Shown: positions 1 to 64,000 of the stretch, piece after piece | Layout of the letters: each line of letters begins with the position of its first letter | Position numbering within the stretch: the stretch's first letter is position 1 | From: Corbicula japonica | Lineage: Eukaryota; Mollusca; Bivalvia; Venerida; Cyrenidae | Direction of reading: 5' to 3' | Assembly: GCA_038501625.1 (NCBI GenBank) | Contig: JAZAYU010000013.1 | Span: forward strand, 1-64,000 | Length of the DNA stretch: 64,000 nt | Position numbers and translations under genes: made by a program | The notes under the pieces: model-generated | Told to the model about the DNA's origin: nothing | Seen by the model: only the letters and a program-made list of their open reading frames with translations | Database searches by the model: none

Positions 1-374
1 TAAACATAATAGAGTTTTGACAGGGGATCTGAGAATACAAATACTGCAAATCAAAAACAATGCCAAATGCAAAATTTAAAAAGCATGAAGTACATCCTTG
101 AGATGATTGAGCAATATCAAAATCTATATTGGCTGCGATACAGAAACCACCCTTTTTTAAACTTGTCGAAAATATTAAAACAAAAGTAATTTTAGAAGTA
201 TTATTAACATAATGGATTAGTATTGTGCACAACGACCTTCAAAGAACGTAACTGATAGCAGCACTAAGTGAATGTACGGGGAGACATTTTATAGCCGCCA
301 CACGTCACAGACAACGCTACTTAATAAAATGGATAAAAGGGGAACTTTCAATGTCATCGAACACGATAAATATT

Positions 375-505
375 AAATATTACATGCTCGTTTGATTGAG
401 CCTGTTCATGGACAGTAAAGAAAATGCATATTACTGCCCAGCCTACCCTCGGGTGGAGCGCAACTCAATATTTACACCAATAAACAGTACAACTTCGATC
501 CATCC
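375..505 (+). repeat. Interspersed repeat R2, copy 1
   Basis: This stretch contains 'aaatgcatattactgccca' and ends in 'aataaacagtac'. The same order of words recurs at about 58320-58440 in this orientation and at about 21840-22020 and 28905-29050 in the opposite one. It is a dispersed, non-coding, diverged family; no terminal repeats were recognised. Confidence 0.6.
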
Positions 506-689
506 GAAACGATGGTATGCATAAGGCGGTGAATATGGAAAATTTAAAAAGCAGTCCTGAAGTTTTTATGGGTTGATTTAACGATATCCAAATCTATATT
601 GGCTCGGATATTGAAATCACTCATCTTTAAACTGGCCGAAATACATAAGTGGACTAACGCTCTTGTGTTCTTCCTTCTGTACGTAAAAT

Positions 690-1190
690 AATTTACTTTA
701 TGGGGGAAGTCTTTTAAAAGAACTTAGAAGATCGATATGTTTCCGTTTCCCCAGTCATCGTGTGCTTGCTGATTTGACTCCACGGATTGAGTTCCCGCCC
801 TTTAGCTTGACATTGCTATTAGTTTCTTATGTTTAATATTATTGTGTGCTTGTGCATGCAACATTGTAGAATTGATGGGTGGGTTGCAGTTTTTTTACCA
901 AAACTACTTGCACGTGTTTGGTCATCAGAGAAAACGGTTTGCGAGTGTGAGGTTGGTGCACCCCAGAACTTGATTTAACGGCCGCTCTCCGCCAGCTGCA
1001 TTCTATGTGCCACAGACTGTTCCAATAAACAAAGGTTCTAACTTTATTTAATTGTTTGTGGTATGTATTTAACAATGATCTAAACCCATGCTCTTTTTTC
1101 CTCTCTACGTTTTGGCTGCGTTTGAAAGCTTCTTTTCTGGGTATGCATCCTGACATGCACACTGCACTCTTTATGCAATAATTCATAGTC
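690..1190 (+). repeat. Interspersed repeat R1, diverged copy
   Basis: The words 'gcatgcaacattg', 'gatgggtgggttg', 'gtgtgaggttggtgcacc' and 'tgttccaa' occur in the same order as in copies at 35.4-35.9 kb and 37.1-37.4 kb, and in reverse at 48.2-48.8 kb. Open frames inside are by-products of the repeat. Boundaries are approximate. Confidence 0.6.
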
Positions 1191-1226
1191 CTGACAATAA
1201 TATTAACAAAAGTAACATATACAAAC

Positions 1227-2094
1227 GCTTTTTAACCAGCGAAGCTGGTTTTACTAATCACAATTCTGAAATCGGTATGAAACCAACTGGCAAACGGCGA
1301 TTTACGCATTTCAGAGTAATCAGAGTAAGTAAAGTAGTCCCCAAGTTTCCTGTTACCTACGTCATGTTGATAGGATAAAACCTGTGCGGTGCATCAATGG
1401 TCAAATTCATCTGTACGACAGTTTGATTAAATGTAAAATCGGTGCGGTTCATATTTCTAGGACTTGATCGGTGAGGTGCAACAATGGTCAAACATTGTCC
1501 GTGTCCGCGATTTTTCACAATGAAGGAAACAATTATATATTTCTTATTTCAAATAACTGCATAAACTTTCCCATCGATGGGGTCTCACTTTTTATATCAT
1601 TTTTTCGTGTTCATTATGTCTTTGGGATGTCAGTACACAGATTTCACTATTATAATTTTTTTCTTAAAACACTTTACTCAATATATACGCCTTTCATCAC
1701 ATAGGTTACCAGTTCAGGTCCCGATCAGCTGGCACAATAGTGCCATCTGATCTGGATCTAAAATTTGTGATTACTGGTCAGAAAAAAATGATCATAAAAG
1801 CGAACAGTTTAAATCCTAATCAGATCGCACAGATGTTCCAGCTGATATGGATCTAAACTGTTCGCACAAGCTATGAAGGTATATCTATGGAGTAAAGGGT
1901 TAACAGAAGCCTTCATCCAGATAAAACATGGAAACCCTTATTTCCACTATCATTTAGACAAGAGGAAGTTCTTTGCAAGTGAACCAAGTTTTTTTGCTTT
2001 TTCGTAAATGGATACATGTATGAGAATCATGGCACTGGTTATTCTCAATAAGCAAAATCGCTTCGCTGGTTTTCTGTACTTTCAGTACTTTGAT
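1227..2094 (+). mobile_element. ~870-bp non-autonomous transposon-like repeat, copy 1
   Basis: A near-identical copy lies reversed at about 9375-10250. The left end starts with 'gctttttaaccagcgaagc' and forms a tight hairpin (AACCAGC-gaa-GCTGGTT). The right end contains 'gcttcgctggttttctgt' followed by 'gtactttcagtac', a second small hairpin. The word 'aaccagcgaagc' therefore occurs inverted at both ends. No transposase is visible, and the short open frame inside (1471-1704) is a chance frame. A clear target-site duplication was not found, so class is unknown. Confidence 0.7.
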
Positions 2095-4557
2095 TAATAT
2101 TTCCGACTACATTATGTTGTTGAGATAATACTGAAATGAAAAGCCGACTTCAAGAAATTCGAGAAAGTCTTCTCGGTTTTAAAGGCAAATCATTTTGCTG
2201 CATCTTTTCAAGGCCTGGCGTTAATACTCACTGCAAGTCCAGTAACAGTGAAGAAATACTCCTGCAGCTGTATTTACATTGGATGATAAAGTTATATGAA
2301 ACAAGCTTCAGAATGCTGGAAACGTCCAGAAAATTGATATACACATTGCGTTAACAATACTTTTCTAAAATATATTACAGACTTCTCTCGAAATAAAATC
2401 AGATTTTTATATAATACCTAAAAATGTTGCCCTAAAGATCGAAAGTAGACAGGTAGAGAGTCTTTCTTGAATTTCTGAATAACCCGAAACTTACTTTGAC
2501 GAATCGCCACCACATATTGTAGATCAGTATATACTCTATATAGGTATGGATTTATCTACATATTGTCCATGAATTTCAAAGATCTGATGCAAACATCTTT
2601 TTCTTTTAAGTATGTGCGTTTAGAGCAATTATTTGACTGAAATCACCTTGTGAATTTTAATATTTTCTTAGATCAATATATTTCTTCACTTTAGTCGGAC
2701 TTTTCCTAAAATCCATTTTCAAAATTATGGCCAGTTTTTACCAAAGCTTGTCCCCGCCCCATATTTTGCTAGAGGAAAAGCTTTTTATGAGGCGCGTTGA
2801 TTCGTGTCAGTCTAATAATCGACTATTGGTTAATCGCTGTGTTGTCCTATAGCTTTGGTTATATTGATGTGTTAGCACATTTTATTAATACTTTAGAGCT
2901 TTCTGCAAACAACAAGGGCTTACACTTACAACTTTTCTAAGTATACACCTTCGTACTGGGGCATTACTGGATAATTGAGCTATAGCTCTAAAACTTTCAA
3001 TAAAACATGTAATAAATACTTACTGATTTATTAGTAAAACATTATTAAAATTGACAGACAAATAACTGCTCATAATCATTTAGAAAACTGGCATCCACTG
3101 AATACAGATTCACAAAATCAGACAATAACGCTTATGACCGCCTTCATCTCATTGGAAAAATACAGTCTAAACTTAGGCAATGATAGCCCATTTCGCACGC
3201 GCGTTCCAAGTTCGACCACCCAGATTTTAAATTGCTTGAAGGTGTTGAGGGAAAACTGGAACAAGGACTTGTCGCTGATATTCCTCAGATTTTAAGTTTT
3301 GTTGGATTAACACTGCTGCAGTCTACGAAATGCATGTGCAGTATGGAAGTCGATAACTAAACGGTGAATAACCATGCCTTTTTGTCATATGAAGGGTATA
3401 ACAGACACAATTTCGTTCCTATAAATATGAAAAGTATCGGGAGATAAAAAGAGTTTACTTAGAAAAGTTGTTAAGTGGAAAATCAGTCCTACATGTGATT
3501 TTCCAAGTTGTTTATTAACTACACAATAATACAAATAAGTTTCGGCATTATTCTGTTTAAATTGAAATATATTTATTGAGTAAAAAAGTGTAATTCTAGG
3601 ATTCGCACAAATCATTAGATCTTTTTAGATCATGTTCACGTGGATTCTATTATTTAAGACTTTTTTTAAATTAAAGAACTTAAAGATGATAACTTGAAAT
3701 TTTTGAACTAAGATACTTTTTAGGGAGAGAGAGGTGGGGAGAGAGAGAGAGAATTATTATAATTATTATAAGAGAATTATTGTAGTTACATACGACTTTG
3801 AAATGAATGATTTTAAGGTAAAGATTAACCGCTTTTGAAATAAATAAACTGAATTTAAAGAATGTTGTACTCTAAAACCTGTATTTAATGAACAATGTAC
3901 TTTGGTTGATATATTCCACTTGACGATCTCAAGTATCTTGAACGGCTGTATCGGTACAACTGTTAGTGTAGAAAGTGACACGGTGCATGCTTATCAAAGT
4001 GAATATTAGTGAATAATCGAACAGCGTTTAGTAACTCATTAGTATATGAATTGTTTTCAATTATTAGCCCTTTAGATATCATTCTGAAACCAAAAAAACA
4101 CATGTATGTATAAACCCTGTAATTAATAACGAACTAAATTGTATCATCAATGACCATTACCATTATTCTCTTCAGCTTCCCCCAACACCGCCCCAACACC
4201 ACCGCCCCCTCCCCCCTCTTCACACAAGTTTAAATTAGTTGTTTTCCTTTTTTATTTCCAGATTTGTCAACAACATTAAATCATACCTTCGATCATAGCT
4301 CTTATCAACATCATCCAAATACCTCCCCTTTTTCAAATTTGTAAACAAACCTTAAAAACTACCGAACACCACCTGACCCATCATCTGTTATTCTGTTTTC
4401 AAGGTAAAACATTACAATCTCACAATCTCAAAAACAAAACAAGAATGTAAATGTGTGTTCATCAGTTAAACCAGCACAATATACACTATTCTATAGAACA
4501 ATCGGCCAGCAGACGGATATGTCACCCAAGACATACCTAACAATGCTTGTTCCATGG

Positions 4558-7519
4558 CTAATAATCGCTTCCGACAGAAGTAACTCCACCTGCAAAACCT
4601 GAATTAATAAATCATGTTTCAATGTTCGAAAGCAGAACAATTATTATTATTGAACTATCTTTAGCTGATCTACTGTTGAAAAGCTTCTGAACTAAGTAAC
4701 AAAGTGATCGAATACAGATCAAAATATTTGAATTACAATATCTTTAGCTGATAAACAGTTGAATAGCTTCTGAACTGAGTTACAAATTAAAATAAAACAC
4801 CTTTGATGTGCTTTTAGAAGGCAAAGACAGTTTAATTCACATAATGGTAAAGTCGCATTCAGAAAACTGGACAATAAAGCTTATGTGCTTATAGTATTGT
4901 GTTAATTAAAATTGCCAGATACCACAAAATACGTGTGAACAAGAGAAACGGCGCCTATAAATATTAATTAGAAGTTCTACCGAACCAAAAAGAACTTAAA
5001 ACGCAACATCCTTCTGTAAAATTTAACATTAGGTATATTCACTCAATAGAATCTTATTGTACAAGATATTGACGCCAATGCATATTTTTCTTCTTTATTT
5101 CTGACTTACCGACAAAGTCAGTTAACGGCTGAATTCTTTTACATGACTTCATATTTTAAAACAAAGTGTGTATCTGCTTAGATTTTTCATTTTCATATTG
5201 TTTAAAGATAATTGCAAGATAATATGTTAAAAAATATAATACCCTGTCTGGCAGGTTGAACATTTCTTACATTCCCCGCAATTTTCTTTTTGTACACTAT
5301 AAACGCAACAACAGCGACTGCTATAGAACTGCCAACACTCAACACAATGCCGACAATGGATACAGGAGCCAGACTTCTGCTTGTGCTGCTGTCGTCCCCA
5401 TCGCAACATGAACTGTAAATACAACATATTCCTTTTAAATACCAATGTCACTTTTGATAATGTATTTGTAAGGCATGACCAGTAAATTTAGGTAATGCGT
5501 GAATTGATACAGATGATAGTAGTTTAAAAAAACCAATTCAATTAACTGTTGCAAATTTCTAAATCAAAGCTAAACAAAAATATTGTGCAAGAAATAATAT
5601 GGCTGGTTTTTAATTGGTAATGGTGTTATATGTAAGTTGTGTTTATACCAGCAGTTTGTTCCACAACAAAAGTATCCGTTCCCACAGTATTCGTAATTAT
5701 GCTGATTCTCCTGACATACTTCAATTGCATAACCTGAAAAGGATGAAAAAAACCCTCAGTTTGCAGTGTTGATTAGTTTGATATGAAATGTGATACTCTC
5801 TTACATGAAAACACTAAGGCTGAGAAATGTTTGATGTTCTGACATGAAAACAATTAAGCTATGAAATGTTGGATATTCAAAAATGGAACACACAGGCTAT
5901 GAAATTTTGGATTTTCTTACGTGACAGCAACAAGGCTGTGGAATGTTGGATTCTCTTGATGCTGGATTATCTGACATAAAACCAGAAAGTTTATGTCTTT
6001 TTTCAGTATTGAACATTAGACTTGAATTGTTTAACCACAAATGATTTTTGCACAGTACAGCCACTATCCGTCATACAGCGAGTCTGATTAGTAAATCCAT
6101 ATCACACAGTCCGTATAACTACAGTTGAATGTGTTCTATGCGACGGCATAACTACTTTTGTGTTATCTGATCTAGATTGGAAGTATACACTTAAAACTTT
6201 TAACATAAAAAGATACACCATTTTCACTTCTTTTTATAATACAATCATCAAATTCCCTAAATTATTAGGAAACCACAGACATTTAATAAATGTAGAAGTA
6301 AAATAAATCGCAAAATTTTCAGTTATAGGTTAAGTCGTATAAATTTTGAACAATTCGTTTCAATTCTGTAATAATGCGATCACTTAGCTGATACTCAAAT
6401 TTAAGCCGGTTTTATTTTATCCTAATTACAAAAGCTAAGGTCTATTAAGTGAGTTTTGGTTTACACTCACATAGGTAAAATGTTTATGAACGAACAAGTG
6501 AATTTAAAGAAGTAACTGAGTTGCATCTAATAATGTTTGTCATTTGAATAATGCACTCCAATTTAATGCGGTGAAATTAAAATTTGATGATTTTAATATT
6601 TAAAGATCAATTTGGTTAGAAAATTGGTTAAGTGTAGTTCAGTCATTTGGACCCTCTTTGGTTTAATTAATGAGTTTACATGTAACATGTCGCTTTCTTA
6701 AACAGACGGACAGATATATACACGAACATAAAATCTGCGTTACATATTGTATAAGTGGAATACGCATTTCAAAAAAGCTGTATTCAGAAAAAACATCCTC
6801 TTTATAAAGCCATTCTAGAGAAAAAAGAAATCGAATGTTATTGAAAAGATCACTAATTTAAATATAGACATCATAAATAATTAAGGAAAAAGGACAACCG
6901 TCCGGCGGCGTGGTTACCATCTCGTAAGGGTCACTTAGAAAATATATTTTGTCCCATGCTTTTCAATTTGGGTACTCTACACACCCAAATGTGAATAAAA
7001 AACATCAAACACTATATAATGGAATTTCATGTAAACTTTAGTATACGTTAGCATAAGTAAATGTTTTATTATCTATAACATGTATTTCATAAATGATTCT
7101 TTTTTTGCGGATGAAATGCAGAAACGTGTTTTTAAACTGGCATGTGCCTATGACAGTCATAGGATTGCAATAAATATTGTTGAAGAGTTAATAAAACTAA
7201 GCAGAAACCCAGTCACTTATAAGAGAAAAGCAGTGTTGTCATATTTCTCATCCTGCAAGCGCCGTCAGATCAAAGAAATGTTTACGTGTGTGTCTCTTTA
7301 AATGTTGATATCCAGCAATTGAATACTTTTGTTATTTTGACTTGAGAAGGATACGTATACAATCAATTTTAAGGGCAGTAAATGTAACAGTAGAAATTGA
7401 TTGATCATAATACCAATTCATAGGTTTATATGTAGCATTAAACAATACTTACTGCAAGTTGTTGATATCACGATTCCAACAAGAAGACCACACAATGACT
7501 TGAACTTTCCTGCAAACAT
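4558..7519 (-). CDS. CYYR1/Shisa-like small single-pass membrane protein (gene A, 4 exons)
   Basis: Exons on the minus strand are 7519-7453, 5733-5649, 5412-5243 and 4598-4558, with phases 1, 2 and 1, giving 120 residues. Exon 1 starts at the ATG at 7519 and encodes a 22-residue hydrophobic signal peptide. Exon 2 is Cys/Tyr-rich (EYCGNGYFCCGTNC). Exon 3 completes a CC pair and encodes a membrane segment (VSIVGIVLSVGSSIAVAVV) followed by a KKK stop-transfer. Exon 4 ends ...SVGSDY and is the least certain. The layout (signal, Cys/Tyr domain, single membrane span, short tail) matches the cysteine- and tyrosine-rich protein 1 and Shisa-like families, whose members are membrane adaptors; function here is unknown. 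Unlike genes B and C the tail has no Pro-Ala-Tyr motif. The frame at 5227-5451 that reads as a Cys-rich peptide is a shadow of exon 3. Confidence 0.72.
5775..5995. repeat. Diverged minisatellite in intron 1 of gene A
   Basis: A unit of roughly 50-60 bases built on 'ctatgaaatgttggat' and 'cttacatgaaaaca' is repeated about four times with heavy divergence, just upstream of the Cys-rich exon. Confidence 0.55.
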
Positions 7520-10500
7520 CTTCAACACATGAATATCTACAAAAAAACTAACAGTAAAATGAGTTTTACACGTTGTACTTTTTGCGGTATGTTATCAGCG
7601 ATTCAATTGTCGCTTTTAACCCATGGCCGCTTTTGTATGACAAAAGAAAAATCATCCTTGATTTAAAAGATTTTTAATATACTGAGTGATTCTCTTTTAT
7701 AAGGCCGCGAGTACTCTATTTTAGACTGTGAGTACCCTATCCTGAAACTTTCCTCAATCAAAGCGGTAGTGTTAAGCCCAGTACAATACAATTACTCTAT
7801 TGTGACAGCTCCTGTCAGAAAAAAATGTTTACCTAAATGTAGTTCATTATTCTATTCTTAAACCAATCTTTAGATTTCTAAACATAGATTTTATTCTTGG
7901 TTTATCTAAATTCAAATAACGAATAAGGAATTTAAAAACTTTAAGTCAGAGATGATTAAAATAATATCTTCATCAAACACATCAAAAAATAAGTATAAAA
8001 CTGTGATTAGCGTTCATGGCAAAATCAAAGCTCTGTTATATATTTTATTAACATCTGTTACTTACGGTTACACGTGAGGTCCATCGTTCCTTTGGGTTTT
8101 CTCGAAGATACGAAGATACGACGACTAGAAGGAACGAGAACGAGTGCAATGGTATACTCGATCTTCCGCCATCGTGCCTTCGCGTCTTCGCAATCGTCTC
8201 TAACGTAAGGTACGAAGCGAATGGACGATGTCAAAAGGAATAAATATTTGATGGCGAAGAGGCGATATTTCCTTTGCAATTTAAAATACTAGCTAGGTAT
8301 TTATTCTTTTAAAATCACCTATTTGCTCATTATGATTCAAAATAGCATAATGATCAGAATAGAGGTAAGTCTGGAAAGGAGATAAGTTAACGTTTTTTAT
8401 ATTCATTTTTAAAACAATAATTTACGGCCGCTGCCAATTAAGTTTGTCCTATGGCGCACGAAAATGCAAAAAAGCTGGAGGTGCACCAGCAAACACAATG
8501 ACTGTTTCGAGCGTACGAGTGCTATTTAAAATACTGGAACCTTCATACGTGTACAAAAATACACATAACAAATATTCCGAATACATTGGTAATATGTTTT
8601 TCAGATTTCTGTTCGGGGTAAACTCTTAAAATTTGAAACATATTAAGATACATTTTTATGAACTTACATTTAATCCATACATGGGTTTGAAACCTTTGAC
8701 TATTAATCAAGTTAGCGGTAAAAAACAAAAGCCACAAAATCGTCGGTAGCATGTATACTCTTCTTTGGAGAAAATCCATGTCTCCTTATTTTAATTTGGG
8801 TTCTTAAAGTTTTGGCAAACATTGCAAATCGCGAAAACTGGCTAAAATTTCAAAAATGAATTTGGGGAAAATACTCATTGCCAACTAGATTTTAGTGTTT
8901 GCGAAACCTTAAGTACTTTTGAAAGATTCTATGGAAATCTGCAATAATGCGATTGATTAGCTGTTACATCAGCAAGATATTTTATCAGTTTTGCACGGTT
9001 TCAGTTTATCTTCTTTTTTTTACAGCTACGGTCGATTTTGTGACATTTTGTTTTATCCTCACCTCGATTAAATGGCCTAGATTTTCATAAGGCACGAGTG
9101 GATTATAAAGGCTGTTAAACAAATGAAGTACAAATAATGTTTATTTCTATGTTTCCAATTTGAATAGTGTATTCCTATTTCATGCGGAGAAATTCAAATT
9201 TTATGATTTGTGTAGTAAGAACATTGGTTAAGTGTACGTCCAATCAGAGAATATCGGTGGCCGGTAAATATATAAAACACCGGTGTACCGTTAATTTATG
9301 CGATGGATGTATAATGCCCAAATTGGACGTTTAATTTTGTAGATGCATCGAAAATTTAAGTGTGCACCTATATAATTAAATCAAAGTACTGAAAGTACAG
9401 AAAACCAGCGAAGCGATTTTGCTTATTGAGAATAACCAGTGCCTTGATTCTCATACATGTATCCATTTACGAAAAAGCAAAAAAACTTGGTTCACTCGCA
9501 AAGAACTTCCTCTTGTCTAAATGATAGTGGAAATAAGGGTTTCCATGTTTTATCTGGATGAAGGCTTCTGTTAACCCTTTACTCCATAGATATACCTTCA
9601 TAGCTTGTGCGAACAGTTTAGATCCATATCAGCTGGCACATCTGTGCGATCTGATTAGGATTTAAATTGTTCGCTTTTATGATCATTTTTTTTCTGACCA
9701 GTAATCACAAATTTTAGATCCAGATCAGATGGCACTATGGTGCCTGAACTGGTAACCTATGTGATGAAAGGCGTATATATTGAGTAAAGGGTTTTAAGCA
9801 AAAAATTATAATAGTGAAATCTGTGTACTGACATCCCAAAGACATAATGAACACGAAAAATGATATAAAAAGTGAGACCCCATCGATGGGAAAGTTTATG
9901 CAGTTTTTTGAAATAAGAAATATATAATTGTTTCCTTCATTGTGAAAATCGCGGACACGGACAATGTTTGACCATTGTTGCACCGCACCGATCAAGTCCT
10001 AGAAATATGAACCGCACCGACTTTACATTTAATCAAACTGTCGTAAAGATGAATTTGACAATTGGTGCACCGCACAGGTTTTATCCTATCAACATGACGT
10101 AGTTAATACCAACTTTAACACGTAACAGGAAACTTGGGGACTACTTTACTTACTCTGATTTCTCTGAAATGCGTAAATCGCCGTTTGCCAGTTGGTTTGA
10201 TACTGATTTCAGAATTGTGATTAGTAAAACCAGCTTCGCTGGTTAAAAAGCATTGGTGCACCTTTGTTTACCGTTGCAACTTCACATTATTCGCCGGAGG
10301 TTTACAAATCTACGTTAGGTCTACAATTTCAGGTACACAGATATCGGGTATCGCTTAAAAATTTGAATACGCCATAATTATTGTTTTTGTTACACGCTCG
10401 GGTGTTGGGCACTATCAAATTATAGTCTGAGGTTTGGAAAAACATCTAGAAGTTGAGCAAATACGTTTTATATAGTCTGAAGCACAGACGTTGAGTTCGA

Positions 10501-13155
10501 ACCAGAGGTTCGAGACTTTTAATATTTATATAGTCGGAGAAACAGGCTTGATAATTTTCTTGAGTGATTAATTTGCTTGAATCGGTTTCAATATAAAAAT
10601 CATTTCACCCAATTATTGTTCGGAATTATAAGGCAAAGCAGTCTGAGGAAATTCATTTTATAAGCTCATCAACAGGTTGATAGCCCGAGGTTCGTTACAA
10701 CATAAAGTAAAAGTGTGCACACTTTTTTTGGTGCTTAGCACTTTGCGTAGTACATGTTTATTGCAATGGTGAAGACTTTTGGGCTGTTTAAAAAAACGCT
10801 GGTTTGGGTTTTTTCTGTTATAAAAATGTACATCAAACAGTTAATTCCATTTTCCTACTTTGCAGAGGTGTCTCATCATGCCCTTTAGAGATTTGTGAAG
10901 TTTCATCAAAATAGCACCATCCGTTAAAAAAGTATTCTAAAATAATTGGCAAAAAGTGTCAGGAGTGTGACAAAAAAGTGTGACACTTTTAAAAATCACA
11001 TTTCTTCAGACCATTATTTTACAAAAAGCTTGAAAAAGACAAGTTTTAGTGTTGTTTTAGTAAAAGGTGCATTTATTAGACATCAAATAGAGCTAATGAT
11101 TAAATTAAGCATATTATACTTAAAGTAATCAAAATTTATGCAATAAGGTCAAGCGTGGTAGATTAGAAAATACATCATGAAAATCAATACGTCTTTGCTT
11201 TATAAATTTATAGGACTTTAAAGATTAAAAGTAAATAAGAAATGTTTTGTGTATCATTAAGTTTTATGTTTCTAGAAGCAATAATTATAATATAATCACC
11301 TCTATTAAAATTATATTTGTCAGCAGCTCCCTTCAGAAAATGTAAGCTAAATTTGTCAGGGGTGTGACATTATGCAAATATTGCAATATTCTGTCCACAT
11401 ATCCTTTACAAGAAAACAAGAGCATGTTTTTCCTAGAAGTCTATGTCATGTTTTGTTAAATTGTGACAAACGGGAATGGCCTTAGTGAAACATTTTTGAG
11501 TACAATCCACTTATATGGTTGTCATGAGAGTGACGCGAGTGTCACACACTTTCTTAAAAACATGATTTTTTTATCTTTATGCGATACCACAAGTTCTAAA
11601 GCACTTAATATTTGATGCTTCAAAATGTATTTTAACAGAAATGCATATTTAAATAATAAGAAACAGTAATAATTGTATTTTAAGCACATAAATTAACAAT
11701 ATTTTGATTTATTTAATGTTGGTCAATAAAGCTCCTTAAAATTTTTATTCTGCCACATATGAGTATAACTTGATTGATTTTGATCACTCTAAAGACTGTA
11801 CAAACATATGGAGCAACCATTTTTGACTTTTTATGAATTTAAATTCTTCTCATTTTTTTCACTTTACTTGTATTTTTTCAAATGACAATATCTCAGCAAC
11901 CAGTTGACTGATTTCAAAAATCTTTTTAGTTCTGTACTCAGTTTCAATAAGCAAAAATACAGAATAACAAGTTTGGAATTTTTATGAACTTTAATTTTTC
12001 ACTATTATTTTTACTTTTCCAGCCAATTTTTTAAACAGGCCTTTAAAATGATATATGAGGCAGAGTCACATACCATTTATTGTACATGTATTTGGTAATT
12101 TAGGTTTTTGGTTCCACTTGAATTTAAATTGTAATTTACTGGACTACTTAAACAGTACTTCAGTGCTTTTTGTTCTTTACGGCTTTACAATTTATTCTTA
12201 ATTTTTTCGGAATAAATTTACATTTAAACAAGAAAATAACTTATGTGGAGAAAAATAATAAGCAAAGATGTAAAATGAACTATTAAATTAATGAAAACCA
12301 TGAACATTACAATTACTAAAATCTACGTTAGCATTAATTGGTAACAGATATATATTCCTGCTCGATATTACGGCCTGCATCCTTGACACGGTAAAATTAG
12401 GCTTTTAATTAAATTAGATTAGGGTTTACACACAGAAATCTTGTAAATGAGTTCAGTACATTTTAATATTTTCGGCTTTCTCGACCATGTTGACAATGGT
12501 GATAAACTTTTATTATTGAACTCGGATTTTCTCTAACTTCACAGTTCTTTATGTTATAGTTCTCATATAATACTTTTTACTTGAAATTTACTCTTTTTTT
12601 TTCAAATATTCTCTAAACAACAGGAAAAATTTCTCTTCTTCACCAATAATCACACTTAATGGGATATAGAAACCAACCAAACATAAAAATGGTAAAATAT
12701 TAAACCGAAGAATCATTTACAAACGTCGGTATATTGATTAATGCACTTCAATGATCAAATGCACTTTCACAAACATTTCAAATGAAATAGTTTAAGGCGA
12801 ATTTCAATTAAACAAACATTCACCGTTTGTATTTAGTATTTTTGCTATCTATATTAAAGTGTCAACACAATGAATCAAACTGTTCAAACAGTATAGCAAT
12901 ATTTGACATTCAGATACAAACATATCTAACATTTTATAAATGATGTAAGACTATTTCAACTTATCTGATATAAATATTTCAGGTATTATACACAATCGCA
13001 GCTATTTCACTCTAGGGTCCATTTATAAATGAATTTCAACATAGTTGGTGTTAAATATTAATCATCTGTGTTATAACAAATTTTAGGTAAATTGTTCAAA
13101 AAGAAAAAAAAGAAAAGCACAATTTAGTCGAGAGTATCAGTTGTCGAAGATAACG
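7520..13155. other. Non-genic stretch between genes A and B
   Basis: No exon could be supported. A more CG-rich island at about 8070-8275 ('cgaagatacgaagatacg') gives a chance open frame. The 870-bp repeat copy sits at 9375-10250. The rest, especially 10.3-13.1 kb, is very AT-rich with several scattered 'gtgtgaca' words and no recognisable feature. Confidence 0.55.
9375..10250 (-). mobile_element. ~870-bp non-autonomous transposon-like repeat, copy 2 (inverted)
   Basis: This is the reverse complement of 1227-2094. Over the stretches I compared by eye, only a few substitutions and single-base indels separate the two, so the copies look recent or homogenised. Both end hairpins are kept: 'agtactgaaagtac' near 9383 and 'aaccagcttcgctggtt' near 10230. 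The pair flanks CYYR1-like gene A in head-to-head arrangement. Confidence 0.7.
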
Positions 13156-14723
13156 TTAGGTTGATGGTAATGCACCAGGGCGTGGCGTGGTCAGCTGCTG
13201 CTGTTGTTGAGCATATGCTGGCGGTTGGTTTTCATCACCGGTACCAGGGTTTGATACTGAAAAGAGGCGTCGTCTTATTACGATTACAATACAGTAATTT
13301 AACAAGAAGCAGAAAAACAGTAGAAGCAATACAAACCCGGATACAACAACTTTTGTTATTGCACGTTGTTTTTTGTTATACAGATCAAATACTTCTTCTA
13401 CACATTCTACAAATCTTTATCATTTTAGCAGATAAAAGACTTGATGCGTTGCTGTATTTCATTTAAGTGATAGTACGACTAAAGAATATAAAAAACATAA
13501 CATAAAAAGTATTCTTTTTAAGAATCCGATTCAAACTGAAACAACTCTACCGGTTTACGTTTTACTGTACTGTAGATGGGTAACAATTTTTATGACGCTG
13601 GAAACAACGCACTGGAAACTAGGATCTTAAGAACGGTGCTTCCATTCACAGCTTTATAGATTTATTTTATCAGATCCTAAGTCTCGTACGTTAAAAATTA
13701 CGTAGATATTGTAAATGATGTCAATAAATACTAGAATAAAGATAACTTTCTAAATACTACTACCAGAAACAAGTATCATTTCGTGTGAAAAACAAGTCAA
13801 AAGGTCGACACACTCACCGAAAAATTCCACCAACCTACACAGAAATATAAAAAAGCAACATATGCATATCAGGAAAGAGATTGAAGAAAGTATATCAAAT
13901 TAAGCAATCGTAATGGATACCTGTCTGTAATGGACTGACGCTCGTTTTTGGACGATTCAGTTTGGAGCAAATCGCTGCTACCAGAGCATAAATACCTCCA
14001 AATAATGCCAATAATATACCAACGGCAATGGCTAATCCTACAAGTCCGGCAATGATGAGTCCAAGGACAACCCAACCAGACAGACTATTACAAAACAAAC
14101 AATTGTATTCTGATAATGAGTTACACAAATCATCCTTTATACCTCATATTTAGGTGTTTAATAAATAAAAAAGCAACAACAAAAATAATGATACATGTAT
14201 TTAAATAAAGTTTTTCTTTCTCTTTAGCTTGTGAAACCAATGATTTCTGTTGTAATTCAATAATACCTTCATTTTATTAATCGTTGACCCTTTTCATTAG
14301 CATTTTGTTAAACATTGCATTCGAATTTTCTACATAAGACATAAAAAAGATATTGAAATAAGTTTTTAACAGCTAACATGTTACGTAGTTAGTAGAATCG
14401 TACATATCTCTTTATTTATGTAAATGGCCATTGAAAATGTTTTTGTGCGAAACATCTTAGAGGATTGCCACAATCCTCCCAACTTTGTTCGTCGATAAAA
14501 AGAAAAATATCAAAATCTCAATAACCGCAAAATGCCGTTAAATGAAACTTTGCACAAATTAATGTTACTAATGAATCTTTATTTTGCATACAGTAAGACA
14601 CGAAGTTTAATTAATTGTGAAATTCAAATTACCAGCATTTTGTGTTATCATCACAGCAGTACCAAAGACCTTCACAATAATACTCGAAACCGCGATCTTC
14701 TTTACATACTGTTTTAGCTCTTG
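13156..14723 (-). CDS. CYYR1/Shisa-like membrane protein (gene B), 5' end incomplete
   Basis: Three exons on the minus strand: 14723-14633, 14084-13921 and 13256-13156, phases 1 (entry), 2 and 1. The first encodes a Cys/Tyr-rich segment (FEYYCEGLWYCC, then TKC). The second encodes a long membrane segment from GWVVLGLIIAGL onward, then a cytoplasmic CSKLNRPKT. The third encodes a Gln-rich tail with PPAY, a WW-domain-binding type motif, ending ...GALPST and TAA. Borders are good: acceptors after TTTTCAG, donors GTAATT and GTATCC. The LNRPKT stretch is shared with gene C, making the two close paralogues. The signal-peptide exon was not firmly located; a candidate lies near 14971-15031. The tail suggests recruitment of WW-domain proteins, as in the WBP1/Shisa-like group; this is inference. 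Confidence 0.72.
14455..14590. mobile_element. Single end of the 'gccacactcctccca' MITE family
   Basis: The stretch 'gattgccacaatcctccca' followed by 'tcgataaaaagaaaa' and 'tgaaactttgcacaaat' matches one terminal arm of the complete element at 22692-23384. Only one arm is present, directly downstream of the Cys-rich exon of gene B. Confidence 0.6.
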
Positions 14724-14970
14724 CTGAAAATAAAAAAAACCCCAAAGAATTATACATATTTTGCTATAAAAATATATATAAGCAAATGTGTTTTATGTGT
14801 TGTATATGTTTTTCTTACACATGTGTCCAGAATGTAAAATTCTTTATTGATTCAGAATAAGAGGGAAATTAGTAGTTCAGCAGAAGATGTTTACCTTACG
14901 GAACATTCGTTAATTTTGATGAAATATTTGTCTGGGAGTTATAATTGTTAAATGTGTACGTTTGTTGTAC

Positions 14971-15031
14971 CTGTAATAAGTACTATGAAAATGTACTTAG
15001 TTGGCGATAATTCACTTGTCCGTTGAATATT
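14971..15031 (-). other. Candidate upstream (signal) exon of gene B
   Basis: Read on the minus strand this encodes a hydrophobic run (KYIFIVLIT) ending at a donor 'ttacag|gtacaac' in phase 1. That is the phase needed to enter the Cys-rich exon at 14723 and the position held by signal exons in genes A and C. No ATG lies in frame before the upstream stop, so the exon would need another 5' exon or is a false match. Confidence 0.25.
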
Positions 15032-15414
15032 TTTTTAAACAAAGCTAGCTGGCTAATATGCATTTCTATTTTGGCCATTTAAAAGTGAACATGCCATTTT
15101 TTAACATTTGTCATGTTAGGTGACTTTCAATGGTCCCGGTTTACCTAATATTTTAGACGCCTTGTTTCTTTACTAACTGTGTGTTACAAGGGAGCGGGCT
15201 TTCGAAGACTGTGTTTCATTGGGATATAAATGACAGAAATAACACAGTGTATAAAAAAAAGTTGTTATATTTTGCAAGGTAAGTGCAATCTGTAAAATGT
15301 GTTTTAAATCTTGAAATTCGCCTGCTCAATCTGTGACCAGATTCCTAAGGTACCCTTGATTAATTAGTACTGGATTAATTATCGAGTACTCACTTTTGCT
15401 TCGATGCCATTAGC

Positions 15415-15490
15415 TTGTAATGATAAATGTTTGTGTGTTTTTGTATGCAACATCGTCGAGTCGATGGGTGGGTTGGACCTAATTCACCAA
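15415..15490 (+). repeat. Interspersed repeat R1, short fragment
   Basis: The words 'gcaacatcgtcgag' and 'gatgggtgggttgg' followed by 'ttcaccaaga' match the central part of the R1 repeat at 35.6 kb. Confidence 0.5.
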
Positions 15491-18400
15491 GAGTACTCGT
15501 GTTATGATATGAAAATCAGTCCTTGAAAATATGAGGCAGGTGCAGCATAGAAATTGTTTCAATCACCCGTTTACAAAATGCTTTGCTAAGGCGATAATAT
15601 TTTGAAATTGATCATATTAGAACCATGCGCTTTTAAGATCTTTTTAAAAAACATTATTGTAGGTATTGTGGGCATTGTTCAAGCATGTAAACGCGCTATA
15701 AATGTTGTACTTCTGGTTCGATCTTCAGACAACTGGGATTCCACATTTTATCGAGTCAAACATTTCATATTCTTTTGTCAACTCGTTCTTGACTCATCAC
15801 CTTTTTAATTTAATTTATTTTCATTTTTACGGGTGGTTCTTCTGATAATTATACTTTATGAACTTGTTAAGACCTAATCCTTTCGCTAACTTTCTTACTA
15901 GATAATATTTATGTTAGCTTTGGTATCTCTATTTATTAAGAAATGCGTACTAATTGTGCACCCATTCTTACTGATCTGTTTTATACTGTTATGACAGAGA
16001 CCTTATGTTGTCTCTTTCAACCGGTAACAACACGTCGAGGTGCCTTGATGATTTGTTTAATACAGAAAATAAACATATTCTCCGGTAAATGAAATATATC
16101 CTAATGAACTCCAGCTTGAGAAGCAAACTCTTTAGAAAAGAAAAATATCTTTCTTGATCTAAATACATAGAAAATGGTTACATCACTACTAAAATATATT
16201 TTAAAAGAGATTTTTTATAATTTTAGTATTGTTTTCCGTCTTTAGACGGCGATATACGTCGTGCAACATCTTACAGATTAGTATCTCACAGCTCGTTCGC
16301 TTTTCTAGATCTTGTCATATCAAAGATTTCAAAGCAAGTAATCTTCGCAAAACAAAAAAAACTATTAATTTTTCCAATTATTTGATTGAATCTTTTAAAA
16401 CAGTGTAAATAAAATTTTAGCTCACTTGTTCTCAGAAAGCAATTCTCTAGTTAATTATTATTGCATCGGCTATCATTTGTTATCGTTTTCTTATCTCTGT
16501 ATAATTTAAATTTCATGCAAATTTCAATGAAATACTGTAGTTTGCCGTTCCATTGCACTGAAATAGCTTCCTGTAGCTTTGTAATAATCTGTTGTGCACG
16601 ATGAGCCAACGCACTCTTCTCTATTTTATCCATAACGCTTTTACAGGATTTCAAGGAGAAAATTCCATTTTTTTCACAATGTTTTGTGCCAAAAGTTTTT
16701 GAATTGTCTAGCAGTTTGGGATGATAAAATTCTCTGATAGATGTGTAAACAGCCTTTCCAAACGAAAAAAAAAATATAATCATTACTATAAATGTGACCA
16801 GTTTTGGACACGCTTTTTGACCAAATAAGCGTCATTTACGAATAAATAGATTCGAAGATTATTGAATTTCTATAAATTTTAGTTTTAATTTTTTATTTAT
16901 TGGACACTTATTCAACAAATGTTACACTTATATTTTCGAGTTTACGTTGTTTTACGTAAATATTTAATGACGTAATTGAGTAAGGTCAGCGTTCAACGTA
17001 AGCAACGTAATCAATCTAGAAAATAATATCGTTTGATTTTCTTCTAAAATTAATAAAAATATGCAAAAAAGGTATTTCTTTTGCATTTACGAAAACCATT
17101 AAGACTTTTACAACAAATTTGAAGTTGTGCCAGTGAAAAGAATTTTGACGGCAATGTCGTTGTCTGCTGACATCAACCGTTTCATGGTTACAATTTGTTG
17201 GTGTGTTTTTCGTGTTTGTCTGGAGTCGGTGAACATGTGAAAAAACAAAAACGATTGTAAAAAATAAATTTCGCTTGCCGGAGGGGATAATGCATAAATA
17301 GCGTATGCGGACGTTGATGACGTAATAGGTAAAACACACTGAATGTCAATTAACGCAGCATTCGCACATTGTAAGTTGTGAAAAAATAAAGTTTACAATT
17401 CTACATTAATATCTTTATAAAACCAATTATAAACATTTCACCTTACGTAAAATGACAATGGGGTCATTTCTTGATATACTTATTCCATGAATTTCAGCTT
17501 ATTAATGACTCACACATTTTTAAAAGTCAGGTACGTTATATTTGTTATACATCACCTTAATTTCAATGATATTCATTTGAATCCAACAATTATTACGTTT
17601 TTAAATGTACCAATGTATGACCAAGATACTGTGGACAGTATTTTTCTATTTGGAAGTGTTTTATAAAATATTTTTAGGTATATATGTAAAACAAAACCCC
17701 TAGGTAATCAAAATAAAAAATAAATACCCGAACTTTGCAAAATCAGTTGAAATAAAAGCAAAGCCAATTTTATATGACATTTGCTTGTAATTTATACACT
17801 TCAGTCCTTATTCATAGGTAAGGAAATAGTTTTTGCGAACACACTGGATTATTTTAGTTTTAAAATGTACCTTAAAAATGTGCATATTTTAACGTACCTG
17901 ACAAACAATTAAAACTATTCAAAACTTGAACAGTCATTTTTTAATTTTCTGCTATGCAATCAATATATAAACTGCCACAAATGCATGTTTTACTTCAATA
18001 AAAAGATAAGACTGCATGAAAAACGAAGGAGAATTATACGGAAATATAATTTCAAAACTACGGACGAGCAAGTAAATATACTATTTAACGTACCTGACAA
18101 ATTCTAACGTCCCACTTGTAATTTTATTATCTCTCAACTAAGCTTCGATTTGGTGTTTCGACGATTGCATTTTAGTTTGTTTCATTCCACATAATTATAT
18201 TTTAGGACGTAAGCAAACGTTTAATGTTTGTTGATGACGTTTACGTTTGTTAAAGTATATTTGCGACAATCATTTCATAAATCTAGGTGAGTAAGTTTAT
18301 CGGAGAATTGTATAATTTTAAGTTACTTCGAATAAACTAAACCATACCTGTTAAAACATGGCCTTACATCTGTGTGTTGTTTCCTATTAAGCTTTAGGTT

Positions 18401-19400
18401 TACGTTAATATTCATAGAGACCCCTTTGCGACAGACTATTTCTAGGAATTTTCGGCTATTCTGATGTTAATTATGACGATATGAATAATTATAATTCAAT
18501 TCTAGTGTTCGTATGATGTTTTCTATATATAAACCGTATCAAAATACTAGTTGAACCAACATTTTTTGCTAATGTCGCTCAGGGAAATGACTGCGACATG
18601 AAAAAATTGAAAATGTCACTTTATCTGACATATATGCACGGTTTTCAAAAAAAAATATAATTGTTTGATCGTTATTAACATTAAGTCAAACTTTCATTCA
18701 ATTAGAATAAGTTTGCTTTGAGATATTCAAAATTGAAAAGTTTGCACTTAGAACCTTTGACAAGTGTATTTTAAATATATTTTAGCAAACACTCTAAGAA
18801 CCCTGTACTCACTTATTGATACAAGCAAAAATATAATTCCAATAGAGAGTTGGAATACTCGGTTTAAGTAAGACATAATGTTATTCCTACTTATTGGTTG
18901 AAAAAAACTAATTTTGTCAAGCGGAAGCTTAATACATTTGTCTTATCTGATTTCATTCGACAAGGCTGTTCTTTGATTAAATGTTTAATAATACGTTTTG
19001 ACATATCACCGATAAGATTTTAATGTATGAGCTACCCTGGAATGTATTCCAGTTTGAACAAAAATATTACGAGAACAACTGGTGCGGCTTGAATAATACC
19101 CAAACTTTACCTAACTTGACGGGAATTGTTTCGACCCATTCAATTACCAGCCAATATGGCTCTGGTCATTTTCCATTTATGACACTTTAATCAACTTAAA
19201 TTACTGATATTTGAAAAATAAATCCGCTCTATCCTTTATCTAAGTAAGATTAATCAAATCTCTTCCAACCTTGGTCAAAATATTTTATGCTTTAAGCAAG
19301 ATTGCTTAAGACATTCTGAAGCTATGGCCCTTAATTGTTAAGTTTTGGCTAGATTTTCACTGTCTGTTCTCATATTTGGAAAACCTGTATTAATTTGTTT

Positions 19401-19463
19401 TTCATTTTAATTGATCGATATGCTAATAGGTATATTATTAGCATATCGATCAATTGAAATGAA
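19401..19463. repeat. Near-perfect 28-bp-stem hairpin
   Basis: Bases 19401-19428 are the reverse complement of 19436-19463 with one mismatch, leaving a 7-base loop (ggtatat). The core of the stem is 'ttgatcgatatgctaat'. No related copy was noticed in the window. It could be a foldback mobile-element remnant or an expressed hairpin RNA; the sequence alone cannot decide. Confidence 0.75.
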
Positions 19464-20586
19464 GAACACTATGGCACAATCGCAGCTGATTTACTTCCCT
19501 TTTAATGCAATTACTTTATCAAATAAACAGTGTTTGCTTTCTTATCTGTAATGCCTTTATTTAATCTTTAATATTCATAAGTGTCTGACATTTAAAAGCA
19601 TAGCATATAATTTAGTTAGGGAACTAGCCTTATTGCTACAGTCAGTCTTTAATCACGGGTCTTTAGCCTAATTGTGAAGATTAGATAAAATTAGCAAAAG
19701 ACCGCTCTCTCTATCTTGAAAAGGTTTATCTGCTATTCTCTGAAGGTGAAAGATCTCGGCTTAGTTAAATAACTTCTATCAGATAACTTCTGTCACTCTA
19801 AAATAATGTGGTCCTTATTGCTAATATTAATTAACGTTATTTCAAGAATTGGTTTGTACGGTAAATGTTTATGTAACGTGCTGTCTGCATGCCAAATAAA
19901 TCATTTACAGTTTCAATACAATATTGAACTGAATTGAATTGACGAAAATATGTTTACTAGTAGCAAAGAGGTATAAATTAAAAAATAAGCAGTTTTTTAC
20001 CCTTTGCATTTCATTTTAATAAATAAATGAAGCGTTTCTCATTAATCCTGACGAGATACAGGGAACAAGTAACTGTTGGCAAAAATTCTGTGCGTACAAT
20101 AGAATTCTCTTCATTTCAGCCCTCTTGGTCACATGACGAAAGAAAAAACGAAAAGTGATTGATCAGCGGAACAGTTAGTTATTTTTGTGAAATATAATTA
20201 ACAAAGGGTTATGAGACGCCACAGACACCATTACGTACCTAATCCCGTAGTCCAGTCGATGGACAAAAATAGCATAATGTTGAGCACTAATAATTCAAAC
20301 ATTTAAAGATGGTGTATGTATATGTCCTGTGCAAATGTAAAAAGATTTCATGTTGTATCCAGCAAAAAATATAGGATTAATGAATAATACAATTTTTCTT
20401 AAGGTTTCCTAGTAATTGCCATCCTTCATGATATGTAATTTATGCTTCCATTTACTTTGTCATTTCCTTAATTCATAAATAAATTGATTGGAAATGTTTT
20501 GGAGTCCATTTTAAGATCTTATGATTCAGCCCTGTAGTAAATCGAAATGATTTTAATTTTCGTAATTATTTTTTCTTCTTTTATAT

Positions 20587-21423
20587 TAGGGATGTCAACG
20601 GATATCCGAATATCCGGATATCCGTTAGCATCATCAGATCGAATTTGGCATCCGGATATTCGTTTATAAAAACTTTTAAATTTTTATATTTCTTTTATTT
20701 TGCTATTTTCTTTCTACAATGCCAGTATGCATTTAAGCACAAGCATGTTAAACGGATTATCGAGAGGTGATGACACGCAGTTAATTGGGTTTCACAAGTT
20801 TAGAAATGTGTTAAAGTATGACACTATGTATAAGAACTTGCTAATTAAAAGTCAACGTTGGAATTTTATCTATTTTGAGAAAAGAAAATTATCTTTCTTT
20901 TTTTATCGGTTTAATTGAGAGCTATAATTCTGTAGACAAGTTTAGCGGTCATACATCAATTTCTCGCGTTTAATTATGCCAGTTTTGTTCTAACTATCTA
21001 ATTATTAAATTATTGATAAATTCATTTTTATTTGATCTTGCGATATAGAATTGTTAATATCTACGTTCTAAACAAATAATTTGTTATGCCTTCCTTTCTA
21101 TAGTTCGCTGTGCGACATTTTGTGAAGTAAAAGGATGATGAAAAAAAACAGCAACTGTATAGATCATTCACACAGCTTTTCATCGTTTCAATTTCAAACT
21201 TTTTGTAATATTTATTAAACAACTGAAAAAAGAAAATACTTATTGAGAATATCAAATGATTGTTTGTTCGTAATTTATTAAAATATTAAAGTTATGAAGC
21301 GTTTATGTCTAAGGAAACGACATATTTCCATTAGCAAAGTGTTTATATTAGGATATCCGGATATCCGTTCGGATCGTATAACGGATATCCGGATCCCAAA
21401 TTCAGGTTCCGTTGACATCCCTA
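20587..21423. mobile_element. hAT-like non-autonomous DNA transposon
   Basis: The ends are inverted: 'tagggatgtcaacgga' on the left and 'tccgttgacatcccta' (with a single-base difference in the left part) on the right. Flanks read 'ctttatat' after the right end and a near match 'ttttatat' before the left end, consistent with an 8-bp target-site duplication typical of hAT elements. Subterminal regions repeat the palindrome GGATATCC many times. The open frame inside shows no transposase similarity. Confidence 0.7.
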
Positions 21424-21839
21424 CTTTATATACATTGATTTGTCTATGCTCAAATAATTTAGATAAAATGGTTCACGTTTAATTTTGAAAATAAGAACAA
21501 TAAACTATTTGCTTAACTATAAGAACAGTGAGTTTCTATACAGTGAACGTAAGTCTTCTTGAGATTGAGATTATCGTTGAGATTGAGATTATCCGAGATG
21601 AAACAAAAGTATGTCACTTGTGATTCTTACAGTCTGTGATAAGCAGGATTTATATTATCAGGTCCTCTGTATAAATTCTATTCTGGTCACTTCAGCCAAT
21701 TGTTTTCTCTTTTAGGGTAAACCCATTCTTTTATCAGGAGACCGTAAGACGCTGATATTCGAATGGTATTAATCTGAAAACACCGGAGTAAATGTTCAAT
21801 GTCACCGCCATATGCAAACTATCGTTTGGGATGGGTCAA

Positions 21840-22020
21840 AACTGTACTGTTTACTGGTGTCAATATCGAGTGCGTTCAACCCAGAGCTTGGCGGCGTGGG
21901 CACACTTTTTATGCTGCATTTACGTTACTGCCAACGAATTGACTCAATCAAACCGAGCAATGCAATATTTTCATATTTGTCGTGTTCTGTGGCTTTCAAA
22001 GCTCCCTTTTCATCGATTTA
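21840..22020 (-). repeat. Interspersed repeat R2, copy 2
   Basis: In reverse complement the words 'gctcggtttgattgagtc' and 'accagtaaacagtac' occur in the same order as in the copies at 375-505 and 28905-29050. Three overlapping open frames in the region come from the repeat. Confidence 0.55.
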
Positions 22021-22320
22021 AGTATTCCATTCTGGTTGGTTCCGTACTGTTGTCAGCATTGTAAATCATTGTTAACTGTTCAAGCCAACTTATTATATGT
22101 TTATTTAGACTTGACTAATATTCTGAGATATGCCCGTACTAAATCATTTTGCAACAAACCGAGAAAAAAGCATTATATAAACACATTTTTTAAACGAATA
22201 TAAGATGCGGTTTAACAAGAAAGCGTTGGTTAACTGGAAAACCGTCTAAAACTGGCCATGTATAAACACCTCGAATTTAAAATTGTATGTGTATTTCAAT
22301 ATGAAAGTCGTTCTGCCTGG

Positions 22321-22483
22321 ATATAAATCCAAACTGGAAGATAAAGCAGAAACTAACATAAACTAACATTAAGAATATTAAAGGTAGTTAAACATAGTTA
22401 TTCTCGACTAAGCTTTTTATAAATCCAAACTGGAAGATAAAGCAGAAACTAACATCAAAAATATTAAAAGTAGTTAAACTATG
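22321..22483. repeat. Tandem duplication, ~105-bp spacing
   Basis: The string 'aaatccaaactggaagataa' followed by 'agcagaaactaacat' and 'agtagttaaac' occurs twice, starting near 22326 and 22428. The second copy is slightly diverged. Confidence 0.7.
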
Positions 22484-22691
22484 TTCAGTCTCCTCAAAGT
22501 ATGAATAAACATTATACTTTTATATTACTAATGTGATGTGCATACCACTTTGTTATATTTAGTGTATATAAAGTGAAGTTTTAACGATTAAGGAACCCCA
22601 AGGAAACGGAGCGTAGCTATACACTCAATAACTTAGTGATCACCACAATTAATATCAGACATGACTTCATAATATTATGGATATTCAGTAC

Positions 22692-23384
22692 TTAAGGGCT
22701 TGCCACACTCCTCCCAATGCTGTTCATCGATAAAAAGAAAATTATCAAAATCTCAATAATGGAATAATGCAGTACAATAAAACTTTGCACAAATAAATGT
22801 TACTCATTTATCTTGAATTTACATACAGACATGTTACATTGTAAAAAAAAACAAGCTAGACCTTGAAATTCCTTAAAATTCTATTTACATATTAAATTCA
22901 CAAAAACAACGCGATACAAAATATTATTTCAAATTCCCACGTGAGTGCAATGTTACTGACAAGAAAATGCTGTGTACTTTTTAAAACAACTTTCAACTAC
23001 TTTAATAGAAATAAATGATTGTCATCTGTTTACGCGACCAGGTAGCGGCCAGAAAATTGAAGGTCAAACACACTTTGACTGATATCTCGTAAAGTTTACA
23101 TATGTAAGTCACGAGGACACAATAAATTATTGTCAGTATCATATTACTCATATAGGCATTTAAAATGATGTTTTGTGTTGTTAAGTTTTTGTGAATTTAT
23201 GTAAAAAGAAGTTGAGTGAATTTTTAGATCTCGCTATTTTTCTTTACTGTTCTAGCTTGTCTTACAATCTGCAAAATAAAGATACATTAATAACATGCAT
23301 TTGTGCAAAGTTTCATTTAACGGCATTTTGATAATTAATTTTTTATCGATGAACAGGATTGGGGGAGATTGTGGTAAGCCCTTA
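22692..23384. mobile_element. Complete ~690-bp MITE, TA-type target
   Basis: The left end 'ttaagggcttgccacactcc' and the right end 'attgtggtaagccctta' are inverted repeats. The similarity continues inward through 'ttcatcgataaaaa', 'ttatcaaaat' and the 'tttgcacaaat' word, so the arms extend for about 100 bp. A shorter family member is at 37871-38106, one arm is at 14455-14590 and a diverged relative at 42062-42236. There is no coding capacity. Confidence 0.75.
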
Positions 23385-24017
23385 CCAGACACTAAATAAT
23401 TAGCGGTTGAAGCGTGTAGTTTTAACAGATACGACCGTAGAATATTTTAAATTCTGGCTCAGTGATCGGATGGAAAATTGTGGTGGACACTAAATTTAGT
23501 GTTCATATTTACTCTATAAATGATATCTGTGTCCAGAATACACAGATCGGTAATGAAAACTAATTTAACAGTATGCTTAATGTAAAGCTTTGAAATAATA
23601 CCAGACAATTCGTGTGCATCAAACAAAGTTGAGTTTAATACAATTTTGGGTTTTTGTGATGAAGTTATAGGAAAACAACCAGACATCAGTATTATACATA
23701 TACCTACGTGTTTATTTTGCACTAAAAGTGATTTCACTTGCATATAACCAAAACAACTGTTTATTTCTATTCTTACCTGAATCTCACTATCGAGTAGAAA
23801 CATAGAAATTACTCAAAAACTATAACGCTAGCTTGTGACACATTTCTGTGTTCATTTTATATTGCAGTCTCTTTATAAATAAAATTTTACAGAATATTTC
23901 GTGTCTAATAAGTAACAAATAACACTGCTTTGAAATTAACAATTTCCATGAGGTCATTTTATACAAAAAATCCAAAACAACCGGCCGGCTATTCAGTAGA
24001 CGAAGCTTAAGTTTGGA

Positions 24018-26819
24018 CTAGGGTATAACGCCTGGGAGTTGCATTCCGTTGTATTGTTGATTGGTCGGCTGCTGGTTCTGATCATATGCTGGCAGATGGA
24101 TTTGCTCACCAATACCTGGGTTTGATGCTGAAATGAGATGCATCTTCATAAAATTAAAACAAATTATTATATCAATTAAAGCATGAGAAAATTCATTGCC
24201 TGTCCTTTCCGCACCTCTTTTCAATTTAATTATTTGAAAAGAGCAGTTTGTTAAAAAATAATGATGTATTCCAATTAAATGATAGTATGTACCACTAAAG
24301 AGAAGGTTTCAGCTCGGACACATCTCAATGACAAAAAACTTTTAGGAACAGAGAGATTAGGCCAGTGTGTACAATTTAAATGTCGCAAAAGAAGGCGACC
24401 TTCTTGTAAACGCCAATATTATATGAAATTTAATAGGCCCAAATTCTTGCTCTAGATGTGAAGTTATAGACATTATAGACTGCTGCCTTGATAAATGAAA
24501 TTTTCAGATATACAAGTCACATTGGGAAATACTCATAAACAATTATTACCTGGTTGCACGGAACGGACAATCGTCTTTGGACGATTAAGCGTTTTGCATA
24601 ACTTTGCACAGCCGAATCCAAAAAGTACGCATACCAAAACCAGACCTCCAATACCGGCAAAGACGAGTCCGATGATAGTTCTAACAGACAGGCCACTGTC
24701 ACTCCCACTACTCCCACCTCCGGTGTATGATCTTTGGCTGAAGTTACATAAATAATTTTATTTAAACATGGGTATCAGCGAAAACACTTGCAAAAGGTTT
24801 TCTTTATTTTGTAATACCAATAACCTTTTAAAAGTTTTTCTGTAATGCAAAAAATACGTTTATTGAAATCATTAACAACATTGCAAGCTCTAGAAAAGCA
24901 AAAACACTGCGATGTATGCGTATGCTGTTGCACGAGGAACATTGTTGTCTAAAAACGGAATTTTTACTATATTAAAATTAAAAGCATCTCTTTATCATAC
25001 ATTTAAGTAGTGACGTAACCATTTTCAATGGAAAGATCAAGATCAAGAAAATTGTCTAGCTTTTTCTAATTTCTAAAGTGTTCGCTTTATTAAGTAGTAG
25101 TTCATTAGTTATTATCTATATTCAATAAATCATCAAGGTACCTCAAAGTGTTGTTGAAATGTCATCTTGATGGTGGGTAGAAAGAGATAACATGAAGTCT
25201 CTCTCATAACAGTAAAAAACAGATCAGCAAAAGGGGGTGCACAATTTTTACCCATCGGGATGTTTATTTAAAAACAGAAATTACAAATGTAACATAAATG
25301 TCAAGTAAGAAAGTTTAAGACTCTTTGAGGTCTCCAGTTATTTCGAAATATGTACACGTGTATTTATCGATTTAATACCTTTAATTTTATCACAAGGCGC
25401 TCTCCGCAATTATTTTCAGTTTTCATTTTCAACTGATCGTATGCGTTTTGCCCCTAGATAAAATTAATGTCTCCAAGATTTTTTTACGAACAATAACTCG
25501 GATAATATGCGACCAGTTACATTCAATCCTTTAATTTTTTCCAAAAAGAAAAAAACTCATTACTTTTTCATTGAAAGTCGAATTGTGAAAAAAATTACCA
25601 GCATTTTGTGTTAGATTCGCAGCAGTACCAACCAATTTCACAATAATACTCATAATCGCCGACCACACGACACACTGTTTTAGCTCTGGCTGAAAGAAAC
25701 CACAATGGTAAAATCATCCATAGTAATAAACAGATTAAATTTTGCAAAGTTCGTGCAAAACAATGTAATAGAATAAGTGTCTAGTCTTTAAATAACGGAT
25801 TTGAACATTCTTTTGTTATGATCAAGGGTTCGTTATTTAAATCCGTTTTAAAGCCTCAAAAGCAAATGTTGTAGTTCTGTATTTTTGTTTCTTTATTTTT
25901 ACAATTGTGAAGTCAAATTTGAATTCTGAACTATAAACATATAATCTAACTATATTTGTGGTTAAACAGTAATTGTGGAGTTAAGTTTATTGAACAATTA
26001 CGACACCCATTTTTCTCAATTTTAATTTCAGATTAAATTTATTTCGTTTATCACACATAAAGCACTTAGGACACAGACTACGTCAAATATACTTAAAGAA
26101 ATTGGAAACGCAACTTCTTTAAACACAGAATATGTTTCGTGATTTATTTTTAATTTCTTTTACAATATAATTATATTATATCTATTTGAAGAAATTAGAA
26201 ACGCAACTTCTTTAAACATGAAATTTATTACTTGTTTTAAGAAGTTGCGTTTTTAATTTCTTTAAGTATATATATAAGAACATTTCAATGAAAAACATGT
26301 TTCCTTTGTTACATAAATTACTGTAAGATTTATTTCATCAGGATATTGAGATGCATCAAGGTTATATTAAAGAAATTCTTTCATCCCGACGGTCAGTGAC
26401 TGCCGGTTTACGTCTTATGCAAACGGTCATTGACTGCTTCACTGACATTAATGTTTCATCAAATGTGATGCTGAGATTAAAAATAAGAAAGTACAACAAC
26501 TTAAACATTCTTTGCATAGTACCTTTGCAAACTTGGTAAAATCAAAGACAATTACCTTTTCTTCGGTTGCGTCTTTTATGCTAGTAAACAAGGCTGTGCT
26601 TTTTGAACGATAATTTCCTGAAATATGGCAATATTCATATCTTAAATTATACATACTCTTTTATTACTCAACCTAGTTTTAATTTTAATATATATAAAGC
26701 CATAACATAATATCATTCTGAATACATTCCAGTAAATTCACAGATAGAAAATACTTACATATTGATACAAGAAAGCCAATTATTATAGCAAGTATCAGTA
26801 ATATATGTGTGTAGGACAT
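24018..26819 (-). CDS. CYYR1/Shisa-like membrane protein (gene C, 4 exons)
   Basis: Exons on the minus strand: 26819-26759, 25689-25599, 24737-24550 and 24127-24018, phases 1, 2 and 1, total 149 residues. Exon 1 encodes a strongly hydrophobic signal (MSYTHILLILAIIIGFLVSI) and ends at a consensus donor GTAAGT. Exon 2 is Cys/Tyr-rich (DYEYYCEIGWYCC...TKC). Exon 3 starts with CQRSY, has a Gly/Ser linker, a membrane segment beginning TIIGLVFAGIGGLVLV, and a cytoplasmic LNRPKT. Exon 4 encodes SNPGIGE, an LPAY motif and ends ...PGVIP. This is the most complete of the three paralogues; it resembles gene B in every exon. The membrane orientation and WW-type tail motif point to a type I membrane adaptor. 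No ligand or pathway can be named. Confidence 0.8.
25080..25262 (-). mobile_element. Reverse transcriptase fragment of a retroelement (decayed)
   Basis: On the minus strand the frame reads IPMGKNCAPPFADLFF, the conserved 'IPMGtNCAPLLADLF' signature of a reverse transcriptase class that I associate with Penelope-like elements. A second, more broken copy lies at 47901-48166. It sits in intron 2 of gene C. Confidence 0.55.
26089..26270. mobile_element. Palindromic MITE with 'aaacgcaacttcttt' arms, copy 1
   Basis: It starts 'atacttaaagaaat' and ends 'atttctttaagtat'. The word 'aaacgcaacttctttaaac' occurs twice forward and once inverted. The copy at 41477-41652 has the same three-arm layout. It lies in intron 1 of gene C. 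Confidence 0.7.
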
Positions 26820-26906
26820 CGTGCAGTTCCAGAATGTCGCTGGTAACAACTGTTTTATTATATCCGGAGAATAAGCAGTACATTCCAGTCCTTTTTGTAC
26901 TTCCTT

Positions 26907-27269
26907 TTAAAAGCTGAACATGAAATAATTACAGTCTTTGCGTTGGCAAAACTGGTGATAAATCATAGATACTTGGATCGCTTGAACAATAGTTGTACGT
27001 ACATCTTCAGTTAAGATGTTTACAGCCTTTTCAACAATTGAGAACCCACATTCATAGCTTCCTTGTTGAACCAGGAAAAGAGAACAAAGATTTATAGAGG
27101 CTATAACAGACATGTCACCAAAAATACTCGTAAAGATTATTTTTACCATTTCTGTTTACTTACATTTTTCACAAGTGAAACACTTACGTTTACGTACTCA
27201 CCTGCAATATGTCTACATTCTCTTTCATCACTTGAAAATTTCACGTGTAGGACTATTGGTGTATGTCTT
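26907..27269 (-). CDS. Tentative 3' exons of an unrecognised gene
   Basis: Two candidate exons on the minus strand, 27269-27202 and 27100-26907, join in phase 1 across a consensus donor (GCAG|GTGAGT) and an acceptor (gttatag). The joined frame reads through HIAASINLCSLFLVQQGSYECG and ends in a stop at 26907. The pattern of small and aromatic residues (LFLVQQGSYE...EKAVNI) looks faintly like a tetratricopeptide helix pair. No upstream exon was found, and the frame is closed by a stop just before 27310. It ends only 88 bases upstream of gene C on the same strand, which argues for caution. Confidence 0.25.
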
Positions 27270-28204
27270 CTGTTCAAATGCCGTTTAGTTATAACCCGGT
27301 GCAAGGCACCTTAGGCAGTGATGAATCTCCATAACTGCCCATGATTAAGCTCAATCACACCAAGCCTGCAATATTTACGTATTTGTCGATTTTGGAAGAT
27401 TTCCTTCTTCATCTTATTTTGAATATATGAAGCCGGTTGTATGTTCTTTAAATGTTTTTTGCTAATTCAGTTTCAGTAAAAGGTTAAAGTAAGAACTCCG
27501 CTCCAATTTAAAGACGTTGTAATTAACAATCAAATTAGGTTTTGCTGTCAATCAAACTTTTGTCGCTGTGGTTTCATTCCGCTTGCGAATGTTGAAAAAA
27601 TAACAAAGGTGCGGCTTAAAGTAAAGCAACCTGAAGGCGTGATTTACAATAAGCAACGTTCTGTTAAAATTAATTTTCCGCGCTACTTCTCAACAAAAAT
27701 ATCAATAGCCGCGCATCGTGTTTGATGTTTTGGTTGCAGGCCAAACTCTGGCTGAAATCGCAATTTCTAGTAAATGGCTCTGCACTCCAATGCTTTGATA
27801 CCTATAGAGAATGTGGGCTCAGTCGGCGACAACTTTATGTTACTTAACACAAAATAGGTCTTAAGCATAACATGTATTTGAAATTTACAGTCTTGACATG
27901 GTATATATTAGTCATATATTTCATATTAACAATGTGTCAATTGTTGGTATACTCACATCTTTAAAGATTTTATTACAATACTTTACATTGAAGAAGATAA
28001 CAGTAAATATGTCATCGACCGTCGTTTCAATAATACCATAAATTGAATTTAACATGGAATAACATGTTGAGCATTGAAATGAAATATAATTCCTTGTTGA
28101 TAAATTTGTTGTGCGATAGAACGGTAAAATATTAGTTCCAGCTGCCAATTTGAGTCGACATTTACCTCGACTAATGACTTTTCTGTCCGAGCTACATCAT
28201 AAGA

Positions 28205-28310
28205 CGGGTCTTACCAAGCTATCGAGCTTTCCGTCTGCCTGCGCGCCTGCCTGTTCGCCTGCCCGAAAGACCGCCCGCCCCCGCCCCCCGCCGCCTGCCT
28301 GCCTGATTCG
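28205..28310. repeat. C/G-rich imperfect CCTG/CCG repeat
   Basis: A run of 'gcctgcctg' and 'cccgccccc' words stands out sharply from the AT-rich surroundings. Overlapping open frames on both strands result from the low-complexity composition. Confidence 0.7.
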
Positions 28311-28904
28311 TGACCAGACAGCATGGATCTGTAGCGTATCTGGATTATGCACTGTTTGTAAATGGATGTAAGTCGTATCCATGGAGTAAAGGGTCACTAA
28401 GGGTGCCTTCTCAAATGATCACACGATTATGATTACTATCGTTCGAAAACATGCAAAATAGCTATTGAATCTTTTATAATAAACATGTTTTGATTTCGTT
28501 TTGTGATTTAAAAATAATGTTATCGTTTATAGAAACTAGTGATCATTAGATAACAAGAACCATATAAAGAAAGGTCTGTGAAAGCAGTAATTACTGTTTG
28601 TGGAAGGGAAGGAGGTATCTGCTGCAGGAAGTTTGTAGTACCAGAAGTCATCGTACTGTCGTGAAATACCAATATGTAGAATGCATTTGGTTTTCGAAAC
28701 TTATTTTATGAATGGAAAAAAGTGTGTCCTATGTTCAAATTACAAAGATTAAAATGTATATTATCATTTGATAATAGGTTTGCATTCAATATGTTTGATG
28801 TAGAACTAATGAATATTTTAATAGTCTAGAACCTTGCAAACCTCTATAAACTAGTACAAATGCACTTGACCAGCAACTCCTCTTCCCAACAATCCTTCTC
28901 CTCG

Positions 28905-29050
28905 AAATTGTACTGTTTACTGGTGTAATTAATGAGTTGTGCCAGCGGCCAGTGAACGTGGGCAGTAATATACATTTCCATTTCTGCCAATGAACAGACT
29001 CAATCAAACAGAGCCTGCATATTTCTGTCTTCTGTTTTTGTTTTCTGTGC
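28905..29050 (-). repeat. Interspersed repeat R2, copy 3
   Basis: In reverse complement it contains 'tgtttgattgagtctgttca', 'tattactgcccac' and 'accagtaaacagtac' in the family order. Confidence 0.6.
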
Positions 29051-29454
29051 CCTTTTCATATATTTCTTCATAGACTATTCAAGATGCTAATAATTACAAC
29101 TTACGAACATATTTTGTTTTTGATTGACTGAATTCTATCAGGTGACCGTATTTTATTTCTCAATGAAACGCTACTACTAATTAATATTCATAAACGGACT
29201 ACTTTCTTGATCTGGTTGCTATCTGCGTAGCCATCTTTGTTTACATCGATACGGAACTTCATCGTGGCGAAAATAAACGGAGCGAAAATAAACAACCCTT
29301 CGTTAGAAATTGTCTAAATAATGATCAAAACCAAATAAAAATATGAAGATTTTATGTGTTTTTGTTGTTCATTATGTTACAACCCGTTCCTGCAAATCTT
29401 TCCTTTTAAATTACACGGCTTTACTGCCGTATTTGTAAAAAATTGTCTGCGAAA

Positions 29455-29902
29455 ATGTCAACCTTAGAGAACGAGTCCGATGTGGACTTATTCCGACAGA
29501 TCTTCGGCAGTTTCGAGTTATTCAAGCCGACAAATTTTGATGTTGACCACGAAAATCAGAACATTGAAATTCCAGCTGATATACAGCATTTGCTAGGACT
29601 CCAGTTTGACGACCATTTTGTTGAATTCAAAAGTGAAAGTGCAACAAGTACTCTTGTTGATACTGCTATCGCGGGTGGGTCAAATGACGGTTTAGGTATA
29701 GGTGAAGCTGCAAAACCGCCTGAGGCTGTACATTCTATGCCTTCCCAACCTTTAGCTGATGCTACACACCCTTCAGATCCAACAGGTCTAACTAAGGCTA
29801 GATTTAAGACTCAAAATGAGGATGAACTTGACCAAATGAGAGAAAACAAGTACTCTGCCAAGGCTAAACAGAACACAAAATGGGGAGTCAACTTATTTTT
29901 AG
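29455..29902 (+). CDS. First exon of a DUF3504/QRICH1-ZMYM-like (Crypton-type tyrosine-recombinase-like) gene
   Basis: The ATG at 29455 opens a 149-codon exon ending at a donor TTTTTAG|GTAACC in phase 1. The first ~110 residues are acidic and low in structure (ENESDVDLFRQIFGSFELF, then a Pro/Ser-rich part). The last ~35 residues (TKARFKTQNEDELDQ...SAKAKQNTKWGVNLF) match the pattern of the SAM-like core-binding segment that begins DUF3504 proteins: RF...-E-hydrophobic-N/R-x-x-S-x-x-T-K-x-x-T-x-W. That family is derived from Crypton tyrosine recombinases. The catalytic part would lie in later exons; the only candidate downstream is the frameshifted piece at 31265-31516. A decayed copy of this exon follows at 30080-30325. 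Whether the exon is expressed is unknown. Confidence 0.6.
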
Positions 29903-30079
29903 GTAACCATAAGTTATAACACCAATTATCTTATTTGTTTTATTGTTTCAAACTGTATTTAATACATGTATGAATAAGTGTCTTAAACAAAATCAATCAA
30001 ATACCCGAATAAAACATTAACTATACTTATAAATATTCAAATTTGATTTGGTTAAAATAAGAAATATAAGACATAATGT

Positions 30080-30325
30080 TATGTTGATACCTGTTCTTAC
30101 GAATCTTTCCTTTGAAATTACATGGCTCTAATGTCATATTTGTAAACAATTGTCTGCAAAAATGTCAAACTAGGAGAAAAACCAATCAAATATGGACATA
30201 TTTCGACTGATCTTCAGAATCTGCAGTTTCGAGTTATTCATGCCAGCAGATTTTGATGTTGAAACCATAAACCACAAGGCGAAAATTCCAACTGGTATAA
30301 AGTGTTTGCTAGGACTCCTATTTGT
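30080..30325 (+). pseudogene. Decayed tandem copy of the DUF3504-like first exon
   Basis: Stretches such as 'attgtctgcaaaaatgtcaa', 'agtttcgagttattca', 'gattttgatgttga' and 'tttgctaggactcc' recur in the same order as at 29400-29620, with upstream flank ('cgaatctttccttt') included. The copy has a stop a few codons after its ATG, indels, and breaks off before the core-binding segment. Spacing between copies is about 710 bases. Confidence 0.75.
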
Positions 30326-30467
30326 TTAATATGAACATCATCTAATACAAAAATTCAACATTAACTATAACAATAAATATTAATCAGTTTTAGATAAAAA
30401 AAAGTGAATAAACCAATTATTTTAGAATTATTAACCAGTTCCTTGATATATACGCATTTTTACGCAT

Positions 30468-30650
30468 GTGAGACCAGTGTAGATCCAGATCATCGGGCAC
30501 ACCCTTGCCGTCTGCTCAAGATCTGCGCTGGTCGCATTTTGGTCAGAAAAAACCTAATGAATCGAAAAGCAAACAGTTTTAGATCCTGATCAGATGGCAC
30601 GGATGTGCAGGCTGATCTTGATCTCAACTGTATGACCTAGCAATAAAGGT
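30468..30650. repeat. Diverged palindromic 'gatcagatggcac' repeat
   Basis: The words 'tagatccagatcat', 'tcagaaaaa', 'gatcctgatcagatggcac' and 'atgtgcaggctgatctt' match the central palindromic portion of the 870-bp repeat (about 1715-1860). This may be a related family sharing a core. Confidence 0.5.
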
Positions 30651-31264
30651 GTCTAACAGGAAATGGTTAAAACTGAAATATTTTTAGAATTAAAACAAAA
30701 TTAAGTTCTGTTCTTCAGCACAGACTTAATAAAAAATATTTCAAAAAACTCTTAATGAAAAATGAAAAATACAAAATTCATGCCACAAATGATGCAAAAG
30801 ACAAGTTTTAATTATAAAACACTTAATTATTAGTTTTAATTATTAAAAACTTTAATTATGTGTAATCAATAATTATTTTTGGATATGGGTTTAACAGATT
30901 TTAAAATACAGCCCAATTACCACAAGACATAATAAAATAAAGAAAATCAAGAAAAATGTGATTGAAAAATATTATCAAAAACAAAATTATTTCTTATTAA
31001 TTAATTATTGACAAAACTTACAATAAACATCAGAACACATTTCATTTCTGTAGGGTACTAATATTAAGAAACATTTTCATGCTTAATTTGTTGTGGTTAT
31101 AACATGAAATGTATTAAATAAAAAAAAATCATACAAATATCAACTATTTGGAAATCTATGATCTATTTGATCTACAAATAATAACAAAACAAGAACTGAA
31201 CAGTCATTTGAAAAAGTTCATACATTGATTTAATTCAACAATTTTTTAACTGTTAATATCTCAG

Positions 31265-31516
31265 ATATACTGCTCACTGCCTTCGAGCAACTGCCACACA
31301 GGCCCTGGATGATGCGGGTTTTGAAACATCATGGTCATGACTGGACATAGAATCGAGGCTTCAGTAAGATCCTACAGCAGGGGAACAACAAACGTTCAGA
31401 AAAAAGAAAAGGTTCGTCCTCTTACAGCTGAACTACTTGCATCATCAACAGAAACCCGACTGAAACAAATGGTGAAATCACAACCATTCCATCTTCCAGT
31501 GCCAGAGAAGAAGTAA
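31265..31516 (+). pseudogene. C-terminal tyrosine-recombinase fragment (DUF3504/Crypton-type), frameshifted
   Basis: After a possible acceptor (ttaatatctcag) the frame reads AHCLRATATQALDDAGF, then after a single-base deletion continues in another frame as IMVMTGHRIEASVRSYSRG and a basic tail ending ...PVPEKK. HxLR, TGHR and the SY tyrosine are the His-x-x-Arg, His and Tyr boxes of the recombinase C-terminal half as kept in DUF3504 proteins. The shift lies between about 31323 and 31331. No sign of the preceding half of the catalytic domain was seen between 29903 and 31260, so the locus is either degenerate or its middle exons are lost. It belongs with the exon at 29455. Confidence 0.7.
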
Positions 31517-33424
31517 ACAGGTCTTCATGTGTTCCGACTGCCACTGAAAATTTAAAGTTTGAAATGAGCCTACTTAATCCATCTACTTGTACATTTACGA
31601 ACTGTAACTTCACGCTTAATGAATGATAAATGATGAAGTTGAGAAAAATACATTTTCAGAGTGACTTACTAACAGTCTATATTAACAGATTGACAGTTAA
31701 TATGTTAAATGTTTCAAACAAGAGTGACTTACTTTGTTTCAAGTTTTATAATTTAGAAGTGTCAGTTAAAATAATATGAAAAGGCGGTTATAAAGTATCG
31801 TTACACAGTAAAATTGTAACTTTTGTGTGTTTCAATGGTGTATAAAGTGTCGGATAACTTACACGGAATTTGCATCAACACCGTGTTCATTTGAAGCGAG
31901 TTTGTAAGTAAGTTAAGTAGAAATTAAATAAAAGTTTACTGGCTTGATTTCTTTTTTTCTTTAATAAAAATCTTGAAAATAGTTCAATTGATCAATATTG
32001 ACCACTTTAGGAGTATTGACATCGGGAGGGTTACAACTGCCCGTTTAAATCAGGGGTAGTTGATTGGTGCCAATGCTGTCAACATGGCAAAACATGAATG
32101 AACATCTTTAATTTAATTATTTATAGACTGTTTTAAATGCCAGTGCCTGGCTTTCTACAGTTAGTGTTAAAAAGCATATTTGCCACTTTCCCGTGTAAAT
32201 CACTAAATGTGCATTTATTATTATAACTGATTTTTACAGCAAATTAAAGTACTTAGAATAAAACATACCCGGCAGTTTTTATCCAGATCTGTCCCATTAC
32301 AGAGCATGAATAATCCAATAATGCATGCTGTACCTGTGGATCACATTCTCAAGTGAAAAACATCACACAACTTTTGAAAAAATAAAACTAAAAGTATGTT
32401 GCTTGTATACAAGTTGTCTTGCTGGAAAGCACAAATGCGATTTTCGAACCAACATCTGCAGTAGAACCTGTCAGACCGCCTGGCTAACACAAACCAGCTT
32501 TTCGATTTTTTTGATCAGCTGTTTCCGGCCACACCAATGGTTTGGTGTTATCCTCCGGTACTCTATTCCGACGCATCACTATTCTGACGCACATTTTATT
32601 GTGACTTCGTTCTCGATACGGAAAAAATGTTTGACATCACTTTGGCTGAGTTTTTTTTCATAATCATCACAGAGATTTCTTTTGAGCAAAAATGTGCAAG
32701 TAAGGGATTTTAATGTTTTTCTTTGTAATATTTTACACTAAGCTATGAAAAATAAAGGTTTTTATTAATTCCATTTTCAAACATGGTATTTTCAGTGAAA
32801 AAAATACAAAAAGAGAAACAAATCAGCTGATATCCCCTCGCTCAATATTTTTAGAACACTGAAAATCAAGTGCTTTTTACGTTTTGGCATCATTAAATAT
32901 AGTAACCAGTCAAGTGCGTCGTTTCATTGTACTCTCAGTTCAGCCATATTGGATACCCCCACTTGTCGAATTGTGATGTTTTTGGTTTGAAAATGGAATC
33001 CAGATATCAAAAAATGCTCTCAGACGATGGGTAAATGAGTAATCTTCCCAATAAAAAGGCAATGAATTATTTCTCTTCCATTTGGTTCGAGTAACTGTGT
33101 ACTCGAGGATATCTTTACTTGTGATGGCTTTACATCGAACGTTTCATTCTGTTTTAACGTAGTGTTCACAGAAAACCATTTCTGCATTTCAACAAAACCA
33201 CACTCTGACTGTTTTTTTCCCCAAAAAACACGTAATCCATTGAAATTAAAATGTTCAAAATGGCTGCGATCCAACGTGTTGTCGGCTATTTTTAGCTACA
33301 AAAAGGGGCGTGAACAATGTATTACTACGCTCAAACATAAACAAACAAAATCGTACAAATTGCTATTAAGTACCGTAATACATGCACTTGTATCGAGAGA
33401 AGAACACAAATAGAGTTGTAATTA

Positions 33425-33560
33425 TAAGGATTGAATGTTATTTTTGTGCGTTTCATGGATGTTTATGCAAATTAGATGTTCGGTGTTTATGCAAATTAGA
33501 TGTATGGCAACTGACATTTCATACATCCATGAAACGCACAAAAATAACATTCAATCCTTA
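33425..33560. repeat. Foldback with perfect 37-bp arms and two octamer motifs in the loop
   Basis: Bases 33425-33461 are the exact reverse complement of 33524-33560. The 62-base loop carries two copies of 'tttatgcaaattagatgt', each containing ATGCAAAT (33465-33472 and 33489-33496), the POU-factor octamer word. No second copy of the arms was noticed in the window. Confidence 0.85.
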
Positions 33561-34589
33561 AATGAATGTCTTTTTCACAGGACCGATTTCTAAGGTTTCT
33601 TACTGGCATCCTTGTATCCAATTGAACAGGATGTAGAGAATACAACATGAGTGTTCAGTTGAAACTCAAAATAACCATACGATGTATATAAAACGAGCTT
33701 TTGTCAATTTTTATATCGAATTAGGAAACGAGTTAATTTCTGTAGAAGTTTTTGATAATCTGGAAAAATACCTTGTACAATACTGCTGTTTATAATTAAT
33801 TTAAAAGCTATAGGTATGGATATACTCTCTTAACACAATGTGATAACATTCAGCACTATGTAGTTCAGCCTGTAGATTTATTTATACCTAGTTTTTCGAT
33901 TATATTACTTACTTTGAGGGGATTAATAAGTTCAATGTAAAAACCTTTGTGTTTCTCATTTTAATAAACACTGACGTGTTGAATGTTTTCTTTTTAGTAT
34001 CTTTTTTGTTAAACATTCAGATAAACTTAAAAGTGGTCGTCTAGAGCATTTATAATGTTTTCATTCCTTGTTATGATATCACCATCTATATGCAACATAG
34101 ATTGGTAAGTAGTGGTGGGAATAAGAAGAATCGCTATTATTCAAACAATAATTAATACTATCTCATATGAATTTAGCTTCTTTACGATCTTGAATTGCAT
34201 AGTTAATTTTTGATTTTTTGTTAACATTAATAATCGTGATACTATAGTTTATCTAGTATTTGCAACTTTTGTATCTATCTTCTTTCTGGCTTGCTTAATT
34301 TCAACACTATAGATCTACTAACCATGTAAGCGCAATCGTTTAACACGTTTAGATTAAAAAGGATGAAAAGGGAACTAAGAAATCCACCGAACACGACAAA
34401 TATGAAACTATTGCAGCTCGGTTTGGTTTAGACTGTTCATAGACAGTACTGATTAATATTCTGACAAAACATCATTTAAGTTGTGAAAGTACAAACAATT
34501 TAAAGAGTCACCTGGGTCAACAAAATATTACATATAGATATATGATCGAAAGGCGGCATACATATGGTCAATAATTGTTAAAAACGGTA

Positions 34590-37440
34590 AAATATGAATA
34601 TCATGAATCTCACAAAACACAGCATCCCCCAAGCGAAAAAGAAGAGAGGAAGAGAGAGAGCATGTTTGTTATAAGTATGTCAATTCAAAAAGGACGCCAC
34701 AAACAACAACGAAAAAGAGAACCTTTGGGGATACCGCCTTGGAGCGATCAGTGGCAAAACAAATTGCCACTTAGGGTTTAAACCAGGTTCAAGGGTGCAC
34801 CAACCTCACACTTGCCACAACAGGTTCTCGTATCACAAAACAAGTACAGGTTGTTTTGGTGTAATAACTCCAACCCACCGATCGGCTCAACAATGTTGCA
34901 TGAAAAATCACTCAAAACTTGTTGCAATAGTAATTTTCAACGGCGCCTGTATTTTTGAATGAAATTAATGTATCGGCGATAAAACTTGCCAATTCAATTC
35001 ATAAACTGAAGAAAATAAAAGGTAATTTTAATTTTTCCACGTTTTTCGTTATAACCATATGCTTATTCAAAAAGAAATGTTACCAACATGATATTCTACA
35101 GCACTCTATATGCCTGGTTTAAAACAATTCTAAGCTTGATCATTATGCTTACCTCTTTGATTGAACGACGCTGACAGGGGTTTAAGAGTTTATGAAGGTT
35201 TGGGGGGAATTCTTGTGAAAGAACCCAAAGGCTAGCAGCTCGATATGATTATTTTATTTCTGCAATCGTGTTCATGCTGACTTGACACCAAAGACTCTGG
35301 TGTCGGTTAGGTCATTGAGTACACTATCTTTTATAACCCATTTTGTGATTAACCCATCTACAGTTGATCATTTTGCTTACCTCTTTGGTTGCACGACGGT
35401 GGCAGGGGTTTAAGAGTTTATGAAGGTTTATGGGGAAATCTTTTCTTAAAAGAACCTAGAAGCTCGAATTGTTTCTTTTATCCCTGTCATCGTGTTCTTG
35501 CTGATTTTACTCCAGATGCTCTGGTCTCGGTAAGATCATTGAGTACCCGCCCTTTGGCTTTGCTATGCTATTAAATTCTTATGTTTATATGTTTGTATGC
35601 TTTTGCATGCAACATTGTTGAGCTGATTGATGGGTTGGAGTTATTTCACCAAGACAATTTGTACTTGTTTTGTAATACGAGAACCTGTTGGGGCAAGTGT
35701 GAGGTTGGTGCACCCTAGAACCTGGTTTAAACCCCCAGTGGCATTTTGTTTTGCCACTGACCGTTCCAAGGCGGTAACCCCTCTGGTTCTCACTTTTGTT
35801 ATTTGTTTGTGGCGTCCATTTTGAAACTGATTATTATTATACCATGCTCTCTTTTCCTCTCTACTTTTTGGCTGTGTGGGGAGGCTGTGTATGCTGGATG
35901 TGGCCATTCCTGATATGCATATTTCATTTTTTACTTTACAATGCTATTATCTTCTTATGTTTAATATGTTTGCGTGCTTTTGCATGCAACTTGTTGAGTT
36001 GACGGGTGGGTTTGAGTTCACTCACCAAGACAACAAATACCTGTTTGTTCATATGAGAATCTGTTGAGGCGAGTGTGAGGCTGGCGCACCCAACAACCTA
36101 GTTTGAAAAAGTAAAATATGCATATCAGGAATGGCCACATCCAGCAGACACAGCCTCCCAACACAGCCAAAAGGTTGAGAGGAAAAGAGAGCATGGTATT
36201 ACAATAATCAGTTTCAAAATGGACGCAACAAACAATTAACGGAAGTGAGAACCCGAGGGTTACCGCCTTGGAACGGTCAGGGGCAAAACACTTTGCCAAT
36301 GGGGGTTTAAAAACCACAGTGGCCTATTGGTTTGCAACTTACCGTTCCAAGGCGTTAATTGTTTTTGGTGTCTTAGTTGAAATTGATATGCTTATAAACC
36401 CATGCGCTCTTTTCCTCTCTACTTTTTGGCTGCAACAAGAGAATGTGTTTTCTGAGTTTTGGCGAATCCTGATATGCATGTTTCACTTTTTATTGGCAAT
36501 ATCATTACTATCAATGTATATCACTACATTGTCATATTCCCGAAGATTCTTGTGATACAGTTATACGTACAATTTGCTAGCAGTTGCGCAACGAAGAGTG
36601 TTTTGAAAGCCCCCTACCATATATTCCTTTGAAAATGGAATCTCCAGTTAACAGGGCGTTGGAGCAGAATAAGTTGCAAAATATTTTCTTTTTTTGGAAC
36701 TTTGATAAGGTTTAACAAATGTTAGTATTGATCAGGGCTTATATGTTTTTTTAAACGACTTGATTTGATTAAGTCTAAATTTTATTTATTGTTATTTTAC
36801 CAGATGAAATAGATGTGCTGACATTTTGTTAAAGTGTATAATGTGCACTGTGTTTTGATTTGACCTTCATATGACTCGATTACCAGTTTTAAAAAATAGA
36901 TAAAGACGACTTTGGATCCGTTGATTTGTTTAGAATTATTTCAATTTGTTTGGTTACGGTTAGCAAAGATCATGGCAAAGATGTATAGTTTGATAATTAA
37001 CCCGAAACAAAAACAAGCCAAGACTCTTAAACATTTTATGGGTGAAACAAGCTTCTTGGATGAAACTTCAAGTTCATGGGCGAAACTTTGTAATGTATTA
37101 AGTTTCTGATGTTTGTGTGCTTTTTCATGCAACATTGTTGAGCTGATGCCTGGGTTGAAGTTACTTCACCAAGACAACTTTTTACTTGTTTGTTTAAATG
37201 AGAACTTTTGGGGCAAGTGTGAGGTTGGTGTATTCTAGGACCTGGATTAAACCCCAAGTGGCACATTGTTTTGCCACTGACTTTCTTAGGCGGTAACCAC
37301 TCGGATTCTCAATATCGCTTTTTGTTTGTGGCGTCTATTTTGAAACTGTGATTATTGTATAACCATGCTCTCTTCTCCTCTCTACTTTTTGCTGTGTGAA
37401 GAGGCTGCGTCTGTTGGATAAGGCATATTTCACTTTTCTT
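34590..37440. repeat. Cluster of R1 interspersed repeats in alternating orientation
   Basis: Forward copies at about 35160-35340 (partial), 35390-35960, 36310-36560 and 37090-37440 alternate with reversed copies at about 34590-34900 and 36090-36310. Shared words are 'gttttgccactgaccgttcc', 'aaggcggtaac', 'gtgtgaggttggtgcaccct' and 'atgctctcttttcctctcta'. All open frames here are repeat-derived. Terminal repeats of the family were not established. Confidence 0.65.
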
Positions 37441-37870
37441 TCAGGTGTATACTTACCTATTAAGTATTAAAAACGCATGATTAAAAAAAGCTGCGGTAGC
37501 AGGTATTCAATGCCAAGTTTTGCGACTTGGTTAACGGATCAATCCTTTATCGATTGGTAACTGTAAGCAATCGCATTTGTTAAAGGAATGTTTGAATATC
37601 AAATGAAAGAAATTTTCTTATTAATGAATTGTCCTGTTTAATTGCATGAATACGCAAATTTAATGAAGGAACAAAACACAAATCTATAAAGCGATTTGTT
37701 TTTTATTACATATATTGATAATTTCACAGAATATCAACCATGTTATATCGTTCTGACACAAACAAGAATAGTTTACCATTCTTCATATAACACATTACTT
37801 GCAAACAAAGATCTTAACATAGTGAAATAGCCTCAAATACCGAATTCAGAGAACATTATCCTACAGCCAT

Positions 37871-38106
37871 TAAGGGCTTATCACACTCCTCCCAAGCACG
37901 TTCATCGATAAGAAGAAAATTATCCGACACGTTAGAAAAGTAAAGAAAAAAGCTAGACCTAAAATTCTACTGTATGCAAAATAAAGATACATTAGTAACA
38001 ATCATTTGTGCAAAGTATCATTGAACGGCATTTTGCCATTATTGAGATTTTGATAATTTTATTTTTATCGATGAACGTGATTGGTAGTAGTGTGGTAAGC
38101 CCTTAA
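37871..38106. mobile_element. Complete ~236-bp MITE, same family as 22692-23384
   Basis: It begins 'taagggcttatcacactcct' and ends 'agtgtggtaagccctta'. Inverted arms continue through the 'ttcatcgataa' and 'tttgtgcaaagt' words. The internal part is much shorter than in the 22.7-kb copy. Confidence 0.75.
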
Positions 38107-38187
38107 GGAAGGAAAAAAAATTAAGCATGGTTGTGCATGAAAAGGCGGTTGTTTATTATATTTAACACAAAGTCATCTTAAAATACA

Positions 38188-40718
38188 ACTAGAAATGTGT
38201 CCATAGGACACGGATGCCCCCGCTATGCATGTTTGTCATGGTGAACATTTATACCAAGTTATTTCAAAATCCAATAAGTAATAACAAACTCAAAGCCAAG
38301 ACAAGAAAAGTCTGGTTTTAGTAATAGTGACCTTGACCTTGACCTTACAGGCATGGGAATTGTACTTAACACAACGACTTGTCATAGTGAACATTTGTGC
38401 CAAATTATTTTGAAATCACTCTGTTAATAACAAAGTTATAGCCAGTACAAGAAATTTCTATTTTTGTAACAGTGACCTTGACCTTGGACCTACAGGCATG
38501 GGTATTGTACGCGACACATCGTCTTGATATAATGAACATTTATACCAAGTAATTTTAAAATCCAATAAGACATAACAAAGTAACAGAGCAGACAAGATTT
38601 TTATAACAAAATTCTATTTTTAGTAACAGTGACCTTGACCTCTGACCTTTAGGCATGGGTGTTGTACACGACACACCGCCTTATCATGGTAAACATTTAT
38701 GCCAAGTTATTTTGAAATCCCTCCATTCATAAGGAAGTTACAGCCCGGACAAGAAAAAATCTATTTTTAGTAACAGCGACCTTGACCTTGGACCTACAGG
38801 CATGGGTATTATACGCGACACACCGTCTTGATATGGTGAATATTTATACCAAGTTATTTTAAAATCCATTTAGAAATAACAAAGTTACAGAGCGGACAAG
38901 ATTTTTCCAACAAAATTCTATTTTTAGTAACAGTGACCTTGACCTTGGACCTACAGGCATGGGTGTTGTATGCGACACACCGCCTTGTCATGGTGAACAT
39001 TTGTGCCAAGTAATGTTGAAATCCCTCCATTCATAAGGAAGTTACAGCCCAGCCAAGAAAATTCTATTTTTAGTAACAGTGACCTTGATCTTGGAGGTAC
39101 ATGCATGGGTATTATACGCGACACATCGTCTTGATATGGTGAACATTCATTCCAAGTAATTTTAAAATCAAATTCTATTAATAGTAAAAGTGACCTTGAC
39201 CTTGGACCTACAGGCATGTACGCGACACACCGCCTTGTCATGGTGAACACTTGTGCCAAGTTATTTTGAAATCCCTCCATTCATAAGGAAGCAATATAAG
39301 GAAGTTACAGCCCGGACAAGAAAAATCTATTTTTAGTAACAGTGACCTTGACCTTGGAGGTACATGCATGGGTATTATACGCGACACACCGTCTTGATAT
39401 GGTGAACATTCATACCAAGTAAATTTTAAAATCCAATAAGAAATAACAAAGTTACAGAGCGGACAAGATTTTCCCAACAAAATTCTATTAATAGTAAAAG
39501 TGACATTGACCTTGGACCTACAGGCATGGGTGTTGTACGCGACACACCGCCTTGTCATGGTGAACACTTGTGCCAAGTTATTTTGAAACCCCTCCATTCA
39601 TAAGGAAGTTACAGCCCGAACAAGAAAAATCTATTTTTAGTAACAGTGACCTTGACCTTGGAGGTACATGCATGGGTATTATACGCGACACACCGTCTTG
39701 ATATGGTGAACATTCATACCAAGTAATTTTAAAATCCAATAAGAAATAACAAAGTTACAGAGCGGACAAGATTTTCCCAACAAAATTCTATTAATAGTAA
39801 AAGTGACATTGACCTTAGACCTACAGGCATGGGTGTTGTACGCGATACACCGCATTGTCATGGTGAACACTTGTGCCAAGTTATTTTAAAATCCCTCCAT
39901 TCATAAGGAAGTTACAGCCCGGACAAGAAAATTCTATTTTTAGTAACAGTGACCTTGACCTTGGAGGTACATGCATGGGTATTATACGCGACACACCGTC
40001 TTGATATGGTGAACATTCATACCAAGTAATTTTAAAATCCAATAAGAAATAACAAAGTTATAGAGCGGACAAGATTTTCGAACATACACACTGACACACA
40101 CACTGACACACACACCCACCCACACACAGCCAGGGTGAACACTATATGCCCTTCCGCCATTACATGGCGGGGGCATAAATTTTTAGTAACAGTGACCTTG
40201 ACCTTGGAGGTACATGCATGGGTATTATACGCGACACACCGTCTTGATATGGTGAACATTCATACCAAGTAATTTTAAAATCCAATAAGAAATAACAAAG
40301 TTACAGAGCGGACAAGATTTTCCCAACAAAATTCTATTAATAGTAAACGTGACCTTGACCTTGGACCTACAGGCATGTACGCGACACACCGCCTTGTCAT
40401 GGTGAACACTTGTGCCAAGTTATTTTGAAATCCCTGCATTCATAAGGAAGTTACAGCCCGGACAAGAAAATTCTATTTTTAGTAACAGTGACCTTGACCT
40501 TGGAGGTACATGCATGGGTATTATACGCGACACACCGTCTTGATATGGTGAACATTCATACCAAGTAATTTTAAAATCCAATAAGAAATAACAAAGTTAT
40601 AGAGCGGACAAGATTTTCGAACATACACACTGATACACACACTGACACACACACCCACCAACACACAGCCAGGGTGAACACTATATGCCCTTCCGCCATT
40701 ACATGGCGGGGTCATAAA
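38188..40718. repeat. Satellite-like array of ~150-bp units with 'gtgaccttgacctt'
   Basis: About fifteen units share 'agtaacagtgaccttgacct', 'acaggcatggg', 'cgcgacacaccg', 'atggtgaacatt', 'ccaagttatttt' and 'ttacagcccggacaag'. Two alternating unit types make a dimer of about 300 bp. The array starts with 'gtgtccataggacacggatg' and ends with a CA-rich run and a small hairpin 'cgccattacatggcg'. That end cassette also occurs inside, at about 40077-40180, so a ~540-bp block is duplicated. Six or more minus-strand open frames with a repeated peptide are artefacts of the array. Confidence 0.85.
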
Positions 40719-41476
40719 AATAAATAAGCATATGGGAAGCAAATCTTACGTTTAGTTGAAGAAATAGTTGCTACAGACAACATTAAATGGTATGAAGACA
40801 GCGAAACAAGATAATAAGTTTTGAGAAAATGAATAAGTACTAAAACTGGTTACACGGCATGCGGAAACACACAATACAAAGCGAATACCACGCTCCACAG
40901 AGAGGAACATGTCAAGTCACGATATGTGAAACCGATTTTGAGATAGTGTGCATTCATTTTAGGTTTCTAAAAGAGATTATGTAAAAGAGGGTGGTTGCTA
41001 TCATGGTAACATGCCGTGTGATAGGAATTTGACAGACATATTTTCATTTTAACTCAAATCTACATCGGTAATCAAACTCACAAATTCACTATAATATGAT
41101 ATTTGTATTTGTGATGAATAGATAGACACGGGTATCTGGTTCTGCAGCGGAATGAGCTATACAATACTTTTTTTTTACTTTAAAGGTCAAACCAAATTTT
41201 ATAATTTTATAATATTTAACTAATTTTTAACTTAATTTTTCGCAACAATAGGTGTTGATCATTTGGCCCCACTTTCTCAGTCACAATCATATAATTGTGT
41301 TACTGTATAGCGTCATGTGTTTCCTCTCTACCATTTTTTTATAATTGATTTAATTATTCGTGCAGAACAATTTAGACTATAATTATATAAACTAATATCA
41401 TATATATTCTTATATTGGCTTTTCCAGTTTTTTTGTTAATTCATCCAATCGATCGCACATAATAAATAGCTTCTAA

Positions 41477-41652
41477 ATATACTTTAAGAAATTAGAAACG
41501 CAACTTCTTTATTCAAGAAATACATTTCATGTTTTCCCTTTTAATTTCTTCAAGTACATAAAATATTATAAAAGAAATGGAAAACGCAACTTCTTTAAAC
41601 ACGAAACATATTTTGTGTTTAAAGAAGTTGCGTTTCTAATTTCTTTAAGTAT
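41477..41652. mobile_element. Palindromic MITE with 'aaacgcaacttcttt' arms, copy 2
   Basis: It starts 'atactttaagaaattagaaa' and ends 'ctaatttctttaagtatt'. The right half (about 41570-41652) is an almost perfect hairpin on its own. The layout matches 26089-26270. Confidence 0.7.
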
Positions 41653-42061
41653 TGTACAACTTAAGATACATATTTTAGTGATGCGTTTCTAAAGTCTTTC
41701 AGTATTTTTATATTGTTGTCTTTTATTGGTAAAGAGTATTGAACGTCGAAGGATGTGCGTGTGTACTACATGTAGTTGAGGAACTGGTTGTATACAAGGA
41801 ATGCGGTTCGAAATGAAATATACTGGAAATGAAATGGCCTGGGGTCTATGATGAAATTTGTTTGCTGAACATTTACAAGTTTGCACTTAATTTAGTGAAT
41901 GATTTGACAACACATGAAATGAACAGTTTTCCTTTTAAATATAATGATAACCAGCTGGAAAATAGTGGAAGAAATGATTGCTATGGTAACACGCATTATA
42001 ATGAAGAATTGCCAGAACTATATATGTATTGATATGTATTCATTTAAGGATACAAAATAAT

Positions 42062-42236
42062 TTCAAGGATTTACTACACTCCTCATTGTACCTTTATCGA
42101 TAAAAAAGTATAAAATTTTAATAACGAAAAAATGCCTTTCAATGAAATTTTGCACAAATGAATTTTAATTTTGTTTAGTTTGAGAATTTCCTTTTAAATC
42201 GATGGTTGAACAAAGAGGAGTGTAGTGGATCGTTAA
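42062..42236. mobile_element. Diverged MITE related to the 22.7-kb family
   Basis: The left end 'aggatttactacactcctca' and the right end 'gaggagtgtagtggatcgtt' are inverted. The internal words 'atcgataaaaaa' and 'tgaaattttgcacaaatga' match the family. Confidence 0.6.
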
Positions 42237-42779
42237 GAGCACTCAAAGTAGATACTCTTCTGAGAGCTATGTAAGCCATTCCTCCTTGTAATATCGTTTT
42301 CCCGATATTAACAGCAGCTGAAGATTTGCACTTTGTGGACAGTAACCTACAACGTACATAGCAATATTTTGGTTCTTTCAGGATGAAAAGCTATACTAAC
42401 TTTCTATATTCAGACACAGCATCTTGTCCCCGTAAACCAGGGGGGTAGGGGTTGGGGGGGGTCACACTGCAGTACCACCTCAAACCAAATTATTCTGAAC
42501 AACAGAAAAAGACCTACAAAAATGGTTATACAATCATTATTTACTTTATAGACGAAATCACCTTCTTCTTGTAAAACGGAAACCAACTAGAACCGTCAAT
42601 TTCAACATCAGAAACATTTGTGAGCAAAGAACCATCATATATAGGTCACATGCACGCGCCAAAATCAAGTCACATGATCGCCAATATTCATAAACAAAAC
42701 ACAAATTTCAATATCTGTAAACTAACTATCTGAACAATGTCTCTTTATTTAACTTTCACTAAATTCAGTTTTGAACTTG

Positions 42780-44500
42780 GACTGAGATAAACATTCTGAC
42801 CAAGCTTGCAAAAGATCAGCCCATAACTAAGACCGCTAGAGTGCGAACAACCTTTTTCTTTCATTCGACTTAGTGACCTAGTTTTCAAGGTCACGTGACC
42901 CAGTTACGATCATGACCTAGATATCATTGAGATAAATTTTTTTACCAAGTTGTAAGAAGATCCCACCAAAATTAAGACTGTTAAGAGGATGGACAAGCTT
43001 TTCCTATCTTTGACCTTGTAACCTAGTTTTCAAGGACACATGACCCTGTTTCTAACCTGACCCAGATAAGATTGAGATAAACATTCTGACCAAGTTTTAA
43101 GAAGATCTGACCAAAATTAAGACCGCTAGAGTGCGGACAAGCTTTTTCTATATTTTGATCTTGTAACCTAGATTTCAAAGATACATAATCCAGTTTAGCA
43201 TTTGACCTAGATATCATTGAGATTAACATCACAAGAGTGCGAATAAGCTTTTTTTATTTGACCTAGTGACCTAGTTTTCAAGGTCACGTGACCCAGTAAA
43301 GAACATGACCTAGATATCATTGAGATAAACATTCTGACCGCGTTTGAAAAAGATTTAAAAAATTAAGGATGTTAGAGAACAGAGAAGCTTTTTCAATTAT
43401 TCGAACTTATTACCTAGTTTACAAGGTCACATGACCAACTTTCTTACTTGACCTAAATATCATTGAGATTAACCTTTTTATTAAGTTTGAAGAAGATCGC
43501 ATCAAAATTAAGACTGCTAGAGTGCGGACAAGCTTTTTCTATAATTTAACTTAGTGACCTAGATTTCAATGTCACATGACCCATTTTCAAACTTGACCTA
43601 GATATCACTGAGATAAACATTTTTACCAAGTTTAAAGAGGACTCCTCCAAAATTAGGACCGCTATAGTGCAAATAAGCGTTTTCTTTAATTTGACCCAGT
43701 GACCTAGTTTAAGGGGTCACATGATCCTGTTACAAATTTGACCTACATATCATAGGGATAGACATTCTGACCAAGTTTGAAAGAAGATCTGACCAAAATT
43801 AAGACTGCTACAGTGCGAATAAGCTTTTTCTTTAATTTGACCTTGTGACCTAGTTTTCAAGGTCACGTAACCCAGTTACAAACATGACCTAGATATCATT
43901 GAGATAAATATTTTGACCAAGTTTGAAGAAGATTAGATAAAAATTTAAACCGCTAGCGTGTGGACAACACGTTATGATTAAGGTTTTGGGTTAGGGTTAG
44001 TTAAAGACCTTATGGTTAGGGTTAGGGTTAAGTGAAAAAGCCCATAACTCGGCCAAAATAAGCAGTTTTGAAGATAAAGCATGGACAAGATTTTAATATA
44101 GAAGTAAGGGTTAGGGTAAGTTAACTACCTTAGGGTTAGGGTTAGGGTTTAGGGTAAGGGTTAGGAAATAAAGACCATAACTTGATCAAAAATAATCTGA
44201 CCAGAAATTCCTGACGACATGCACAACTAGGCTTGGTGACAAACACTCCTGTGAAGTTTCAATGAAATCTCTTAAGCGGTTTCAGAGAAGAAGCGAGGAC
44301 AAGATTTTGCTAAAAAGGCCCATAACTCATCCAATAAAATCCGAGCAGGAGGATATGCACAACTAGGCTTGGCGAAAAAAAATCGTGTGGAGTTTCAAAG
44401 AAATCCCTCAAGCGGTTTCGGAGAAGAAGCGAGGAAAAGATAATTTCGGACGGACGGACGGACGTTGAGATTACTATTATGCCTCCTTCGGGGACATAAA
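42780..44500. repeat. Second satellite-like array with 'ttcaaggtcacgtgaccc' units
   Basis: Roughly ten diverged units of about 150 bp carry 'gtgacctagttttcaaggtc', 'acctagatatcattgagat', 'aaacattctgaccaagttt' and 'accgctagagtgcggacaag'. The array runs into telomere-type repeats at 43985-44166 and closes with a 'cggacggacggacg' run and 'cctccttcggggacataa', a closing hairpin like that of the 38.2-kb array. Confidence 0.8.
43985..44166. repeat. Interstitial telomere-type TTAGGG repeats
   Basis: Two short runs of 'gggttagggttag' with variants, at about 43985-44033 and 44105-44166, interrupt the last units of the array. TTAGGG is the usual metazoan telomere repeat. Confidence 0.8.
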
Positions 44501-45546
44501 AAATCATGCAAACAAAGCCATTGCAAATGACTTAAAATATAACAAAAACTTACCGCAAACAAACCTATATGACTATATCAACTCGCACTACCTAATAATA
44601 CATGCTTTAGTGCTGAACGTTATCTTGAAAAACCAGAGGGGTCAGTTCAAAGTTATCACGCGAAAACACAACACAATCACAATTATCTTACTTAACATAC
44701 ATGGAATTGCATCTTGGTCATGTAAATATTTGGTTTATATATAGACTTAATACTTTTGCAAACATAATCTACGACATAATTCAACAATAAAATTCCACAT
44801 AGTCAAGCAACATAAAAATACGTTGACAACTTCCCCCTTACTAATCGGATTTCCTATGGTAATACCGTACCGTTGTACATACAACATGGTACAACATGGT
44901 ACCCGTTTAGTACTCAACGATCTATATATAAAGCCGGCCCACATGGTACTCAACATTCGCTATAAACCTCTTTTTTAAAACCGGGCCCATTATTCCCTTG
45001 GGCCGGAATAGTTGTACTATAATAAAGGTAATCAAGTAATAGTTACATAGTAATAATATATTATGACCCATAATTCGTCCAGAAAATACCTCAATTTTTC
45101 AAGGTCCACGTCTACCTCAAGATTTAGATTGATGTAATAGATAACATCTTGTTATATTCAAGCGTGTGTGTACGAACGTGTACATGAAGTAATGTGCATT
45201 CTTTCTATTCGTTGTGCTATAGTTAACATGTCCATTATATCATACAATAGCTCACATTGTGTTCACTTGTACCCTGTTATTTAGAGTTTAATACAATTCT
45301 TTTCCGTTTAGTCATTAAACAGAGAAAGGACATCAAAACCCAAATAAAAGAAATTAAGAAGCTATAAAATGAAAACTGTATAAAGTTGCTGTATACAAAA
45401 TAATGCTCTGTCTCTTCTAGTTCTAGTCCGTGGTACTCACATCATTAAGTGCTCTTAAAATTTGTGATTTATGTAAGAAACTAGAATTACTATTTTGAAA
45501 TTCCCTTTACATAATGGCCTTGCAATTCAGTTCGTGTTCGGGTTGA

Positions 45547-47484
45547 TTATGGAGTTAGCAAAATACATTCTTCGATGAATCCGTCAGTGGTCCACCATTT
45601 TCCCTCTTTACCTATCCATCTTCTAGCGCGAGCAGCCCTTGTTTCCATAGGATGGCAGTAGGCTGGGTTGAATTTTTTAACATAAACTGTGTCTTTACTT
45701 AAATCTATTCTAAATGTTTTGCTTTGTACTATCCATCCACTGTCATAGAATATTTGATCTAGTTCGAATAATCGACCATTTCCACCATCCAAGCTTTTTA
45801 TCGCAGAGAGTAAACCGACAGTTTTATACTGAAAGACATCGCCTATCTGAATTTCTTCCATTAAGTGTACATTTACAATTTCGTTTAGTAGTGGGTTCAT
45901 GCTTTTTGGTTCGTATCGTTTCAAATCCTCATTATCCCGGTTGTTACGCGCAAAAAGAGGTCGTTGACGAACTTTTGCCCAGAAACAGAAATGGTCTGAC
46001 CTATTCGAAAACATAGCCCACTTGGTCTCCCCTAAACGTTTTCTAGCACGACACACTACTTGTTCACTAGAATAGCATAACAAATGTCGATAGTCATACC
46101 TCGTAAGTGTTGCTTTTTCTAGGTTAACAGTAAAATTTTCCTCAATTATTTCACGGGTTCCAAATAGAGTCGGTAGACCATAATGAATACACCGTATAAT
46201 GCCAACAGTGGAAGTTAAATTTCCTTGGTGAACTTCCGTTAATATCACGTCATGAACTAGTCCATAATATCTTAGCGATATGATGTCTCCTACTTCTAAT
46301 TCTGAGAGTTTATTTACCTTCTCCTTATCAAGGTGATACGGTAACAACAATGCGCGTTGGATTTTGGTAACGTTCCACTGAAGTACAGCTGACAATAAAA
46401 GGAGCAGGATTATGAAAGGAATCCCAAATGGACCAATCAAAGGAAGTGCAAAATGTAATATGAAGAATGTTAAAACAGAAGTGACATTAAACATGCCAAA
46501 ACTTGCCCACAGATCGATACATTTTCTTTTACAACACGACCAGCACATTTGTCCTTCATAGTAGTCTTTAATATGTACAGCAGTCATCACAGTGCAGTAT
46601 ATCAGATAGATGACTGAGTCACCACCGAGAAAGAAGGCAGGAACTTGAAGCGCATTTGTCAAAGCATATGCAATTTTATCTGGTGAAATAAATAAATTTC
46701 GGAATATTCCCTTTGCTATATGACTGTTCTCTCCGAACAGCTTTCTTAAACCATGTCCGATTGTCTCTCTTATATCAACTGGCAATTGCTGTCCTCCATG
46801 TGCATACGTTGCTAAATATTCACAGTTATCTGCAAGCAGGTTGTAGTGTTTGATAAAATTCTTCTCCTTTTCATTTTCCGAAAGCATACATTCTGCTCGG
46901 AGAACTATTTCATTTTCTGTACATCTATGATGTTTGTATTCCACTGTCAAAATTTCGTCATATCTTAAATCGAATGTTTCTGTAGTTTTAGAGATTCGTA
47001 CGGAATTATTGTCATTCGTGAAATGCACCAATTCCATTACCACTCTTGTCCTTTCTGTGCGTTTTACATTTGTCACAATGGCATGATGATTGTAATGTTT
47101 CTTAACCCATCTGGAATCTTTGTTGTTGATGCCTTCTCTATAAATAGGTATGACAAGATGTTGACCTTTTCTCAAGTCAGCAACATTTTGAACACGAACT
47201 TGTTTGGAACAGTTCACACAACCTGTCTGATAATTGCCGGTCTTATTTTTTAACCGAGAGAATGCTTCTTCAAACGCTGCCATGGCGTCTTGCTCTCGTT
47301 GTGGGGGATGTTGGTCTAGCATAAATGCCTGAAGGGACTGAATATCATAGGTGTGTCTAACTTCATCAAACAGCAGTGGAATTTCGTCTGAAGTATATGT
47401 ACTTAACCATTCCTGATCTATGGTCTGCAATTCTTCGTCGTACTGGCTATGTTTTTTGTAGGTTGCGTATTTTCCCTTTATTTT
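45547..47484 (-). CDS. Terminal exon: three tandem LRAT-type domains with membrane segments
   Basis: The exon encodes 645 residues after a strong acceptor (ttatctttctcttcacag). An ATG inside that acceptor makes the frame look longer, but the first seven codons are intron. LRAT-1 keeps the family triad: His666 in YNHHAIV, His687 in LVHF, Cys754 in NCEYLATY. LRAT-2 keeps the histidines (944 in YGLVHDVI, 967 in RCIHYG) but has Ser1029 where Cys is expected (NRSDHF). LRAT-3 has Ser1093 for the first His, a hydrophobic or aromatic residue for the second, and Thr1166 at the Cys position. All three share an Arg-Ala word before the Cys region (VLRAEC, VCRARKRLG, ARARRWIG). Two hydrophobic blocks lie between LRAT-1 and LRAT-2. 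Numbering refers to the 1178-residue model. Confidence 0.85.
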   Translation of the reverse strand, partial: KIKGKYATYKKHSQYDEELQTIDQEWLSTYTSDEIPLLFDEVRHTYDIQSLQAFMLDQHPPQREQDAMAAFEEAFSRLKNKTGNYQTGCVNCSKQVRVQNVADLRKGQHLVIPIYREGINNKDSRWVKKHYNHHAIVTNVKRTERTRVVMELVHFTNDNNSVRISKTTETFDLRYDEILTVEYKHHRCTENEIVLRAECMLSENEKEKNFIKHYNLLADNCEYLATYAHGGQQLPVDIRETIGHGLRKLFGENSHIAKGIFRNLFISPDKIAYALTNALQVPAFFLGGDSVIYLIYCTVMTAVHIKDYYEGQMCWSCCKRKCIDLWASFGMFNVTSVLTFFILHFALPLIGPFGIPFIILLLLLSAVLQWNVTKIQRALLLPYHLDKEKVNKLSELEVGDIISLRYYGLVHDVILTEVHQGNLTSTVGIIRCIHYGLPTLFGTREIIEENFTVNLEKATLTRYDYRHLLCYSSEQVVCRARKRLGETKWAMFSNRSDHFCFWAKVRQRPLFARNNRDNEDLKRYEPKSMNPLLNEIVNVHLMEEIQIGDVFQYKTVGLLSAIKSLDGGNGRLFELDQIFYDSGWIVQSKTFRIDLSKDTVYVKKFNPAYCHPMETRAARARRWIGKEGKWWTTDGFIEECILLTP

Positions 47485-50400
47485 CTGTGAAGAGAAAGAT
47501 AACATGGAGTTTTAAATAATAAAAAGTATGGATGTAAATTGTTTCGACGTACCGTACAGCGACAGTGATAGCCATGCAATTCTGATTACGCTGCCCACTG
47601 AGGTAGACAAACAGCCCAATATAAGGTGGTTCTGATAATCCGATAAACGTAATGATCACTACATGACAGCGGTAGCGGATTATTCACTGATAACAGTACC
47701 TACTTCAGGTACTAGGTGTCATTTTTAAGGCCGCCACATTGCATAAACAGCGCTGCTGTGAATTTCAAATGATACAGCCTCTACTGGGGAGCGAAAACGT
47801 CACGTATGGCGACAGCGCCTAGCCATTCCATTCCTATAAATCTACCGACCAAAGTAAGAACATTCTTTACTTGAAAGTGAGGTAATAATAAAATTGGGTA
47901 CTATAAAGGGGATTTATTTTCACAAAATGCTGCTGATTTTAAGTTTTTGCGTTTTTCATTAGGATAAATTTTATTAACCAGAGATGGAAAATGGTTATTA
48001 TCTATTTTCAACAAATCATAATCAAGGTAAATTGAGGTGTTTCTAAAGGCTGTTATAATGTCATCTTCAAGTTCGGTAGAAAGAGATAGCACAAAATCTA
48101 TTTTCTTTCATAACAGTTTAAAACAGATCAGCAACAAGGAGTTCACAATTAGTACCGTTTGGAATTCATTTAACTTGTTTATAAATAGAAGTACCAAATC
48201 TTTCATAAATATTATCCAATAAAAAGATAAAATATGCATATCAGGAATCGCCACATTAAAAAAGCTGCCTCCCAACACAGTCAAGTAGAAGAGAGAGGGA
48301 GAGAGCATGGTTAATAAAACGATCGGTTCAAACAAAGACATCATAAACAATTAACAAAAATTAGGGTTACCGCCTTGGACTGTCAGTGGCAAATTAAATT
48401 GCCACTGGGGGTTTAAACCAGCTTCTACGGCGCACCAACCTCACACTTGCCCCAACTGGTTCTCATATTACAAAACAAGAACAAGTTGTCTAGGTGAAAT
48501 AACTCCAACCCACCCATTGGCTCATCAATGTTGCATGCAAAAGCACACAAACATATAAAACATAAGAAGCTAATAACATTGCAAAGTCAAAGGGAGGGTA
48601 CTCAATGACCTTACCGAGACCAGCGCTCCTGGAGTAAAATCAGCAAGAACACGATGACAGAGATAGAAGAAACGAATCGAGCTTCTAGGTTCTTTTAAGA
48701 AAAAAATTCCCCATAAACATAATGCATGTATCAGGAATTGCCACATCCAGCAGACACAGCCTCCCCGCACATCCAAACCAAAAAGTTAAGAGGAAAAGAG
48801 GGCATGGTATTACAAAAACCATTTTCAAAATGGAAGGAATTTCTACTTTAGTTCTTAATTAGTTGCACTTAGTAGATTGAATCTTGTGACCACCGGATAC
48901 CATACCATACCAAGCAAGGCTTAAACACAATCTATTGCCCTGTGCCCACTTATTGTCCAGACAAGATTTTTCTCTTTTTTAATAGAAACATTGATATTTA
49001 CCCTAGTGACCCTTTATATAATGCCAAGCAAATGAAGGTTTGCAGCATGCGAGGTTCTGCTGTCACCCTCAAACCCTCACATACTCCTATTCGTTGATGT
49101 AAGTTTAAAGCTTTATGCTTTATGCTTTGTAAAAAGCACAGTCTAACTACACACTTTTGCAGCCCTTAGGTTTTTACACTCTTCAACCTCACAGCCTCCT
49201 ATTCTTTGTTGTGATTTTTTTAACTTCAGGCTTTGTAAAAACTGTGAGTATTGCAGCATGAGAGGAAATACAGCCACCATTTTCTCTCCTCCGCCCTATC
49301 CAATATTTATCAGTTTGCAGATATCAGCTTATTTGACAACATATGGGCATAACAGCATCCGTACCTCCCTACACTCAAATGCGTATTTTGTATGGCAGCT
49401 TTCTACCGATTACAGGACTGACTTTCTCACAAGGATACTATCTAGGACCGACACGCGACAAAGTTCTATTTCCCATACCGCATCCATACGCTTTTTATTC
49501 AGGGGATATAGAATTGATTTCATTCGTCCGTTCATCCATCCGTTTTTTTTTGCACATTATCTTAAAACTTTCTTCAACAAACTTGGGATTTAGGTTTCCT
49601 TTGTAAAGCACTTGAACATGATTATATTTTGGGTCATTAGGGTCAATAGCTTACGTTTTCATTTTTATTTTAACTTCTACATGTGGCTGAGTTTTGCTCC
49701 ATAAACTAATTTTTGGCATAAATGTCCTTTAATGTTCATGGAAAAATCTTGAAAAAGAACAAAAAGCTCGATATGTTTCTTTTATTCCTAGATAATAGAA
49801 TTGTGGCATTTTACGACTTTTAAACCCTTAGTGGGAGTTTGATCATTGCGTTAGACCATGATTGATTTTGACCACTACACTACGTGTTTTTAAGATGCTT
49901 GAAGTTGATTGAAAGGGGTTTCTATGTTACATGTATGCCCCGGAAACCAGACTTTTGACGGCCAATCGGACGATAAAAGCGATTGCTATAGGTACCTGAC
50001 CCTCCGGGATCGGTGACATAAAAACAAAGCAAATAATCCAGTAACAATATGTATAGAAGATGTAAAAATAATAAAAAGTGAAATGTTTCAAAGTGAAATT
50101 TAACAAAAAGCTTCATTTCAAAAATCAGACTCCGCACACAACTGTGTGTAAAAACCAGATTTCAGGGTGCTTATATTCTTAGATTTGCCCATAAGTTGTT
50201 CACTTCAATTTAAACAAATGAAACCAACTAACGTATTTTAATAATATTAACCACGTCAGTTTATTTGCTGTTTTATACTAGTTTAAGATATTTTTAAAAT
50301 TTCTATGTAAATTAACCAATTAATCAATTAATTTAAATGGGTCAAACTGAAGTACCTGTCCTGAATGATCGTCGTAGTCTGGTCTTACTTCACCAAACAC

Positions 50401-53400
50401 CAGTGGAGAATCGGCATATCTATCAAGGCATGTCATCTGCAATTTAATAAATCATGTTTTACCGTGTTTAAGTTGCTTGAAGTGATGCAGTAAAGTAATA
50501 TAAAACAATGGCGGTAAAAAAGTTATATTTTAACAATTGTTACTTAAAAAAGGGGCGCGAATAACAATGAGAAAAAATGCATGACATAAATCATGTATTT
50601 TGGTCATAAAGTGATTTTCGGAAAAGCAATATTCGATATTTACCGGTTAATTTGACTCATTATCCACATTTTGAACGTCGTTACGGGTAATATTTTGAAA
50701 TATTTATTAATGAATTTAAGTTGTCTTTTATTTAGTTTTTAAGTGACCTCTTCACACCCACTCTGTATTCAATGCAAAACTGAATTTATTCTGAAATTAC
50801 ATGAGAAAACGTATTACAGTGTAAATGAGAAATGCAATACATTGTGAGAGCCATCCGCAGCTATGTTTTGACCTATGTTATGGTCAGTTTTTTCAGCGAG
50901 TGGTTTTTCCTCGATAAAGATAAAGTCTGTTATGGGAACTTCATCTGCTTCTCTGGACATTTCTGAAACAACACACAACTCTTAATTATAGTTTTGATAT
51001 TTATTATGTTAACATGCTAAACTGCTGTTTTTTAAACAAATAAATGTGTTAGAACATTTTGAATACTTTTTAGTAAAATATACAGCAAAGTTTACCATAT
51101 CTTTTTAAAAGTAGAAGAAAAGTACTGAAAATCATTAGAATGACAGTCCCGATTTAATGCATTTGTATTTTCATTAAATCACTCTGTTTTATGTTGTTTC
51201 CGTTGCTCTTCCATTCCAATTTAAATACCGTTCATAACTTCGCGCCTCTAGCATTTCAGTATTTAGTATTTCGTTTCGCTACTTTTCAAGTTAACGAAAC
51301 AAGGCGTTGTATACTGTATCAGCAATTGTACGGGTGGCCATGAAAGTATCTCGTGCACAATCCTAAGAAAAATTATAATGAAAGGTTGTTTAATTATAAT
51401 GCTAAGAGTTTGTAATTTGGTATTTTATAAGATTATTTGAACAACTAGATAGTAGAATGTGGTTGCTTCTAGGCCGTTGTAAAGCGAGAATAATGTTAAA
51501 TGTTTCAAAACTACCTTAAAAGCGTTTCACGTCCATCATTATAATAATATGTCTTTAATATAACCTTTCCACGACCATAACGTATTTAAACGTGATAAAA
51601 TTTTGACTTCCCAAAACCCGACCCTGTTTTACGGGAAGACGCCCGAATCGTATTTAAACGTATCAAAAAAATCGTTTTTCAAAACCCGACCCTGTTTTTT
51701 CGTCGGAAACCCGTCGATTTATTTTTCATTTTTAAAAAAGTCCTTACTTTGGTGCTACAGTACAGCTCGGGTGTTTCCAACCAAAGTCCGCGCTACGCGG
51801 CGGACTTCGCCAACTGACTGCTTTAGTCCGCGCTGCCCCGCGTTTAGCCTCAAGTCCCCGCGTTTTAACTCCGCGGACAGCCCCAGGCAGAAACTCCGAG
51901 TGCCTCGGCGTACTTTATCACGGCAACGCGGGGGCCTTGCCTGTTAGGATTACTATTATAATCATCAAATTCGCTTTAATAAATGTATAAAGTCATGTCA
52001 TAATTTACGAAATGTACATGTACATTTATTTCAAGAAAATACCTTTTATTATTTAATTTTACGTACTACGTGCTATGTAAAATATAAATCAATAATATTT
52101 ATTTCATTATTCTTTCATGTATGGACTGAAACGAAAGTTCAATGATCGGCGTCCAACAATCATTATTATGTACATGATAATTAAAATTTGTTTGAAAGAT
52201 AATTGCTTGTTTAGAATTTTTGTATTTGCAGACGGGGCTGAGCAACGGCCCGTCGGTAACAAGTCCGAGTATATTGTAAAGATTTTCATTAAGATTCGTA
52301 AACATTGACGTTACTTTTCGTGACACTGCATGCAACTTTCTTTCTATCAAACGCTTCACAAAGGCCTACTGTACAAAGTAAATGTTTATTATTGTAAAAT
52401 TCTCAATGAAATGGAGCTTGGCGGGTAATTTGCTGGTATTTACAATACAGCTTGAGTATAAAAGTTCATAGCTTTAGCATATTCTTATTCGTATTTTTAG
52501 TCTTTTCCGTTTTTATCTTTTAACTGTTTTCTTAAAATTCAAATGGAAGAATAAAATAATATTAGGTTTTAAAATTAAATTAATACTGAGCGGCATGTTA
52601 CTGTACAAGCAAACAAATAATTCTGCAGCAATTTAATAATAACATAAAGTTAAAAATGTTAATATAAGGTTTAAAACTCAACAATTTGAAAAAAAATGTT
52701 AATATGGTTTAAAACTCAACAATTTGAAAACGTAAACAAAGTAATGTAACGAAGGAAGTTATAAATACTGTACCTGAAAAACAACAAAGTTAACGTAAAT
52801 AAACGTAACGAACAAACATAATTTAACACATCGTGAAAAATTATACCAGCCTAATACTGTAGCTGAAAAAAAAAGAAAATCAAATATAATGACAATTGTA
52901 CGAAAGAGTAGCGATATAAATAACGCCGCATTCCACCGGCATACTAAGCAGAGTTCCTCCGCGTCATGTTTCGTAAAGATAAGCTGTCCCGCTTGTCCGC
53001 GCTAGTCCGCGCTGAATAACAAGGTCCGCGCGGGCAATCCCCGCGTTTTTCCTCGGAGAAAATACGCGTTTAACGAGTTGGGTCCGCGGAGGGCGCGAGG
53101 AAAATGTAAAAAACTCCCGAGCTGTACTGTATTTAAAAGAACGCGGAATCATCGATCGATTATAAAACTATTAGTCTCTTGAATGCATCGCATATTTTCT
53201 CTCAAATATAATTTAGTCAGAAATTGAATACATTTGACCTAGATAATCTGATAAGAAAATTAGTAATTTTAAATAGTTCAATTTTAAGAAAAAAAATCGA
53301 ATTACATGTGTTGCTGTTTCTTCATCTTTCATTGTTAAAATAAAAAAGTGGCTCCAAAACAGTTATTCATTATTTTAAAAAAATCCTTTATATACCTAGT

Positions 53401-56400
53401 AATTACTTAAAAATGACATTTTTTGCAATAGCATAAAAATTAATTACTGTTAATTAGATTAATTAATTTACGAAATTTTACGTTACAGTCCTCCTGCGAT
53501 AAACCGAATTTTTCACCAATTACGTAAAAGAGCGTTGAAATTCGGGATTTTAACGCACTATTCTCGATATGCATTTTTCCACCATTTTTACAGAAGAAAG
53601 TTCGTAACGTTAGATAACGTGTTTTACACGGGTTTCTTACCATTTTGACAATTCCGAATTTACTCCGGTTTTACCGGTAACGGACAAAACACTTTTTAAC
53701 GGGCATTAAAATAAAATTTACGCAGATTTACGTTATGGTTTTTAAAATCGTGAAAAAAGCACACGTTTAAATACGTTTCGGGCGACCTCTAGTAAAACAG
53801 GGTCGGGTTTTGGGAAGTCAAACTTTTGTCACGTTTAAACACGTTACGGACGTCCGTCCAGAAAACAGGACCGGGCGCGGAAAGGATATGCACAATTATG
53901 CATTACATTTACAATTGTTTACATGTACATTTACCATTTGTCACTATGTCAGCTTTCATCGGTAAGTTATACATTTTAGAAAGTAGCTGTGCTGCAGACT
54001 GAAAAACATGTTCCATGTCGCTTTGCTCAAAGTTTGTTGGTGGCTTCACAGTAAGTAAAACAGAAGGAGCCCTGCCCTCACTTTGAGAGAGGCATGTATC
54101 CTGAGATGCATTGGGTTTATCATCATTTTGACATCTTAAAGAAGAGTCTAATTCAGAGGTGTTCATCTTTTTACCTATTTTCCAGAAAAAAAGAAAATGA
54201 AACATGGTATATTTTTAGTTACTGATACCTTTTCAATTTAAAACAAAAAAAATACCAGAAAGCTTTTCTTGAACTTAAATCAAATGATCAACAATTTATA
54301 TAAGTATCACCAATTTTTTTTAAATATTACAAGGCGGCCTGATTTGTAATACAGTAATACACTGACCAAAATAATCAAGGAATTCCATCACTATCGCCAT
54401 GATGATTGCAATCTAAATAATCTATGTACATTGATTGTTTTGTTGTTTAATATTTTATTATTATTGTCTCATCAATTTACATTACATAAAACATTACATA
54501 AAACATTACACCATAAAACATGACATAAAACATTACATAAAAATGACTTGTAAATGGCCGTTCTATTATAGAACTACAACAGACATATAAATTTCACTAG
54601 GATATTTACATTTATACATTTAAAAGTAGTGACATCTTTGATAATCGCAATCTAAAATTTTGTTAAGACTTTGGGATATAAGGATACTGGATATCGTTTA
54701 TGAGCTTTGTAAGCTTCAATTCATTTAATATGTTAAACAGAGTATCGTTTGTAGCAAACGAAATGACACCCGCTAGTCAGAAGGTTTTAAAAGATATTTT
54801 GTTTATTGCAGCATTCTGTAAAATATTGTGGATTTAACATTTTAAAAGCATAATTACGCTTCGTTATATGATTAACAATGAAAGTAAGTTGAATAATTTA
54901 TCTCAAACACTAAGTCGGTTAATGTTTATTAATTATTAGTTTTTACTCTTATCTTCTAATACTAATGCAAAAACACTAACTTAAATAGCGGGCAGGGCTT
55001 GAAAAAAAAAACTTACCGATATCATGCAGTACTTGAGAGAGGTCTTCTAAGTAAATACTCATTTCAAACTGTGAATCTAGAAAACTCTCGTTAGTTTGAA
55101 ATGCTAATTTTAGTTCATCTAGATATTTATCTAGATCGCCATGAATGTAATCGACGTAAAATGAAAGAACAGCTGAAGTGGATAAAAATCGAAAATGTAG
55201 CAGGATACAGCCCTTTTCAGCTTTCACAATATGGTAACCTTTCGCTTCCATGTTTTTGTAAACACTTAACACTTTTCTTCGCCTTTCCTGTTTACTATCA
55301 TCCACCTCTGACATACCGAAACCCTTGGCGATTGCTTCATTGAAATGCTCTACGAGTTCTTCGGAAATAGTTTCCTCCGTCTCTCTGTCGCAGTTCTTAG
55401 GTCTAATCTTAACTGAAATTGAAAACAATAGTACGCAAACGAGTTTAATTCCATATGAGCAGGTTAACCGTCACATCCGGCGGAACATTTTTAGGGAGAA
55501 CTATCAAATTGAGAGTTTCACAGTTACACAAGTACAATTAACCAGAATTACTAATAAATTAAAACAAAAAATTGCCCACTACTTAAAAGGGTTTCTTTGA
55601 GATCAAATACATTTTATACATTTTCTGATTTTAATGTGTAGGAATGCACGATTTTTCGCATTTTGAATTTTATAAATAACCTTGAATAGTATTTGAAGGG
55701 CCATTATCCAGATTGGGTTTTCTGCGCAATTCTTCCATCATCTTTGCTATATCATCTTTCAGTTCACTGATATCTACAAAATTACACGAAAAAAAAAATA
55801 CACAAACAAAGAAATATATTGTTTGAGAAAAATTCCTTTTTCTAACCGTGCTAAACTGAAATAAACACTAAAGTTTAGGTCAGTATTAAACCGACTTTGT
55901 CAGAGTTTAAATGATAATTAAAATCAACATACACTCAACAAAAGTTCTAATTGGTCACTTTTTGTCCGTAATTTTTTATTTGAAAGACATTGAATTCACT
56001 CTTTATTTATTTATTTATGATCATATGCCAGCAACAGTCTCCAACTTAAGCTTAAATCTTGTAATAATTGACCTTGGAACAGTTCGGCGAGAGTTATCCT
56101 TAATTTTGTTAAAACTGCATTTCTTGCATAAAAAGGTCAAGCAAACAGAAATTTGCTCTAAATTTCTTGTTTTATTTAAATAGGACCCCTCTTTAGTAGG
56201 CAAAATAAAAAACATGATTAATCGACAGCACATTTGTTTAAATAATCCCCTTTCAAAGTATCCAATTTTACCTCCCTTTCAATTAAAGACTGTTCTTATT
56301 TTGACCCTACGGTGTAAGTAAATGGTATTGGATTCATTTAAGAAAATAATCAATAAAGATTAAAAAGACATTAAATAATTGATTTCAAGACAAAACAGTT

Positions 56401-57765
56401 CCACAACCGCTCTTGACGTAGGGAAAAAAAACAACGAAACTAGCATACATTGTAAACATATACAATTAATGACCAATTAGAACTTTGGTTGAGTGTATGT
56501 TACTCTTCCAAGTAAACATGTTAAAAGTGTTAGTGCATTTAAAAATATAGCATATAATAAACAGTAGAATATAGAAAACTATCAAACAAACCAACGTCAT
56601 ATAAAAAACAACAATTAGACCTATTAAGGAGGTTAAAAGTCCACAGTTTGAACGTGACGACATTATGTTTAACAAAGGCAATATATATTAAACTTAAGCA
56701 AGATCTTGTAGTCCATTTTTGTTATGAAGTTTAATAGTGATCAGAAACAAAACATTCAAATTACAATTAAAAAAGTTACACTTTTAACCCAATTTAATAA
56801 TAATTCAAGAGTTTGTCAAAATTAAAATAATATGAGATCTTTTAATGTTTGCTACAGGTAAAGGGCAGAAATTAAACAATTCACAGAATCAAGGGGCACT
56901 ATTCAGAAATGAATGAAAATGAAACTCGTCTGAGATGGCAAGAAATATACTAGCGGAAACAGTGATAGACGGAATCACGGACGTGATTGGGGGGGGGGGG
57001 GGGGGCATAACAGTAAGTAAATAATCAAGAACTATATGCATAGTCCAAGTTTGCAGCAAACAAGGCAAACAAAATTGAAAGTAACTGAACATGTTTACCA
57101 TTTTTCAAAATTTCCCTTGTCTTGTTATGTTCCTTTTCACTTTGTTCTCTTGAATCCTTATGTTCCTTTTTAATAGAATCTCTTGCTTCCTCTACAGAAT
57201 TCTTCGTTTCTTCACAAGAAATCTGAAGAGCCGTCAAAGCTTCCGCTAATGCCTCATTGGGTATCTTTCCCTCTTCCAATTGTTGTAGCATTTTATTTAT
57301 GGAAAGTTCAAGTTTTGTACAATTTACTTCTTCAAGAATTGTTTTGAAAATTACTTTGATTTTTTCAAAGTAATGTTCATAGCTGGCGTCACTGATAACT
57401 AATGTACCAAGATGTGCGAGTTTATTGCGTAATTTTTTTAACTGAGACAACCTTGTGTCTATATTCCTACTAAGTCCGCATGTTGATTGTATAACATTGA
57501 GTAAAAGGGATAAGTCCCAGAGATCCAGGTTAGTTGCGTTGCCTCCAACCGGATATACTTTCTGCTTTGATATTGGATACAGTTTTGATTCTAGTTTATT
57601 TTTGTTTATTTGTAAAAATGTATCCATCGTCCATGTTTGGCTATCCTCATTATGGGGCCTTAGCTCGGTTACTTTCTTCTGAAGTAATGCTCTTAATAAC
57701 ATTGTGCCCCCATGCTCAGTCACATAACAGAGATTAGATATTTTTGCCTTATTTGACGCCGCCAT
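45547..57765 (-). CDS. HEPN - TRADD-N-like - triple LRAT-domain protein (7 exons, predicted 1178 residues)
   Basis: Exons on the minus strand: 57765-57099, 55773-55681, 55412-55017, 54174-53935, 50962-50841, 50436-50356 and 47484-45547. Intron phases are 1, 1, 1, 1, 0, 0; all borders are GT-AG and every junction keeps the frame. Domain order: DZIP3-type HEPN (about 1-165, RNKLAH at 113-118), Lys/Glu coiled coil (186-255), TRADD-N-like alpha/beta segment (about 311-384), linker, LRAT-1 (636-766), membrane segments (815-837, 869-902), LRAT-2 (930-1037), LRAT-3 (1078-1173). HEPN domains with Rx4-6H are often RNases; LRAT domains are NlpC/P60-fold acyltransferases or thiol hydrolases. The combination is unfamiliar to me and suggests a membrane-linked immune or stress effector (inference). 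The weakest junction is exon 4 to 5, across 2.97 kb of transposon-filled intron; a two-gene reading, with a start at 50960, is the main alternative. Confidence 0.62.
47901..48166 (-). mobile_element. Broken reverse transcriptase fragment of a retroelement
   Basis: The minus strand reads IPNGTNCELLVADLF then a stop, and after a frameshift DYDLLKIDNNHFPSLVNKIYP. These match two successive conserved stretches of the same reverse transcriptase class as the 25.1-kb fragment. Stops and shifts make it non-functional. Confidence 0.6.
48225..48840 (-). repeat. Interspersed repeat R1, reversed near-full copy
   Basis: In reverse complement it follows the order of the 35.4-35.9-kb copy: 'cgtgttcttgctgatttta', 'gcatgcaacattg', 'gtgtgaggttggtgcgcc', 'ttgccactgac' and 'ccatgctctc'. 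Confidence 0.65.
50356..50962 (-). CDS. Exons 5 and 6 of the HEPN-LRAT gene (linker)
   Basis: Exon 5 (50962-50841) follows acceptor 'gttgtttcag' and ends at donor AAT|GTATTG. Exon 6 (50436-50356) follows 'attaaattgcag' and ends at CAG|GTACTT. Exon 6 is 27 codons in phase 0 at both ends. It encodes SPLVFGEVRPDYDDHSGQ, echoed at the start of exon 7 as IPLLFDEVRHTYDIQSLQ, so the linker contains a duplicated motif. Exon 5 contains an ATG at 50960 that could start a shorter, LRAT-only protein. Confidence 0.65.
51567..53888. mobile_element. DNA transposon in intron 4 (outer element of a nest)
   Basis: The ends are long inverted repeats. 'gacttcccaaaacccgaccc' at about 51605 faces its exact complement near 53800-53820. 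Similarity extends both outward ('cctttcc ... cgtgataaaa') and inward ('cgtatttaaacgt'), over roughly 90 bases. The 'aaaacccgaccctgttttt' word is repeated once more near 51678. The interior is split by the element at 51756-53131. A minus-strand frame at 53440-53643 inside the right part has no recognisable domain. The element starts 47 bases from the donor of exon 4. Confidence 0.7.
51756..53131. mobile_element. Inner DNA transposon with CpG-rich subterminal repeats
   Basis: Terminal inverted repeats are 'tacagtacagctcggg' at 51756 and 'cccgagctgtactgta' ending at 53131. Each end has a CG-rich zone repeating 'agtccgcgct' and 'ccccgcgttt', in an otherwise AT-rich intron. Subterminal repeats of this kind are usual for hAT-like elements, but the target duplication was not resolved. 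There is no transposase frame. Confidence 0.7.
53935..55412 (-). CDS. Exons 3 and 4 of the HEPN-LRAT gene (TRADD-N-like segment and linker)
   Basis: Exon 3 (55412-55017) follows 'ttgaaaacaatttcag'-type intron sequence on the transcript and ends at the consensus donor ATCG|GTAAGT. Exon 4 (54174-53935) ends at AATG|GTAAAT. Residues 311-384 in exon 3 (GYHIVKAEKGCILLHFRF, then SFYVDYIHGDLDKYL, then SQFEMSIYLEDLSQVL) follow the strand-helix-strand pattern of the N-terminal domain of the death-receptor adaptor TRADD, including the hydrophobic strand, the 'L..Y..G.L...L' helix and the final amphipathic strand. Exon 4 is a Ser/Asp-rich linker with one compact stretch (SVLLTVKPPTNFEQSDMEHV). The TRADD-N assignment is from pattern, not from a search. 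Confidence 0.6.
54481..54545. repeat. Imperfect 'acattacataaa' microsatellite
   Basis: Five imperfect repeats of about 12 bases in intron 3 of the HEPN-LRAT gene. Confidence 0.8.
55932..56495. mobile_element. Tc1/mariner-like element (564 bp) in intron 1
   Basis: It starts 'cactcaacaaaagttctaat' and ends with the inverted 'attagaactttggttgagtg', flanked by TA on both sides, the target of Tc1/mariner elements. Arms match over about 30 bases with two differences. On the minus strand a short frame reads NSRRTVPRSIITRFK, which may be a remnant of a transposase helix-turn-helix; the rest of a transposase is missing. Confidence 0.7.
56989..57005. repeat. Run of 17 G
   Basis: An uninterrupted mononucleotide run of 17 G, reading as poly-C on the HEPN-LRAT transcript, about 90 bases inside intron 1. 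Confidence 0.9.
57099..57765 (-). CDS. First exon of the HEPN-LRAT gene: DZIP3-type HEPN domain
   Basis: The ATG at 57765 has an in-frame TAA two codons upstream and A at -3, so it is a credible start. The exon encodes 222 residues and ends in phase 1 at AATG|GTAAAC. The fold signature is helical with RLSQLKKLRNKLAHLG at its centre; Arg113 and His118 form the Rx4H motif of HEPN domains. Upstream the words LCYVTEHGGTMLLRALL and NLDLWDLSLLLNVI match the DZIP3-type HEPN family, which is expanded in molluscs. The C-terminal third is charged (EETKNSVEEARDSIKKEHKD) and likely coiled coil. HEPN domains with this motif can cleave RNA; activity here is inferred. Confidence 0.8.
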
Positions 57766-58319
57766 CCTTTATTCCTCTTCTGCAATAGTAATTTAAAACA
57801 GCTTCGACTAGAATCAAAATATTCACCTTATATGCCAAAGTTAAAATGTAGATGAAAACGTTACAGTAGCTAAATACGATGATTTTATTATCATTCAAGT
57901 GCATTTCATTTCAAATTCATTAGCGAAATAAAAGGAAAAGAAACGATATTTTGTAAAAATGAAAACCATGGATTTAAGTTTCTTTAAATTGCAGTTTTAC
58001 TAAAAGCAACAAAATTTAAACGCACCAAACATAAATTCATGTACGGTCTGTAGGTTTCCAGATTTTCAGGTCCAGAAGATGAAATCTAGAGCTTTATACG
58101 TGTAGCAAACGCGTCAAACTGACTATCATTTTGGTTTTCGATATAGCATGAATGGAACATGGCCCCGAATAGCTGGGCATTTAAGCAACTATATTTGACA
58201 GCAGATACTTGTTAAGGACCCTGGAGAAACCAATATTTCTTTCATATTTCGATAACAAAAGTAAACTAGACGAAAAAGTTCAAAAGAGCCATAGATAACG
58301 ACAAATGTGAAAAATACAT

Positions 58320-58440
58320 ACTCGGTTTAAAACACGTTCACGGACAATGATGGAAATGCATATTACTGCCCATGCCATCTAGACCAGGGTTGAACCCAAC
58401 TCATTAGTTACACTAATAAACAATACCATCTAAAACAATG
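58320..58440 (+). repeat. Interspersed repeat R2, copy 4
   Basis: It contains 'ggaaatgcatattactgccc', 'gaacccaactcatta' and 'taataaacaatacc' in the family order. Confidence 0.6.
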
Positions 58441-58480
58441 GTGCTGATGTGACCCTGAACATGGCACCTATGTTTAACAC

Positions 58481-58620
58481 TCACACATTCACATACTCAC
58501 ACTCACTCACACACATTCACTCACTCACTCACTCACTCACTCACTCACTCACTCACTCACTCACTCACTCACTCACTCACTCACTCACTCACTCACTCAC
58601 TCACTCACTCACTCACACAC
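58481..58620. repeat. TCAC microsatellite, about 28 units
   Basis: A nearly pure tetranucleotide run of CACT/TCAC, with imperfect ends, lies about 720-860 bases upstream of the HEPN-LRAT start codon. Confidence 0.95.
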
Positions 58621-60163
58621 TCTCACTAACTCACAAAATCTACTTGTTTATGACGGATTAATGGAAAGGCATGTTATATTAAGATACCCAAGGGTTCCGA
58701 CAATAAAATATTTATACAAGTAATATTTATTGCTGATACTTACTACTTCAAGTCACTCAAAAATATTACCTTTTATCTCCCACCGAGCAGTCAAAATGTT
58801 CACCACTGTCTATGTATTTTGTTTTGCCACTGCCTGCTCCAAGGCGATACCACACCAGGTTTAACTTGAATTGTTGTTTTGTCCATGTGCTGTCTGTTTG
58901 GTCCTTGGTCGGTTATCTTTGTTGTTTGTTATTTAACGTTGTAGTATTTCTGGTTCTCTTCCAGCAAAGTCTATAATTCTGTATGTGGCTTACTTACACA
59001 ATCTCTATTTTAATGTTGGCAGAATTTCCATTTTAAATCTGGAAAACAAAACCGACAAAACCAGTTGTTTCTTTATTTTCTTTGATTGTCTTATAATCAC
59101 CTTTTAGAAATTACAGTTATAAAAATGCATATTATTATGTAGTCACTGTGGGGACTTGAATAGCTCAACACTGTCTGAAGATAGAAGTACACTCTTTTTT
59201 GACTGGTTTCACTTCACAATTGTTTTAATAAAATGGGTTCAAAAAGTGAATTTCTACATTCAGAAAACACAGCCTACCCACACGTTTTCAACGACAAAAT
59301 ACAGCATCACACCTTTGTTTCTGACCTGATTTTCAAAACTTTTAATTGTTTCAAAGTTGGACATGTATATCTGGTAGCAAGACATTTCCTGACAGTATTC
59401 ATTTGAGTCTGTTGCTGGGACCATTTCACTTATCCGCACCAAGAATCAACATTTCTTTATCACGAAGGAAAGTTGGCTGAATTCCCGTTATTATTGGGGG
59501 CTTAGGAGTTCAAAGGAAGGAAGCATCTTGGCTGTACATCCCTCATCATGAGCTTGGTAATAATTATTCATAAAGCTTGCTGTTTGCATGTTTAAGCAAA
59601 CTAAGCTCCACAGATGTATAAGGAGTATACAACAGCGGATCTGACGAGGTTTATGTACACCACCTTCCTGCATTCTATTGGACACTCCTTTAAGTTGCGC
59701 TTGAGGAATCCAAGTGTTGATTATTTATATTGCTGCTGATGGTATTGATACAATGGCGATTTTTAGAGAAAGTGACAGTTATAAGCTTGTAGGAACTCGT
59801 TTTACTATTGTTATTAAAGTTAATAAAAATCGGATAAGTGTTCCGTATACGTGTACTGAGAATATAGTGCTTAATCGCATACGCGATGTTGTGGCCCACG
59901 TTTTCAGTTCTTCAAGACTGTTATGTGACAGATCTATATAGTATTTAGCGAAGAATCTAACTTGATAGTAATACATCATCCACATACTGTTAAATTACGT
60001 GATACTATACGATTTTGATCCTTGAGTTATGGCATTTCGGACAAGTCCAATGTTATAATCCTAAAAATGAAATGGACGTAAATTTCCAGATTTATCTTTC
60101 AGAGTTACTTCCTTTATACGATAAAGCTACTAATTAAGCTGTTAAAAGCAGCAGATTTTTATC

Positions 60164-60240
60164 TGGCGGTAATAGCTCAGTAGGTAAGGATGTTGGGCTA
60201 TGATGCAAAACAATGCGAGTTCGGATCCTATTAACGTAAC
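60164..60240 (+). repeat. tRNA-derived sequence with pol III A and B boxes (SINE head or tRNA pseudogene)
   Basis: 'tagctcagtagg' fits the A box exactly and 'gagttcggatcc' fits the B box with a change or two, at tRNA-like spacing. The anticodon arm and acceptor stem do not pair convincingly, so it is not a functional tRNA gene. The sequence after it is T-rich. Confidence 0.5.
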
Positions 60241-60804
60241 CTTTATTTGCTTCTTTTCATTCATATTATATGTTTTTATATTTAGTTTTTTTCTTTATTT
60301 TTAATTCCCTGCCACTTTGTTTTCATGGCCATTTCATTGATATAACGATATATTTTTGTGCAGCAATATCCCGATTGATAAGATAAGTACTAGCGAAAGA
60401 TAAGTACAATGTACCAGCGATTGGTTTCTGGCCTCAATGATTGTGAGTACCAAATATGATGCTTAGGAGGGGAGATTTCAACGTAATTTTGTTATGTTTG
60501 CTTCAGTATGTGGAGTTTTATTGTTCAATTATTGGTGTTCTATGATAACATTTTATGTTTACGTATGAACAAAATAGTATAAAGATGGCTTAGACGAGAT
60601 CCTATGTATGTTCTGTCAGTTAATTCATCGTAGTAATTTCGCGTGATAACTTTGAACTGACCCCATGGGTTTCGAAGACGGCGTTCAACACGCTTTGCAA
60701 CATAATTCTTATATTGAAAAATAAACTGTTCATGTTCATAACAACGGTCTAAGTAGGGTATTTAACAACGTTATCGAGATATTTCCATGATCAGAGACTC
60801 TCGT

Positions 60805-60910
60805 ACAAGTATGAGGTTGGTGCACCCAAAAGCCTGGTTTACACACCCAGCGGAAAATTGTTTTGCCACTGACAGATCCAATGCATTAACGCCTCGGATT
60901 CTCATTTTCT
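60805..60910 (+). repeat. Interspersed repeat R1, fragment
   Basis: 'gtatgaggttggtgcaccc', 'ttgttttgccactgac' and 'ctcggattctcatttt' match the R1 order. Confidence 0.55.
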
Positions 60911-61924
60911 ATTCAATATCTATGCAATTCACTCATATTTATTATTAATTATACAGAATTAAATATTTCGAACAGTTTGTATTTTTCCAGATCATGCACG
61001 AATCTTTTTAAGTATTTATCATAGTTTTAAGTCTGAGGGCTTCACTTAAAAGGTTGTGATTGCTTTGTCTTGTCTGTTTTATTTAAAATACCCGCGTAAT
61101 AAACATGTAGATCGTTGGCAGTATTTCTTTAACATGTTTAACGAAAATTATTGACTATTATGCAGTTTAAATAAGTAATAAAAAGATGTTGCCATAAAAA
61201 AGACAAATAATGCATAAGTGTCTATTCACAACATTTGACTGAACACACATAATCAAAAATAGTTCGTGTTTCAGTACAAGATTTAATGATATGATAGCAT
61301 TATTGTCCTGATGACCGACATACTATAATGGACCAAACTTGAGCTTTCTACCTGAACACCGGTTAACAGTGAAGTAAAGCAAAGATCACGTTTCAGACGG
61401 AACTGATAATTAGACTCTTAATCAGTCGTTATTTATGGATAGACTCTTGCTTAGTCGTTATCTATAAAAACTTAGAGGCCACTTATTGGCTGTTGAAGCA
61501 CGTAGCATTTGGAGTCTGTACCTTTACTTAAATCCTCTCTCCTGCTTCTTATCAGCTAGGCTTATTACTCATAAAAATATTTCTCACAACAAACAATAAA
61601 AAAATACATGTACTCGTTTTTTGTCTAGTAAATGTACACTGTGTATGATTAACAAAAGATGTACAGCTTATGAATGTATTAAACCAAAGCAAATAAAATA
61701 TGTAGAGAACACTGAACAGAGATTAGCTACTTATTTTGCTGACCATGAATCTACGAACTTGCTCAGCATTTTGTGGAACTCGTGGATCAGAGGTATCCCA
61801 GAGAATGTTTTACATGGTTTAGCTAGCTCGATATGGATACATCCGTCGGTACTTTCTTGATTATTTTGCTTAACTGTTATCTTGCATTTTGCCACTAATC
61901 AACTGGATGCTAAAGTTTTAAAAG

Positions 61925-62165
61925 GTTTTGAATGTAAACAGTATTGTTGGAACACCAGAACACACAGTTTTGCAGAAATCTTAAATCGGGTAATGAAACT
62001 GAAAATAATAGACACTACAAGTTTAAGCTTTACTAAGTTGTAATTTGGGTTTTAATCAACAAAATAATCTTTGGAACATGCGAACACATTCTTTTGCAGT
62101 AGTATCAAATCGGGTCATGAATTCGTCAATAATAAACAATACAAAATTTTGCTTTCCAAAAAGCT
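61925..62165. repeat. Diverged tandem duplication, ~115-bp spacing
   Basis: The first copy contains 'ttttgcagaaatcttaaatc' and 'gggtaatgaa'; the second contains 'ttttgcagtagtatcaaatc' and 'gggtcatgaa'. The words 'ggaaca', 'gaacaca' and 'aataa' keep their order in both. Confidence 0.55.
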
Positions 62166-62935
62166 AGTCGGTCATTAGCATAACCTTTTAACAAAAAAAG
62201 ACGGCGCTGTAGTGCATACTTGAACTTGAGTATTTTAATTCAATGCGTTAGGTTGTTATTCGAAGTCATGAGACATACTAAGTGAATACTAACATTCTAA
62301 CGATATTGTTCTAGATCAGAAAGAACAATTTTATCATACCTGTGAGCCCCTGACAGACTGTTCACGTTTTTCTCTCCCACCCTATGACTGTGAAAAAACT
62401 TTTAACATATTCTGTAGCTTTCGATATATATTTACAGCTTGATAATCGTTGCTTTCTAACACTTTCTGACACAAAAATATTGTTTGACAAACTTTTCCTT
62501 TTGGGTTTACTTCCAAGTAAATTATTAACTTGTTCGCAAACAGGGTTATATTTATCACCAGCTTCATCTCATTCGAAAGAGGAAACACCTATAAGTAAAC
62601 TTACATTTTTGTATGGCATCCAATAAAATTGGCTTACAATTCAATTTTTTCTGCCGTCTTAGTAAAAGGTTGTGCTAATGGAAAGCTTTTTGGAAAGCTA
62701 ACACTTGTTAAAATATTAAATAGATAACCCTCCAGACAGGAATCTCCTTAAAAACTACCTTACGTAAGCTTACCTTTGTTTGAATGGAAAATTCCGTTTA
62801 ATATGTTGCATATAAATTTGTCACATTAATTTTCTATAGGAATGTGAATAAGACTAAATAATTAAGTATACTTTCGTAATCAATAAGATCTAAACACAAT
62901 AATTATAGTAGAGTATTTAATAAATTGTAATTCAC

Positions 62936-63915
62936 TACCTACTTGTTTAATCCAACATGTTAAGTGTAAGTGGATAATCAATGAACGCGCGACACATATA
63001 CCGGAATCCCAGTATATGGAAAACCCAGAGGGAAACCCATTCTTTAAAATAAGCAAATATCGCTTCTATTTTTAATGTGTCAGCTTTCTGTCATAAACTG
63101 TAGAAAAAAATGTATAGATTGAGTCAATGCAATACGACAGACGAATTCATTTGTATGTCTTTCTTTCTTGGTCTGATTCAGCTTTTTTTTAATGTTCTTT
63201 GATTTGCATCTAATGTTTTTCAATTTTGTAATAAAATTTTGCGATCCAGCTTTAACTTAGGAAGTGACAAAACATCTGGTTATTTTTTTTAGTTCATTCC
63301 AGACTTTCGGTCTATCTGTGATATCTTTGAAGGGGGATTTAAGATTTAAGATTTTAGTAGAATGATTCTTAAAGAGTTTTCAGAAAACTGTTTGTGTTGA
63401 TACATAGATAAAATTAAAACGAAACATCATATTATAAATGCTATTTTCTGTTGCATATGAGATAACATAAGCTACATGTTTTTGTTTCAGTAGAGGATGA
63501 AATGGCATGCTGAACATGTCAGTACATATAACAAACGCAGGACTAAGATGTTGTTGTTTTTTCTTGCATTTAATGTCATCACAAATACACCTTCCGGGAA
63601 ATTCAAATTCAAACCGGATTAGACGTTTTCTGATAGTCTCTTTTAAAACTGATAGTTCACTTAAAGTTTTGTATGATATGTTCAAAATGCAAACAATGAT
63701 TAATCAATTTGGGATACTGGTGTAATCAGTAAGAAATCTACACTATAATAATAGTAAAATGTTTCATAAAATATAATCATTAACCACTTGTTTCACAATC
63801 CTTCATTTAACAGAAGGTTCGTTAAGAGTTAGTGGATTATCAATAACGCGTGACATTTCATACAAAAACTATAGTAAAAGGAAAACCCAGAGGAAAACCA
63901 ATTCTTAATTTCTCG
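62936..63915. repeat. Pair of diverged direct repeats, ~850-bp spacing
   Basis: Segments at about 62936-63055 and 63780-63915 share 'cacttgttt'-type starts, 'agtggattatcaat', 'acgcg', 'aaaacccagagg' and 'attctt' in the same order, with many differences. Confidence 0.5.
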
Positions 63916-64000
63916 ATTAAAATCATTAAAACTAGATGTACGTCTTTATAATACATGTATTGTATTCTTAAGAATACTTTAACACAAGTACAAAGAAAAA

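Follow-up and report, generated by a model that had tools for sequence, protein, structure and literature searches.

A candidate HEPN, TRADD-N-like and LRAT fusion gene in the bivalve Corbicula japonica

Introduction

Does one gene of Corbicula japonica join an N-terminal HEPN domain, a TRADD-N-like domain and LRAT-type domains in a single protein, or do two neighbouring genes lie one behind the other? The question is raised by seven minus-strand exons in the window, by which we mean the whole stretch of DNA analysed, the first 64,000 nucleotides of contig JAZAYU010000013.1 (assembly GCA_038501625.1). The first-pass annotation had joined these exons into one protein and knew of no described protein with the same domain order.

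Part of this order is already on record. HEPN and TRADD-N accompanied by variable effectors are a published architecture of bivalves and cnidarians (Kaur et al. 2021, eLife, PMC8195603). Further domains described in that paper are STAND NTPases, AIG GTPases, WD40, cGAS-like and PARP, with lineage-specific expansion in bivalves, and the TRADD-N proteins of sessile marine invertebrates are described there as swapping effector domains quickly. In the pearl oyster, DZIP3/hRUL138-like HEPN domains have expanded, often together with NACHT (PMC9646362). Within the open-access literature we found no paper mentioning both LRAT and TRADD-N, and nothing nearer appeared among the papers listed by wider searches; LRAT and HEPN occur together in one open-access paper, on a CRISPR ribonuclease (PMC12825302).

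Results

Seven exons can be joined in frame

In-silico splicing of the seven exons (Table 1) reproduced the annotated coordinates, found AG/GT at every inner border, gave phases 1,1,1,1,0,0 and yielded a product of 1178 amino acids followed by a stop. Where DNA is AT-rich, as here, an open frame across joined exons says little by itself. For exon 2, the coding scan gave a short scoring segment (55777-55730), and a phase 1-1 exon was recognized by eye in the same position at C123, a second locus described below.

Table 1. Position and character of the features of the candidate gene within the window
Feature	Position	Strand	Description
Exon 1	57099..57765	-	DZIP3-type HEPN with RNKLAH (Rx4H), then charged helical tail; phase-1 donor
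Exon 2	55681..55773	-	Short helical linker, phase 1-1; weak donor GTTATT; based on AG/GT borders and frame
Exon 3	55017..55412	-	TRADD-N-like domain, phase 1-1
Exon 4	53935..54174	-	Linker conserved across the family, phase 1-1
Exon 5	50841..50962	-	Probable coding exon starting AG|AA-ATG; based on coding score
Exon 6	50356..50436	-	Short, resembles the N-terminal motif of exon 7; begins AG|ATG
Exon 7	45547..47484	-	LRAT repeat 1, hydrophobic membrane region, LRAT repeat 2, eroded third repeat, stop
In-frame ATG in exon-7 acceptor tract	47485..47505	-	Based on sequence and N-terminal alignment of relatives

Elsewhere in the window, a plus-strand ORF of 169 amino acids at 29410-29919, which carries MSTLENESDVDLFRQIFGSF close to its beginning, has the look of a coding exon. 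Minus-strand ORFs at 38951-39597 repeat MEGFQNNLAQVFTMTRRCVAY and apparently form a local repeat, and an interstitial TTAGGG tract of about 6 units lies at 44130-44165.

Exons 1-4 form a repeated module

The N-terminal DZIP3-type HEPN domain is borne out by the window copy itself: exon 1 scored 29.7 bits against Pfam HEPN_DZIP3 (PF18738, cut-off 27), and the Rx4-6H motif is present as RNKLAH. A scan of the genome (1.07 Gb in 1630 contigs) with PF18738 gave 118 places at E<=0.001, the window not being among them. With tblastn, relatives of exon 1 were found in three of the four stretches upstream of exon-3 family members, with 46% (C904), 42% (C123) and 34% (C88) identity and with the Rx4H motifs RNELAH, RNKLAH and RNKFCH, respectively; at C333 none was found within 6 kb upstream of the exon-3 copy. 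Since the HEPN_DZIP3 scores of these relatives are low (25.8 bits at C904, 17.4 at C123 and no match at C88, against a cut-off of 27), their tie to HEPN rests on similarity to exon 1 of the window.

Exon 3 belongs to a family found at 28 places in the genome, the window copy included. Nine of the 19 aligned members matched TRADD-like_N (PF20694) at E<=1, with a best E of 1e-4; the bit scores shown for two members were 13.2 and 17.2, against a cut-off of 23.7. The window copy itself matched no Pfam family, at E<=10 in one scan and E<=1 in another, and the annotated TRADD-N domain is thus recovered weakly and via relatives only. A PDB profile search with exon 3 gave nothing at E<0.1 (best E 0.13), and its single-sequence structure model (pLDDT 45) was too poor for use. 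A death-fold match, expected for the Death-like domain that usually partners TRADD-N in metazoan expansions, was not found by Pfam in exons 1, 3, 4 and 7.

Relatives of exon 4 were detected by tblastn downstream of exon 3 at C767, C333, C88 and C123. At all six loci read (C904, C767, C27, C333, C123 and C88) a GT donor in phase 1 closes the exon-4 relative, though at C88 it is a weak one, so that the gene appears to continue beyond exon 4 as a rule. Exons 1-4 are a module repeated in this genome. Searching proteins with them gave no hit in the 8000 candidates scored, but matches to the coiled coil probably took up that list, so that absence is not proven by it.

The sequences following the module differ from locus to locus: a P-loop GTPase-like exon at C88, LRAT in the window (C13) and at C123, and LRAT-type exons at C27, all of them candidate C-termini. 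At one C88 locus the P-loop exon (L062:1508-1756) comes after exon 4 in what is, by eye, a matching phase 1; its Pfam hits (RsgA, MMR_HSR1 and AIG1) all fall below cut-off. This order resembles the arrangement of a module plus variable effector described in PMC8195603. A later ORF on the same strand at C88 (L062:5460-5951) has no Pfam match and ends in a hydrophobic segment. At C333 the exon 3/exon 4 module is followed downstream by an exon (L057:3063-3932) in which a GDSG trypsin-like motif was seen by eye; Pfam gave no match there, and the trypsin-like reading was set aside.

The LRAT part and its family

Alone, exon 7 scored 19.9 bits against LRAT (PF04970), below the cut-off of 24.3, and its identity as LRAT is supported via relatives. 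L010 and L011, with 64% and 62% identity to exon 7, reached 50.1 and 49 bits; scores ranged from 27.1 to 50.1 in L010-L013 and were 45.2 for a Ruditapes protein and 106.1 and 93.6 for two Mytilus proteins. A repeat profile built without the window gave 127 bits for repeat 1, 79.6 bits for repeat 2 and a non-significant 1.6 bits for the third. Of the three LRAT-type domains annotated, two are therefore clear repeats and the third is eroded or doubtful.

Repeat 1 keeps H134, H154 and C221 and is the only one with the His-His-Cys set; its motif reads NCEYL in the window against NCEHF in all five aligned relatives. In repeat 2, Ser at 496 replaces the catalytic Cys, as it does in five relatives from the genome. 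Between the two repeats, hydropathy indicates a hydrophobic membrane region. The N-terminus of the exon-7 part carries DEIPLL, found as DIPLL in L014 and absent in L012, which we take to resemble an acidic dileucine sorting signal.

The family of exon 7 has 54 matches in the genome, itself included, which merge into 33 loci; it is otherwise seen stand-alone. Its protein relatives are Ruditapes P0001 (LOC132759422, 34%) and Mytilus P0003 and P0004 (LOC127711155 and LOC143074079). All four proteins in the alignment have the first LRAT repeat (truncated in the gene model of Ruditapes), then a hydrophobic region in which CWSC is invariant, and a second repeat with Ser for Cys, and the order, including the eroded unit, is that of exon 7. 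The Mytilus and Ruditapes proteins gave no match to HEPN or TRADD-N, and both Mytilus proteins repeat the LRAT2 unit several times. By Pfam, the Mytilus proteins contain 6 (P0003) and 5 (P0004) LRAT stretches, the repeated units being without Cys and, in most cases, reading SNRS where the NCE motif would stand. Within the Corbicula genome, G000:C316:13221-34885 holds a one-strand array of LRAT-repeat genes, two of which match over their full length, while a third is split into two pieces and contains an internal stop.

Comparison of exon 7 with L010 gave a dN/dS of 0.33 and no stop in 645 codons, showing that exon 7 is under constraint. The window branch (about 0.41, against 0.21 for L010, from three-point arithmetic on the dN/dS table with L012 as third point) has evolved faster but remains constrained. 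The structure model of the LRAT part, built from 4 sequences, was too poor for use (pLDDT 51), and Foldseek with it returned nothing at E<=0.001. A PDB profile search with the LRAT part gave no significant match; HRAS-like suppressor 2 stood in the second row, at E 0.64.

Association of the module with LRAT at other loci

An LRAT locus follows on the same strand, no more than 12 kb downstream, at two of the 28 exon-3 places, the window and C123. Uniform placement, which ignores clustering of immune-type genes, predicts 0.005; without the window, one is observed against 0.005. The C123 locus (L053/L054, G000:C123:223501-237500) carries HEPN, exon 2, exon 3, exon 4 and LRAT in the same order on one strand. 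This copy is damaged: the HEPN exon has a frame break, Ser replaces the catalytic Cys of LRAT1, and the membrane region of the LRAT part was not found there. Each part of the candidate gene is present and open in the window and belongs to a multi-copy family, and C123 is a second place where module and LRAT part follow one another in this order on a single strand.

A further case came from C27, where exon 4 is followed, 6.0 kb further along its own strand, by two LRAT-type exons of another subfamily (NCETW motif; L058:6726-7221, plus strand). They scored 20.9 bits for one and 22.7 for the two joined, against a cut-off of 24.3. This pair, recognized by eye in the wake of a coding scan, stands outside the count of two in 28; at this locus the sequence read covers the TRADD-N-like exon, exon 4 and the LRAT-type exons. 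Exon 3 of C27 falls in the exon-3 clade of the window (support 98/97).

The window and C123 are not sisters in either the exon-3 tree or the LRAT tree, although several of the forks concerned fall short of the starred support level and C123 fills just 42% of its row in the LRAT alignment. Their separation at both ends fits repeated assembly. Exon 3 of the window sits on a long branch, and the LRAT branch of the window is longer than those of L010-L012. Exons 1-4 were not found in any of four stretches 8-10 kb upstream of the LRAT relatives L029-L032 (best E 0.31), and protein searches, with 8000 candidates scored each, revealed no fused HEPN/TRADD-N/LRAT protein.

The candidate join of exon 4 to exon 7

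Nothing else between exons 4 and 7 scores as strongly for coding as exons 5 and 6; on both strands from 44 to 60 kb they rank 4th and 5th, behind exons 7, 1 and 3. The coding score of exon 5 exceeds those of all 692 open intronic intervals of 120 nt, and that of exon 6 those of all 1459 of 81 nt, the intervals overlapping in both sets. The donor of exon 5, GTATTG, agrees with the consensus at three of six positions, and exon 5 itself fails the donor filter. Between exons 4 and 7 the splice filters let through twelve further phase 1-to-0 candidates, the best with a score of 1.81 against 13.1 for exon 5. Read through to the TAA ending at 50814, exon 5 also ranks first among 73 candidates for a last exon after exon 4. 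An AATAAA lies 24 nt beyond this stop; with 51 AATAAA/ATTAAA in 13.4 kb such signals are common locally, and we discarded it as evidence of a gene end because it does not discriminate. Exon 5 may be the link to exon 7, the first exon of an LRAT gene or the last exon of a HEPN gene.

No convincing relative of exon 5 was found in seven downstream stretches, including that of C904, which has the shortest tree path to the window among exon-3 relatives. At C333 an exon resembling exon 5 was dropped, being the second-best segment there (36) after another ORF (38), reached by one in 60 shuffles with seven stretches tried.

The DNA alignment of exon 6 with the start of exon 7 reached a score of 39, whereas none of 200 shuffles exceeded 27. 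Exon 6 scored 32 with L013 (shuffle maximum 36), 26 with L010 (25) and 24 with L011 (29); the match to exon 7 itself alone stands out. By eye, the acceptor of exon 6 and the bases beyond its donor also resemble LRAT coding sequence. Judging from these likenesses, exon 6 may be what remains of an LRAT gene, or of an LRAT N-terminus, that was duplicated.

The start was read in 11 of the 19 other loci retrieved as relatives of exon 7, and every one of the 11 has its own ATG; the two Mytilus gene models (P0003 and P0004) likewise start at the equivalent of exon 7. A splice acceptor shortly before the ATG is, by eye, clear in ten of these 11 relatives and doubtful in L013. In the window, the exon-7 acceptor comes after the equivalent ATG, which lies within about one codon of the start codon of the relatives in a start context that looks weak by eye; splicing would remove it, and the AG-then-ATG start of the relatives is absent. 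At C123, too, an AG directly follows the ATG of the LRAT part. In both exon 5 and exon 6 an ATG coincides with the acceptor or comes directly behind it, which is also how LRAT genes of the exon-7 family begin.

Discussion

With the published HEPN/TRADD-N proteins (PMC8195603), the candidate gene shares HEPN and, more weakly, TRADD-N, found there in one protein, an expanded module and variable further domains. It differs in that LRAT does not occur in the main text of that paper, and DED or Ig found no match in exons 1, 3, 4 and 7. The pearl oyster HEPN expansion (PMC9646362) likewise offers an N-terminal DZIP3-type HEPN with Rx4H in many copies, whereas NACHT was unmatched in the same four exons and neither LRAT nor TRADD occurs in the text of that report. 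What links exon 7 to the LRAT/PLAAT (H-REV107) enzymes (PMC10102619) is the LRAT profile of its relatives, His-His-Cys and a membrane segment; here, in contrast to the enzymes described in that paper, LRAT is repeated, Cys is kept in the first repeat only and the membrane region lies between repeats 1 and 2.

Taken together, the leading candidate for the product of the locus is a single defence-type protein bound to the membrane, with exons 1-4 spliced to exon 7, a reading to which we assign a probability of roughly 0.45. Frame and phase fit, the coding-like exons 5 and 6 and the linkage at C123 speak for this part of the first-pass annotation, while the independent ATG of all 11 LRAT relatives read and the weak donor of exon 5 count against it; we infer the splice join of exons 4 to 7 into one transcript. 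Nearly as likely, and somewhat short of even odds, is that two neighbouring genes lie on the same strand, one with the HEPN/TRADD-N-like exons 1-4 and ending in exon 5 (stop near 50814) or in a further exon, the other encoding the LRAT membrane protein, with its start codon in exon 5 (ATG at 50960) or in exon 6 (ATG at 50436). Starts of LRAT relatives shortly after a splice acceptor, Mytilus proteins beginning at the exon-7 equivalent, the AG|AA-ATG and AG|ATG borders of exons 5 and 6, the read-through of exon 5 as best last exon, and the absence of exons 1-4 upstream of four LRAT relatives out of four all agree with two such genes, which may still work together. They leave less well explained why linkage of the families at C123 and the LRAT-type exons at C27 (the latter outside the count) exceed the uniform-placement prediction and why a donor follows exon 4 in six of six relatives read; moreover, effectors on the same polypeptide are the pattern published in PMC8195603.

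It is improbable that we are looking at decay, that is, a once-linked pair in which the HEPN/TRADD-N part or the join is dying or rewired, exon 6 is a relic and the LRAT gene is live. The damage at C123 (a HEPN exon with a broken frame, Ser where LRAT has its catalytic Cys, no membrane region found), the likeness of exon 6 to a duplicated fragment and the long window branches of exon 3 and of LRAT would suit such a history, but all seven exons of the window are open and splice in frame, and the HEPN motif and the catalytic residues of LRAT1 are kept. Joining in frame by chance only is very improbable. Each join has a chance of 1/3, and AT-rich DNA is rich in AG and GT; exons 1, 3, 4 and 7, however, have family relatives in the same frame, and no alternative phase 1-to-0 candidate rises above 1.81, whereas exon 5, which itself fails the donor filter, reaches 13.1. 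For exons 1-4 a chance joining is already unlikely.

If the single-protein reading is right, the HEPN-coiled coil-TRADD-N-like module of exons 1-4 would be spliced via exon 5, with or without exon 6, to the LRAT membrane part. The HEPN part might then meet foreign or excess RNA, by sensing or cutting, upon which the TRADD-N-like domain and the coiled coil would oligomerize. LRAT repeat 1, with its His-His-Cys set, could subsequently act as a phospholipase or acyltransferase on the membrane holding it, and repeats 2 and 3, being without Cys, may serve as a lipid-binding or regulatory scaffold. We tentatively suggest, granting that the odds lean slightly against so specific a view, a single HEPN-TRADD-N-LRAT immune adaptor with a membrane-anchored LRAT effector, assembled more than once (in the window, at C123 and possibly at C27) from separate branches of both families.

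Were the fusion real, LRAT would be a new effector choice in the known HEPN/TRADD-N architecture. Membrane attack or remodelling would be added to nucleases, GTPases and PARPs, and an RNA-type domain would be linked to lipid chemistry. Human PLAAT4, an LRAT relative, is interferon-stimulated and restricts some pathogens (PMC10102619). Even as two genes, the recurring neighbourhood suggests that both families cooperate.
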